Shown here: positions 1 through 38,603 of the stretch, in pieces
How positions within the stretch are numbered: position 1 is the first letter of the stretch
Layout: each line of letters opens with the position of its first letter
From: an uncultured Pelagibacteraceae bacterium
GTDB taxonomy: Bacteria > Pseudomonadota > Alphaproteobacteria > Pelagibacterales > Pelagibacteraceae
DNA: 38,603 nt
Assembly: GCA_902515205.1 (NCBI GenBank)
Contig: CABXTU010000009.1
Coordinates: 1-38,603 of the forward strand
Direction of reading: 5' to 3'
Notes under the pieces: model-generated
The model's input: only the letters and a program-made list of their open reading frames with translations
What the model was told of the DNA's origin: nothing
Database searches by the model: none
Made by a program: the position numbers and the translations under genes

Positions 1-1
1 A

Positions 2-373
2 TATTCTTATGCAAGAATAGCTTCAGTATTCAGATTAATTGGTAAAGACTTAAAATCAGAGATTAAGCTAAGTAATTACAATTTTAAATACACTGAAGAT
101 GAAATAACTATTTTAAAAAAAATTTCTGAGTGGCCAAAATGTATAGATATATCGGTTCATAAACTAGAACCACATAGAATACCCACATATTTATATGAAT
201 TGGCCTCTTTATTTCATTCATATTGGAATTTAGGTAAAGATAATCCAGAAAAAAGATTCTTAAATGATCAAAAAAAAATTGAAGATGATAAATTGATCTT
301 GTTAAAAATAATTTCTAATGTAATTAAATCTGGAATGGATATTGTTGGAGTTTCTACTCCTGAAAAGATGTAA
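2..373 (+). CDS. argS: arginyl-tRNA synthetase, C-terminal part (5' end outside window)
   Basis: Charges tRNA-Arg with arginine in the cytoplasm. Only the last 123 codons are present, read from base 2 to the TAA at 371-373. The visible part is the helical anticodon-binding (DALR-type) domain. It begins with the family's Y-(A/S)-Y-A-R-I-x-S-V-x-R segment and contains the conserved H-R-I-P-x-Y-L-Y-E-L-A helix and the near-C-terminal G-M-D-I-V-G-V-S-T-P-E-K-M ending typical of ArgS. The catalytic domain lies upstream and cannot be judged. The stop overlaps the next start by one base (TAATG), so the two genes are probably co-transcribed. argS next to nagZ, scpA and scpB is a common alphaproteobacterial order. 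Identification is secure from the C-terminal signature and the neighbours. Confidence 0.93.
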   Translation, partial: YSYARIASVFRLIGKDLKSEIKLSNYNFKYTEDEITILKKISEWPKCIDISVHKLEPHRIPTYLYELASLFHSYWNLGKDNPEKRFLNDQKKIEDDKLILLKIISNVIKSGMDIVGVSTPEKM

Positions 374-636
374 TGTTTAAAGAAATTAAATATTTAATAT
401 TTATACTTGTTGTTGTTTTGTTTTTATTTTTTACAGTTAAATATTACTTTTCTGATACTAATAAAAAAAATTCATATAGATCATTTAATAATATCAATGA
501 AAAAATAAATATATATGCTGATAAATTGCCTATATTAGATGATGATACCAAAGATATAATAGAATACGTTGAGCAACAGACTACAAAAAAAAAGAAAAAA
601 TTTAATTTTTGGAAATTGTTAGACTCAAATGAATAA
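373..636 (+). CDS. small membrane-anchored protein, possible remnant of the SPOR-domain gene usually found here
   Basis: Unknown function. The 87-residue product has one N-terminal membrane segment (about residues 6-26, Ile/Leu/Val/Phe-rich), then a short polar region with a D-D-D-T-K-D-I-I-E-Y segment and a very basic Lys-rich tail, predicted outside the cytoplasm. In many Alphaproteobacteria the gene between argS and nagZ encodes a larger protein with one membrane anchor and a C-terminal SPOR peptidoglycan-binding domain. No SPOR domain fits here, so I infer a shortened descendant that kept only the anchor and linker. It overlaps argS by 1 base and nagZ by 8, which supports it as a real translated gene in this operon. 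Confidence 0.75.
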   Translation: MFKEIKYLIFILVVVLFLFFTVKYYFSDTNKKNSYRSFNNINEKINIYADKLPILDDDTKDIIEYVEQQTTKKKKKFNFWKLLDSNE

Positions 637-1576
637 TCGTCGAGCTTTTATTGTTGGCATTAAGTCCATAAAACTTTCAAAAAAAGAAAAATATTTCTTA
701 AGAAAATATAAACCCTGGGGCGTAATTTTATTTACTAGAAATATAAAAAATATCGAACAAACTTTAAAATTAACAGGATCAATAAGAAAAATATTTAAGG
801 ATAAAGATTATCCAATACTAATTGATCAAGAAGGTGGTAGAATTAATCGCCTTAAAAATATAATTTCTTTTGACAACCTTACTTCAGAGTATTTTGGAAA
901 TAATTATATTAATGATTATAAAAATTTTTATTTCATTTATAAATTATTCATTGATAAAACATCTTATTTATTGAAAACAATGGGAATAAATATCAATACC
1001 GTTCCTGTATTAGATTTAAGAATAAAAGGATCATCTAATATTATTGGTGATAGATCCTTTTCTAGAAATCCTAAAATCGTATCTAAAATAGGTGACATTT
1101 GTATTAAAAATTTTCATGATAATAGAATAGGTACAGTAATTAAGCATATTCCTGGTCATGGGTTAGCTAAAGTAGACAGTCATAATTTTACTCCTGTAGT
1201 AAACAAAAAATTGAATTACTTGATAAAAAATGATTTTTTTTCGTTTAGAAAAAAAAAAGCACTTTTTGCAATGACTGCTCATATTATTTTTAAAGAAATT
1301 GATAAAAAAAATACAGTTACTCATTCCAAAAAAATGATCAGATTAATAAGAAATAAAATAAGTTTTAAAAACATACTTATTTCTGATGATTTATCGATGA
1401 GGAGTCTTAAGGGTAATCTTAAAGAAAATACAATCAAGACGTTTAATTCTGGTTGTAATATAGCTTTGCACTGCAATGGAAATCTTAAAGAAATGTTAGT
1501 AGTTGGACAAAATTCTCCCAGAGTAAACAATTTGATAATTAAAAAAACATCACAATTTTATAAAATTTTAAGATAA
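629..1576 (+). CDS. nagZ: beta-N-acetylhexosaminidase (glycoside hydrolase family 3)
   Basis: Removes N-acetylglucosamine from anhydro-muropeptides during cytoplasmic peptidoglycan recycling. The 315-residue protein is close to family length. It shows G-V-I-L-F-x-R-N (31-38), the I-D-Q-E-G-G-R substrate loop (65-71), the K-H-x-P-G-H-G loop with D-S-H (172-185) that carries the NagZ-specific His/Asp pair, and I-S-D-D-L-S-M (251-257) containing the nucleophile aspartate. No signal peptide is visible, as expected for NagZ. The start overlaps the upstream gene by 8 bases and scpA begins 9 bases after the stop, so it belongs to the argS-scpB transcription unit. It connects functionally with mltB, rlpA and dacA further along the window. 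Confidence 0.93.
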   Translation: MNNRRAFIVGIKSIKLSKKEKYFLRKYKPWGVILFTRNIKNIEQTLKLTGSIRKIFKDKDYPILIDQEGGRINRLKNIISFDNLTSEYFGNNYINDYKNFYFIYKLFIDKTSYLLKTMGININTVPVLDLRIKGSSNIIGDRSFSRNPKIVSKIGDICIKNFHDNRIGTVIKHIPGHGLAKVDSHNFTPVVNKKLNYLIKNDFFSFRKKKALFAMTAHIIFKEIDKKNTVTHSKKMIRLIRNKISFKNILISDDLSMRSLKGNLKENTIKTFNSGCNIALHCNGNLKEMLVVGQNSPRVNNLIIKKTSQFYKILR

Positions 1577-1585
1577 TATTAATTT

Positions 1586-2326
1586 ATGACTGATGCTGAT
1601 TCTTCATTATTCTATGTTAAAATAGAAAATTATAATGGGTCATTAGATGTTCTGCTAGACTTAGCAAAAGCACAAAAAGTTAATTTAGAAGATATATCGA
1701 TCACCAAATTAGCAGATCAATTTCACGATTTTATTACAAAAAATAAGGATGTTAATTTAGAAATAGCATCTGAATATTTGTTAATGGCTACTTGGTTGGC
1801 ATATTTAAAATCAAAACTTTTATTACCTAGTACACCTGAGGAAGAATTTAAAGTTCAAGAAGTTGCAGAAAAATTAAAACTTCAATTAAAAAAATTAGAA
1901 TTAATAAGGTTATTATCTGAGCAGATGTTAAAAAGAAAAAGATTAGGGAAAGAAATTAGAACAAGAGGCATGAGATCTGGAATAAGACCAATTTATAATA
2001 GTGAATATAAATTAAATTTATTTGAGTTGTTAAAATCATACTCAACAATAGTAATGACCAAGGATTTTCAGACAATGAATATACCAAAGTTACCAGTCCT
2101 AACCACGGAGGAAGGCATAAAAACTATCAAAAATTTTTTCGGTAAGTTGATAGATTGGAAAAAGTTGGATGATTTAATTCCACAAAATTTTAAAAAAGGA
2201 GTAAAATTTAAAAAAACTGGAAAAGCAGGAATATTTTCTGGATCTTTAGAACTCGTTAAAGAGGGCAACTTAATAATAAAACAAGAAAATCTTTTTGAAG
2301 ATATTTATATCAAAGAAAATAAATGA
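1586..2326 (+). CDS. scpA: segregation and condensation protein A
   Basis: Kleisin subunit of the SMC-ScpAB condensin that compacts and segregates the chromosome. The 246-residue protein begins with the family motif around Y-N-G-S-L-D-V-L-L-D-L-A (16-27) and has the conserved helix A-S-E-Y-L-L-M-A-T-W-L-A-Y-L-K-S-K-L-L-L (61-80), followed by an acidic P-x-E-E segment and a long charged helix. The C-terminal winged-helix part is present. It overlaps scpB by 4 bases (ATGA), the usual coupled arrangement for these two partners, which form a complex. The smc gene is not in this window. Confidence 0.93.
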   Translation: MTDADSSLFYVKIENYNGSLDVLLDLAKAQKVNLEDISITKLADQFHDFITKNKDVNLEIASEYLLMATWLAYLKSKLLLPSTPEEEFKVQEVAEKLKLQLKKLELIRLLSEQMLKRKRLGKEIRTRGMRSGIRPIYNSEYKLNLFELLKSYSTIVMTKDFQTMNIPKLPVLTTEEGIKTIKNFFGKLIDWKKLDDLIPQNFKKGVKFKKTGKAGIFSGSLELVKEGNLIIKQENLFEDIYIKENK

Positions 2327-3024
2327 TTAAGAAAAAAGTAAAAAAAAAAGATAATGTTATAAATTTTCCATCAAAATTATCTTCCTTAGAAAAAGAAATA
2401 GAAGCTATAGTTTTTGCTGCAGCTGAACCTTTAGATATTGAAACAATAGAAAATAAAATATCAAAAAAAACAGATGTTGAAAAGGCACTCTTGAAACTCC
2501 AGACAGAATATTCTGATAGAGGAATTAATTTAATATGCATTTCAAAAAAATGGTCTTTTAGAACTTCATCTAATTTATCCAATTTGATGATACAAGAAAA
2601 AACAGTTGAAAAAAAACTATCTAGAGCAGCTATTGAGACTTTATCAATCATTGTTTATCATCAACCAGTTACAAGAGCAGAGATTGAGGAAATTAGAGGT
2701 GTAGCTTTTGGTACTAATACTCTTGAAATATTAATGGAACTAAATTGGGTTAAACCTGGTGGAAGAAAAGATGTTCCAGGTAAACCTATACAATATATAA
2801 CCACGGATGATTTTTTAAGTCATTTTAATCTTCAAAAATTATCAGACCTACCAACTGTAGATGAATTAGGTGCGGCTGGTTTAATTGATAGTACAAATAT
2901 AGATAATGCAATATTTGGAACTGGAAAATTTTATAGAGAAAAACAGGATGATAAAAAAGAGGATATATATTCAAATATAGACGAAATGTTGAGTAGCACT
3001 CTTGATTCAGAAGAAAATAAATAA
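2323..3024 (+). CDS. scpB: segregation and condensation protein B
   Basis: Partner of ScpA in the SMC condensin complex, working as a dimer of winged-helix proteins on ScpA. The 233-residue product has a basic N-terminus, then E-A-I-V-F-A-A-A-E-P-L (27-37) and the signature L-S-R-A-A-I-E-T-L-S-I-I-V-Y-H-Q-P-V-T-R (99-118) followed by A-E-I-E-E-I-R-G-V. The segment G-R-K-D-V-P-G-K-P-I-Q-Y-x-T-T is the conserved second winged helix. The C-terminal 50 residues are acidic and poorly conserved. The start overlaps scpA by 4 bases; 64 non-coding bases separate it from tatA. Confidence 0.93.
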   Translation: MIKKKVKKKDNVINFPSKLSSLEKEIEAIVFAAAEPLDIETIENKISKKTDVEKALLKLQTEYSDRGINLICISKKWSFRTSSNLSNLMIQEKTVEKKLSRAAIETLSIIVYHQPVTRAEIEEIRGVAFGTNTLEILMELNWVKPGGRKDVPGKPIQYITTDDFLSHFNLQKLSDLPTVDELGAAGLIDSTNIDNAIFGTGKFYREKQDDKKEDIYSNIDEMLSSTLDSEENK

Positions 3025-3088
3025 AGATCATTTTAAGTTCTAAAAAAAGTCTCTTTAAAATTGCTAATAAAAAGGTTATAAGTTTTGT

Positions 3089-3289
3089 ATGAGCATTGGA
3101 ATTTGGCAAATAGCAATTGTTGTAATACTTGTAGTCTTACTATTTGGACGAGGCAAAATATCTAGTTTAATGGGTGATGTTGCAAAGGGTATCAAAAGTT
3201 TTAAAAAAGGTATGGCTTCAGACGCAACAGACGATGTAGAAACTAAAAATATTTCTGACGATAATCAAGATTCAAATAAAAAAGAGTAA
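3089..3289 (+). CDS. tatA: Sec-independent protein translocase protein TatA
   Basis: Pore-forming subunit of the twin-arginine translocase, which exports folded proteins across the inner membrane. The 66-residue protein has the standard layout: a short periplasmic start (M-S-I-G-I-W-Q), one membrane helix (about 7-20), the L-F-G-R-G-K hinge (18-23) and an amphipathic helix with F-K-K-G-M, then a charged tail. The F-G-R-G-K-I-S hinge is the form usual in Alphaproteobacteria. It is the first of three adjacent tat genes, 5 bases upstream of tatB. A likely substrate in this window is the M48 protease at 18489-19316, which starts with a twin-arginine motif. Confidence 0.95.
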
Positions 3290-3294
3290 ATCGC

Positions 3295-3507
3295 ATGCCT
3301 ACTATTGGTTGGTTTGAGATACTAATTGTAGTGGCAATAGCAATTATTGTTCTTGGTCCAAAAGACTTTCCAGTTATGTTAAAAAAAGTAGGATCCATGA
3401 TAGGAACTGCAAAAAAATATTTTAATAATATTCAAAATGAAGTTTCTAATATTGACATAGAGGATAAACCTGTAGAAAAAAAAGAAGAAAAAAAAGATGA
3501 ATCATGA
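3295..3507 (+). CDS. tatB: Sec-independent protein translocase protein TatB
   Basis: Receptor subunit that forms the TatBC substrate-binding complex. The 70-residue product has the TatB-type start (I-G-W-F-E-I-L-I-V, residues 3-11), a single membrane helix, the hinge V-L-G-P-K-D-F-P (18-25) with the L-G-P that separates TatB from TatA, and an amphipathic helix followed by a Lys/Glu-rich tail. It is much shorter than TatB of Escherichia coli (171 residues), lacking most of the cytoplasmic tail, in keeping with the small proteins elsewhere in the window. It overlaps tatC by 11 bases, so the two translocase partners are probably translationally coupled. Confidence 0.93.
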   Translation: MPTIGWFEILIVVAIAIIVLGPKDFPVMLKKVGSMIGTAKKYFNNIQNEVSNIDIEDKPVEKKEEKKDES

Positions 3508-4267
3508 TGAGAATGAAGGCGGCTTTGTAAGTCATTTGACTGAACTCAGAAAAAGATTAATAAATAGCTTCATATTTTTAGCTGTCTTTTTTGTTGCATG
3601 CTATTTCTTTGCAGAACATTTATATGGTTTTTTAGTCGAACCTTTCGCTAAAGCTGTAAAAGATGATGGTTCAGATAGAAGGTTGATTTTTACTGCACTT
3701 CAAGAGACTTTTTTAACTTATTTAAAAGTTTCTTTTTTTACTGCTTTTTTTGTGACATGTCCTTTTATTTTAATGCAAATATGGAAGTTCATAGCACCTG
3801 GACTTTATAAACACGAAAAAATTGCTATTTTACCATACCTTGTTTTAACGCCTATCTTATTTTTTTTAGGTGGAATGTTAGTTTATTATTTGATTATGCC
3901 TTTAGCAATTAAGTTTTTTTTATCATTTGAAAGTACTGGTATGTCAACCACTTTACCAATTCAGTTAGAGGCTAAGGTTAATGAATACCTCTCATTAGTA
4001 ATGAAACTTATATTTGCATTTGGAATTAGTTTTCAGTTACCTGTTGTCTTAAGTTTGTTAGCACGAATAGGTTTAGTAGACTCTGAATTTTTAAAAAAAA
4101 GGAGAAAATATGTTGTTGTAATTATATTTGCTGCTGCAGCCTTACTTACCCCACCAGATCCAATCACACAAATTGGTTTAGCTATCCCATTATTAATTTT
4201 ATATGAATTATCAATATTTTCAGTAAAATTTATAGAAAATAAAAATTTAAAAGACTCAAATGCATAA
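3497..4267 (+). CDS. tatC: Sec-independent protein translocase protein TatC
   Basis: Core polytopic subunit of the Tat translocase, which recognises the twin-arginine signal. The 256-residue protein has the conserved cytoplasmic N-terminus with H-L-T-E-L-R-K-R-L (13-21), the contact site for the RR motif, then six predicted membrane helices. It also shows the F-x-x-T-x-x-E-x-F-x-x-Y/L-K periplasmic loop, the W-K-F-I-A-P-G-L-Y-x-x-E-K segment and the late A-A-A-L-L-T-P-P-D-P motif. Overlaps tatB by 11 bases and serS by 8. Linkage to serS is a standard alphaproteobacterial arrangement. Confidence 0.95.
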   Translation: MNHDENEGGFVSHLTELRKRLINSFIFLAVFFVACYFFAEHLYGFLVEPFAKAVKDDGSDRRLIFTALQETFLTYLKVSFFTAFFVTCPFILMQIWKFIAPGLYKHEKIAILPYLVLTPILFFLGGMLVYYLIMPLAIKFFLSFESTGMSTTLPIQLEAKVNEYLSLVMKLIFAFGISFQLPVVLSLLARIGLVDSEFLKKRRKYVVVIIFAAAALLTPPDPITQIGLAIPLLILYELSIFSVKFIENKNLKDSNA

Positions 4268-5519
4268 TTTAAAAGAAATTAGAAAAGATTTTGATGCTTT
4301 TAAAAAAGCCCTAGAAAATAGATCTGTTGAAATAGATTTCAATAAGTTAAAAGATTTAGATATTAAAAATAGAGAATTAATTCAAAAAAAAGAAGCTTTA
4401 GAAAAAGAAAAAAAAGATATTTCAAAGTCAAAGGATAAAAAATTATTTACAAAATCAAAAGAAATTTCATCTTCTATTGAAACCATAACAAATGAACAAA
4501 AAAAAATAAAAAATAATTTAGAGAAAATTTTATCTAATCTACCCAATATTCCTCATAAAGATGTTCCTCTTGGAATAGATGAAAAAAATAATGTCGAAAT
4601 TGAAAAATCAGGTGAAATAACTAAATTTGATTTTAAACCAAAGTCCCATTATGAATTGGGTGAAAATCTTGATATGCTTGATTTTGATTTAGCTACTAAA
4701 ACTACTGGCTCGAGATTTGTTTTTGTAAAAGATAAATTAGCTCAATTAGAAAGAGCTCTATCAAATTTTATGTTGGACACTCATATTAAAAAAAATGGTT
4801 ACAAGGAAATTTCTCCTCCCTTGTTAGCTTCTGAAAGTACAATGTTTGGTACAGGTCAACTTCCTAAATTTGAAAATGACCAATTTGAAGTAAAACTTGA
4901 TGAAGGATCAGATAGAAAATTTTTAATCCCAACTGCTGAAGTGATTTTAACTAATATTGTTAAAGATAAAATTATTGATCTAAAATCTTTTCCTATGAGA
5001 TTTGTAGCATCAACTCCATGCTTTAGAAAAGAAGCTGGCAGTTATGGTAAAGATACCAAAGGTATGATTAGACAGCATCAATTTTATAAAGTTGAGATGG
5101 TAAGCATCGTTGAACAGAATAAATGTTTAGAAGAACTTGAAAGAATGACTAAATGTGCATCTGGAATTTTAGATCTCTTAGAGCTTCCTTATAGAAAAAT
5201 AATTTTGTGTTCTGGAGATATGGGTTTCAGTGCAGAAAAAACCTATGATATCGAAGTTTGGTTACCTTCGGAGGATAAATATAGAGAAATTTCATCTTGT
5301 TCATCATGCTCAACTTTTCAATCAGTGAGAATGAAGGCTAGGTACAAAGATCAAAATAAAGAAACACATTATGCTGGTACACTAAATGGAAGTGGATTAG
5401 CTATTGGTAGAACCCTTATCGCTATTCTGGAAAATTATCAGCAAAAAGATGGTTCAATAACCATTCCAAAAATTCTTAGACCTTATATGAACAATTTAGA
5501 AAAAATTTCACTCAATTAA
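4260..5519 (+). CDS. serS: seryl-tRNA synthetase
   Basis: Attaches serine to tRNA-Ser (a tRNA-Ser(UGA) gene lies at 22384-22473). The 419-residue protein has the long antiparallel coiled coil expected at residues 30-105 (Lys/Glu-rich) that grips the tRNA-Ser variable arm. It is followed by the class II core: motif 2 around F-R-K-E-A-G-S-Y-G-K-D-T-K-G-M-I-R-Q-H-Q-F with K-V-E-M, and motif 3 L-N-G-S-G-L-A-I-G-R-T-L-I-A-I-L-E-N. The start overlaps tatC by 8 bases. surE, pcm and a peptidase gene, often found between serS and yajC in related genomes, are absent; only 54 bases follow before yajC. Confidence 0.95.
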   Translation: MHNLKEIRKDFDAFKKALENRSVEIDFNKLKDLDIKNRELIQKKEALEKEKKDISKSKDKKLFTKSKEISSSIETITNEQKKIKNNLEKILSNLPNIPHKDVPLGIDEKNNVEIEKSGEITKFDFKPKSHYELGENLDMLDFDLATKTTGSRFVFVKDKLAQLERALSNFMLDTHIKKNGYKEISPPLLASESTMFGTGQLPKFENDQFEVKLDEGSDRKFLIPTAEVILTNIVKDKIIDLKSFPMRFVASTPCFRKEAGSYGKDTKGMIRQHQFYKVEMVSIVEQNKCLEELERMTKCASGILDLLELPYRKIILCSGDMGFSAEKTYDIEVWLPSEDKYREISSCSSCSTFQSVRMKARYKDQNKETHYAGTLNGSGLAIGRTLIAILENYQQKDGSITIPKILRPYMNNLEKISLN

Positions 5520-5563
5520 AGTTGTTTTAACTCATTAGATAGTATAAATATTCATTTTTAATT

Positions 5564-5569
5564 AAGGAG
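5564..5569 (+). promoter_or_regulatory. strong Shine-Dalgarno site of yajC
   Basis: The bases AAGGAG sit four bases before the ATG at 5574. This is one of the few full Shine-Dalgarno matches in the window, where most starts are either coupled to an upstream gene by overlap or preceded by A-rich sequence. It fixes the yajC start and suggests that yajC-secD-secF is initiated independently of serS after the 54-base gap. Confidence 0.7.
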
Positions 5570-5573
5570 TTTT

Positions 5574-5861
5574 ATGGATAGCGCAGGAATAGGTCAATTT
5601 ATACCACTAATACTAATTTTTGTTATTTTTTACTTTTTCTTAATAAGACCTCAGCAAAAAAAGGTAAAAGAACATAAAGCAATGGTTGAAAGTTTAAAAA
5701 AAGGCGACAAGGTTGTAACATCTGGTGGTATTACCGGAACAATTTCTAGAGTTATAGACAATGAAAAAGTTGAGGTTGAAATTGCCGATAATGTTACAGT
5801 TGAAATAATTCGAGGAACAGGCATCCAAAGTTTGATGAATTCTCAAGAGATTAAGAAATAA
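5574..5861 (+). CDS. yajC: preprotein translocase subunit YajC
   Basis: Small inner-membrane accessory of the SecDF complex in Sec-dependent secretion. The 95-residue product has one N-terminal membrane helix (about 8-24) ending in F-F-L-I-R-P-Q-Q-K-K (20-29), the family signature. A cytoplasmic domain follows with L-K-K-G-D-K-V-V-T-S-G-G-I-T-G-T-I and an acidic beta-rich part. It is preceded by a strong ribosome binding site and lies 16 bases before secD, the standard yajC-secD-secF order. Confidence 0.95.
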   Translation: MDSAGIGQFIPLILIFVIFYFFLIRPQQKKVKEHKAMVESLKKGDKVVTSGGITGTISRVIDNEKVEVEIADNVTVEIIRGTGIQSLMNSQEIKK

Positions 5862-5877
5862 TTTTTTTTAAATCAAA

Positions 5878-7431
5878 GTGTTATACTTTTCTAAATTAAG
5901 AATAATTTTTGTTTCTTTTATATCTTTAATTTTTATTTTATTTGCATCATCTAATCTTTTTAATTTTAGTAATAAATTATTAAATAAAAAGATTAATCTT
6001 GGTTTAGATCTCCAAGGTGGATCTTATTTATTATTAGAAATAGATAATTCTCCGGTAATAGAACAAAAGCTTCAAAATTTAACAATTATCATTAGAAATT
6101 ATTTTAAAGAAAAAAATATAAGAATTAATAATATAAAACTTATTGATCAAAAATTATCATTTTCTGTAAATGATGAATTTAAAAAAATAATTCTTGAGGA
6201 ATTTACTGATGAGGAAAGTGATTTAAATCCTTATTATCCAAGATTTAAATCACATCAACTTGATATTGTTGAAGAAAATAATTCTTTTATTATCAATTAT
6301 TCAAAACAGGGAATAATTGAAATTAAGACATCATCTCAAGATCAAGCTTTGGAAATTGTACGAAGAAGAATTGATGAAATAGGTACAAATGAACCAAGTA
6401 TTCTTAAACGTGGTAATGATAGAATCTTAGTTGAGTTACCAGGATTAGATGACCCAATGAGAATTAAATCTTTACTTGGTAAAACTGCAAATTTAACTTT
6501 TAGATTTGTGACAAATAATAGTGAAGATTCATTTGGTTCAGAAAAATTAAAGTATGAGGATAAACCAGAAGAAGCAATGGTTAGTAAAAGAATAATTTTA
6601 AGTGGTGATAATCTTTTAGATGCTCAACCTCGAATGAATAATGAAAGTAATGAAACAGTTGTTTCTTTTACACTTGATAGAGTAGGAGCTAAAAGATTTG
6701 GAAAAGCAACATCTACTGGAATAGGAAAACAATTAGCAATAGTTTTAGATGGTAAAATTATAAGTGCACCAGTTATAAGGGATACTATTGCAAGTGGATC
6801 TGGTCAGATAAGTGGTGGTTTTACTTTTCAGTCAGCTACAGACTTAGCTTTATTATTAAGATCTGGTGCTTTACCTGCACCTTTGAATATTATTGAAGAA
6901 AGAACTGTTGGTCCAGATTTAGGTCAAGACTCAATAAATGCAGGAATGATTGCTTTGGTAATTGGATTTTTTTTAGTTATCTTGTTTATTTTTATAAAAT
7001 ATAAGATATTTGGACTTATTACTAATGTTGCTTTAATTATCAATTTATTCCTTTTAATAGGTGTCTTAACTATTTTTGAGGCAACTTTAACTTTACCAGG
7101 TATAGCTGGAATAATTTTAACAGTTGGTATGGCAGTTGATGCTAACGTTTTAATTTTCGAGAGGATTAAAGAGGAATTAAAGAATGAAAAAAATAATTTA
7201 ATAGCTTTTGATAGCGGTTATTCTAAATCTAGAACAGCTATTCTAGATGCGAATATAACAACTTTGTTAGCTGCAATAATTCTATTTTTCATGGGGTCAG
7301 GTCCAATAAAGGGCTTTTCTTTGACATTAGGTGTTGGAATTTTTACCACACTCTTTTCCGTCTATTTTATAGCCAGATTATTAACTATTTTATATGTCTC
7401 AAAGAATAAAGGGAAGGAAGGCCTAATTTAA
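5878..7431 (+). CDS. secD: protein translocase subunit SecD
   Basis: With SecF, uses the proton gradient to pull secreted proteins into the periplasm. The 517-residue protein starts with GTG, has an N-terminal membrane helix, the N-L-G-L-D-L-Q-G-G-S (40-49) signature, a large periplasmic region with R-R-R-I-D-E-I-G-T-N-E-P and V-E-L-P-G-L-D-D-P, then five C-terminal helices. Helix 4 carries G-M-A-V-D-A-N-V-L-I-F-E-R with the aspartate involved in proton passage. No closer ATG gives the N-terminal helix, so the GTG start is preferred. secF begins on the base directly after its stop. Confidence 0.94.
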   Translation: MLYFSKLRIIFVSFISLIFILFASSNLFNFSNKLLNKKINLGLDLQGGSYLLLEIDNSPVIEQKLQNLTIIIRNYFKEKNIRINNIKLIDQKLSFSVNDEFKKIILEEFTDEESDLNPYYPRFKSHQLDIVEENNSFIINYSKQGIIEIKTSSQDQALEIVRRRIDEIGTNEPSILKRGNDRILVELPGLDDPMRIKSLLGKTANLTFRFVTNNSEDSFGSEKLKYEDKPEEAMVSKRIILSGDNLLDAQPRMNNESNETVVSFTLDRVGAKRFGKATSTGIGKQLAIVLDGKIISAPVIRDTIASGSGQISGGFTFQSATDLALLLRSGALPAPLNIIEERTVGPDLGQDSINAGMIALVIGFFLVILFIFIKYKIFGLITNVALIINLFLLIGVLTIFEATLTLPGIAGIILTVGMAVDANVLIFERIKEELKNEKNNLIAFDSGYSKSRTAILDANITTLLAAIILFFMGSGPIKGFSLTLGVGIFTTLFSVYFIARLLTILYVSKNKGKEGLI

Positions 7432-8319
7432 ATGATTGCTTTCAATAAATATTATAATCAATTTAATATCTTATCAATTTCACTAGTTGTTATCTCGTTA
7501 TTTTTTTTAATTTTTAAAGGACTAAATTTTGGAATAGATTTCAAAGGTGGTACTCTAATAGAACTAAGATCAACTGATAACAAAATTAATGTATCATCTT
7601 TAAGAGACAATTTAAATCAAATGAATTTAGGTGATGTTTCGGTAAAAAATTTTGGCAATCAAACAGACTTTTTAATAAAATTTGAAAATAATAATAACAA
7701 AAATATAATTGAAGAAATTAAGACAAATCTAGACAAATCATTTGGAAATAATTTCAATTTTAGAAGAGTTGAAAATGTCGGTCCAAAAGTTAGTGCTGAA
7801 TTATTAAGATCTGGAGTGATAGCAATATCAGTCGCCCTAATTTTGATGCTTATTTATATTTGGATTAGATTTGAGTGGCAATTTAGCCTAGGTGCCATAT
7901 TAGCATTATTTCATGATGTCATAGTAACCTTGGGATTGTTTTCATTACTTGGACTTGAAATAAACCTATCAATCATTGCCGCTGTTTTAACAATTGTTGG
8001 TTATTCAATGAATGATACTGTCGTAATTTATGATAGAGTTAGAGAAAACTTAAGAAAATATTCTGATATAAAAATTTTTGAATTAACAAATATTTCTATC
8101 AACGAAACATTGTCTAGAACTTTGATTACATCGATAACAACATTATTAGCTTTATTATCAATATTTATATTTGGAGGCGAAATCTTAAAAGGTTTTTCTT
8201 TAGCAATGATTTTTGGTGTAATTTTTGGAACGTATTCTTCAATATATATAGCTAATACTGTATTAATTAGACTTAAGGTATCTCAAAAAACTATCCTAAA
8301 GGAAGAGGATAAAAATTAA
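7432..8319 (+). CDS. secF: protein translocase subunit SecF
   Basis: Second half of the SecDF secretion motor. The 295-residue protein has an N-terminal helix, the L-N-F-G-I-D-F-K-G-G-T (31-41) signature matching that in SecD, a small periplasmic domain with V-E-N-V-G-P-K-V, and five further helices containing L-A-L-F-H-D-V-I-V-T-L-G and V-G-Y-S-M-N-D-T-V-V-I-Y-D-R-V-R-E. It starts at the base after the secD stop. Its TAA (8317-8319) interlocks with the stop of the convergent gene on the minus strand within TTAA at 8316-8319, so no terminator separates the two genes. Confidence 0.95.
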   Translation: MIAFNKYYNQFNILSISLVVISLFFLIFKGLNFGIDFKGGTLIELRSTDNKINVSSLRDNLNQMNLGDVSVKNFGNQTDFLIKFENNNNKNIIEEIKTNLDKSFGNNFNFRRVENVGPKVSAELLRSGVIAISVALILMLIYIWIRFEWQFSLGAILALFHDVIVTLGLFSLLGLEINLSIIAAVLTIVGYSMNDTVVIYDRVRENLRKYSDIKIFELTNISINETLSRTLITSITTLLALLSIFIFGGEILKGFSLAMIFGVIFGTYSSIYIANTVLIRLKVSQKTILKEEDKN

Positions 8320-8918
8320 TATAAATTTTGCGCAGCTACCATTGATAAAAGCATAGGTAGAGATAAAAGTGTATTTGCTCTAGAAACCAACATAGCGGTT
8401 TTTGCAGATTTAGCTTTTAATTCTTGATCACATTCTACAATACCTAGGGCTCTTTTTTGATTTGGCCAGATAATAAACCAAACATTGAATGCCATAATAA
8501 TACCTAGCCACATGCCGATACCAATTGCAGTATGTTTTGGTACATTAGAGTTAATGCTTAAAGTCATTGCATCATATAAATAACCATTAAGCAAAGCGAG
8601 AATAAATCCCGATATTATTGTTAAAAATGCTGCCCATCTAAAATAAAATAAAGCTGCTGGCGCTATTACTTTTCCAATAGCAGGTTTTTGTTCTTCAGGT
8701 ATTTTTGACATATTTGGTATTTGAACAAAGTTAAAATACCATAATAAACCAATCCACATAATCGCAACACAAACATGTAAAAATCTACATAACCAACTCC
8801 AAAAGATATCGTCAAAAGCAAATCCACCATTTAAAAAAAATAAGATTAAGAATACTATAATTGCAAGTGAAGATGACGCATAAATAGTTTTTGACAAAGA
8901 CGATAATAATTTTAACAT
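8316..8918 (-). CDS. PuuD-like integral membrane protein (urate hydroxylase PuuD family membrane domain), no cytochrome c domain
   Basis: The 200-residue hydrophobic protein matches, as I recall the family, the membrane part of urate hydroxylase PuuD: R-F-L-H-V-C-V-A-I-M-W-I-G-L-L-W-Y-F-N-F-V-Q (around 45-66), F-Y-F-R-W-A-A-F, a middle W-x-I-I-x-A-F-N-V-W-F-I-I-W-P-N-Q segment and the A-M-L-V-S-R-A-N-T-L-L-S-L-P-M ending. About five membrane helices are visible. PuuD proper ends in a cytochrome c domain with a C-x-x-C-H haem site; none exists here, so urate oxidation cannot be assumed and another redox or unknown role is possible. It is transcribed divergently from sodB, with 75 AT-only-like bases between them, and convergently with secF. 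Confidence 0.7.
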   Translation of the reverse strand: MLKLLSSLSKTIYASSSLAIIVFLILFFLNGGFAFDDIFWSWLCRFLHVCVAIMWIGLLWYFNFVQIPNMSKIPEEQKPAIGKVIAPAALFYFRWAAFLTIISGFILALLNGYLYDAMTLSINSNVPKHTAIGIGMWLGIIMAFNVWFIIWPNQKRALGIVECDQELKAKSAKTAMLVSRANTLLSLPMLLSMVAAQNLY

Positions 8919-8993
8919 TATAGAAAAATTATATATTAAAAATTAAATTAATATAATATAAATTTTTTATTAATTACTAATTAAATTGTAAAT

Positions 8994-9587
8994 ATGAACT
9001 TCACATTACCAAAATTAGATTATCCTAATAATGCTTTATCCCCAATTATGTCTGAGGAGACATTAGACTTGCATCATGGAAAACATCATCAAACATATAT
9101 AACAAATCTTACTAATTTTATTAAAGATACAGACATGAATAGAATGTCTTTAGAGGAAATTATTCTGAATAGTTCTAAAGATAAATCAAAAGTTGGAATT
9201 TTTAATAATGCTAGTCAACATTGGAATCATAACCTTTTTTGGAAATGTATGAAACCAAATGGAGGTGGTCAGATGCCATCAAAATTAGAAAAAAGAATAA
9301 TTACAGATTTTGGAAGTGTTGATCAATTTAAAAACGAATTTAAACAAGCTGGCATCACTCAATTTGGTTCTGGTTGGTGTTGGTTATCTATTAACAAAGG
9401 AAAATTAGTAGTTTCAAAAACTGCTAATGCTATAAATCCATTAATTGATAATATGAAGCCGATACTAGGATGTGATGTGTGGGAACATTCTTATTATATT
9501 GACTACAGAAATAGAAGACCAGAATATTTAGATAAGTTTGTAGAAAATTTAATCAATTGGGAATTTGTTGAATCTTTACTTGATTAA
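8994..9587 (+). CDS. sodB: superoxide dismutase, Fe type
   Basis: Converts superoxide to oxygen and hydrogen peroxide in the cytoplasm. The 197-residue protein carries all four metal ligands: H27 (in L-H-H-G-K-H-H), H79 (in N-N-A-S-Q-H-W-N-H), D161 and H165 (in D-V-W-E-H-S-Y-Y-I-D-Y-R-N). The second-sphere glutamine is at position 75, in the N-N-A-x-Q motif of iron enzymes, and the manganese-type A-N-Q-D-S-P segment is absent (T-A-N-A-I-N-P instead), so iron is the likelier metal. No signal peptide. The gene stands alone between a divergent and a convergent neighbour; its TAA interlocks with the stop of the minus-strand gene at 9584-9587. Confidence 0.93.
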   Translation: MNFTLPKLDYPNNALSPIMSEETLDLHHGKHHQTYITNLTNFIKDTDMNRMSLEEIILNSSKDKSKVGIFNNASQHWNHNLFWKCMKPNGGGQMPSKLEKRIITDFGSVDQFKNEFKQAGITQFGSGWCWLSINKGKLVVSKTANAINPLIDNMKPILGCDVWEHSYYIDYRNRRPEYLDKFVENLINWEFVESLLD

Positions 9588-10013
9588 TCAATTTTTGTTT
9601 GGCTAATTTTCCTAGCATGAATGAAAGATCTGATACACTGATAAGTAAAATAAAATCCAGTTAATAACATCATTGATTTAGATGTATCTGCCCAATACTT
9701 TTCAAATGCACTTCCTGTTAAAAACGACCTAATAATATCTAACCCACCTAAAAAAATAATCAAACCACAAAGAACCACAATATGCATAAACAATTTTTTT
9801 TTGTTAACAAATTTCATTGATAAAAAAGCAAATACCAAAATTGGAAGACCTAAAATAGATGGAATATAAGATGTAAAAGAATTACTTCCACTTATTAAAC
9901 TAATTAGTACCCCCCCAAAAAATAAGAAATAGTCCATAAACAATAGATAATTTTTCCATTTTCATTCCTAATACCTTAAATTCATTAATGTCTTGATTCA
10001 ACTCATCAACCAT
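9584..10013 (-). CDS. small multi-pass membrane protein of unknown function; frame broken at a run of seven G
   Basis: The intact downstream frame (9584-9943) encodes 119 residues with about three membrane helices, but its apparent start (M-F-M-D-Y-F-L) looks artificial. In the -1 frame an ORF from the ATG at 10013 reads M-V-D-E-L-N-Q-D, then M-K-M-E-K-L-S-I-V-Y-G-L-F-L-I-F-W-G and stops at 9900-9902. Both frames meet at seven G on the coding strand (9910-9916); removing one G joins them smoothly as L-I-F-W-G-V-L-I-S-L-I-S, giving a protein of about 143 residues with four helices. The break may be a sequencing or assembly error, a recent mutation or slippage-based switching. Function is not recognised. 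It lies 18 bases after a 48-codon ORF following uvrA. Confidence 0.65.
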
Positions 10014-10031
10014 AGTTTCTTATATATTTGA

Positions 10032-10178
10032 TTAGTTCAAATTAAGCAAATTAAATCCAGCAATAATAAATATAACTAGCCAAATTAATCCTTTAACTAA
10101 AAAAAAGGTAAAACTACTAATTAAAAAAAGTTTTCCAATTTTTTTTTTAAGTAAAAATCTGTACAATTTGTTTATCAA
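10032..10178 (-). CDS. 48-codon membrane peptide ORF directly downstream of uvrA
   Basis: An unbroken frame of 48 codons fills most of the gap after uvrA. The likely start TTG (10178-10176) overlaps the uvrA stop TGA as TTGA, suggesting re-initiation; a second TTG lies four codons later. The product begins with a basic patch ([13 protein letters not shown]) followed by a hydrophobic stretch ending in [15 protein letters not shown], consistent with one or two membrane helices with the basic end inside. Codon use looks normal and the stop TAA (10034-10032) lies 18 bases before the next gene start. I do not recognise a family. The lack of an ATG lowers confidence. Confidence 0.5.
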
Positions 10179-13033
10179 ATGCTTAGTAATGGTTTTAAAA
10201 ATTTACCAGTATAACTGGTACTAATTTTACAAATTTCCTCAGGTTTTCCTTCTGCAATAATTTTTCCACCTTTTACGCCTCCTTCTGGGCCCATATCAAC
10301 AATATAATCTGCAGTTTTGATAACATCTAAGTTATGTTCTATTACAACAACTGTATTGCCCAATGCAACAAATGTGTGAAGTATTTCAAGCAACTTTTTA
10401 ATGTCGTGCTGATGTAGGCCAGTAGTTGGTTCATCTAATATATATATTGTTCTTCCAGTTGATCTTTTTGATAACTCTTTTGCTAATTTGATTCTCTGAG
10501 CTTCCCCACCCGAAAGTGTTGTAGCTTGCTGTCCTATCTTTATATATCCTAATCCAACCTTTTTTAATGTTAAAAGTTTAGTTTTAATGTTAGAAATATT
10601 TTCAAAATATTCACATCCTTCATCAACAGTCATGTTCAATACATCAGCAATACTTTTATCTTTAAACTTTATTTCTAGAGTTTCACGGTTGTATCTGGTT
10701 CCCTTACACTCATCACATTGGATATAAACATCTGGCAAAAAGTGCATTTCATAGGTTATTACACCATCTCCTTCACAAGCTTCACATCTACCCCCTCTAA
10801 CATTAAATGAAAATCTGCCTGGTTTATAGCCTCTAGTTTTAGACTCAGGTAATCCAGTAAACCAATCTCTTATAGGCCCGAATGCTCCTGTATAAGTTGC
10901 CGGATTAGATCTGGGTGTTCTTCCGATAGGTGATTGGTCAATATCAATAATTTTATCAACTAATTCTGTACCTTTAAATCCTTTGAAAGGTTTTGGAATT
11001 TTTCTCGATTTGTTGTTATTTAAGGTCAAGTTAAGAGCATTATATAAAGTTTGTAAAACAAGTGTAGATTTACCACTTCCAGATACTCCTGTGACACAAG
11101 TTAAACTGCCTAAAGGTATCTTTAAATTAACATTATCCAAGTTATTTCCATTTGCTCCTGTAATTTCTAAAAATCTTCCGTTTTTAGCTAATCTTCTTTT
11201 TTGTGGAACATTAATCTTTAACTTTTTTGAAAGATATTTGCCAGTTATACTATTTTGATTTTGACTTATATCTTTAAAAGATCCTTGTGCAACTACCTCT
11301 CCACCGTTGTTACCAGCGTTAGGACCCAGGTCGATTATATGATCTGCATTTTCCATTGTTTCAGTGTCATGTTCAACAACAATTACAGTATTACCTAAAT
11401 CTCTTAATCTTTTCAGGGCATCTATAAGTTTAACATTATCTTTTTGATGTAGGCCAATAGAGGGTTCATCTAAAACATATAAAACTCCAGTTAGACCTGA
11501 GCCTATTTGTGAAGCTAATCTAATTCTTTGTGCTTCTCCTCCAGATAGAGTTCCAGATTCTCTTGAAAGTGTTAGATAATCTAAACCCACATTTAATAAA
11601 AAATTCAATCTTTCATTAATTTCTTTTAATATATGTTCAGCTATTTTTATTTGTCTTTTATCTAAGTTATCTTTGAGATTTTCGAACCATTTAGCTGCAT
11701 CTGAAATAGATTTTTCAGTAACTTCACTTATGTGTAAACCATCAATTTTCACACATAAAGCTTCATCTTTAAGTCTATGGCCATTACATCTTTCGCATTT
11801 AGTATCAGATTGATATTGAGCAATTTCTTCTCTTTTCCAGTCGCTATCTGTCTCAAGATATCTTCTTTCTAAATTATTAATTACGCCTTCGAATGTTTTT
11901 TTATGAGAATATTTTTCATATCCATCATCATATGTAAATTTTATTTCCTCATCATCTGAACCATAAAGGATTATATCCTGGATTTTTTTTGGAAGTTTTG
12001 ACCATTTTTCACCCATAGAGAAACCATAATGTTTTGCGAGAGAAGATAATGTTTGAGCATAATATAATGTGGTAGTTTTAGCCCATGGTTCAATAGCACC
12101 ATCCTCTATACTTTTTTTTTCATTGGGAATAACCAGATTTGGATCAACATTCAATTTTATACCTATACCCTCACATTCTTCACATGCACCAAATGGACTA
12201 TTAAATGAAAAAAGCCTTGGTTCAATTTCTTCAATGGTGAAACCACTTTCAGGACAGGCAAACTTTGTTGAAAAAATAATTTTTTCTACTTTTCTAAATT
12301 TTTTTGGCAAAGTTTCATCTTCATATTCAACAAATAATAAGCCATTCGCTAAATTAATAGAAGTTTCAATTCCTTCAGCCAATCTGTTTCCTAAAGTTGA
12401 GTTAAGCACAATTCTATCTACAAGAATTGATATATCGTGTTTAACTTTTTTATTTAATTCAGGAATCTTTTCTATGTCGTATAATACTTCATCAATCTTA
12501 ATTTTTCTAAAACCTCTTTTTTTATAACCTAAAATTTCTTTTTTATATTCACCTTTTCGTCCTCTTACTACTGGTGCATATAGGTAAATCGTTGATTTTT
12601 TTGGTAACCCTTTAATCTTGTCAACTATTTGACTTATTGTTTGAGATTCAATTGGTTTACCAGTAAAAGGTGAGAAAGGTATTCCTGCTCTAGCATATAA
12701 AACCCTCATATAATCATAAATTTCAGTCACAGTAGCGACTGTTGATCTGGGATTTTTTGATGTATTTTTTTGTTCTATAGATATTGCAGGACTTAACCCT
12801 TCAATTAGATCCACATTCGGTTTTTTCATTTTGTCTAGAAATTGCCTGGCATAAGCAGATAAACTTTCAACGTATCTTCTTTGACCTTCGGCATAAACTG
12901 TATCAAAAGCAAGAGATGATTTTCCTGAGCCTGATAAGCCTGTTATTACAATAAATTTATCTTTAGGTATTTCTAAAGAAATATTCTTTAAATTATGTTC
13001 TTTAGCTCCCTTAATAACTATCTTTTTAATCAT
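10175..13033 (-). CDS. uvrA: excinuclease ABC subunit A
   Basis: Damage-recognition ATPase of nucleotide excision repair, loading UvrB on lesions. The 952-residue protein has the twin ABC layout: Walker A G-L-S-G-S-G-K-S (32-39), signature [12 protein letters not shown] with [12 protein letters not shown], then a second [10 protein letters not shown] and [12 protein letters not shown] with [12 protein letters not shown]. The C-terminal zinc module C-E-A-C...C-D-E-C is intact. The N-terminal one reads C-P-E-S...C-E-E-C, with one cysteine replaced, a variant I believe is common in Alphaproteobacteria. It is divergent from ssb (90 bases), as in Escherichia coli, but I see no SOS box in the gap. 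Confidence 0.96.
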
Positions 13034-13123
13034 ATTTCTTGTTGCTTTGACTTAATAAAATTAATATTCAGAGTAAATTGTGATATAAATCTAATTAATT
13101 AAAAAAACAAATACTAAAATATT

Positions 13124-13579
13124 ATGGCTGGGAGTTTAAATAAAGTACTTTTAATTGGTCGTTTGGGCGCAGACCCAGAAATCAAACAAATGGTTAACGG
13201 CAAAAGTGTAGCAAGATTAAGTTTGGCTACAAGTCAATCTTGGAAAGATAAAAATAGTGGTGAAAAAAAAGAAAAAACGGAATGGCACCGCATAGTTGTA
13301 TTTAACGAAGGATTGGTAAACGTAGTTCAACAATATTTAAAAAAAGGTGCTCAGATTTACGTTGAAGGACAATTAACTAATAGAAAATGGAAAGATGAAC
13401 AATCAGGCCAAGATAAGTACTCTACTGAGATAGTTATTCAAGGTTATAATTCATCTTTAACAATGCTAGGAGGCGGAAGTTCTAGTGGAGGAATTTCTAA
13501 GGACAACACACAGTCATCTGAAAAAAATCAGGATATTTCACAAATATCAGATGATATGGATGACGAAATTCCATTTTAA
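13124..13579 (+). CDS. ssb: single-stranded DNA-binding protein
   Basis: Coats single-stranded DNA in replication, repair and recombination. The 151-residue protein has the OB fold in residues 1-110: [14 protein letters not shown] (6-19), [22 protein letters not shown], and [14 protein letters not shown] Gly/Ser/Gln linker follows, then the acidic C-terminal tip D-D-M-D-D-E-I-P-F, which recruits partner proteins. It starts a plus-strand unit, with gyrA 5 bases downstream. The start ATG is followed by A-G-S-L-N-K-V, the usual SSB N-terminus. Confidence 0.96.
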
Positions 13580-13584
13580 AATTT

Positions 13585-16164
13585 ATGCAAAAAACGGAAG
13601 TTCCTGAAGATAAAAATATAAAATTAATATCAATGCATGACGAGATGAGTTCGTCTTATCTTTCTTATGCAATGAGTGTTATAGTAAGTAGAGCTCTTCC
13701 AGATATAAGAGACGGTTTAAAACCAGTTCATAGAAGAATTTTGTATGCTATGTATAAAGGTGGTTATGATTGGTCAAAACAATTTAGAAAATCTGCTAGA
13801 ATTGTTGGAGATGTAATTGGTAAATATCATCCCCATGGTGATCAATCAGTGTATGATGCATTAGTCCGTATGGTTCAAGATTTTTCAATGAGTTTGCCCT
13901 TAGTAGATGGACAGGGAAATTTTGGATCAATAGATGGAGATCCAGCCGCAGCGATGCGTTATACTGAAACAAGACTTTCAAAAGTATCTCAATTTTTAAT
14001 CGATGATATAGAAAAAAATACAATTAATTTTAAAAGTAATTACGATGAAACAGAAAAAGAACCATCAGTACTTCCCGCTCAATTTCCAAATTTATTAGTA
14101 AATGGAGCTGGTGGAATCGCAGTTGGAATGGCGACTAGTATACCTCCCCATAATCTTGGAGAAGTTATAAATGGCGTATTGGCCTTAATAGATAACAAGG
14201 ACATAAAAATTAAAGAGCTTATGAAACATATTCCTGGACCTGATTTTCCTACAGGAGGAGTTATTATTGGAAAAGACATAATCAAACAAGGCTATAATAA
14301 AGGAAGAGGATCATTTAAAATAAGAGGAGAAATTTCTATAGAAAGTTTAAAGAATGGAAGAGAAAGACTTGTTATTACTTCCATACCATATCAAGTTAAT
14401 AAATCTGTTTTAAATGAGAGAATAGCTCAATTAGTTAGAGAAAAAAAAATTGAAGGGATAAGAGACATTAGAGATGAATCTAATAGGGAAGGCATAAGAG
14501 TATCTATAGATTTAAAAAATGGTGTTGAGCCAGAAACCATAAAGAGACAACTATATAAAAATACACAAATAGAAAGTTCATTTGGTTTTAATACCTTAGC
14601 AATAGTTGATGGTAAACCTGAAACTTGCAATTTAAAATATTTCTTAACAAATTTTTTAGCTTTTAGAGAAGATGTAGTTATAAAAAAAACAAAATTTGAT
14701 TTACAAAAAGCTGAAGAGAGGGCCCATATACTAATAGGGCTATCGGTTTCAGTTGAAAATCTTGATAAGATTATAAAAATCATTAGAAACTCAAAGACTC
14801 CTGATGATGCAAAAAAATTCATTTTAAAAATTAAATGGAAAATTAATAAAGCTCAAAAAATAATTTCTCTAGTTGAAAGTAAAAAAACTAAAGGTTTATA
14901 CTTACTTTCAGAACCTCAAGTAAACGCTATTTTAGAATTGAGGTTACAAAAACTTACAGCTTTAGGTATTAATGAAATAGAGATTGAAATAAAAAAATTA
15001 GCTGAACTAATTACAAAATATAAAAAGATAATTTCATCTAAGAAAGAATTACAGAGAGTAATTAGTAATGAATTAATAAGTATTAAAGAAAAATACTCAA
15101 TACCACGTAGAACAAAAATAATTAATGCTGTACTTAATTATGATATAGAAGAAACCATTCAAAAACAATCTGTTTTAATTACAGTTACACTCCAAGGTTA
15201 TATAAAAAGAGGTTCTTTAAATAATGTAAAAACTCAAAAAAGAGGCGGAAAAGGAAAAACAGGTATAACAACAAGAAATGAAGATTCAGTCGTTCAGACT
15301 TTGTCTGTAAATACTCATACTTCAGTATTATTTTTTTCTACCGAAGGACTAGTTTACAGGATTAAGGCTTGGAAAATTCCAGAGGGATCAGCCTCATCAA
15401 AAGGTAAATCATTATTTAATATTTTACCATTGAAGAATCATCAATCTATAAGCTCGATCATGCCCTTTCCTGATAAGGACTCTGAACTTAAAAATTATCA
15501 AATAGTTTTTGCAACATCTCAAGGTAAAATTCGAAAAAATAGTCTTGAAGATTTTTCATCAATAAATGCTTCAGGAAAAATTGCAATGAAACTCGATACA
15601 AATGATAAGATTGTGGGTGTTAAAATTTGTAAGGATGACCAAGATATAATTTTAAGTACTAAACTTGGTAAATGTATAAGATTTGAGTCTAAAAAATTAA
15701 GAGTTTTTAAGGGTAGATCATCTAAGGGAATTAAGGGAATAGTTTTGGCTCCTAATGATCAAATAGTTTCTCTTTCCATAATAGATAATGACAAAAATTT
15801 AAAGAATTCCAAAAAATCTAAAGATGATAAGTCTGAAGTAAAAGCTAAAGAAAAATTTATTCTTTCAATAACTGAAAATGGATATGGAAAAAAAACTTTA
15901 CACACAGACTATCGAGTAACTAATCGAGGAGGAAAGGGGATAATTGGTATCATAAATTCTCTTAGAAATGGTAATATATCCTCTTCATTTCCTGTTTTTG
16001 ATGGAGATGAAATTTTGATTTCAACAAATAAAGGAAGAGTTATTAGAGTGGCTGTAAAAGAAATAAGAACAGCTGGTAGAAACACCCAGGGTGTCAGAAT
16101 TATCAAATTATCTGGTGAAGAAAAAGTTGTTTCAGCAGATAAAATTGATGATAATTTAGTTTGA
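13585..16164 (+). CDS. gyrA: DNA gyrase subunit A
   Basis: Breakage-reunion subunit of gyrase, which introduces negative supercoils. The 859-residue protein shows the winged-helix core with [16 protein letters not shown], the active-site tyrosine in A-M-R-Y-T-E-T-R-L, and a C-terminal beta-pinwheel with the GyrA box Q-K-R-G-G-K-G, which separates it from ParC. In the quinolone-interaction helix the sequence is [10 protein letters not shown], so the position equivalent to Escherichia coli Ser83 is glutamine while Asp87 is kept. A Lys/Ser-rich insert lies between pinwheel blades around residues 735-755. It overlaps coaD by one base (TGATG). Confidence 0.96.
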
Positions 16165-16658
16165 TGAATAAAGTTGCAATTTATCCTGGAACCTTTGACC
16201 CAATAACTTTTGGTCATATTGATGTAATTAAAAAGGGGCTTAAACTATTTAATAAGATTGTTGTTGCCGTCTCAGATGTAGAGAACAAAGATTATCTATT
16301 TAATTCTTCAGAAAGAATAGAAATTGTTAAAAATGCTTTGTTTTCAGATCTTAAATTGAATAAAAAAAAGATAATTGTTATTTCATTTTCATCTCTTACT
16401 ACTGATTTATGTAAGAAATATAAATCAAATGTTATTTTAAGAGGTTTAAGAGCTGTTTCTGATTTTGAATATGAATTTCAATTAGCTGGAATGAATAGAA
16501 AATTAAATAATAATATTGAAACATTATTTCTAATGTCTGATGTAGAAAATCAAATAATCTCTTCAAAGTTTGTTAAAGAAATTGTTAAACTAAAAGGTGA
16601 TATCAAAAAATTTACTACAAAAAGCACAATTAAATTATTAAAAAATAAATATGAATAA
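16164..16658 (+). CDS. coaD: pantetheine-phosphate adenylyltransferase
   Basis: Penultimate step of coenzyme A synthesis: joins ATP to 4'-phosphopantetheine. From the ATG at 16164 the 164-residue product shows the nucleotidyltransferase start A-I-Y-P-G-T-F-D-P-I-T-F-G-H (the T-x-G-H motif), R-G-L-R-A-V-S-D-F-E-Y-E-F-Q-L-A-G-M-N-R, and I-S-S-K-F-V-K-E-I near the C-terminus. A TTG three bases upstream is also in frame, but the ATG overlapping the gyrA stop by one base is preferred. It overlaps the cyclophilin gene by 8 bases. Confidence 0.94.
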   Translation: MNKVAIYPGTFDPITFGHIDVIKKGLKLFNKIVVAVSDVENKDYLFNSSERIEIVKNALFSDLKLNKKKIIVISFSSLTTDLCKKYKSNVILRGLRAVSDFEYEFQLAGMNRKLNNNIETLFLMSDVENQIISSKFVKEIVKLKGDIKKFTTKSTIKLLKNKYE

Positions 16659-17211
16659 ATTTATTTTTAGTTTATTAATTTTTTATTTTTTTATAACTAA
16701 CCCAACAATGTCAAAGGAGAATATAATGATTTTAAAGCTTAAAGATGGAGAAGTGAAGATTGAGTTGTTTGAAGATGCGGCACCAAATCATGTTAAAAGA
16801 ATAAAAGAATTAGCTAATTCAGGAAAGTATGACAATGTTGTTTTTCACAGAGTAATTGATGGTTTTATGGCCCAAACAGGTGATGTTAAATTTGGCAATT
16901 CTAATTCACCCGATTTTAATTTAGAAAGAGCAGGGATGGGTGGATCTGATTTACCTGACTTAAAACAAGAATTTAATAGTCTTCCACATAATAGAGGAAC
17001 TTTGTCTATGGCAAGATCATCTGATCCAGATAGTGCTAATAGTCAATTTTTTATCTGTTTTAAAGCAGCTCCTTTTTTAGATAGACAGTATACAGTATTT
17101 GGAAAAGTTATTGAAGGTATGGAAGTTGTTGATAAGATTAAAAAAGGAAATGAAAATAATAATGGAGCCGTTACAGACCCTGATAAAATCATCAGCTTTA
17201 AATCATTATAA
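16651..17211 (+). CDS. peptidyl-prolyl cis-trans isomerase, cyclophilin type, exported
   Basis: Catalyses proline isomerisation during protein folding. The 186-residue product starts with a hydrophobic stretch (residues 3-17, with T-N-P-T-M-S-K-E near its end) that looks like a signal peptide, so the enzyme is probably periplasmic, then a single cyclophilin domain. Conserved segments: E-L-F-E-D-A-A-P-N-H-V (38-48), V-V-F-H-R-V-I-D-G-F-M-A-Q-T-G-D, G-T-L-S-M-A-R-S-x-D-P-D-S-A-N-S-Q-F-F-I-C and F-L-D-R-Q-Y-T-V-F-G-K-V-I-E-G-M. An in-frame ATG just before I-L-K-L (codon 26) could give a cytosolic form. It lies between coaD and tgt; in many relatives queA sits between this gene and tgt but is missing here. 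Confidence 0.9.
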   Translation: MNKFIFSLLIFYFFITNPTMSKENIMILKLKDGEVKIELFEDAAPNHVKRIKELANSGKYDNVVFHRVIDGFMAQTGDVKFGNSNSPDFNLERAGMGGSDLPDLKQEFNSLPHNRGTLSMARSSDPDSANSQFFICFKAAPFLDRQYTVFGKVIEGMEVVDKIKKGNENNNGAVTDPDKIISFKSL

Positions 17212-17220
17212 TCTTTATTA

Positions 17221-18333
17221 ATGTCACTTAAAAACTTTGCTTTTAAAGTTTTAGACACTGACAATTATGCAAGACTTGGAATAATTGAAACTCATCGAGG
17301 TAATATTAATACCCCAGCCTTTATGCCTGTTGGCACTCAAGCTACTGTTAAAGCCTGTAAGATTGAAGATATCAAAAAAACTGGATCAGAAATAATCTTA
17401 GGAAACACTTATCATTTAATGATACGCCCAGGAGTTGAAAGGATTAAAAGAGTTGGAGGATTACATAAATTTATGAATTGTGAATTACCTATTTTAACTG
17501 ACTCGGGCGGATTTCAAGTTATGTCACTTTCTAAACTGAATAAAATTGACCGAGAAAAAGGAGCAATTTTTAATTCTCATATAGATGGAAAAAAATTTTA
17601 CCTCAGTCCTGAGGAGAGTATAAGAATACAATTAGGTTTGAATTCTGATATTTTGATGATTATGGATGAATGTCCAAAAAAATCAAATGATTATAATTTA
17701 ATTAAAAATTCTATGAATCTGTCGTTACATTGGGCTGAAAGATCAAAAAAAGCATTCGGAAATAATCCACATAAAGCAATATTCGGTATTATTCAAGGAG
17801 GTCTTTTTGATGATTTAAGAATTAAATCTTTAAAAGAATTAATTAAGATAAACTTCGATGGATATGCCTTAGGTGGTTTAGCGGTAGGTGAAAGTCAAAC
17901 TGAGATGTTTTCAGTTTTAGATGGGATCAAAGATCAACTCCCTAAAGATAAACCCCATTATCTTATGGGTGTAGGAACTCCATCTGACATTTTAGGTGCT
18001 GTAAAAAGAGGAATAGACATGTTTGATTGTGTCTTACCTACTCGTTCAGGAAGAACAGGTCTTGCATTTACTTGGGAGGGAAGAGTAAATATCAAAAACA
18101 ACAAATATCAAAATGACGACTCACCTCTTGACGAAAATTGTAAAAATTTTAATTTAAATAAATATTCTAAAAATTATCTAAATCATCTATTTAATACTAA
18201 TGAAATACTTGGCTCAACGCTTCTGACATTACATAATCTTAATTTTTATCAGGAATTAATGACTTTAATTAGAGAAAATATAAAGAACGGAACTTTTGAT
18301 CAATTTTATGATAAATTCAAAGATAAGTTGTAA
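17221..18333 (+). CDS. tgt: queuine tRNA-ribosyltransferase, zinc site incomplete
   Basis: Exchanges the wobble guanine of GUN-anticodon tRNAs for preQ1 in the queuosine pathway. The 370-residue protein keeps the active-site motifs: P-A-F-M-P-V-G-T-Q-A-T-V-K, L-T-D-S-G-G-F-Q-V (the base-binding aspartate), G-G-L-A-V-G-E and M-F-D-C-V-L-P-T-R-S-G-R with the nucleophile aspartate. The C-terminal zinc site is unusual. The family has C-x-C-x-x-C plus a later histidine; here the region reads P-L-D-E-N-C-K-N-F-N-L-N-K-Y-S, keeping only the first cysteine, while the histidine in T-L-H-N-L remains. Length and the rest of the fold are normal, so zinc may be bound differently or not at all. Confidence 0.93.
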   Translation: MSLKNFAFKVLDTDNYARLGIIETHRGNINTPAFMPVGTQATVKACKIEDIKKTGSEIILGNTYHLMIRPGVERIKRVGGLHKFMNCELPILTDSGGFQVMSLSKLNKIDREKGAIFNSHIDGKKFYLSPEESIRIQLGLNSDILMIMDECPKKSNDYNLIKNSMNLSLHWAERSKKAFGNNPHKAIFGIIQGGLFDDLRIKSLKELIKINFDGYALGGLAVGESQTEMFSVLDGIKDQLPKDKPHYLMGVGTPSDILGAVKRGIDMFDCVLPTRSGRTGLAFTWEGRVNIKNNKYQNDDSPLDENCKNFNLNKYSKNYLNHLFNTNEILGSTLLTLHNLNFYQELMTLIRENIKNGTFDQFYDKFKDKL

Positions 18334-18363
18334 CAGATTACTATTTGTCTCACAAATTCCCAT

Positions 18364-18391
18364 TTGAATTATTTGAATAAATATGTATATA
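18364..18391 (+). promoter_or_regulatory. possible promoter of tRNA-Lys
   Basis: TTGAAT (18364-18369), a 16-base spacer and TATATA (18386-18391) end 13 bases before the first base of tRNA-Lys. The spacing suits a vegetative sigma-70 promoter with a start near 18398. In DNA this AT-rich, chance matches are common, so this is only a candidate. Confidence 0.35.
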
Positions 18392-18404
18392 CAATTGTGT
18401 TTAT

Positions 18405-18480
<76 letters not shown>

Positions 18481-18488
18481 TAAATTTT

Positions 18489-19316
18489 TTAAGAAATATT
18501 AATTGGTGGGTAATCTAAAATAACTTCATTAGTCCAATCATTAATTTTCTTAATTCTGTTTTCTGCTGATGGATGTGTACTCATAAATTCCGGTGGTGCT
18601 TTTCCTTTATTAAATTCTTTCATTCTTTCCCATATCTTCACAGTTTCTCTAATATCGTAGCCTGATAAGGATGAAAATATCATACCCAAATAATCTGCTT
18701 CACTTTCTTGTTTTCTGTTAAAAGGATTCATGATTCCAATTTGAGACAATAAACCTACAGCATTCATTCCAGTAGCTCTGTTGACTTGTGATAATTTTCC
18801 ACCAGTAAAAATATCAATAAGTTGAGTTCCTGTATTAAGAATTGCGCCACGACTAGCTCTTTCAACGGAATGTTTAGCTACAGCATGAGCTATTTCGTGT
18901 CCCATAACCGCTGCAAGACCATTTGTATTTTTTGTGACTTCAAGAATTCCACTATAAACTGCTATTTTACCGCCTGGCATACACCAGGCGTTCTTTACTT
19001 TTTTATTATCTATTAATATATAATCCCAGTCAAAATTTTCTGTCGGGTTTGCTAAATCAGCTTTATAAAAATATTCACTAATGGAAGCTTCCATTTTACT
19101 ACCAATTTCTTTAATCAAATTAAGAGTTTTGGTATCTTTACTCATTTTTTCCTTTTCTTTTACTTTTTCATATATTTCAGCAGCTTGAGCATTTAATTTT
19201 GCTTCAGGTATAATCTTTAGTTGTCTTCTATCTGTTATAGGAGCTGTAGCACAAGAATTAAGAATAAAGCCACAGCAACCACATCCTACATAAGATAAAA
19301 ATTTTCTTCTATTCAT
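18489..19316 (-). CDS. M48 family metalloprotease, predicted Tat-exported lipoprotein
   Basis: A zinc peptidase of the periplasm-facing M48 type (YcaL/LoiP group), involved in envelope protein quality control in relatives. The 275-residue product starts M-N-R-R-K-F-L, a twin-arginine motif, followed by a hydrophobic, Cys/Gly-rich stretch and a lipobox ending L-N-S-C (C22), so it is probably exported folded by Tat and lipid-anchored. The zinc site is H-E-I-A-H (140-144), with the downstream glutamate in E-S-E-A-D (204-208). S-T-H-P-S-A-E-N-R-I near the end is typical of the family. The tatABC genes at 3089-4267 would supply its export route. It is convergent with tRNA-Lys. Confidence 0.92.
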   Translation of the reverse strand: MNRRKFLSYVGCGCCGFILNSCATAPITDRRQLKIIPEAKLNAQAAEIYEKVKEKEKMSKDTKTLNLIKEIGSKMEASISEYFYKADLANPTENFDWDYILIDNKKVKNAWCMPGGKIAVYSGILEVTKNTNGLAAVMGHEIAHAVAKHSVERASRGAILNTGTQLIDIFTGGKLSQVNRATGMNAVGLLSQIGIMNPFNRKQESEADYLGMIFSSLSGYDIRETVKIWERMKEFNKGKAPPEFMSTHPSAENRIKKINDWTNEVILDYPPINIS

Positions 19317-19346
19317 TTTACTTTAACATTGATAATATATTAAATT

Positions 19347-19424
19347 ATGAATTTAAATAATAAGATATTATTATTCCTTTTCATAGTGGCAATTTTGTTT
19401 GTAATTTATTCAAGTTTTAAGTAA
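19347..19424 (+). CDS. 25-codon hydrophobic micro-ORF upstream of the DUF502 gene
   Basis: An ATG-to-TAA frame of 25 residues fills most of the 112-base gap between the protease start and the DUF502 gene. It starts M-N-L-N-N-K, continues with an uninterrupted hydrophobic segment (I-L-L-F-L-F-I-V-A-I-L-F-V-I) and ends Y-S-S-F-K, the layout of a single-span membrane peptide. It stops 4 bases before the next ATG. It could equally be a leader peptide or a chance hydrophobic frame in AT-rich DNA; its span, charge pattern and position are the only support. Confidence 0.4.
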   Translation: MNLNNKILLFLFIVAILFVIYSSFK

Positions 19425-19428
19425 TTAA

Positions 19429-20046
19429 ATGACAAAAATTAAAAAAAAAAAATCGCTTACTCTCATTCTTAGAAATTATTTCATTACCGGTGTGGTTGTC
19501 TTAATCCCAATTGGATTTACTTTATATCTAACAAAATTTATCATAAGCGTATCTTCTAAAATAATTCCAGAAAATATAAATCCAAATAGCTATTTACCTT
19601 ACGCAATACCTGGAATAGAAATTTTAATTTCCGTTATTCTAATTACAATTGTAGGAGGTTTGTCTCTATCTTTTTTTGGTAAAAGAATTCTAAAATTAAT
19701 TGATGATCTTTTTAAAAGAATTCCTTTTCTAAGAACCATTTATTCAGCTATTTTACAAATGACCGAAACATTTTCAAATAAAGAAAATGACAAAAAAAGT
19801 GTTGTTTTAGTAGAATACCCAAGAAAGGGAGTTTGGGCTGTAGGTTTTGCAACAAAAGAAAATAAAGGTGAAATGGCTCAAAAAACTAATCAAAAACTAA
19901 TTAATGTTTTTGTACCAACAACTCCAAACCCTACTAGTGGTTTTTTATTAATGTTTCAAGTTGATGAGGTAATTCACTTAAATATGTCATTTGAAGAAGC
20001 TTCTAAATTTATTGTTTCCGCTGGAACTTCAACAGTAAAAAATTAG
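19429..20046 (+). CDS. DUF502 family membrane protein
   Basis: Function of the family is unknown. The 205-residue protein has a basic start (K-I-K-K-K-K), a membrane helix with Y-F-I-T-G-V-V-V-L-I-P-I-G-F-T-L (17-32), a second helix around I-L-I-S-V-I-L-I-T-I-V-G-G, then the family segments I-P-F-L-R-T-I-Y-S-A-I-L-Q-M, V-V-L-V-E-Y-P-R-K-G-V-W-A-V-G-F-A-T and V-F-V-P-T-T-P-N-P-T-S-G-F-L. These match DUF502 well. It is often next to recG in Alphaproteobacteria, as here, where the two genes converge and their stop codons interlock in TTAG at 20043-20046. Confidence 0.9.
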   Translation: MTKIKKKKSLTLILRNYFITGVVVLIPIGFTLYLTKFIISVSSKIIPENINPNSYLPYAIPGIEILISVILITIVGGLSLSFFGKRILKLIDDLFKRIPFLRTIYSAILQMTETFSNKENDKKSVVLVEYPRKGVWAVGFATKENKGEMAQKTNQKLINVFVPTTPNPTSGFLLMFQVDEVIHLNMSFEEASKFIVSAGTSTVKN

Positions 20047-22094
20047 GCTATATCATTAATTATATCTGCTCTATCATATAACTTTATTAATGGCTTAAAT
20101 TTTTTAATACTTTCATTTGCACCTTCTATTCTTTTCATTTCTTTTTCAGCAAGTAAAAAAAGATTACTATTATGTATGGGATCAGCTAACTTAAAATTTT
20201 TAATACCACTTTGTTTAAAACCTAGAATATCTCCAAAACCTCTAATTTTCATGTCTTCTTCAGAGATAAAAAATCCGTCATTAGAATCTTTGAGAATATT
20301 TATTCTTTTTTTTGCATTTTCACTTAGGTTTGATTTAAACATTAAAATACAAGTTGACTGTTTATTGCCTCTTCCAACTCGTCCTCTAAGTTGATGTAAT
20401 TGGGACAAACCAAATTTATTAGCATTTTCAATTATGATTACATTTGCGTTAGGAAAATCTATACCAACCTCAATAATTGTTGTTGAGACTAGTATTTTGA
20501 ATTTATTTTTTAAGAAATCATTTAGTATGATTTCTTTATCTTCGATATTTGTTTTTCCATGAAGTAGGGCTACTTCATTAGGGAATATCATATTGAGATA
20601 TTCAAATTTCTTTACAGCGGAAGAATGATCAATTTTTTTAGACTCTTCAATCAAAGGACAAACCCAAAAAATTTGATTATTAAGTTTTATTTGTTTTTTG
20701 ATAAACAATATCACATCATTAATTTTACTTTCTAATTTACTAAAAGTTTGTATTGGTTTTCTTGTTGCGGGCTTTTCTCTAATAACAGAAAGATCCATAT
20801 CTCCATACATTGTCATTGTTAATGTTCTTGGTATGGGTGTAGCTGTCATCAATAACACATCACAATTATCCCCACCTTTGTCAGATAATTTTTTTCTTTG
20901 ATTAACACCAAACTTATGTTGCTCATCAATAATTATTAAACCAAGTTTTTTAAATACCACTTTTGTTTGAAAAATTGCATGTGTTCCAAAAATCATATCA
21001 ATTTCGTGATTCGATAATCTTTTAAGAATTTCTTTTTTTTGTTTATAATCTGATTTTCCTGATATAAGGGCTACATTGATATTTTTAGGCAGTATTTTTT
21101 TTGCTAGATTATGGTGCTGTCGAGCTAAAATTTCAGTTGGCGCCATTAAAGAAACTTGGAATCCAGAATTTATGGTATTGAATGCTGAGATTAAAGAAAC
21201 AATAGTTTTTCCACTGCCAACATCTCCTTGTAACAATCTAAACATTTTAGTAGATGAACTTAAATCATTATTAATTTCTTTAAGTGACCTTAATTGATCT
21301 TGTGTTAGTTTAAAATCTAAATTATCAATTATCAAATTTTGTTTTTTTATGTTCAGTCTTTTATTTTTTTTTTTGATTCTTTTAATTTTTTTTCTAATTT
21401 CAGAATTAACTAAAAATGTAGAAAAAATTTCGTCGTAGGCTAGTCTTTTATAAAAATTTTTTTTGTAATTATCTTTATTCTCAGGTTTGTGTAATTCTAT
21501 AATCGATTCATTCCAACTTATGCCATCAAATTTTTTAATCAGTTCTTTAGAATGCCATTCATCAAGGATAGGTAATTTTTCAATTATTTGATTAATTATT
21601 TTGTTGTAAACTTTTTCACTTATACCCTCTGTAAGTGAATAAGTATTATGTTTTTGTTTTATTAATGAAGCATCTTCTGAAATATATTTTGGATTAGTGA
21701 GTTGATATTTATTTCTGAATATCCCAATTTTTCCACTTACAGTTACTTCTTTTCCTAAAGGTAAAATTTTTTTAACATATCCCTCATAACTATTAAAAAA
21801 AACACAGTCCATTTCCCCAGACTCATCAACGCATACTACTCTATTAGGTAGATTTTTTATTCTAGGAAAAAAATATTTTTTTGGGATTATTGTTACTGTT
21901 TGAGTTTCTCCTATCCTAAGATCTTTTATTTTAGAAGATAAACTCCTATCAGTATAGGATTTTGGTAACTTCCATAATAAGTCAAAAATATTATTTATTT
22001 TTTTTTTTTTAAGTAATTTGGTAGTTTTAACTCCAACACCTTTTAAACTAGATAGGTCTGATAATAGATATTTATAATTACTTTTATTATTCAT
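20043..22094 (-). CDS. recG: ATP-dependent DNA helicase RecG
   Basis: Remodels stalled replication forks and branched recombination intermediates. From the ATG at 22094 the product is 683 residues. It has an N-terminal wedge domain (helix-hairpin-helix segment L-S-S-L-K-G-V-G-V-K-T, OB fold to about 145), Walker A Q-G-D-V-G-S-G-K-T (near 289-297), M-A-P-T-E-I-L-A, I-D-E-Q-H-K-F-G (DEQH near 390) and the helicase C domain with H-G-K, V-S-T-T-I-I-E-V-G-I-D and Q-L-R-G-R-V-G-R-G. A TTG two codons upstream is in frame but less likely as the start. It is divergent from sdhE with a 22-base gap, a usual pairing. Confidence 0.95.
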   Translation of the reverse strand: MNNKSNYKYLLSDLSSLKGVGVKTTKLLKKKKINNIFDLLWKLPKSYTDRSLSSKIKDLRIGETQTVTIIPKKYFFPRIKNLPNRVVCVDESGEMDCVFFNSYEGYVKKILPLGKEVTVSGKIGIFRNKYQLTNPKYISEDASLIKQKHNTYSLTEGISEKVYNKIINQIIEKLPILDEWHSKELIKKFDGISWNESIIELHKPENKDNYKKNFYKRLAYDEIFSTFLVNSEIRKKIKRIKKKNKRLNIKKQNLIIDNLDFKLTQDQLRSLKEINNDLSSSTKMFRLLQGDVGSGKTIVSLISAFNTINSGFQVSLMAPTEILARQHHNLAKKILPKNINVALISGKSDYKQKKEILKRLSNHEIDMIFGTHAIFQTKVVFKKLGLIIIDEQHKFGVNQRKKLSDKGGDNCDVLLMTATPIPRTLTMTMYGDMDLSVIREKPATRKPIQTFSKLESKINDVILFIKKQIKLNNQIFWVCPLIEESKKIDHSSAVKKFEYLNMIFPNEVALLHGKTNIEDKEIILNDFLKNKFKILVSTTIIEVGIDFPNANVIIIENANKFGLSQLHQLRGRVGRGNKQSTCILMFKSNLSENAKKRINILKDSNDGFFISEEDMKIRGFGDILGFKQSGIKNFKLADPIHNSNLFLLAEKEMKRIEGANESIKKFKPLIKLYDRADIINDIA

Positions 22095-22116
22095 AAACAA
22101 CTAATATATTCCAAAT

Positions 22117-22383
22117 ATGAATATCAATATAGACCAATTAAAAAAAAAGATTATTTATAGATCTAATTATCGTGGTACCAAGGAAATGGATAAGTTATTA
22201 GGTGCTTTCACAAAAAAATATATTGATGAATTAGATAATAAAGATCTTTTTGATCTAGAAAAATTATTAAACATTGATGATGATAATTTATACAAGTTCT
22301 TTAAAAACCAAAAAACGGATATCGTATTTGAGGATAATCATATTAATTTATTATTTAAAAAATTCAAATATGTTGATAAATAA
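22117..22383 (+). CDS. sdhE: FAD assembly factor SdhE (succinate dehydrogenase assembly factor 2 family)
   Basis: Helps covalent attachment of FAD to succinate dehydrogenase. The 88-residue protein has the diagnostic Y-R-G-T-K-E-M-D (18-25, the R-G-x-x-E motif), then D-x-L-L-G-A-F and a small helical bundle with L-F-D-L-E-K-L-L-N-I-D-D. It is divergent from recG, the standard alphaproteobacterial order. mfd, which commonly follows, is absent; instead the TAA (22381-22383) directly abuts the 3' CCA end of the opposite-strand tRNA-Ser with no spacer. Confidence 0.92.
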   Translation: MNINIDQLKKKIIYRSNYRGTKEMDKLLGAFTKKYIDELDNKDLFDLEKLLNIDDDNLYKFFKNQKTDIVFEDNHINLLFKKFKYVDK

Positions 22384-22473
22384 TGGCGGAGAGACTGGGA
22401 TTCGAACCCAGGAAAGAGTTGCCCCTTTGCCGGTTTTCAAGACCGGTGCTTTCAACCGCTCAGCCATCTCTCC
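22384..22473 (-). tRNA. tRNA-Ser (anticodon UGA)
   Basis: A 90-base class II tRNA on the minus strand. Acceptor GGAGAGA pairs with TCTCTCC, with G as discriminator base and encoded CCA (22386-22384). The D arm reads GCTGAGCGGTTGAAAGC, and the anticodon stem CCGGT/ACCGG encloses CTTGAAA (anticodon TGA). The long variable arm expected of tRNA-Ser is present, and the T arm reads CTGGG-TTCGAAT-CCCAG. A strand-opposite frame over this gene is a chance ORF. Confidence 0.97.
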
Positions 22474-22484
22474 GTAAGCAAGCT

Positions 22485-22513
22485 TTTATAATTAAAAATA
22501 TTTAATTCAACAA
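22485..22513 (-). promoter_or_regulatory. predicted promoter of tRNA-Ser
   Basis: On the minus strand, TTGTTG (22513-22508), a 17-base spacer and TATAAA (22490-22485) lie 12 bases ahead of the mature tRNA 5' end at 22473, with a start expected near 22478. The optimal spacing and the tRNA position make this one of the better promoter candidates in the window, though it rests on pattern only. Confidence 0.5.
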
Positions 22514-22561
22514 TAAAATAGTCTAATTAACTTAGTTATTAATTAATACATAAAATTACCT

Positions 22562-23440
22562 ATGAAAAAAGATTTTAACAAAGGTTTATTATTAACTTCG
22601 TTAGGATCTTTCTGGTGGGGATTTATTGGTGTATTTTATTTTCAATATGTCTCTTTTATTGGTCATATTGAATTAGTCGTTCATAGATGCTTATGGACTG
22701 CAGTAATTTTAATTTTTACTACCTCATTCTTATCTAAGTGGAAAATTTTTTTTAAAATTATTTCGGATAAAAAAAAACTCTTTGCTCTTTTAATATCTGG
22801 AATTTTAATTTTTATAAATTGGGCGATCTGGATTTATGCCGTCGCGACTGAAAAAATAATAGATGCAAGTTTTGGTTATTTTATAATGCCAATAATGAGT
22901 GTTTTATTGGGGTATATTTTTTTTGGAGAGGATCTAAACAAAAAAAGGATATTTTCTATTTTATTAGTATGTATATCAATAGCAATTTTAATTTTTTTTA
23001 ATTTAAAAAGCTTACCCTGGGTTGGACTAATTGTTGCTTTTAGCTGGGCATTTTATAATCTTGTTAGAAAAAAAATAAGTGTTGATACTGATGTTGGTTT
23101 ACTAATTGAAAGTTTATACATATTACCATTTGCACTAATTGTTTTTTATCTTATCATACGTGGAAACTTTAATGATTTCAGTTTAATGAACCCTGGTTTG
23201 AGTCTTTTTTTAATTTTAGCAGGACCAATGACTGTGATTCCACTTTTCTTATATGTTAGAGGAGTTGAGTTAATAGGTTTAGGACCAACTGGTATGATTT
23301 TTTATATAACACCAACTTTACAGTTTATTTTAGGTTATTTTTATTACAATGAAGACTTTTCATTAGTAAAATTTATAAGTTTCATTATTATTTGGATTGC
23401 AGTTATTATATACCTTAAAGATCTTTATGAAATTAATTAA
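22562..23440 (+). CDS. rarD: EamA/DMT-type transporter, RarD family
   Basis: Predicted inner-membrane permease of the drug/metabolite transporter superfamily; substrates of RarD proteins are poorly known. The 292-residue protein has ten predicted helices in two EamA repeats and RarD-type segments: G-S-F-W-W-G-F-I-G-V-F-Y-F (15-27), E-L-V-V-H-R-C-L-W (about 37-45), I-N-W-A-I-W-I-Y-A-V, I-D-A-S-F-G-Y-F-I-M-P, and in the second half L-G-P-T-G-M-I-F-Y-I-T-P-T-L-Q-F-I-L-G. It begins a long plus-strand unit after an 88-base gap and overlaps the lytic transglycosylase gene by 14 bases. Confidence 0.9.
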   Translation: MKKDFNKGLLLTSLGSFWWGFIGVFYFQYVSFIGHIELVVHRCLWTAVILIFTTSFLSKWKIFFKIISDKKKLFALLISGILIFINWAIWIYAVATEKIIDASFGYFIMPIMSVLLGYIFFGEDLNKKRIFSILLVCISIAILIFFNLKSLPWVGLIVAFSWAFYNLVRKKISVDTDVGLLIESLYILPFALIVFYLIIRGNFNDFSLMNPGLSLFLILAGPMTVIPLFLYVRGVELIGLGPTGMIFYITPTLQFILGYFYYNEDFSLVKFISFIIIWIAVIIYLKDLYEIN

Positions 23441-24428
23441 TTTTTTTTTTTTAATTTTTTTAATTCAAATCACAAATATTTCAGCTGATCAAAAAAAAAC
23501 TTTCATTGAATGGAAAAAAGAATTTAAAAATTTGGCTCTTAATAATGATATTTCAGAAAAAACTTTTGATATGGTCATGTCAAATGTAAAGTTTTTGCCA
23601 AAAGTAATAGAATACGACAGATATCAACCAGAATTTTACGAAGACACAAATACTTATGTTTCAAAAAGAACTTCTTCAAATAAAGTTCAAAAAGGTATCA
23701 ATTTTTACAATCAAAATACAAAACTAATAAACGACGTCCAAAAAAAATATAAGATTGAAAAAGAATTACTTATTTCACTAATGGGTATAGAAACAAATTA
23801 TGGCACCTATGTTGGTAAAATGGATATTCTTTCATCATTATCAACATTAAGTTTTGACCAGAGAAGATCAAGTTTTTTTACAAATGAACTTCTAATATTA
23901 CTAAAACTAATAGATCAAAATATGATTGACTATAAAACACTTTATGGTTCGTGGGCAGGTGCCTTTGGATATTTTCAATTTATGCCATCGACTATTAAGA
24001 ATTATGCTATTGATTATAATCAAGACAACTATATTGATCTTAAGAACCCCAATGATTCTTATGCTTCTGCTGGCAATTATTTGAATAATATGGGTTGGAA
24101 AAAGAATTCACATTGTTTTTATAAGATAAGTTTGAGTGATAATATACCAACAAAATACTTAAATGTGTCTGCAAAAAAAATTGTTAATAAAAAAAAATTA
24201 AAATTTTTTAAAAAATTTATTTTAAATTATGATGATTTAGATTTTGTAGATAAAAATACCAATGTTGCTATCATTACGCCTGATAAAGATATTATACCTG
24301 ATGCTGAAACACTAAATCCCGCATTTATTGTATTTGATAATTATGAAATTATTTTAAAATGGAATAGATCATTACGATTTGCTTTAGCAGTTTGTACATT
24401 AAAAGAAAAAATAAAAAATGAATTGTAG
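23427..24428 (+). CDS. mltB: lytic murein transglycosylase, MltB family
   Basis: Cleaves peptidoglycan glycan strands to anhydro-muropeptides, which NagZ then processes. From the ATG at 23427 the product is 333 residues with a signal peptide (hydrophobic 4-18, I-S-A-D around the cleavage site). An in-frame codon 30 bases upstream has no signal-like start, so the ATG is preferred. Family motifs: catalytic glutamate E122 in L-M-G-I-E-T-N-Y-G-T-Y-V-G, G-S-W-A-G-A-F-G-Y-F-Q-F-M-P-S-T and D-L-K-N-P-N-D-S-Y-A-S-A-G-N-Y-L-N-N-M-G-W. No lipobox is seen, unlike Escherichia coli MltB. It overlaps rlpA by 11 bases. Confidence 0.92.
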   Translation: MKLINFFFLIFLIQITNISADQKKTFIEWKKEFKNLALNNDISEKTFDMVMSNVKFLPKVIEYDRYQPEFYEDTNTYVSKRTSSNKVQKGINFYNQNTKLINDVQKKYKIEKELLISLMGIETNYGTYVGKMDILSSLSTLSFDQRRSSFFTNELLILLKLIDQNMIDYKTLYGSWAGAFGYFQFMPSTIKNYAIDYNQDNYIDLKNPNDSYASAGNYLNNMGWKKNSHCFYKISLSDNIPTKYLNVSAKKIVNKKKLKFFKKFILNYDDLDFVDKNTNVAIITPDKDIIPDAETLNPAFIVFDNYEIILKWNRSLRFALAVCTLKEKIKNEL

Positions 24429-25170
24429 ACTCATATTAATCATATCCTTGAACTTAATTCTCTTAAGTTGTGCGCAACTACCTATGGATAAATCAAAAAA
24501 AAATAATTTTAATTTACAAGATAAATATATTAACTCTGGATTTGCATTAATTTATAACGATAAAATGACCAAGATCTCTAAATTAGAGATTAGATCACTA
24601 GATATTTATCATAAGTTTTTAAAAAAAGGATCTTCAGTCAAAATTTTAAACCCAAAAAATGGGAAATATTTAATTGCAAATGTAAAATCTAATAAAATAA
24701 AATTTTCAAATTTTTATAACTCTGTTTTAAGTTTAAGAATAGCTGAAGATTTAGAACTAGATATATATGAACCATATATTCAAATAGTATTAATTTCAAA
24801 AAATTCCGCATTTGTTGCTAAAGAGCCAAAAATGTTTGATGAAGAGAAAATGGTGGCAGAAAAGGCTCCAATTGATGGTATTTTGATTAATGATTTAAAT
24901 ACTAAAAAAAGCAAAAAAAATAAAAAAAAGATTAACATTTTTTCTTACTCTATTAAAGTTGCCGATTTTTATCATAAAGAATCTGCTGAAATGATGATAA
25001 ATAGAATTAAAAATGAAACTTCTATTAAAAAATTGAAGGTTAATAAATTATCTAAAACAAAATATAGGGTATTAATAGGTCCTTTTAATGATATAAAAAG
25101 TTTAAAGAAATCATTTGAAAAGATGAGCACTTTTAATTTTGAAAATTTAGAAATATTAAAGAATGTTTAA
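24418..25170 (+). CDS. rlpA: RlpA-like SPOR-domain lipoprotein with degenerate catalytic barrel
   Basis: RlpA proteins bind denuded glycan through a SPOR domain, and some cut it as lytic transglycosylases. The 250-residue product has a lipoprotein signal with L-L-S-C (C18), a central domain matching the RlpA double-psi barrel in outline (Y-H-K-F-L-K-K-G-S-S-V-K-I, N-G-K-Y-L-I-A-N) and a C-terminal SPOR domain (about 175-250: Y-S-I-K-V-A-D-F-Y, Y-R-V-L-I-G-P-F). The barrel histidine is kept (H65), but the aspartate of the usual N-D-R-G-P loop is replaced in N-V-K-S-N, so catalysis is doubtful and a structural, division-related role is likelier. The position between mltB and dacA supports the name. 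Confidence 0.75.
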   Translation: MNCRLILIISLNLILLSCAQLPMDKSKKNNFNLQDKYINSGFALIYNDKMTKISKLEIRSLDIYHKFLKKGSSVKILNPKNGKYLIANVKSNKIKFSNFYNSVLSLRIAEDLELDIYEPYIQIVLISKNSAFVAKEPKMFDEEKMVAEKAPIDGILINDLNTKKSKKNKKKINIFSYSIKVADFYHKESAEMMINRIKNETSIKKLKVNKLSKTKYRVLIGPFNDIKSLKKSFEKMSTFNFENLEILKNV

Positions 25171-26314
25171 AAAACATATAATCATATTGATAATTCAATT
25201 TTTTGCTTATCAATTTTCTAATGCAAATATAGAAATAAAAGCTAGAACAGCTATTCTACAAGACTTTTTATCAGGAGAGATTCTATACGAGAAAGAAGCA
25301 GATATCTCAATCTATCCAGCCTCTATGACAAAAATTATGACATCTATAATTGCATTTGATTTGATCAAATCAGGTGACTTAGATTTAGATGAAAAATTTA
25401 TTATTTCAGAAAAAGCATGGCGTTTATCGACTGCAGGTTACTCTTCTATGTTTGTAATGATTGGAGATGAGGTTTCTGTAAGAGATTTGCTAAAAGGAAT
25501 AATTGTTGCCTCAGGAAATGATGCCTGTATAGCCTTGGCAGAAGGTATTGCCGGCACTGAGGAAGAGTTTGCTATTATGATGACTAGTAAAGCAGTTGAA
25601 ATTGGGATGTTAAATACGAACTTTGCCAATTCTTCAGGTATAAATGATCCAGATAATTATTCTACAGCTAGAGATATAATGTTGATGTCAAATTATCTTA
25701 TAAAAAATCATCCTGATTACTATGAGTGGTTTAAAGAAAAAGAATTTACATGGGATAGAACTGGTGGTGATCCAATAACTCAAGGGAATAGAAACCCATT
25801 GCTTTATAAAAATATGGGAGCAGATGGAATTAAAACAGGTTATCTTGCTGTGGAGAAGTATTCACTGGCATCATCTATGGAAAGAAAAGGAAGAAGATTA
25901 ATTGCTGTAGGTAGTGGTTTTGAGACAAAAAGTGAAAGATCTAGACAAAGTGTTAAACTTTTAACCTACGGACTTACAAATTTTGATTTAGTAAAAATTT
26001 CAAAAAAAGATGAGCCTTTTGATAGTTTGGAAGTTTGGTTAGGTAAAAACGATAAAGTTAAAGTTTATACAAATAAGGATATTTATAAAACTATTAAGAA
26101 AGGTCAAAAGAAAAAATTAAAGGCAAAAGTTGTTTATGATGGTCCAGTAGAAGCACCTATAAAAAAGGATCAAGTTTTAGCAAAACTAAAATTAATATAT
26201 GATGATGAATTGATAGGTGAATATGATCTATTAGCTTACAGTGATATTAAAAAAGTTAATATTTTCTCTAGATTGATCAAATCATTAAATTATTTAATTT
26301 GGGGTGATGTCTAA
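25163..26314 (+). CDS. dacA: D-alanyl-D-alanine carboxypeptidase (PBP5/6 family)
   Basis: Trims the terminal D-Ala of peptidoglycan stem peptides in the periplasm. The 383-residue protein has a signal peptide (hydrophobic 6-17, N-A-N near cleavage) and all three penicillin-binding motifs: S54-M-T-K57, S117-G-N119 and K224-T-G226. A C-terminal beta domain (about 290-365) and an amphipathic end (I-F-S-R-L-I-K-S-L-N-Y-L-I-W-G), likely a membrane anchor as in PBP5, complete it. It overlaps rlpA by 8 bases and tmk by 8, so wall-remodelling genes are coupled to replication genes in one operon. Confidence 0.93.
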   Translation: MFKKHIIILIIQFFAYQFSNANIEIKARTAILQDFLSGEILYEKEADISIYPASMTKIMTSIIAFDLIKSGDLDLDEKFIISEKAWRLSTAGYSSMFVMIGDEVSVRDLLKGIIVASGNDACIALAEGIAGTEEEFAIMMTSKAVEIGMLNTNFANSSGINDPDNYSTARDIMLMSNYLIKNHPDYYEWFKEKEFTWDRTGGDPITQGNRNPLLYKNMGADGIKTGYLAVEKYSLASSMERKGRRLIAVGSGFETKSERSRQSVKLLTYGLTNFDLVKISKKDEPFDSLEVWLGKNDKVKVYTNKDIYKTIKKGQKKKLKAKVVYDGPVEAPIKKDQVLAKLKLIYDDELIGEYDLLAYSDIKKVNIFSRLIKSLNYLIWGDV

Positions 26315-26918
26315 AAAACCTGTTATTGTATTCGAGGGTATAGAAGGTACCGGAAAAAGCTATCATATTTTGAATGTATCGAAATATTTAAAAAAAAGGA
26401 AAATTGACCACATCAAAATTCGAGAACCTGGCGGATCACAAAATGCCGAAAAAATTAGAAAAATAATTTTAGATAAAAAAACAAATTTTAATAAAGATAC
26501 TGATTTGCTTCTTTACTTAGCCGCTAGAAGTGAAAATTTACATCAATTAAGAACAAATTTTGGTAAAAAAATTATATTAATTGATAGGTTTATAGACTCC
26601 ACTATAGCTTATCAACATTATGGATTTGGTGTGAACTTAAAGTTAATTAACAAAATAAATAAATATCTTTTACAACAATTTGATGTTGATTTTACATTTT
26701 TAAATACTGTTGATAAAAAGAATATGATAAAGAGGTTAAATTCTAGAAAGTCGCTTAATAGATATGATAAATTTAACTTCAAATTTTACCAAAAAGTACA
26801 AAAAGGTTTTTTGCTTTTAGCAAAAAAAAATAAAAGGAAATATCAAGTAATTAACTCAAATTTAGATAAAGATAAAAATAAACTTTTGATAATTGAAAAA
26901 GTTAAAGAATTAATATGA
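26307..26918 (+). CDS. tmk: thymidylate kinase
   Basis: Phosphorylates dTMP to dTDP for DNA synthesis. From the ATG at 26307 the product is 203 residues; a GTG one codon earlier is the alternative start. It shows the P-loop F-E-G-I-E-G-T-G-K-S (9-18), the substrate segment R-E-P-G-G-S, L-L-Y-L-A-A-R-S-E-N and the D-R-F-I-D-S-T-I-A-Y-Q motif. The lid region is short and Lys/Arg-rich. It overlaps dacA by 8 bases and holB by 4, the conserved tmk-holB pairing. Confidence 0.93.
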   Translation: MSKKPVIVFEGIEGTGKSYHILNVSKYLKKRKIDHIKIREPGGSQNAEKIRKIILDKKTNFNKDTDLLLYLAARSENLHQLRTNFGKKIILIDRFIDSTIAYQHYGFGVNLKLINKINKYLLQQFDVDFTFLNTVDKKNMIKRLNSRKSLNRYDKFNFKFYQKVQKGFLLLAKKNKRKYQVINSNLDKDKNKLLIIEKVKELI

Positions 26919-27847
26919 ATGATTTGATACCTATAAATCAAACCAAACTTTTTGGTTTGGATAAATATTTTGATGAACTAATTGCATTAGATGAATCAGA
27001 TGTTTTACCAAATAAGATTTTATTTAGTGGTCCTAAAGGTCAGGGAAAATCTACTTTGATATATCATTTTGTTAATTATTGTTTATCAAAAAATGAAGAA
27101 TTTAATTATAATACAAATACTTTTGAAATTAATAGTGAAAATCATTCTTTTAAAACCACTCTTAATAAATCAAATCCCAATTTTATTTTAATTGATATTA
27201 GTTTAGAAAAAAAATTTATTGATATAAATCAAATTAGAAATTTAATAACAAACTTAAATAAATCGTCGTTTAATAACAAACCTAGGTTTGTACTTATTGA
27301 TAATATAGAATTTTTGAACATTAATTCAGTTAATGCTTTATTAAAGATTCTAGAAGAGCCATCAAATAAAGTTATTTTTTTTTTGGTTAATAATAATAAA
27401 AAAATTTTAAAAACTTTATCATCAAGATGTTTGAATTTTAGAATCTCACTATCTAATTATGAAAGTTTGCAAATTTCAGATAAGCTGTTAAATAAAAAGC
27501 TGCATGATGTTATTAATCCAGAATTAATAAACTATTATTTTACACCTGGAATTATTTTTAATTTAGCTAATTTTGGTTTTATTAACGATATTAATCTAAG
27601 AGATCTAAGTTTGAAAGATTTTTTAAAACTTTTGATAAAAGATCAATATTACAAAAAGAATGATTTTATTAAAAATTCAATTTTTGATTTTATTGAATTA
27701 TATTTTAGAAAAATTAATTTATCTTTTTCCGATCAAATATTTGTAAAATATAGTTATTTTTTACAAAGAATATCTCATACAAAAAAATTTAATTTGGATG
27801 AAGAGTCTTTATTCATGGAATTTAATAGTGAAATACTAAATGCATAA
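26915..27847 (+). CDS. holB: DNA polymerase III delta' subunit
   Basis: Stator of the clamp loader. The 310-residue protein has an AAA+ N-terminal domain with Walker A G-P-K-G-Q-G-K-S (39-46), the delta' signature I-N-S-V-N-A-L-L-K-I-L-E-E-P, and L-S-S-R-C (SRC sensor motif), followed by a poorly conserved helical C-terminus. The zinc-module cysteines of larger homologues are absent, as is common in small alphaproteobacterial versions. It lies between tmk and metG with overlaps of 4 and 8 bases. Confidence 0.9.
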   Translation: MNDLIPINQTKLFGLDKYFDELIALDESDVLPNKILFSGPKGQGKSTLIYHFVNYCLSKNEEFNYNTNTFEINSENHSFKTTLNKSNPNFILIDISLEKKFIDINQIRNLITNLNKSSFNNKPRFVLIDNIEFLNINSVNALLKILEEPSNKVIFFLVNNNKKILKTLSSRCLNFRISLSNYESLQISDKLLNKKLHDVINPELINYYFTPGIIFNLANFGFINDINLRDLSLKDFLKLLIKDQYYKKNDFIKNSIFDFIELYFRKINLSFSDQIFVKYSYFLQRISHTKKFNLDEESLFMEFNSEILNA

Positions 27848-29381
27848 GAATTTTTATATTACAACACCTATTTATTATCCTTCAGCTAGGCCTCATATGG
27901 GGCACGCATACTCAAGTATAATCGCCGATTTTTTTGCAAGATTTAAAAGAATTGATGGATTTAAAGTTAATTTTTTAACCGGTACAGATGAACATGGATT
28001 AAAAATTCAAAGGGCTGCTGAACAAAAGGGATTAGATCCTTTAAAATTTTGTGATGAAATAAGTCAAACTTTTAGAGATCTTTCAAAAACATTAAATCTT
28101 ACAAACAATGATTTTATTAGAACAACAGAATTACGTCATATTAATTCAGTCCAATATTTATGGAATGAATTAGAAAAAAGTAATGATATTTATCTTTCTA
28201 AATATTCTGGATGGTATTCTATTTCAGATGAAGCCTTTTATTCTGATGATGAAGTAGAAAATTTTGATGGCAAAAAGCGCTCCATCAACTCAAAATCTTT
28301 TGTTGAGTGGGTAGATGAAGAGTCTTATTTTTTTAGATTATCTAAGTGGGAAAAACCATTACTTAAATACTACGCTGACAATCCTGATTTTATTTCACCT
28401 CCCTCAAGAAAAAATGAAGTAATAAGTTTCGTTAAAGGCGGTTTAAAAGATCTTTCAATTAGTAGAAAAAGTTTTACTTGGGGTATTAAAGTGCCAAAAG
28501 ACAAAGATCACATTATCTATGTTTGGCTTGATGCTCTTACCAATTATATAAGCGCTCTTAATTATCCAGATTTAAATGACTCTTTGTTCAAAAACTTTTG
28601 GCCTGCATCAATCCATTTAATTGGTAAAGATATTTTAAGATTTCATGCTATTTATTGGCCAGCATTTTTACTAGCAGCTAAAATACCACCTCCAAAAAAA
28701 ATTTATGGACATGGATGGATACTTTCAGGAGAAGAAAAAATGTCCAAATCAAAAGGAAACATCTTAGATCCTATTGAAATAATTGATAAATATGGGATAG
28801 ATCCATTAAGATATTATCTAATAAAAGAAGTTTCGTTTGGTAACGATGGTAATATATCTCAAGAAAGACTTGAAGATTGCATTAATAGCGATTTAGCTAA
28901 TAATTTCGGAAACCTTTGTCAAAGAGTTACAACATTTACACTTAATAACTGTAATGGAACTATCCCAAAAGAAATTAAATTTGAAAAGGATGATCTTAAA
29001 ATATTAAATAAATTTAAAGATAATTTAAATATCATTAGACAGAAAATTGACAATCAAGACATAAATTTTTATATTGATTATATAGTTAATTCTTTATTTG
29101 AAGCTAATAAATATTTTAACGACCAAGAACCATGGAAAAAGAAAGATGATCTGGTTAGATTAAATACAATAGTTTATGCGACATTAGAGATTGTAAGAAA
29201 AATTAGTATTTTGCTATACCCTATAATTCCAGAAAGTTCTCTTAAGGCGTTGAAAATTTTTCAACTTCAAGAGAAAGATGTAAATTTGTCATCAATTGTA
29301 AATAATGATTTTTTATTGAAAGTTGATAAAATCAATAAAATAGATATTCTTTTTCAAAAGATAAAAAAAAATAATGATTGA
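27840..29381 (+). CDS. metG: methionyl-tRNA synthetase
   Basis: Charges initiator and elongator tRNA-Met. The 513-residue class I enzyme has P-I-Y-Y-P-S-A-R-P-H-M-G-H (HIGH motif at 19-22), T-G-T-D-E-H-G-L-K-I-Q (48-58), V-W-L-D-A-L-T-N-Y and K300-M-S-K-S304. The connective peptide (125-145, S-I-S-D-E-A-F-Y) lacks zinc-binding cysteine pairs, placing it in the zinc-free subgroup, and the C-terminal dimerisation domain is absent. It overlaps holB and tatD by 8 bases each. Confidence 0.95.
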   Translation: MHKNFYITTPIYYPSARPHMGHAYSSIIADFFARFKRIDGFKVNFLTGTDEHGLKIQRAAEQKGLDPLKFCDEISQTFRDLSKTLNLTNNDFIRTTELRHINSVQYLWNELEKSNDIYLSKYSGWYSISDEAFYSDDEVENFDGKKRSINSKSFVEWVDEESYFFRLSKWEKPLLKYYADNPDFISPPSRKNEVISFVKGGLKDLSISRKSFTWGIKVPKDKDHIIYVWLDALTNYISALNYPDLNDSLFKNFWPASIHLIGKDILRFHAIYWPAFLLAAKIPPPKKIYGHGWILSGEEKMSKSKGNILDPIEIIDKYGIDPLRYYLIKEVSFGNDGNISQERLEDCINSDLANNFGNLCQRVTTFTLNNCNGTIPKEIKFEKDDLKILNKFKDNLNIIRQKIDNQDINFYIDYIVNSLFEANKYFNDQEPWKKKDDLVRLNTIVYATLEIVRKISILLYPIIPESSLKALKIFQLQEKDVNLSSIVNNDFLLKVDKINKIDILFQKIKKNND

Positions 29382-30132
29382 TTCTCATTGTCATTTAGAT
29401 CACGAACCTCTATTAAGTAATTTGTCTGATGTTATAAAACGTTCCAAAGATGTTGGAATTAAAAAACTTTTAACGATTTCGACTTCTTTAGATAGTTTTG
29501 CTAGGGTTAAAGATATCATTAATATAGATGAAATTATATATGGAACAATTGGAATTCACCCACATGAAACTAAGGAAAATTTAGTTAGCTCAAACACAAT
29601 AGTAAAAAATTTTAATGAAAATAAAAAAATTATTGGAATAGGGGAAACAGGTTTAGATTTTTATTATAATAACAGTGATAGAGATAAACAAATTAAAAGT
29701 TTTAATGAACATATAATAGCAGCAATTGAAACAAACGCACCATTAATAATTCATTCTAGAAATGCTGAAGATGATACTTTTCATATTTTAGAAAAATATA
29801 AAAATAATAATCTTAAAATTCTTATGCATTGCTTTACAGGTTCAAAAAATTTTGCAGAAAAGCTTCTTAATCTAAATGCTTTTTTTTCAGCCAGTGGAAT
29901 AATAACTTTTAAAAACTCAATTGAGCTTCAAGAAATATTCAAGTTTCTTCCTTTAAATAAAATTCTTATTGAAACTGATAGCCCGTTCCTTACACCAGTG
30001 CCTAATAGAGGAAAGAAAAATGAACCATCATTTATTGATCATACTGCTCAAAAGTTAGCAGAATTAAAGAGTATCTCAAAGTCTGAACTTATCAAGATTA
30101 CTACTGATAATTTTAACAAACTTTTTGGTTAA
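29374..30132 (+). CDS. tatD: TatD family metal-dependent hydrolase
   Basis: Member of the TatD DNase/hydrolase family; bacterial members act as 3' exonucleases on DNA/RNA or have unsettled substrates, and are not part of the Tat translocase. The 252-residue TIM barrel has metal ligands in M-I-D-S-H-C-H-L-D (H5, H7), G-I-G-E-T-G-L-D-F-Y, I-I-H-S-R-N-A, L-M-H-C-F-T-G and I-E-T-D-S-P-F-L-T-P. Linked to metG by an 8-base overlap, as in many bacteria. Confidence 0.92.
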   Translation: MIDSHCHLDHEPLLSNLSDVIKRSKDVGIKKLLTISTSLDSFARVKDIINIDEIIYGTIGIHPHETKENLVSSNTIVKNFNENKKIIGIGETGLDFYYNNSDRDKQIKSFNEHIIAAIETNAPLIIHSRNAEDDTFHILEKYKNNNLKILMHCFTGSKNFAEKLLNLNAFFSASGIITFKNSIELQEIFKFLPLNKILIETDSPFLTPVPNRGKKNEPSFIDHTAQKLAELKSISKSELIKITTDNFNKLFG

Positions 30133-30140
30133 ATCATCTT

Positions 30141-30911
30141 ATGAAATTTATTATTTTAGGATGTGGTAGTTCAATGGGCGTCCCCAGACCAGATGGTTTT
30201 TTTGGGAATTGTGACCCAAAAAATAAAAGAAATTATAGAACAAGATGTTCGGCACTACTAAAAACATCAGATGAGAACATACTAATAGATACGTCTCCAG
30301 ATTTGAGACAACAGTTATTAAGGCATAAAATAAAAAAAATCGATAGAGTTTTATATTCACATATGCATGCAGATCAAACTCATGGTATAAATGATTTAAG
30401 ATCATTTTTTTTAAAAAATAAAAAACCCTTGAGTGTTATTGCAGATAAACCAACATCTATCCATCTAAAGAAATCTTTTTCATATTGTTTTCAGAGTTTT
30501 AACAAAGAATATCCAGCAACATTAAAATTAAAAATGATAACTAAAAATATTTTAATTAATGATTTAAAAAAAAAACTTTACATAAAATCAGTGAAGGTCA
30601 AACATGGTTCTGTTCATTCCATTTGTTATATAGTTGATAAAAAGTTAGCATACATAAGTGATGTTAGTAAAATTTATAGTAAAGATTTTAAATTTTTTAA
30701 AAATCTTAAATATTTAATTTTAGACTGTCTTTGGTATAGGAGCCATCCGTCTCATTTAAATTTAGAAACATCTTTAAATCTCATAAAGATTTTTTCTCCT
30801 AAGAAAGCAATTCTTACAAATTTACACTCAGATTTAGATTATAACGTACTTAAAAAAAAATTGCCTAAAAAGATAATTCCAGCATATGATGGTTTAACCT
30901 TAAATTTATAA
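30141..30911 (+). CDS. metallo-beta-lactamase-fold hydrolase, PhnP-like
   Basis: Cytoplasmic MBL-fold phosphodiesterase-type enzyme, substrate unknown. The 256-residue protein has G-C-G-S-S-M-G-V-P (7-15), N-Y-R-T-R-C-S-A-L-L, I-L-I-D-T-S-P-D-L-R and the metal motif S-H-M-H-A-D-Q-T-H-G (73-82), plus later V-K-H-G, Y-I-S-D-V-S and a C-terminal histidine in L-T-N-L-H-S-D-L. The family core is H-x-H-x-D-H; here the last histidine is glutamine (Q79), so the second metal site may be altered. It ends the metG-tatD operon, the usual alphaproteobacterial order, and overlaps the convergent peroxidase gene by 6 bases. Confidence 0.88.
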   Translation: MKFIILGCGSSMGVPRPDGFFGNCDPKNKRNYRTRCSALLKTSDENILIDTSPDLRQQLLRHKIKKIDRVLYSHMHADQTHGINDLRSFFLKNKKPLSVIADKPTSIHLKKSFSYCFQSFNKEYPATLKLKMITKNILINDLKKKLYIKSVKVKHGSVHSICYIVDKKLAYISDVSKIYSKDFKFFKNLKYLILDCLWYRSHPSHLNLETSLNLIKIFSPKKAILTNLHSDLDYNVLKKKLPKKIIPAYDGLTLNL

Positions 30912-31451
30912 GACTTCTTCTATTTTGCTAATTATTTTTTTTGATGTTGGTTTTGTAAATGATGTAAATGTATCCTCAATTTTACCTTGTTTATTAATCA
31001 AAATTTTGTGAAAATTCCATTTAGGAATTGCCGATTTACCATAATTTTTTTTTGCCCACTTAAACAAATCATGAGCCCGATCTCCTTTTACATCAGTAAT
31101 TTTTGATAGCGGAAAGTTTATATCAAAATTTACTTTACAAAATTCTTTGACTTCTGAATTACTTTTTTTTTCTTGGTTAAATGAATTAGAAGGAACACCA
31201 AGAACAACTAAGCCCTTTGATTTATATTTTTCCCATAATATCTGTAAGTCATCATACTGTTTAGTAAAGCCACAATAACTTGCTGTATTAACAATCAAAA
31301 CAACTTTATTTTTATAATCATCAAAATCAATTATTTCACCATTAATACTTTCTATGCTAAAATCATAAAATATTTTTTCATAATTTGCCATCGCCGAACT
31401 TTTAAAAAAAAACATACAAGTTATAAGACTAATAAATATTATTTTTTTCAT
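30906..31451 (-). CDS. glutathione peroxidase family protein, exported
   Basis: Thiol peroxidase that reduces hydrogen or lipid peroxides. The 181-residue product begins with a signal peptide (residues 1-22, with S-S-A-M-A before the mature start), so it is probably periplasmic. The catalytic tetrad is complete: C60 (N-T-A-S-Y-C-G-F-T), Q93 (P-S-N-S-F-N-Q), and W145/N146 (W-N-F). Cysteine replaces selenocysteine, as usual in bacteria. C105 (in E-F-C-K-V-N-F) may be the resolving cysteine of thioredoxin-dependent members. It lies 9 bases downstream of nhaA on the same strand. Confidence 0.92.
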   Translation of the reverse strand: MKKIIFISLITCMFFFKSSAMANYEKIFYDFSIESINGEIIDFDDYKNKVVLIVNTASYCGFTKQYDDLQILWEKYKSKGLVVLGVPSNSFNQEKKSNSEVKEFCKVNFDINFPLSKITDVKGDRAHDLFKWAKKNYGKSAIPKWNFHKILINKQGKIEDTFTSFTKPTSKKIISKIEEVL

Positions 31452-31460
31452 TTATAAAAT

Positions 31461-32633
31461 TTATTTATTAGGAGTAAGTAATATTATAAAATAGCCAAAT
31501 AAAGTGGATAATAATGACCCAGTCAGCACCCCTATCTTTACACCGTCCATATATTGAACATTTTCAACGAATGCTAAGTTTCCAACAAAAAGACTCATTG
31601 TAAATCCAATTCCCGTTAGTACTCCGACACCATAAAGATTATACCAATTAGTATTATTTGGCATTTGAGCGATTTTTGTTTTTACAGAAACATAAGAAAA
31701 TAAAAATACACCCAATTGCTTACCAACAAATAATCCTAATAAAATACCTAAGGGTACTTTGTTTAATAAAGATGCAAAAGACAAACCTTCTAAAGATACT
31801 CCTGCATTTGCAAAAGCAAAAAGAGGCATAATACCAAAAGCTACGTAAGGACTAATAGCGTGTTCGATCTTAATTAATAATGAAAAATCTTTCTCTTTTT
31901 TTCTATGTGGTATGGTCATGGCTAATAAAACACCTGCTATAGTTGCATGAACACCTGAATTGTGTGTGAAGTCCCACAGAAAAATTCCTACAATCAAATA
32001 GGGTAAAAATTTCTTGATATTAAATTTATTAATAATAAGTAAAATTATAAATGCTAGTATCATTAGACTTAAATATTTGATACTTAAGTTGCCAGAGTAG
32101 AATAGGGCTATAATAACTATTGCTCCAAGATCGTCGATTATTGCTAGCGCTGTTAAAAAAACTTTTAAAGATAATGGAACTCTTTTACCTAGTAGTGACA
32201 AAACACCTAATGAAAATGCGATATCAGTCGCAGATGGTATGGCCCAACCATTTAGGGTTTCACTGTCACCAAAATTAATGAATACATAAAATAACGCAGG
32301 AACAAGCATTCCACCGACAGCTGCAATTATTGGAAGTAATGCTTGCCTTATATTTGAAAGTTCACCTTGTAAGAACTCTCTTTTGATTTCTAAAGTTACA
32401 AAAAAGAAGAATATTGCCATTAAGGCATCATTTATCCAGTGGATAACAGACAATTTTAAGCCAAAATTATTAATCCCAATAAACAAATATTTATTTAATG
32501 TTGAAAAATATAATTCTGCTAAGCTTGAATTACTTATTATTAAAGCAATTATAGCAGCAAAAAGTAAAACTAATCCACTTGAAGCTTCAAGTTTAAAAAA
32601 CCATTTAAAAGGTTTCGATAAATAATTAATCAT
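31461..32633 (-). CDS. nhaA: Na+/H+ antiporter NhaA
   Basis: Exports sodium in exchange for protons, fitting a marine organism. The 390-residue protein has about twelve helices and the family's key residues: D167-D168 in L-A-I-I-D-D-L-G-A-I (ion-binding pair equivalent to Escherichia coli D163/D164), D137 in P-S-A-T-D-I-A-F, and F-F-F-V-T-L-E-I-K-R-E. The C-terminal half shows G-V-L-T-G-I-G-F-T-M-S-L-F. It starts two bases after the end of the zinc-ribbon gene and shares its transcription direction, so the two probably form a unit. Confidence 0.95.
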   Translation of the reverse strand: MINYLSKPFKWFFKLEASSGLVLLFAAIIALIISNSSLAELYFSTLNKYLFIGINNFGLKLSVIHWINDALMAIFFFFVTLEIKREFLQGELSNIRQALLPIIAAVGGMLVPALFYVFINFGDSETLNGWAIPSATDIAFSLGVLSLLGKRVPLSLKVFLTALAIIDDLGAIVIIALFYSGNLSIKYLSLMILAFIILLIINKFNIKKFLPYLIVGIFLWDFTHNSGVHATIAGVLLAMTIPHRKKEKDFSLLIKIEHAISPYVAFGIMPLFAFANAGVSLEGLSFASLLNKVPLGILLGLFVGKQLGVFLFSYVSVKTKIAQMPNNTNWYNLYGVGVLTGIGFTMSLFVGNLAFVENVQYMDGVKIGVLTGSLLSTLFGYFIILLTPNK

Positions 32634-32635
32634 TT

Positions 32636-33124
32636 TTATACCAAATCACTCATAAAAAGTTTTATATCCTCTATTGTTTCATAAAGATTGAATAATAAAA
32701 ATTCTAAATTAGGAAAATAGCTATAAAGTGGAGATTTAAAAGTATCTAAAAAAATAATAAATGCAGTAAAAGAAACAACTAATACAAGTGTATAAGATAA
32801 AATTTTTGCAAAGGTAAAATTGGATTTAGTTTGATATTTTATTATTTCAGAACCTTTTTTAACTTTTTGTTGTATATGATTTCTTTTTAGTTTGTTGTTA
32901 ATTTTTATTTTAGTGTTTATATCTTTTTTTAAAGTTTCCTTTTTTTTTATCTCATTCTTTACAGAAATTAAATTTGGGGATTTTTTAATAACTTGATCAT
33001 CTTTTTTTTTTTTAAAATACCATACATGGTTACAAGAACCACACTGTATAGTTCTTCCTTCATAAGGTATAAGTTCAGAATTGATAGTAAACTTTTTAGT
33101 ACAATTAACGCATTCTATAATCAT
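32636..33124 (-). CDS. zinc-ribbon (MJ0042-type) single-pass membrane protein
   Basis: Function unknown. The 162-residue protein begins with a zinc ribbon (C5-V-N-C8 ... C28-G-S-C31 followed by H-V-W), characteristic of the MJ0042 N-terminal domain found in many alphaproteobacterial proteins. A Lys-rich, low-complexity linker (about 38-100) follows, then one membrane helix (about 107-127) and a short tail. The ribbon would be cytoplasmic. A regulatory or envelope-linked role is possible, but nothing in the sequence identifies it. It is the first gene of a minus-strand unit with nhaA and is divergent from tRNA-Pro across a 93-base gap in which I see no further gene. Confidence 0.85.
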   Translation of the reverse strand: MIIECVNCTKKFTINSELIPYEGRTIQCGSCNHVWYFKKKKDDQVIKKSPNLISVKNEIKKKETLKKDINTKIKINNKLKRNHIQQKVKKGSEIIKYQTKSNFTFAKILSYTLVLVVSFTAFIIFLDTFKSPLYSYFPNLEFLLFNLYETIEDIKLFMSDLV

Positions 33125-33217
33125 TATGTTTATATAGCAGATTCTAATCAGAATTTCTTTATTTTAGGTATCTTTATACTTTTAAATAATAAATAAGTAC
33201 TGTATTAGTAATTGTTT

Positions 33218-33294
<77 letters not shown>

Positions 33295-33303
33295 CAACTA
33301 TTT

Positions 33304-33585
33304 ATGAAAAAAGCAAAGATATATATACCCAATAAAAGCCCGATGCAATCTGGTTTGGGAAAGACAGTCAAATGGGTTTTGGAGTTTGAAACTAAAGATC
33401 CAACTAAAAATCAATTAATGGGGTGGGAAAGTTCGTCCGATACTTACACAGAGTTAAAATTAGAATTTTCTTCTAAAGAACATGCTATTAACTACGCAAA
33501 AAAAAAAAAGATTAATTACGAATTAATTGAACCAAAAGAAAGAAAATTTGTTAAAAAATCTTATGCAGATAACTTTTTAAACTAA
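33304..33585 (+). CDS. NADH dehydrogenase accessory subunit, NDUFS4 (ETC complex I 18 kDa) family
   Basis: Supernumerary complex I subunit conserved between Alphaproteobacteria and mitochondria; it stabilises the NADH-oxidising arm. The 93-residue protein starts A-K-I-Y-I-P-N-K-S-P-M-Q-S-G, then W-V-L-E-F-E, the family signature L-M-G-W-E-S-S-S-D-T, F-S-S-K-E-H-A-I-N-Y-A-K and K-S-Y-A-D-N-F near the end. It is far from any visible nuo cluster. No ribosome binding site can be placed in the 9 bases between tRNA-Pro and the ATG. It lies 4 bases before the SbmA-type gene. Confidence 0.9.
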   Translation: MKKAKIYIPNKSPMQSGLGKTVKWVLEFETKDPTKNQLMGWESSSDTYTELKLEFSSKEHAINYAKKKKINYELIEPKERKFVKKSYADNFLN

Positions 33586-33589
33586 AATT

Positions 33590-34588
33590 ATGTTTAAATT
33601 TTTTACAGATAAAAGATGGCATTTATGGAGCATTGGAGGAACAATACTAATTCTTGCTGCAACTTGGTATCAAGTACAGTTGGATGTAAGAATAAACGAA
33701 TGGTTTGGTGAATTTTATGATACTTTACAAAAAGCTTTGGCCGAACCCGGAGCGGTAACAGAAAAAGAATTTATTGCTTATCTTTTTACTTTTGCAAAAA
33801 TTGCAGCAATCTACATATTAGTTGTAATACTGAGTGATTATTTTACAAGTCACTGGACTTTCAGATGGAGAACTGCAATGGCTCATTTTTATCATGATAA
33901 TTGGAATTTTGCATCTTCTATAGAGGGAGCTTCTCAAAGAGTTCAAGAAGATACTCTTAAATTTGCGAGAATAATGGAAGGTTTAGGTGCCGAGCTCTTG
34001 AGAAGTGTTATGACATTAATTGCATTTACTCCAATTTTGTGGGGGCTTTCTAAAAGCATAACTGTACTTCCATGGATAGGGGAAGTTAATCATGCATTAG
34101 TTTGGGTAGCAATTATCTCGGCTTTAGGTGGTACATTTATTCTTGCAGCTGTAGGAATTAAATTACCTGGCATAGAATATGATATTCAAAAAGAAGAAGC
34201 CGCATATAGAAAAGAATTAGTTCTTGGTGAAGATTTTAAGGAAAGTGCTCAACCAGCTAGAATTGATGATTTATACGGAGGTGTAAGAAAAATACATTAT
34301 AAAATGTATTTTCATTATTTATATTTTAACGCTGTTAAGTGGAGTTACTTACAAGGCATGGTTATTGTTCCTTATCTTGCATTAGCGCCAACGATAGTAA
34401 CTGGAGCGATTACTTTAGGTTTTGTCCAGCAAATTATTAGAGCATTTGGACGTGTCGAAACTTCGCTACAATACTTAGTAAGAAGTTGGCCAATAATAGT
34501 TGAATTAATATCAGTTTGGAAAAGACTTAACGAATTTGAAAATAAATTAAAAATTAATACTGAAAAATTATCTAAAGAAGAAGTTTAG
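33590..34588 (+). CDS. SbmA/BacA-like inner-membrane transporter
   Basis: SbmA/BacA proteins use the proton gradient to import peptides and some peptide-like antibiotics; BacA also affects lipid A in rhizobia. The 332-residue product is shorter than those (about 400-420). Features that fit: W-Y-Q-V-Q-L-D-V-R-I-N-E-W-F-G-E-F-Y-D near the first helix, L-S-D-Y-F-T-S-H-W-T-F-R-W-R-T-A-M, R-V-Q-E-D-T-L-K-F-A, Y-R-K-E-L-V-L-G-E-D and Y-L-V-R-S-W-P-I-I-V-E-L at the C-terminal end. About six to seven helices are predicted and no ATP-binding domain is present. Its bases look less AT-biased than those of its neighbours, which could reflect strong constraint or later acquisition. Confidence 0.85.
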   Translation: MFKFFTDKRWHLWSIGGTILILAATWYQVQLDVRINEWFGEFYDTLQKALAEPGAVTEKEFIAYLFTFAKIAAIYILVVILSDYFTSHWTFRWRTAMAHFYHDNWNFASSIEGASQRVQEDTLKFARIMEGLGAELLRSVMTLIAFTPILWGLSKSITVLPWIGEVNHALVWVAIISALGGTFILAAVGIKLPGIEYDIQKEEAAYRKELVLGEDFKESAQPARIDDLYGGVRKIHYKMYFHYLYFNAVKWSYLQGMVIVPYLALAPTIVTGAITLGFVQQIIRAFGRVETSLQYLVRSWPIIVELISVWKRLNEFENKLKINTEKLSKEEV

Positions 34589-35538
34589 TGACTTTAAATA
34601 AAGAACTAATTGATAAAATTATAAATATAACTTCAAAAGCAGCTATATCTTGCTACAGATTTGTTGGAAAAAATGATAAAAAAAATGCCGATAAAGCTGC
34701 AACAGACTCTATGAGAAATGAAATTAATCAACTTGAGATCAATGGGGAAGTTGTAATTGGTGAAGGCGAACTAGATAAAGCACCAATGTTATATATTGGT
34801 GAAAAATTAGGAAAAGGTGGTAATGTAAATCTTGATATTGCTGTAGACCCACTAGAAGGCACAAATTTTGTCGCTAAAAATTTACCAGGAGCATTATCTG
34901 TTATTTCAATCGCAGAAAAGGGAAATCTTTTTAATGCACCAGAAACATATATGGATAAACTTGCTGTTTCAAATAAAGTGCCTATTGAAGCAACAGATTT
35001 AGATTTTCCAGTTGAAAAAAATATTCATAACATTGCTGAATCCTTAAATAAAGATATTAATGATATTACTGCTTGCTTACTAAACCGCCCAAGGCATAAA
35101 GAAATTATTGATAAACTAAAAAAAATGAATGTTAAATTGAAATTAATTTCAGATGGTGATGTATCTGGAGCCTTAATGGTAACCGATGATAAATATAATG
35201 TAGATATATTTTTAGGTATAGGAGGTGGTCCCGAGGGTGTTTTGGCTGCTTCAGCTATAGATGCATACGGATGTAAATTTCAGGGTAGATTTATTTTTGA
35301 TAATGATAAAGATATTTCTAGGGCTAAACAAATGGGTATTAAAGATTTAAAAAAAAAATATGAATTAAAAGAAATTATTAAAGGAGACTCAATATTTTGT
35401 GCATCAGGAATAACCACTGGAGATTTGCTAAAAGGTATTAATGTTAAAGATAATAAGTATATTACTGAAACTTTAGTTACTCACAAAAGCTCAAATATGT
35501 GTAAAATTGTTATAAGAGAAGACACTATAAAAACTTGA
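34588..35538 (+). CDS. glpX: fructose-1,6-bisphosphatase class II (GlpX)
   Basis: Dephosphorylates fructose-1,6-bisphosphate in gluconeogenesis. The 316-residue protein shows the GlpX metal and substrate sites: A-A-T-D-S-M-R (38-44), V-I-G-E-G-E-L-D-K-A-P-M-L-Y-I-G-E (56-72), D-I-A-V-D-P-L-E-G-T-N (83-93), S-D-G-D-V-S-G-A-L and G-I-G-G-G-P-E-G-V-L-A-A. The start is GTG at 34588, overlapping the TAG of the SbmA-type gene by one base; no better start lies nearby. Length matches the family. Translational coupling to a peptide-type transporter has no obvious metabolic logic and probably reflects genome packing. Confidence 0.94.
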   Translation: MTLNKELIDKIINITSKAAISCYRFVGKNDKKNADKAATDSMRNEINQLEINGEVVIGEGELDKAPMLYIGEKLGKGGNVNLDIAVDPLEGTNFVAKNLPGALSVISIAEKGNLFNAPETYMDKLAVSNKVPIEATDLDFPVEKNIHNIAESLNKDINDITACLLNRPRHKEIIDKLKKMNVKLKLISDGDVSGALMVTDDKYNVDIFLGIGGGPEGVLAASAIDAYGCKFQGRFIFDNDKDISRAKQMGIKDLKKKYELKEIIKGDSIFCASGITTGDLLKGINVKDNKYITETLVTHKSSNMCKIVIREDTIKT

Positions 35539-35563
35539 TAAATAATATTTTTTACAATAAAAG
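35535..35563 (+). promoter_or_regulatory. possible promoter of tRNA-Glu
   Basis: TTGATA (35535-35540) overlaps the glpX stop and lies 17 bases ahead of TAAAAG (35558-35563), 10 bases before the mature tRNA 5' end. The -35 element is good and the -10 element poor. This is the only reasonable promoter-like pair in the 35-base gap; the tRNA could instead be read through from glpX. Confidence 0.28.
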
Positions 35564-35573
35564 ATCCAAGTTT

Positions 35574-35648
35574 GGTCCCTTCGTCTATCGGTTAGGACAC
35601 GTGGTTTTCATCCTCGAAAGAGGGGTTCGATTCCCCTAGGGACCGCCA
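35574..35648 (+). tRNA. tRNA-Glu (anticodon UUC) with a U-U mismatch in the anticodon stem
   Basis: A 75-base cloverleaf. Acceptor GGTCCCT pairs with AGGGACC. The anticodon loop TTTTCAT carries TTC, and the T arm is AGGGG-TTCGATT-CCCCT. CCA is encoded at 35646-35648. The anticodon stem is CGTGG against CCTCG, so four pairs form but the central 29-41 position is U-U instead of U-A. The GIY-YIG start codon follows after only two bases. Confidence 0.95.
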
Positions 35649-35650
35649 TT

Positions 35651-35908
35651 ATGAGTTATTATGTGTATCTCCTAGTTTCTACTAACAAAAATAATTCAAT
35701 TTCTTACGTAGGATACACTAATAATTTAAAAAGAAGGGTAAATTTGCATAATAATTCAAAAGGTGCAAAATTCACTAAAGGTAGATTTTGGAAATTAGCT
35801 TATTTTGAGAAATTTTCAACAAAATCCGATGCTTTAAAAAAAGAATATAAATTGAAAAAAAATTATACTTTGAGATCTAGAATTAAAAAAAGTTTTTTAA
35901 AAAAATGA
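35651..35908 (+). CDS. GIY-YIG domain protein (UPF0213/YhbQ-like)
   Basis: Small stand-alone GIY-YIG nuclease-fold protein; the cellular role of this group is unsettled, with DNA repair-type nuclease activity reported for some members. The 85-residue product has Y-V-Y-L-L (4-8, the GIY strand), Y-V-G-Y-T-N-N-L-K-R-R (19-29, the YIG strand plus catalytic arginine), H33, G-A-K-F-T-K-G-R, and E65 in K-K-E-Y-K-L-K-K, the metal-binding glutamate. The ATG is two bases after the tRNA-Glu CCA. It overlaps the following glycosyltransferase gene by 4 bases (ATGA). Confidence 0.9.
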   Translation: MSYYVYLLVSTNKNNSISYVGYTNNLKRRVNLHNNSKGAKFTKGRFWKLAYFEKFSTKSDALKKEYKLKKNYTLRSRIKKSFLKK

Positions 35909-38019
35909 AAATATCAGTTCTTCTTCCCTATAAAGAAAATTTTTCACCAAACTATGCCGGTGCTGTATCATTATTTGTAAAGGATACCGTTTTAAATAGT
36001 AGATATTTTAATTCCACATATGTATTTGGCAGTATGATATTTAAAAAACCTTTTTTAAATAATTATATAAATATAAATCTAAAAAGAAGCTTACTACAAA
36101 GTAATAGTAAAAATTATATTAAAAAATTTATAGATGAAGAGAGAAAAATTAATTCAGATATATTAGAAGTTCATAATAGACCAAATTATATTAAGTATTT
36201 AAAAAATATTCGTAACAAAAAAATAATTTTATATTTCCACAACGATCCATTATCAATGAGTGGATCAATATCAATCAAGGATCGACTTTATTTGTTAAAT
36301 AATATTGATAAGATACTATTTAATAGCAAGTGGTCTCAAAAAAGATTTTTTATAGATATTGAAAATGACAAACTTTTAAAACAAAAAACATCAGTTTGCT
36401 ATCAATCTACTTCAAAAGATAAAATTAATTTTAAAAAAAAAGAAAAATTAATATCATTTGTTGGAAAATTAAATTCTGCAAAAGGCTATGATTTATTTGG
36501 TAAGGCTATCATAAAAATATTAGATAAATATCCTGATTGGAAGTCTATAGTTATCGGTGATGAACGTAGGGAAAAAATTTTGTTTAATCATAAAAACTTG
36601 GAAATCAAAGGTTATACAAATCATGATGAGGTTTTACGTTTATTAAAAAAAATAAGTATATCAGTCGTATGTTCAAGATGGGAAGAACCTTTTGGTAGGA
36701 CAAGTCTAGAGGCGGCCAGTCGTGGATCTGCAGTAATTATAAGCAATAGAGGTGGTTTACCTGAAACCTCTCAGAGCGCTGTTGTACTAAAAGAACTTAA
36801 TTCAAATGAAATTTTTAACGAAATTGAAAAATTAATTTTAGATAAAAAAAAATTAACTAATCTTCAAAGATTGAATTATAAAAATTTCTTTTTTGATCAT
36901 AAATATATCTCTTCATTAATTGACGACATACGTACTGAGTTTATAAATTTAAATTTTTTCTATTTCAAAAAAGACAAAATTTTAAAAATAATGCATATAA
37001 CAAATGTAAATGAACGTTTTAATGGGAGGTTACATTATAATACTGGTCGTAGAATAAATAATGGTTTTATTAGAAATGGCCATAACGTACTAACACTTAG
37101 TGATAGAGATGCAGTTCATTATCAAAAAAATTTTAGAGATTTAAACGGAAAAAAAGCTTTACAAATAAAAATTCTTGAAACATTTAATAATTTTAAACCA
37201 GACGTGTTAATTCTTGGACACGCAGATCGAGTTTCAAACAATACTTTATCTATTATTAAGGAAAATCACAAAGATCTAAAAATTGCTCAATGGTTTTTAG
37301 ATCCACTATCTAAATATGGTCCAGACCATATAAATAATTCTAAAAGAATATTGGATAAAATTGATCTTATTGATAAGACTTTCTTAACGACTAATCCAAG
37401 CGCATTACCTATAAAAATACCTAATTCTTTTTTTATTCCCAATCCATCAGACAGGTCATTTGAAATTTTAGAAAATTATAAAAAGAACTGCTCTTTTGAC
37501 GTTTTTTTTGCAATGAGCCATGGTGTACATAGAGGTGCTTTAAAAAGTGGTAAAGAGGACGATAGGGAAAAGTTTATTAATAAACTTATACATCTAAATA
37601 AAAAGATTAAGTTTGATGTATATGGTATGAACAATGTCCAACCTATTTGGGCAGATCAATTTTTAAAAAAAATTTCAAATTCTTATATGGGTTTGAATCT
37701 AAGCAGAGGTAAGCCAATTAAATATTATAGTAGTGATAGAATTGTTCAATTGGTAGGTAATGGACTTTTGACATTTATTGATAAAAATACTTTTTTAAGT
37801 GATTTTTTTTCATCTAATGAAATAGTTTTCTATGAGAATATAAAAGATTTAAGCTACAAACTAAATAAATATAAAAAAGATAAAAAAAAGGGAAAAAAAA
37901 TTGCAAAAGCTGGAAGAGATAAATATCTAAAATACTTTAATTCCGATCTTGTTTCAGAGTATATGCTATCTAAAATTTTGGACTTTAAATCTAAAAAAAA
38001 TTTTATTTGGGATAATTAA
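35905..38019 (+). CDS. tandem glycosyltransferase protein: GT4 domain fused to a CgeB-like glycosyltransferase domain
   Basis: Predicted enzyme of surface polysaccharide or lipopolysaccharide synthesis. The 704-residue protein has two GT-B-like halves. The first (1 to about 345) is GT4-type, with F-V-G-K-L-N-S-A-K-G-Y-D (185-196), I-V-I-G-D-E-R-R and the E-x7-E motif in E261-P-F-G-R-T-S-L-E269, followed by R-G-G-L-P-E-T. The second (about 357 to 704) starts anew with K-I-M-H-I-T-N-V-N-E-R-F-N-G-R and ends with Y-Y-S-S-D-R-I-V-Q-L-V-G-N-G-L-L-T-F and I-A-K-A-G-R-D-K-Y-L-K-Y, resembling the CgeB/group 1 transferase C-terminus. No membrane segment or signal is seen. Donor and acceptor sugars cannot be read from sequence. 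It is coupled to the GIY-YIG gene by a 4-base overlap. Confidence 0.85.
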   Translation: MKISVLLPYKENFSPNYAGAVSLFVKDTVLNSRYFNSTYVFGSMIFKKPFLNNYININLKRSLLQSNSKNYIKKFIDEERKINSDILEVHNRPNYIKYLKNIRNKKIILYFHNDPLSMSGSISIKDRLYLLNNIDKILFNSKWSQKRFFIDIENDKLLKQKTSVCYQSTSKDKINFKKKEKLISFVGKLNSAKGYDLFGKAIIKILDKYPDWKSIVIGDERREKILFNHKNLEIKGYTNHDEVLRLLKKISISVVCSRWEEPFGRTSLEAASRGSAVIISNRGGLPETSQSAVVLKELNSNEIFNEIEKLILDKKKLTNLQRLNYKNFFFDHKYISSLIDDIRTEFINLNFFYFKKDKILKIMHITNVNERFNGRLHYNTGRRINNGFIRNGHNVLTLSDRDAVHYQKNFRDLNGKKALQIKILETFNNFKPDVLILGHADRVSNNTLSIIKENHKDLKIAQWFLDPLSKYGPDHINNSKRILDKIDLIDKTFLTTNPSALPIKIPNSFFIPNPSDRSFEILENYKKNCSFDVFFAMSHGVHRGALKSGKEDDREKFINKLIHLNKKIKFDVYGMNNVQPIWADQFLKKISNSYMGLNLSRGKPIKYYSSDRIVQLVGNGLLTFIDKNTFLSDFFSSNEIVFYENIKDLSYKLNKYKKDKKKGKKIAKAGRDKYLKYFNSDLVSEYMLSKILDFKSKKNFIWDN

Positions 38020-38021
38020 AC

Positions 38022-38603
38022 GTGTTTTCAATAATAATACCAACATTAAATAATCTTGATTACCTTAAACTTTGCATAAAAAGTATCAAAAAAAATTCTA
38101 AATATAAACATGAAATTATTGTACATGTAAATTTGGGAAACGATGGAACAATAGATTTTCTAAATGAGCATCAAATAAAATATACTTTAACAAAATATAA
38201 TGCTGGTATCTGTGAGGGGATGAATCTTGCTGCAAAAAAAGCAAAATACGAATATTTTTTATATGCACATGATGATTTCTATTTTTGTCCTAATTGGGAC
38301 GAAATACTGAAAAAAGAAGTTGACTTAATTGGTCATAATAATTTTTATTTATCTGGTACCATGATGAATAATGGACAAATTAATTTTGATTGTGGAAATT
38401 CAATTAACAATTTTAATGAAGAAAAGTTTTTAAAAAACTATAAAAATTACGATTTTTACGATTTTCAAGGATCTACCTGGGCTCCACACTTAATTCATAG
38501 GGATATTTGGAATCAAGTTGGAGGATTTAGTGAAGAATTTTATCCAGGAACTGGATCAGATCCAGATTTAAATATGAAACTTTGGAATATTGGTGTACGT
38601 ATT
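38022..38603 (+). CDS. glycosyltransferase family 2, N-terminal part (3' end outside window)
   Basis: The first 194 codons of a GT-A-fold sugar transferase, starting with GTG two bases after the preceding stop. It shows the GT2 opening F-S-I-I-I-P-T-L-N-N-L-D-Y-L-K-L-C-I-K-S-I (2-22), N-A-G-I-C-E-G-M-N-L-A-A-K-K-A, then the metal-binding segment Y-A-H-D-D-F-Y-F, in the place of the usual D-x-D, and a late W-N-Q-V-G-G-F-S-E-E-F-Y-P-G-T-G-S-D-P-D-L segment typical of the acceptor side. With the upstream tandem transferase it indicates a polysaccharide gene cluster continuing past the window end. Confidence 0.88.
   Translation, partial: MFSIIIPTLNNLDYLKLCIKSIKKNSKYKHEIIVHVNLGNDGTIDFLNEHQIKYTLTKYNAGICEGMNLAAKKAKYEYFLYAHDDFYFCPNWDEILKKEVDLIGHNNFYLSGTMMNNGQINFDCGNSINNFNEEKFLKNYKNYDFYDFQGSTWAPHLIHRDIWNQVGGFSEEFYPGTGSDPDLNMKLWNIGVRI

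Follow-up and report, generated by a model that had tools for sequence, protein, structure and literature searches.

Loss of zinc-site residues in the tRNA-guanosine(34) transglycosylase of Pelagibacterales and its recurrence across Alphaproteobacteria

The tgt gene of an uncultured Pelagibacteraceae bacterium raises the question of whether a tRNA-guanosine(34) transglycosylase (Tgt) can work after losing much of its structural zinc site. This site, a CxCxxC motif plus a histidine, is a usual feature of Tgt that lies outside the equivalog cut-off for the family. Tgt is cited among the zinc-requiring queuosine enzymes (PMC9508795) and its zinc site is described as part of the tRNA-binding scaffold (PMC6165067). 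The gene studied here occupies 17221..18333 on the forward strand of the window, by which we mean the whole analysed stretch of 38,603 nucleotides (contig CABXTU010000009.1, assembly GCA_902515205.1), and encodes 370 amino acids. Its reading frame scores 468.3 bits against NCBIfam equivalog TIGR00430 (cut-off 306.75) and 484.9 bits against PF01702 (cut-off 26.3), an assignment shared by an AlphaFold model of the protein, and it is the single tgt match in its assembly. Among the 80 nearest named loci, whose proteins are at most 88% identical to it, all but one are titled Pelagibacteraceae, Pelagibacterales or Candidatus Pelagibacter ubique; the remaining one carries the title of a Flammeovirgaceae MAG.

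A phmmer alignment to Zymomonas mobilis TGT (1ozm) runs gapless through the zinc region, setting C-K-N-F-N-L of the window protein under C-H-C-A-V-C. Together with an alignment of 225 Tgts, it delimits the former zinc site and the helix that follows as residues 302-340 (18124..18240, forward strand, as are all features below). The first cysteine column is kept as C307 (18139..18141), a position at which some relatives carry V, T, D, S, I, L or M, and the histidine column is kept as H338 (18232..18234), which is asparagine in 21 of 35 aligned proteins of g1, the SAR11 genus that contains the window. The second and third cysteines are lost, to N309 (18145..18147) and to L312 (18154..18156) respectively, the latter being leucine in all 52 aligned proteins of g1 and g5-g7. 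The site therefore reads C, N, L, H, and the loss of two cysteines with retention of the first cysteine and the histidine is as the preliminary description had read it from the single sequence. We class the protein as a zinc-less variant of Tgt because no intact zinc site was found in the window or in any of 180 SAR11 loci.

The catalytic, pocket and dimer-contact residues of the enzyme are kept. The preliminary description had both catalytic aspartates in place, and D94 (17500..17502; Zymomonas D102) and D269 (18025..18027; Zymomonas D280) are indeed invariant in 225/225 aligned Tgts, as are the pocket residues D149, Q192, G219, L220 and M249, the arginines R275 and R278, and the dimer contacts Y319 and H322. 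The dimer-contact residues F84 and Y315 are mostly kept across the same alignment, and F84, Y315, Y319 and H322 are all present in the window. Of the corresponding contacts of Zymomonas TGT, F92, Y330 and H333 are conserved and W326 is replaced by tyrosine; some of the Zymomonas ligand and residue numbers given here were counted along the alignment. One study describes these contact residues as a hot spot in the Zymomonas enzyme, which is functional only as a homodimer (PMC5395182). The substrate pocket, GGLAVGE at residues 218-224, is of the preQ1 type and not the queuine type, judged by the GGLAVG criterion given in PMC11570991.

We considered whether the missing cysteines might be hidden or replaced. 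A frameshift or sequencing error was rejected: a single forward frame out of three stays open at the zinc region, so that no frameshift conceals the cysteines, and the whole clade agrees with the window. The remaining four cysteines (residues 46, 87, 151 and 270) sit away from the zinc site, and C151 and C270 fall in the alignment columns of C158 and C281, which belong to the active site of Zymomonas TGT. Replacement metal ligands were likewise rejected, since no cysteine or histidine has been gained at more than 90% of g1 proteins between residues 285 and 370, and the sole gain there of any C, H, D or E is E345, a position that is already aspartate in 63/116 copies with an intact site. Separately, C87 (codon 17479-17481) occupies a column whose tryptophan (Zymomonas W95) is kept in 116/116 intact Tgts, in 31/31 other zinc-less Tgts and in 18/18 Tgts of the second SAR11 family, f2; cysteine replaces it in 35/35 g1 proteins and in 6/8 SAR11 proteins of g2-g4.

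Loss of the site extends to every SAR11 (Pelagibacterales) locus that we read. The C-x-C-x-x-C motif is present in 0/180 tgt loci, and not even two of its three cysteines occur together in any of them. A first set (110/110 without the motif) comprised 30 order-level genomes (L001-L030) and 80 named-contig loci (L031-L110), and a second (70/70) covered other genera, the second family and a more distant part of g1; of the 259 genomes of the order that have a tgt match, 100 were read in this way, and the 80 named loci overlap with them in species. What is left of the site differs between lineages. The window's part of g1 has C-x-N-x-x-L, while much of the other part has V-x-[KIRL]-x-x-L with the histidine changed to asparagine, so that all four ligands are gone in 21 aligned g1 proteins (V, then K/I/R/L, then L, then N). 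Groups g2-g4 have [VI]-x-C-x-x-S, g5 and g6 mostly C-x-[LI]-x-x-L, and family f2 has S-x-N-x-x-C. The first cysteine thus persists in part of g1 and in 13/17 proteins of g5-g7, the second in 8/8 of g2-g4 and the third in 18/18 of f2. As each cysteine survives in some SAR11 lineage, a single ancestral loss is disfavoured; if no cysteine was regained in the same place, the ancestor of the order would have had an intact site, with Pelagibacteraceae (f1) and f2 losing it separately. On these alignments, at least two losses of the site within Pelagibacterales are probable. In the tree, L197 and L322, two rows with long branches, are placed among the SAR11 rows, which for this reason need two changes, a figure that does not settle the number of losses.

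Judged by the sequences of other Alphaproteobacteria, zinc-site loss is not specific to SAR11. A tgt match occurs in 221/241 genomes of the class, and the sample from outside SAR11 comprised 147 copies from 144 genomes among the matches listed, a sample that leans towards query-like copies. Of these, 31 lack an intact site and 116 have one (111 at first pass, and five in which a gap had been misplaced). The commonest lost form, S-x-C-x-x-[SA], accounts for 20 of the 31; asparagine stands for the histidine in nine, and the third cysteine alone is lost in two (L236, L252). One genome (G507, 8% contaminated) holds both a zinc-less and an intact copy (L209, L322). When intact and lost states are placed on the best tree (199 rows, ligand columns removed), 13 changes are required, at least four of which are forced by well-supported branches; the tree was built by a quick method, with warnings for long branches and unusual composition. 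A further draw of 24 class loci, some from genomes already counted, gave 16 intact sites and eight that were not. In another class of the same phylum, where 133 genomes had a match, we read 40, and all 40 copies were intact. Named examples of loss include Sinorhizobium meliloti Ak57 (L474; S-x-C-x-x-T, with asparagine for the histidine) and both Shinella and Methylobacterium (S, C, A, N), and the site is kept in Paracoccus ferrooxidans, Sphingomonas parapaucimobilis and E. coli. Tgt copies on two contigs of a viral collection (L465, L471) are also without the zinc cysteines; the window protein, used as a query against that collection, found no relative.

This distribution bears on the suggestion, made in the preliminary description, that the site was shed as an adaptation to zinc-poor seawater. 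SAR11 is marine, and its ribosomal proteins L31 (16/16 read, of 18 loci) and L36 (16/16) are also without zinc cysteines (L358-L391). These proteins offer a parallel in that a structural zinc site has been lost and the protein remains in use; zinc-free forms are called 'C-minus'. However, L36 is zinc-free in every alphaproteobacterium read, including 22/22 readable examples from outside SAR11 (30 fetched), of which 13 have an intact Tgt site and nine a zinc-less copy, whereas loss of the Tgt site is patchy and recurrent. Zinc-free L36 is therefore a background of the class and does not track the loss in Tgt. Furthermore, the same Tgt loss is found in plant-nodule Sinorhizobium, in Shinella and in Methylobacterium, and the UvrA and zinc-ribbon-like proteins encoded in the window keep zinc-type CxxC pairs. 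We consider zinc sparing in seawater an unlikely cause; it is possible that the class as a whole relies little on structural zinc.

A second alternative is that SAR11 Tgt is decaying towards loss of function, as the preliminary description had also allowed. The later-pathway gene queA is gone from Pelagibacteraceae (0/33 genomes), and 38/297 genomes of the order have no tgt match. Two SAR11 tgt loci, in G262 and G282 (L161, L171), are split by frame breaks, which are either assembly errors or rare pseudogenes. At high completeness tgt is present in 141/150 order genomes and absent in nine; SAR11 may be able to do without tgt, but such a rate of absence is close to what 90-99% completeness gives, and real losses are possible. 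Against decay, the median dN/dS is 0.074 and the maximum 0.14 (2,094 pairs among 80 g1 sequences), and constraint on residues 291-345 matches that on the barrel (pN/pS 0.11 versus 0.13). Within this region, mean pN (40 of the 80 sequences) is 0.161 for the former zinc loop (303-315), 0.043 for the helix (316-345) and 0.086 for the barrel; the faster loop, which could be counted in favour of decay, is compatible with either free packing or relaxed constraint. The catalytic and dimer residues are invariant, and f2 and 30 other genomes carry a zinc-less Tgt yet keep queA. Given this strong purifying selection and the conserved active site and dimer contacts, we regard ongoing loss of function as highly improbable. 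It is scarcely credible that a metal is still bound through reduced or relocated ligands, for example across the dimer: one cysteine and the histidine remain in the window Tgt and C87 is a second unusual cysteine fixed in aligned g1 proteins, but none of the four ligands is left in 21 of those proteins, no cysteine or histidine has been gained nearby, and C87 replaces a tryptophan that zinc-less copies outside SAR11 keep.

The predicted fold is in keeping with a maintained protein. An AlphaFold model, given 24 SAR11 and eight viral-collection Tgts as input, has an overall pLDDT of 90, and 88-96 per ten-residue block through 301-350, a confidence that says nothing on metal dependence. An earlier model, built solely from SAR11 sequences, reached a pLDDT of 61 and was set aside as poor. 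The model superimposes on zinc-bearing Zymomonas TGT (1pud) over 366 residues at 1.5 A (Z 52.5), with a TIM barrel and a C-terminal subdomain.

The wider queuosine pathway indicates what the enzyme may be doing. No queA was found in 33/33 Pelagibacteraceae genomes searched, five of which also have no tgt. The gene is present in 9/9 f2 genomes, adjoining tgt in the 6/6 with tgt coordinates, and outside SAR11 it is found in 30/30 genomes with a zinc-less copy and in all 114 others. Its presence in both kinds of genome shows coexistence, not a link; since zinc loss coexists with a queA-bearing pathway in those 30 and in f2, loss of queA was rejected as the cause of zinc-site loss and represents a separate event in f1. 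Members of the QPTR transporter family (PF02592) occur in 38/42 SAR11 genomes (31/33 f1, 7/9 f2), with none found in the window's own assembly, which is 83% complete. A QueF search matched 39/42 SAR11 genomes, one of them above the cut-off, and these matches are probably FolE relatives. Directly upstream of tgt lies a gene for a cyclophilin-type PPIase (16651..17211; PF00160). Between 16161 and 17221, a coaD-like gene (cytidylyltransferase-like, coaD by sequence), the cyclophilin gene and tgt are packed in this order, with nine bases between the cyclophilin stop and the tgt start.

In S. meliloti, queA sits between two PPIase genes and tgt, a place from which it is missing in the window. This gene order and the absence of queA fit the proposal in PMC11570991 that Pelagibacter is tgt-only and salvages preQ1. 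The S. meliloti enzyme (L474) likewise has no zinc site and lies in a coaD-PPIase neighbourhood; unlike the window gene it adjoins queA, and its queuosine pathway is backed by genetics. According to PMC3568095, a tgt mutant of strain 1021 has queC/queF-like phenotypes in assays of HeLa cells and of symbiosis, and preQ1 does not rescue it in the former; these phenotypes come from strain 1021 and the zinc-less sequence from strain Ak57. The L474 record, CP090106.1, is a 3.7 Mb S. meliloti sequence labelled pSymB that carries coaD, queA and tgt, with queA missing from its gene table. This label may be wrong, because in strain 1021 both tgt and queA are assigned to the main chromosome (PMC3568095).

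The analysis shows which residues were lost and how widely in the phylogeny, that selection is purifying, which genomes have queA and transporter genes, and what fold is predicted; from this we infer that the window Tgt binds no metal, is catalytically active and yields preQ1-tRNA as its end product. We are fairly confident in this reading, in which a functional zinc-free Tgt was left as a preQ1-salvage enzyme after Pelagibacteraceae lost queA. The enzyme would work without structural zinc, its catalytic TIM barrel and preQ1 pocket unchanged, and the C-terminal subdomain that bears the aromatic dimer-contact helix would fold by ordinary side-chain packing, with leucine at the place of the third cysteine. 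The loss would be an old one, common to every Pelagibacterales locus read though probably not single, with further repeated losses in other Alphaproteobacteria that still had queA. With queA lost in the window's family, Tgt probably puts salvaged preQ1 into tRNA, and queuosine would not be completed. Among the open-licence papers searched for queuosine or preQ1 in SAR11, none offered direct evidence from tRNA. Of the earlier interpretation, a probably active enzyme with a zinc-free C-terminal subdomain stands and extends to the clade, with no intact motif among the SAR11 loci read to indicate a sequencing error or strain defect; functional loss and a seawater cause are not supported.

Among known systems, the window enzyme resembles Zymomonas mobilis TGT (1ozm, 1pud) in whole fold, catalytic aspartate pair and GGLAVG pocket. 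It differs in the zinc site, where two of the three cysteines are gone, as are all four ligands in many SAR11 relatives. Bartonella henselae bTGT (PMC11570991) is also encoded by a tgt without later queuosine genes and has an E. coli-like GGLAVG pocket; preQ1 salvage with a QPTR transporter is proposed for it, with Pelagibacter named alongside, and we found no mention of zinc in that paper. Among the open-licence papers searched we found none describing a zinc-less Tgt, and we do not claim that none is in print. A counterpoint comes from a 2022 paper, which describes zinc as required for TGT activity with reference to E. coli mutagenesis from 1995 (PMC9508795).

Taken further, the structural zinc of Tgt may be dispensable across the whole class, with the enzyme keeping its full queuosine-pathway function. 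We lean slightly towards this broader reading, in which the site would erode stepwise on a permissive background of strong barrel and dimer packing, the third cysteine often going early and the histidine changing to asparagine in parallel in several lineages. If it is true, the statement that Tgt requires zinc for activity fails for the family. Repeated natural loss of the site under strong selection provides ready-made zinc-free Tgts, which show which residues can replace structural zinc. It is also a caution for annotation pipelines, since a Tgt does not necessarily bind the metal. For SAR11, zinc loss adds to the tgt-only, preQ1-salvage state.
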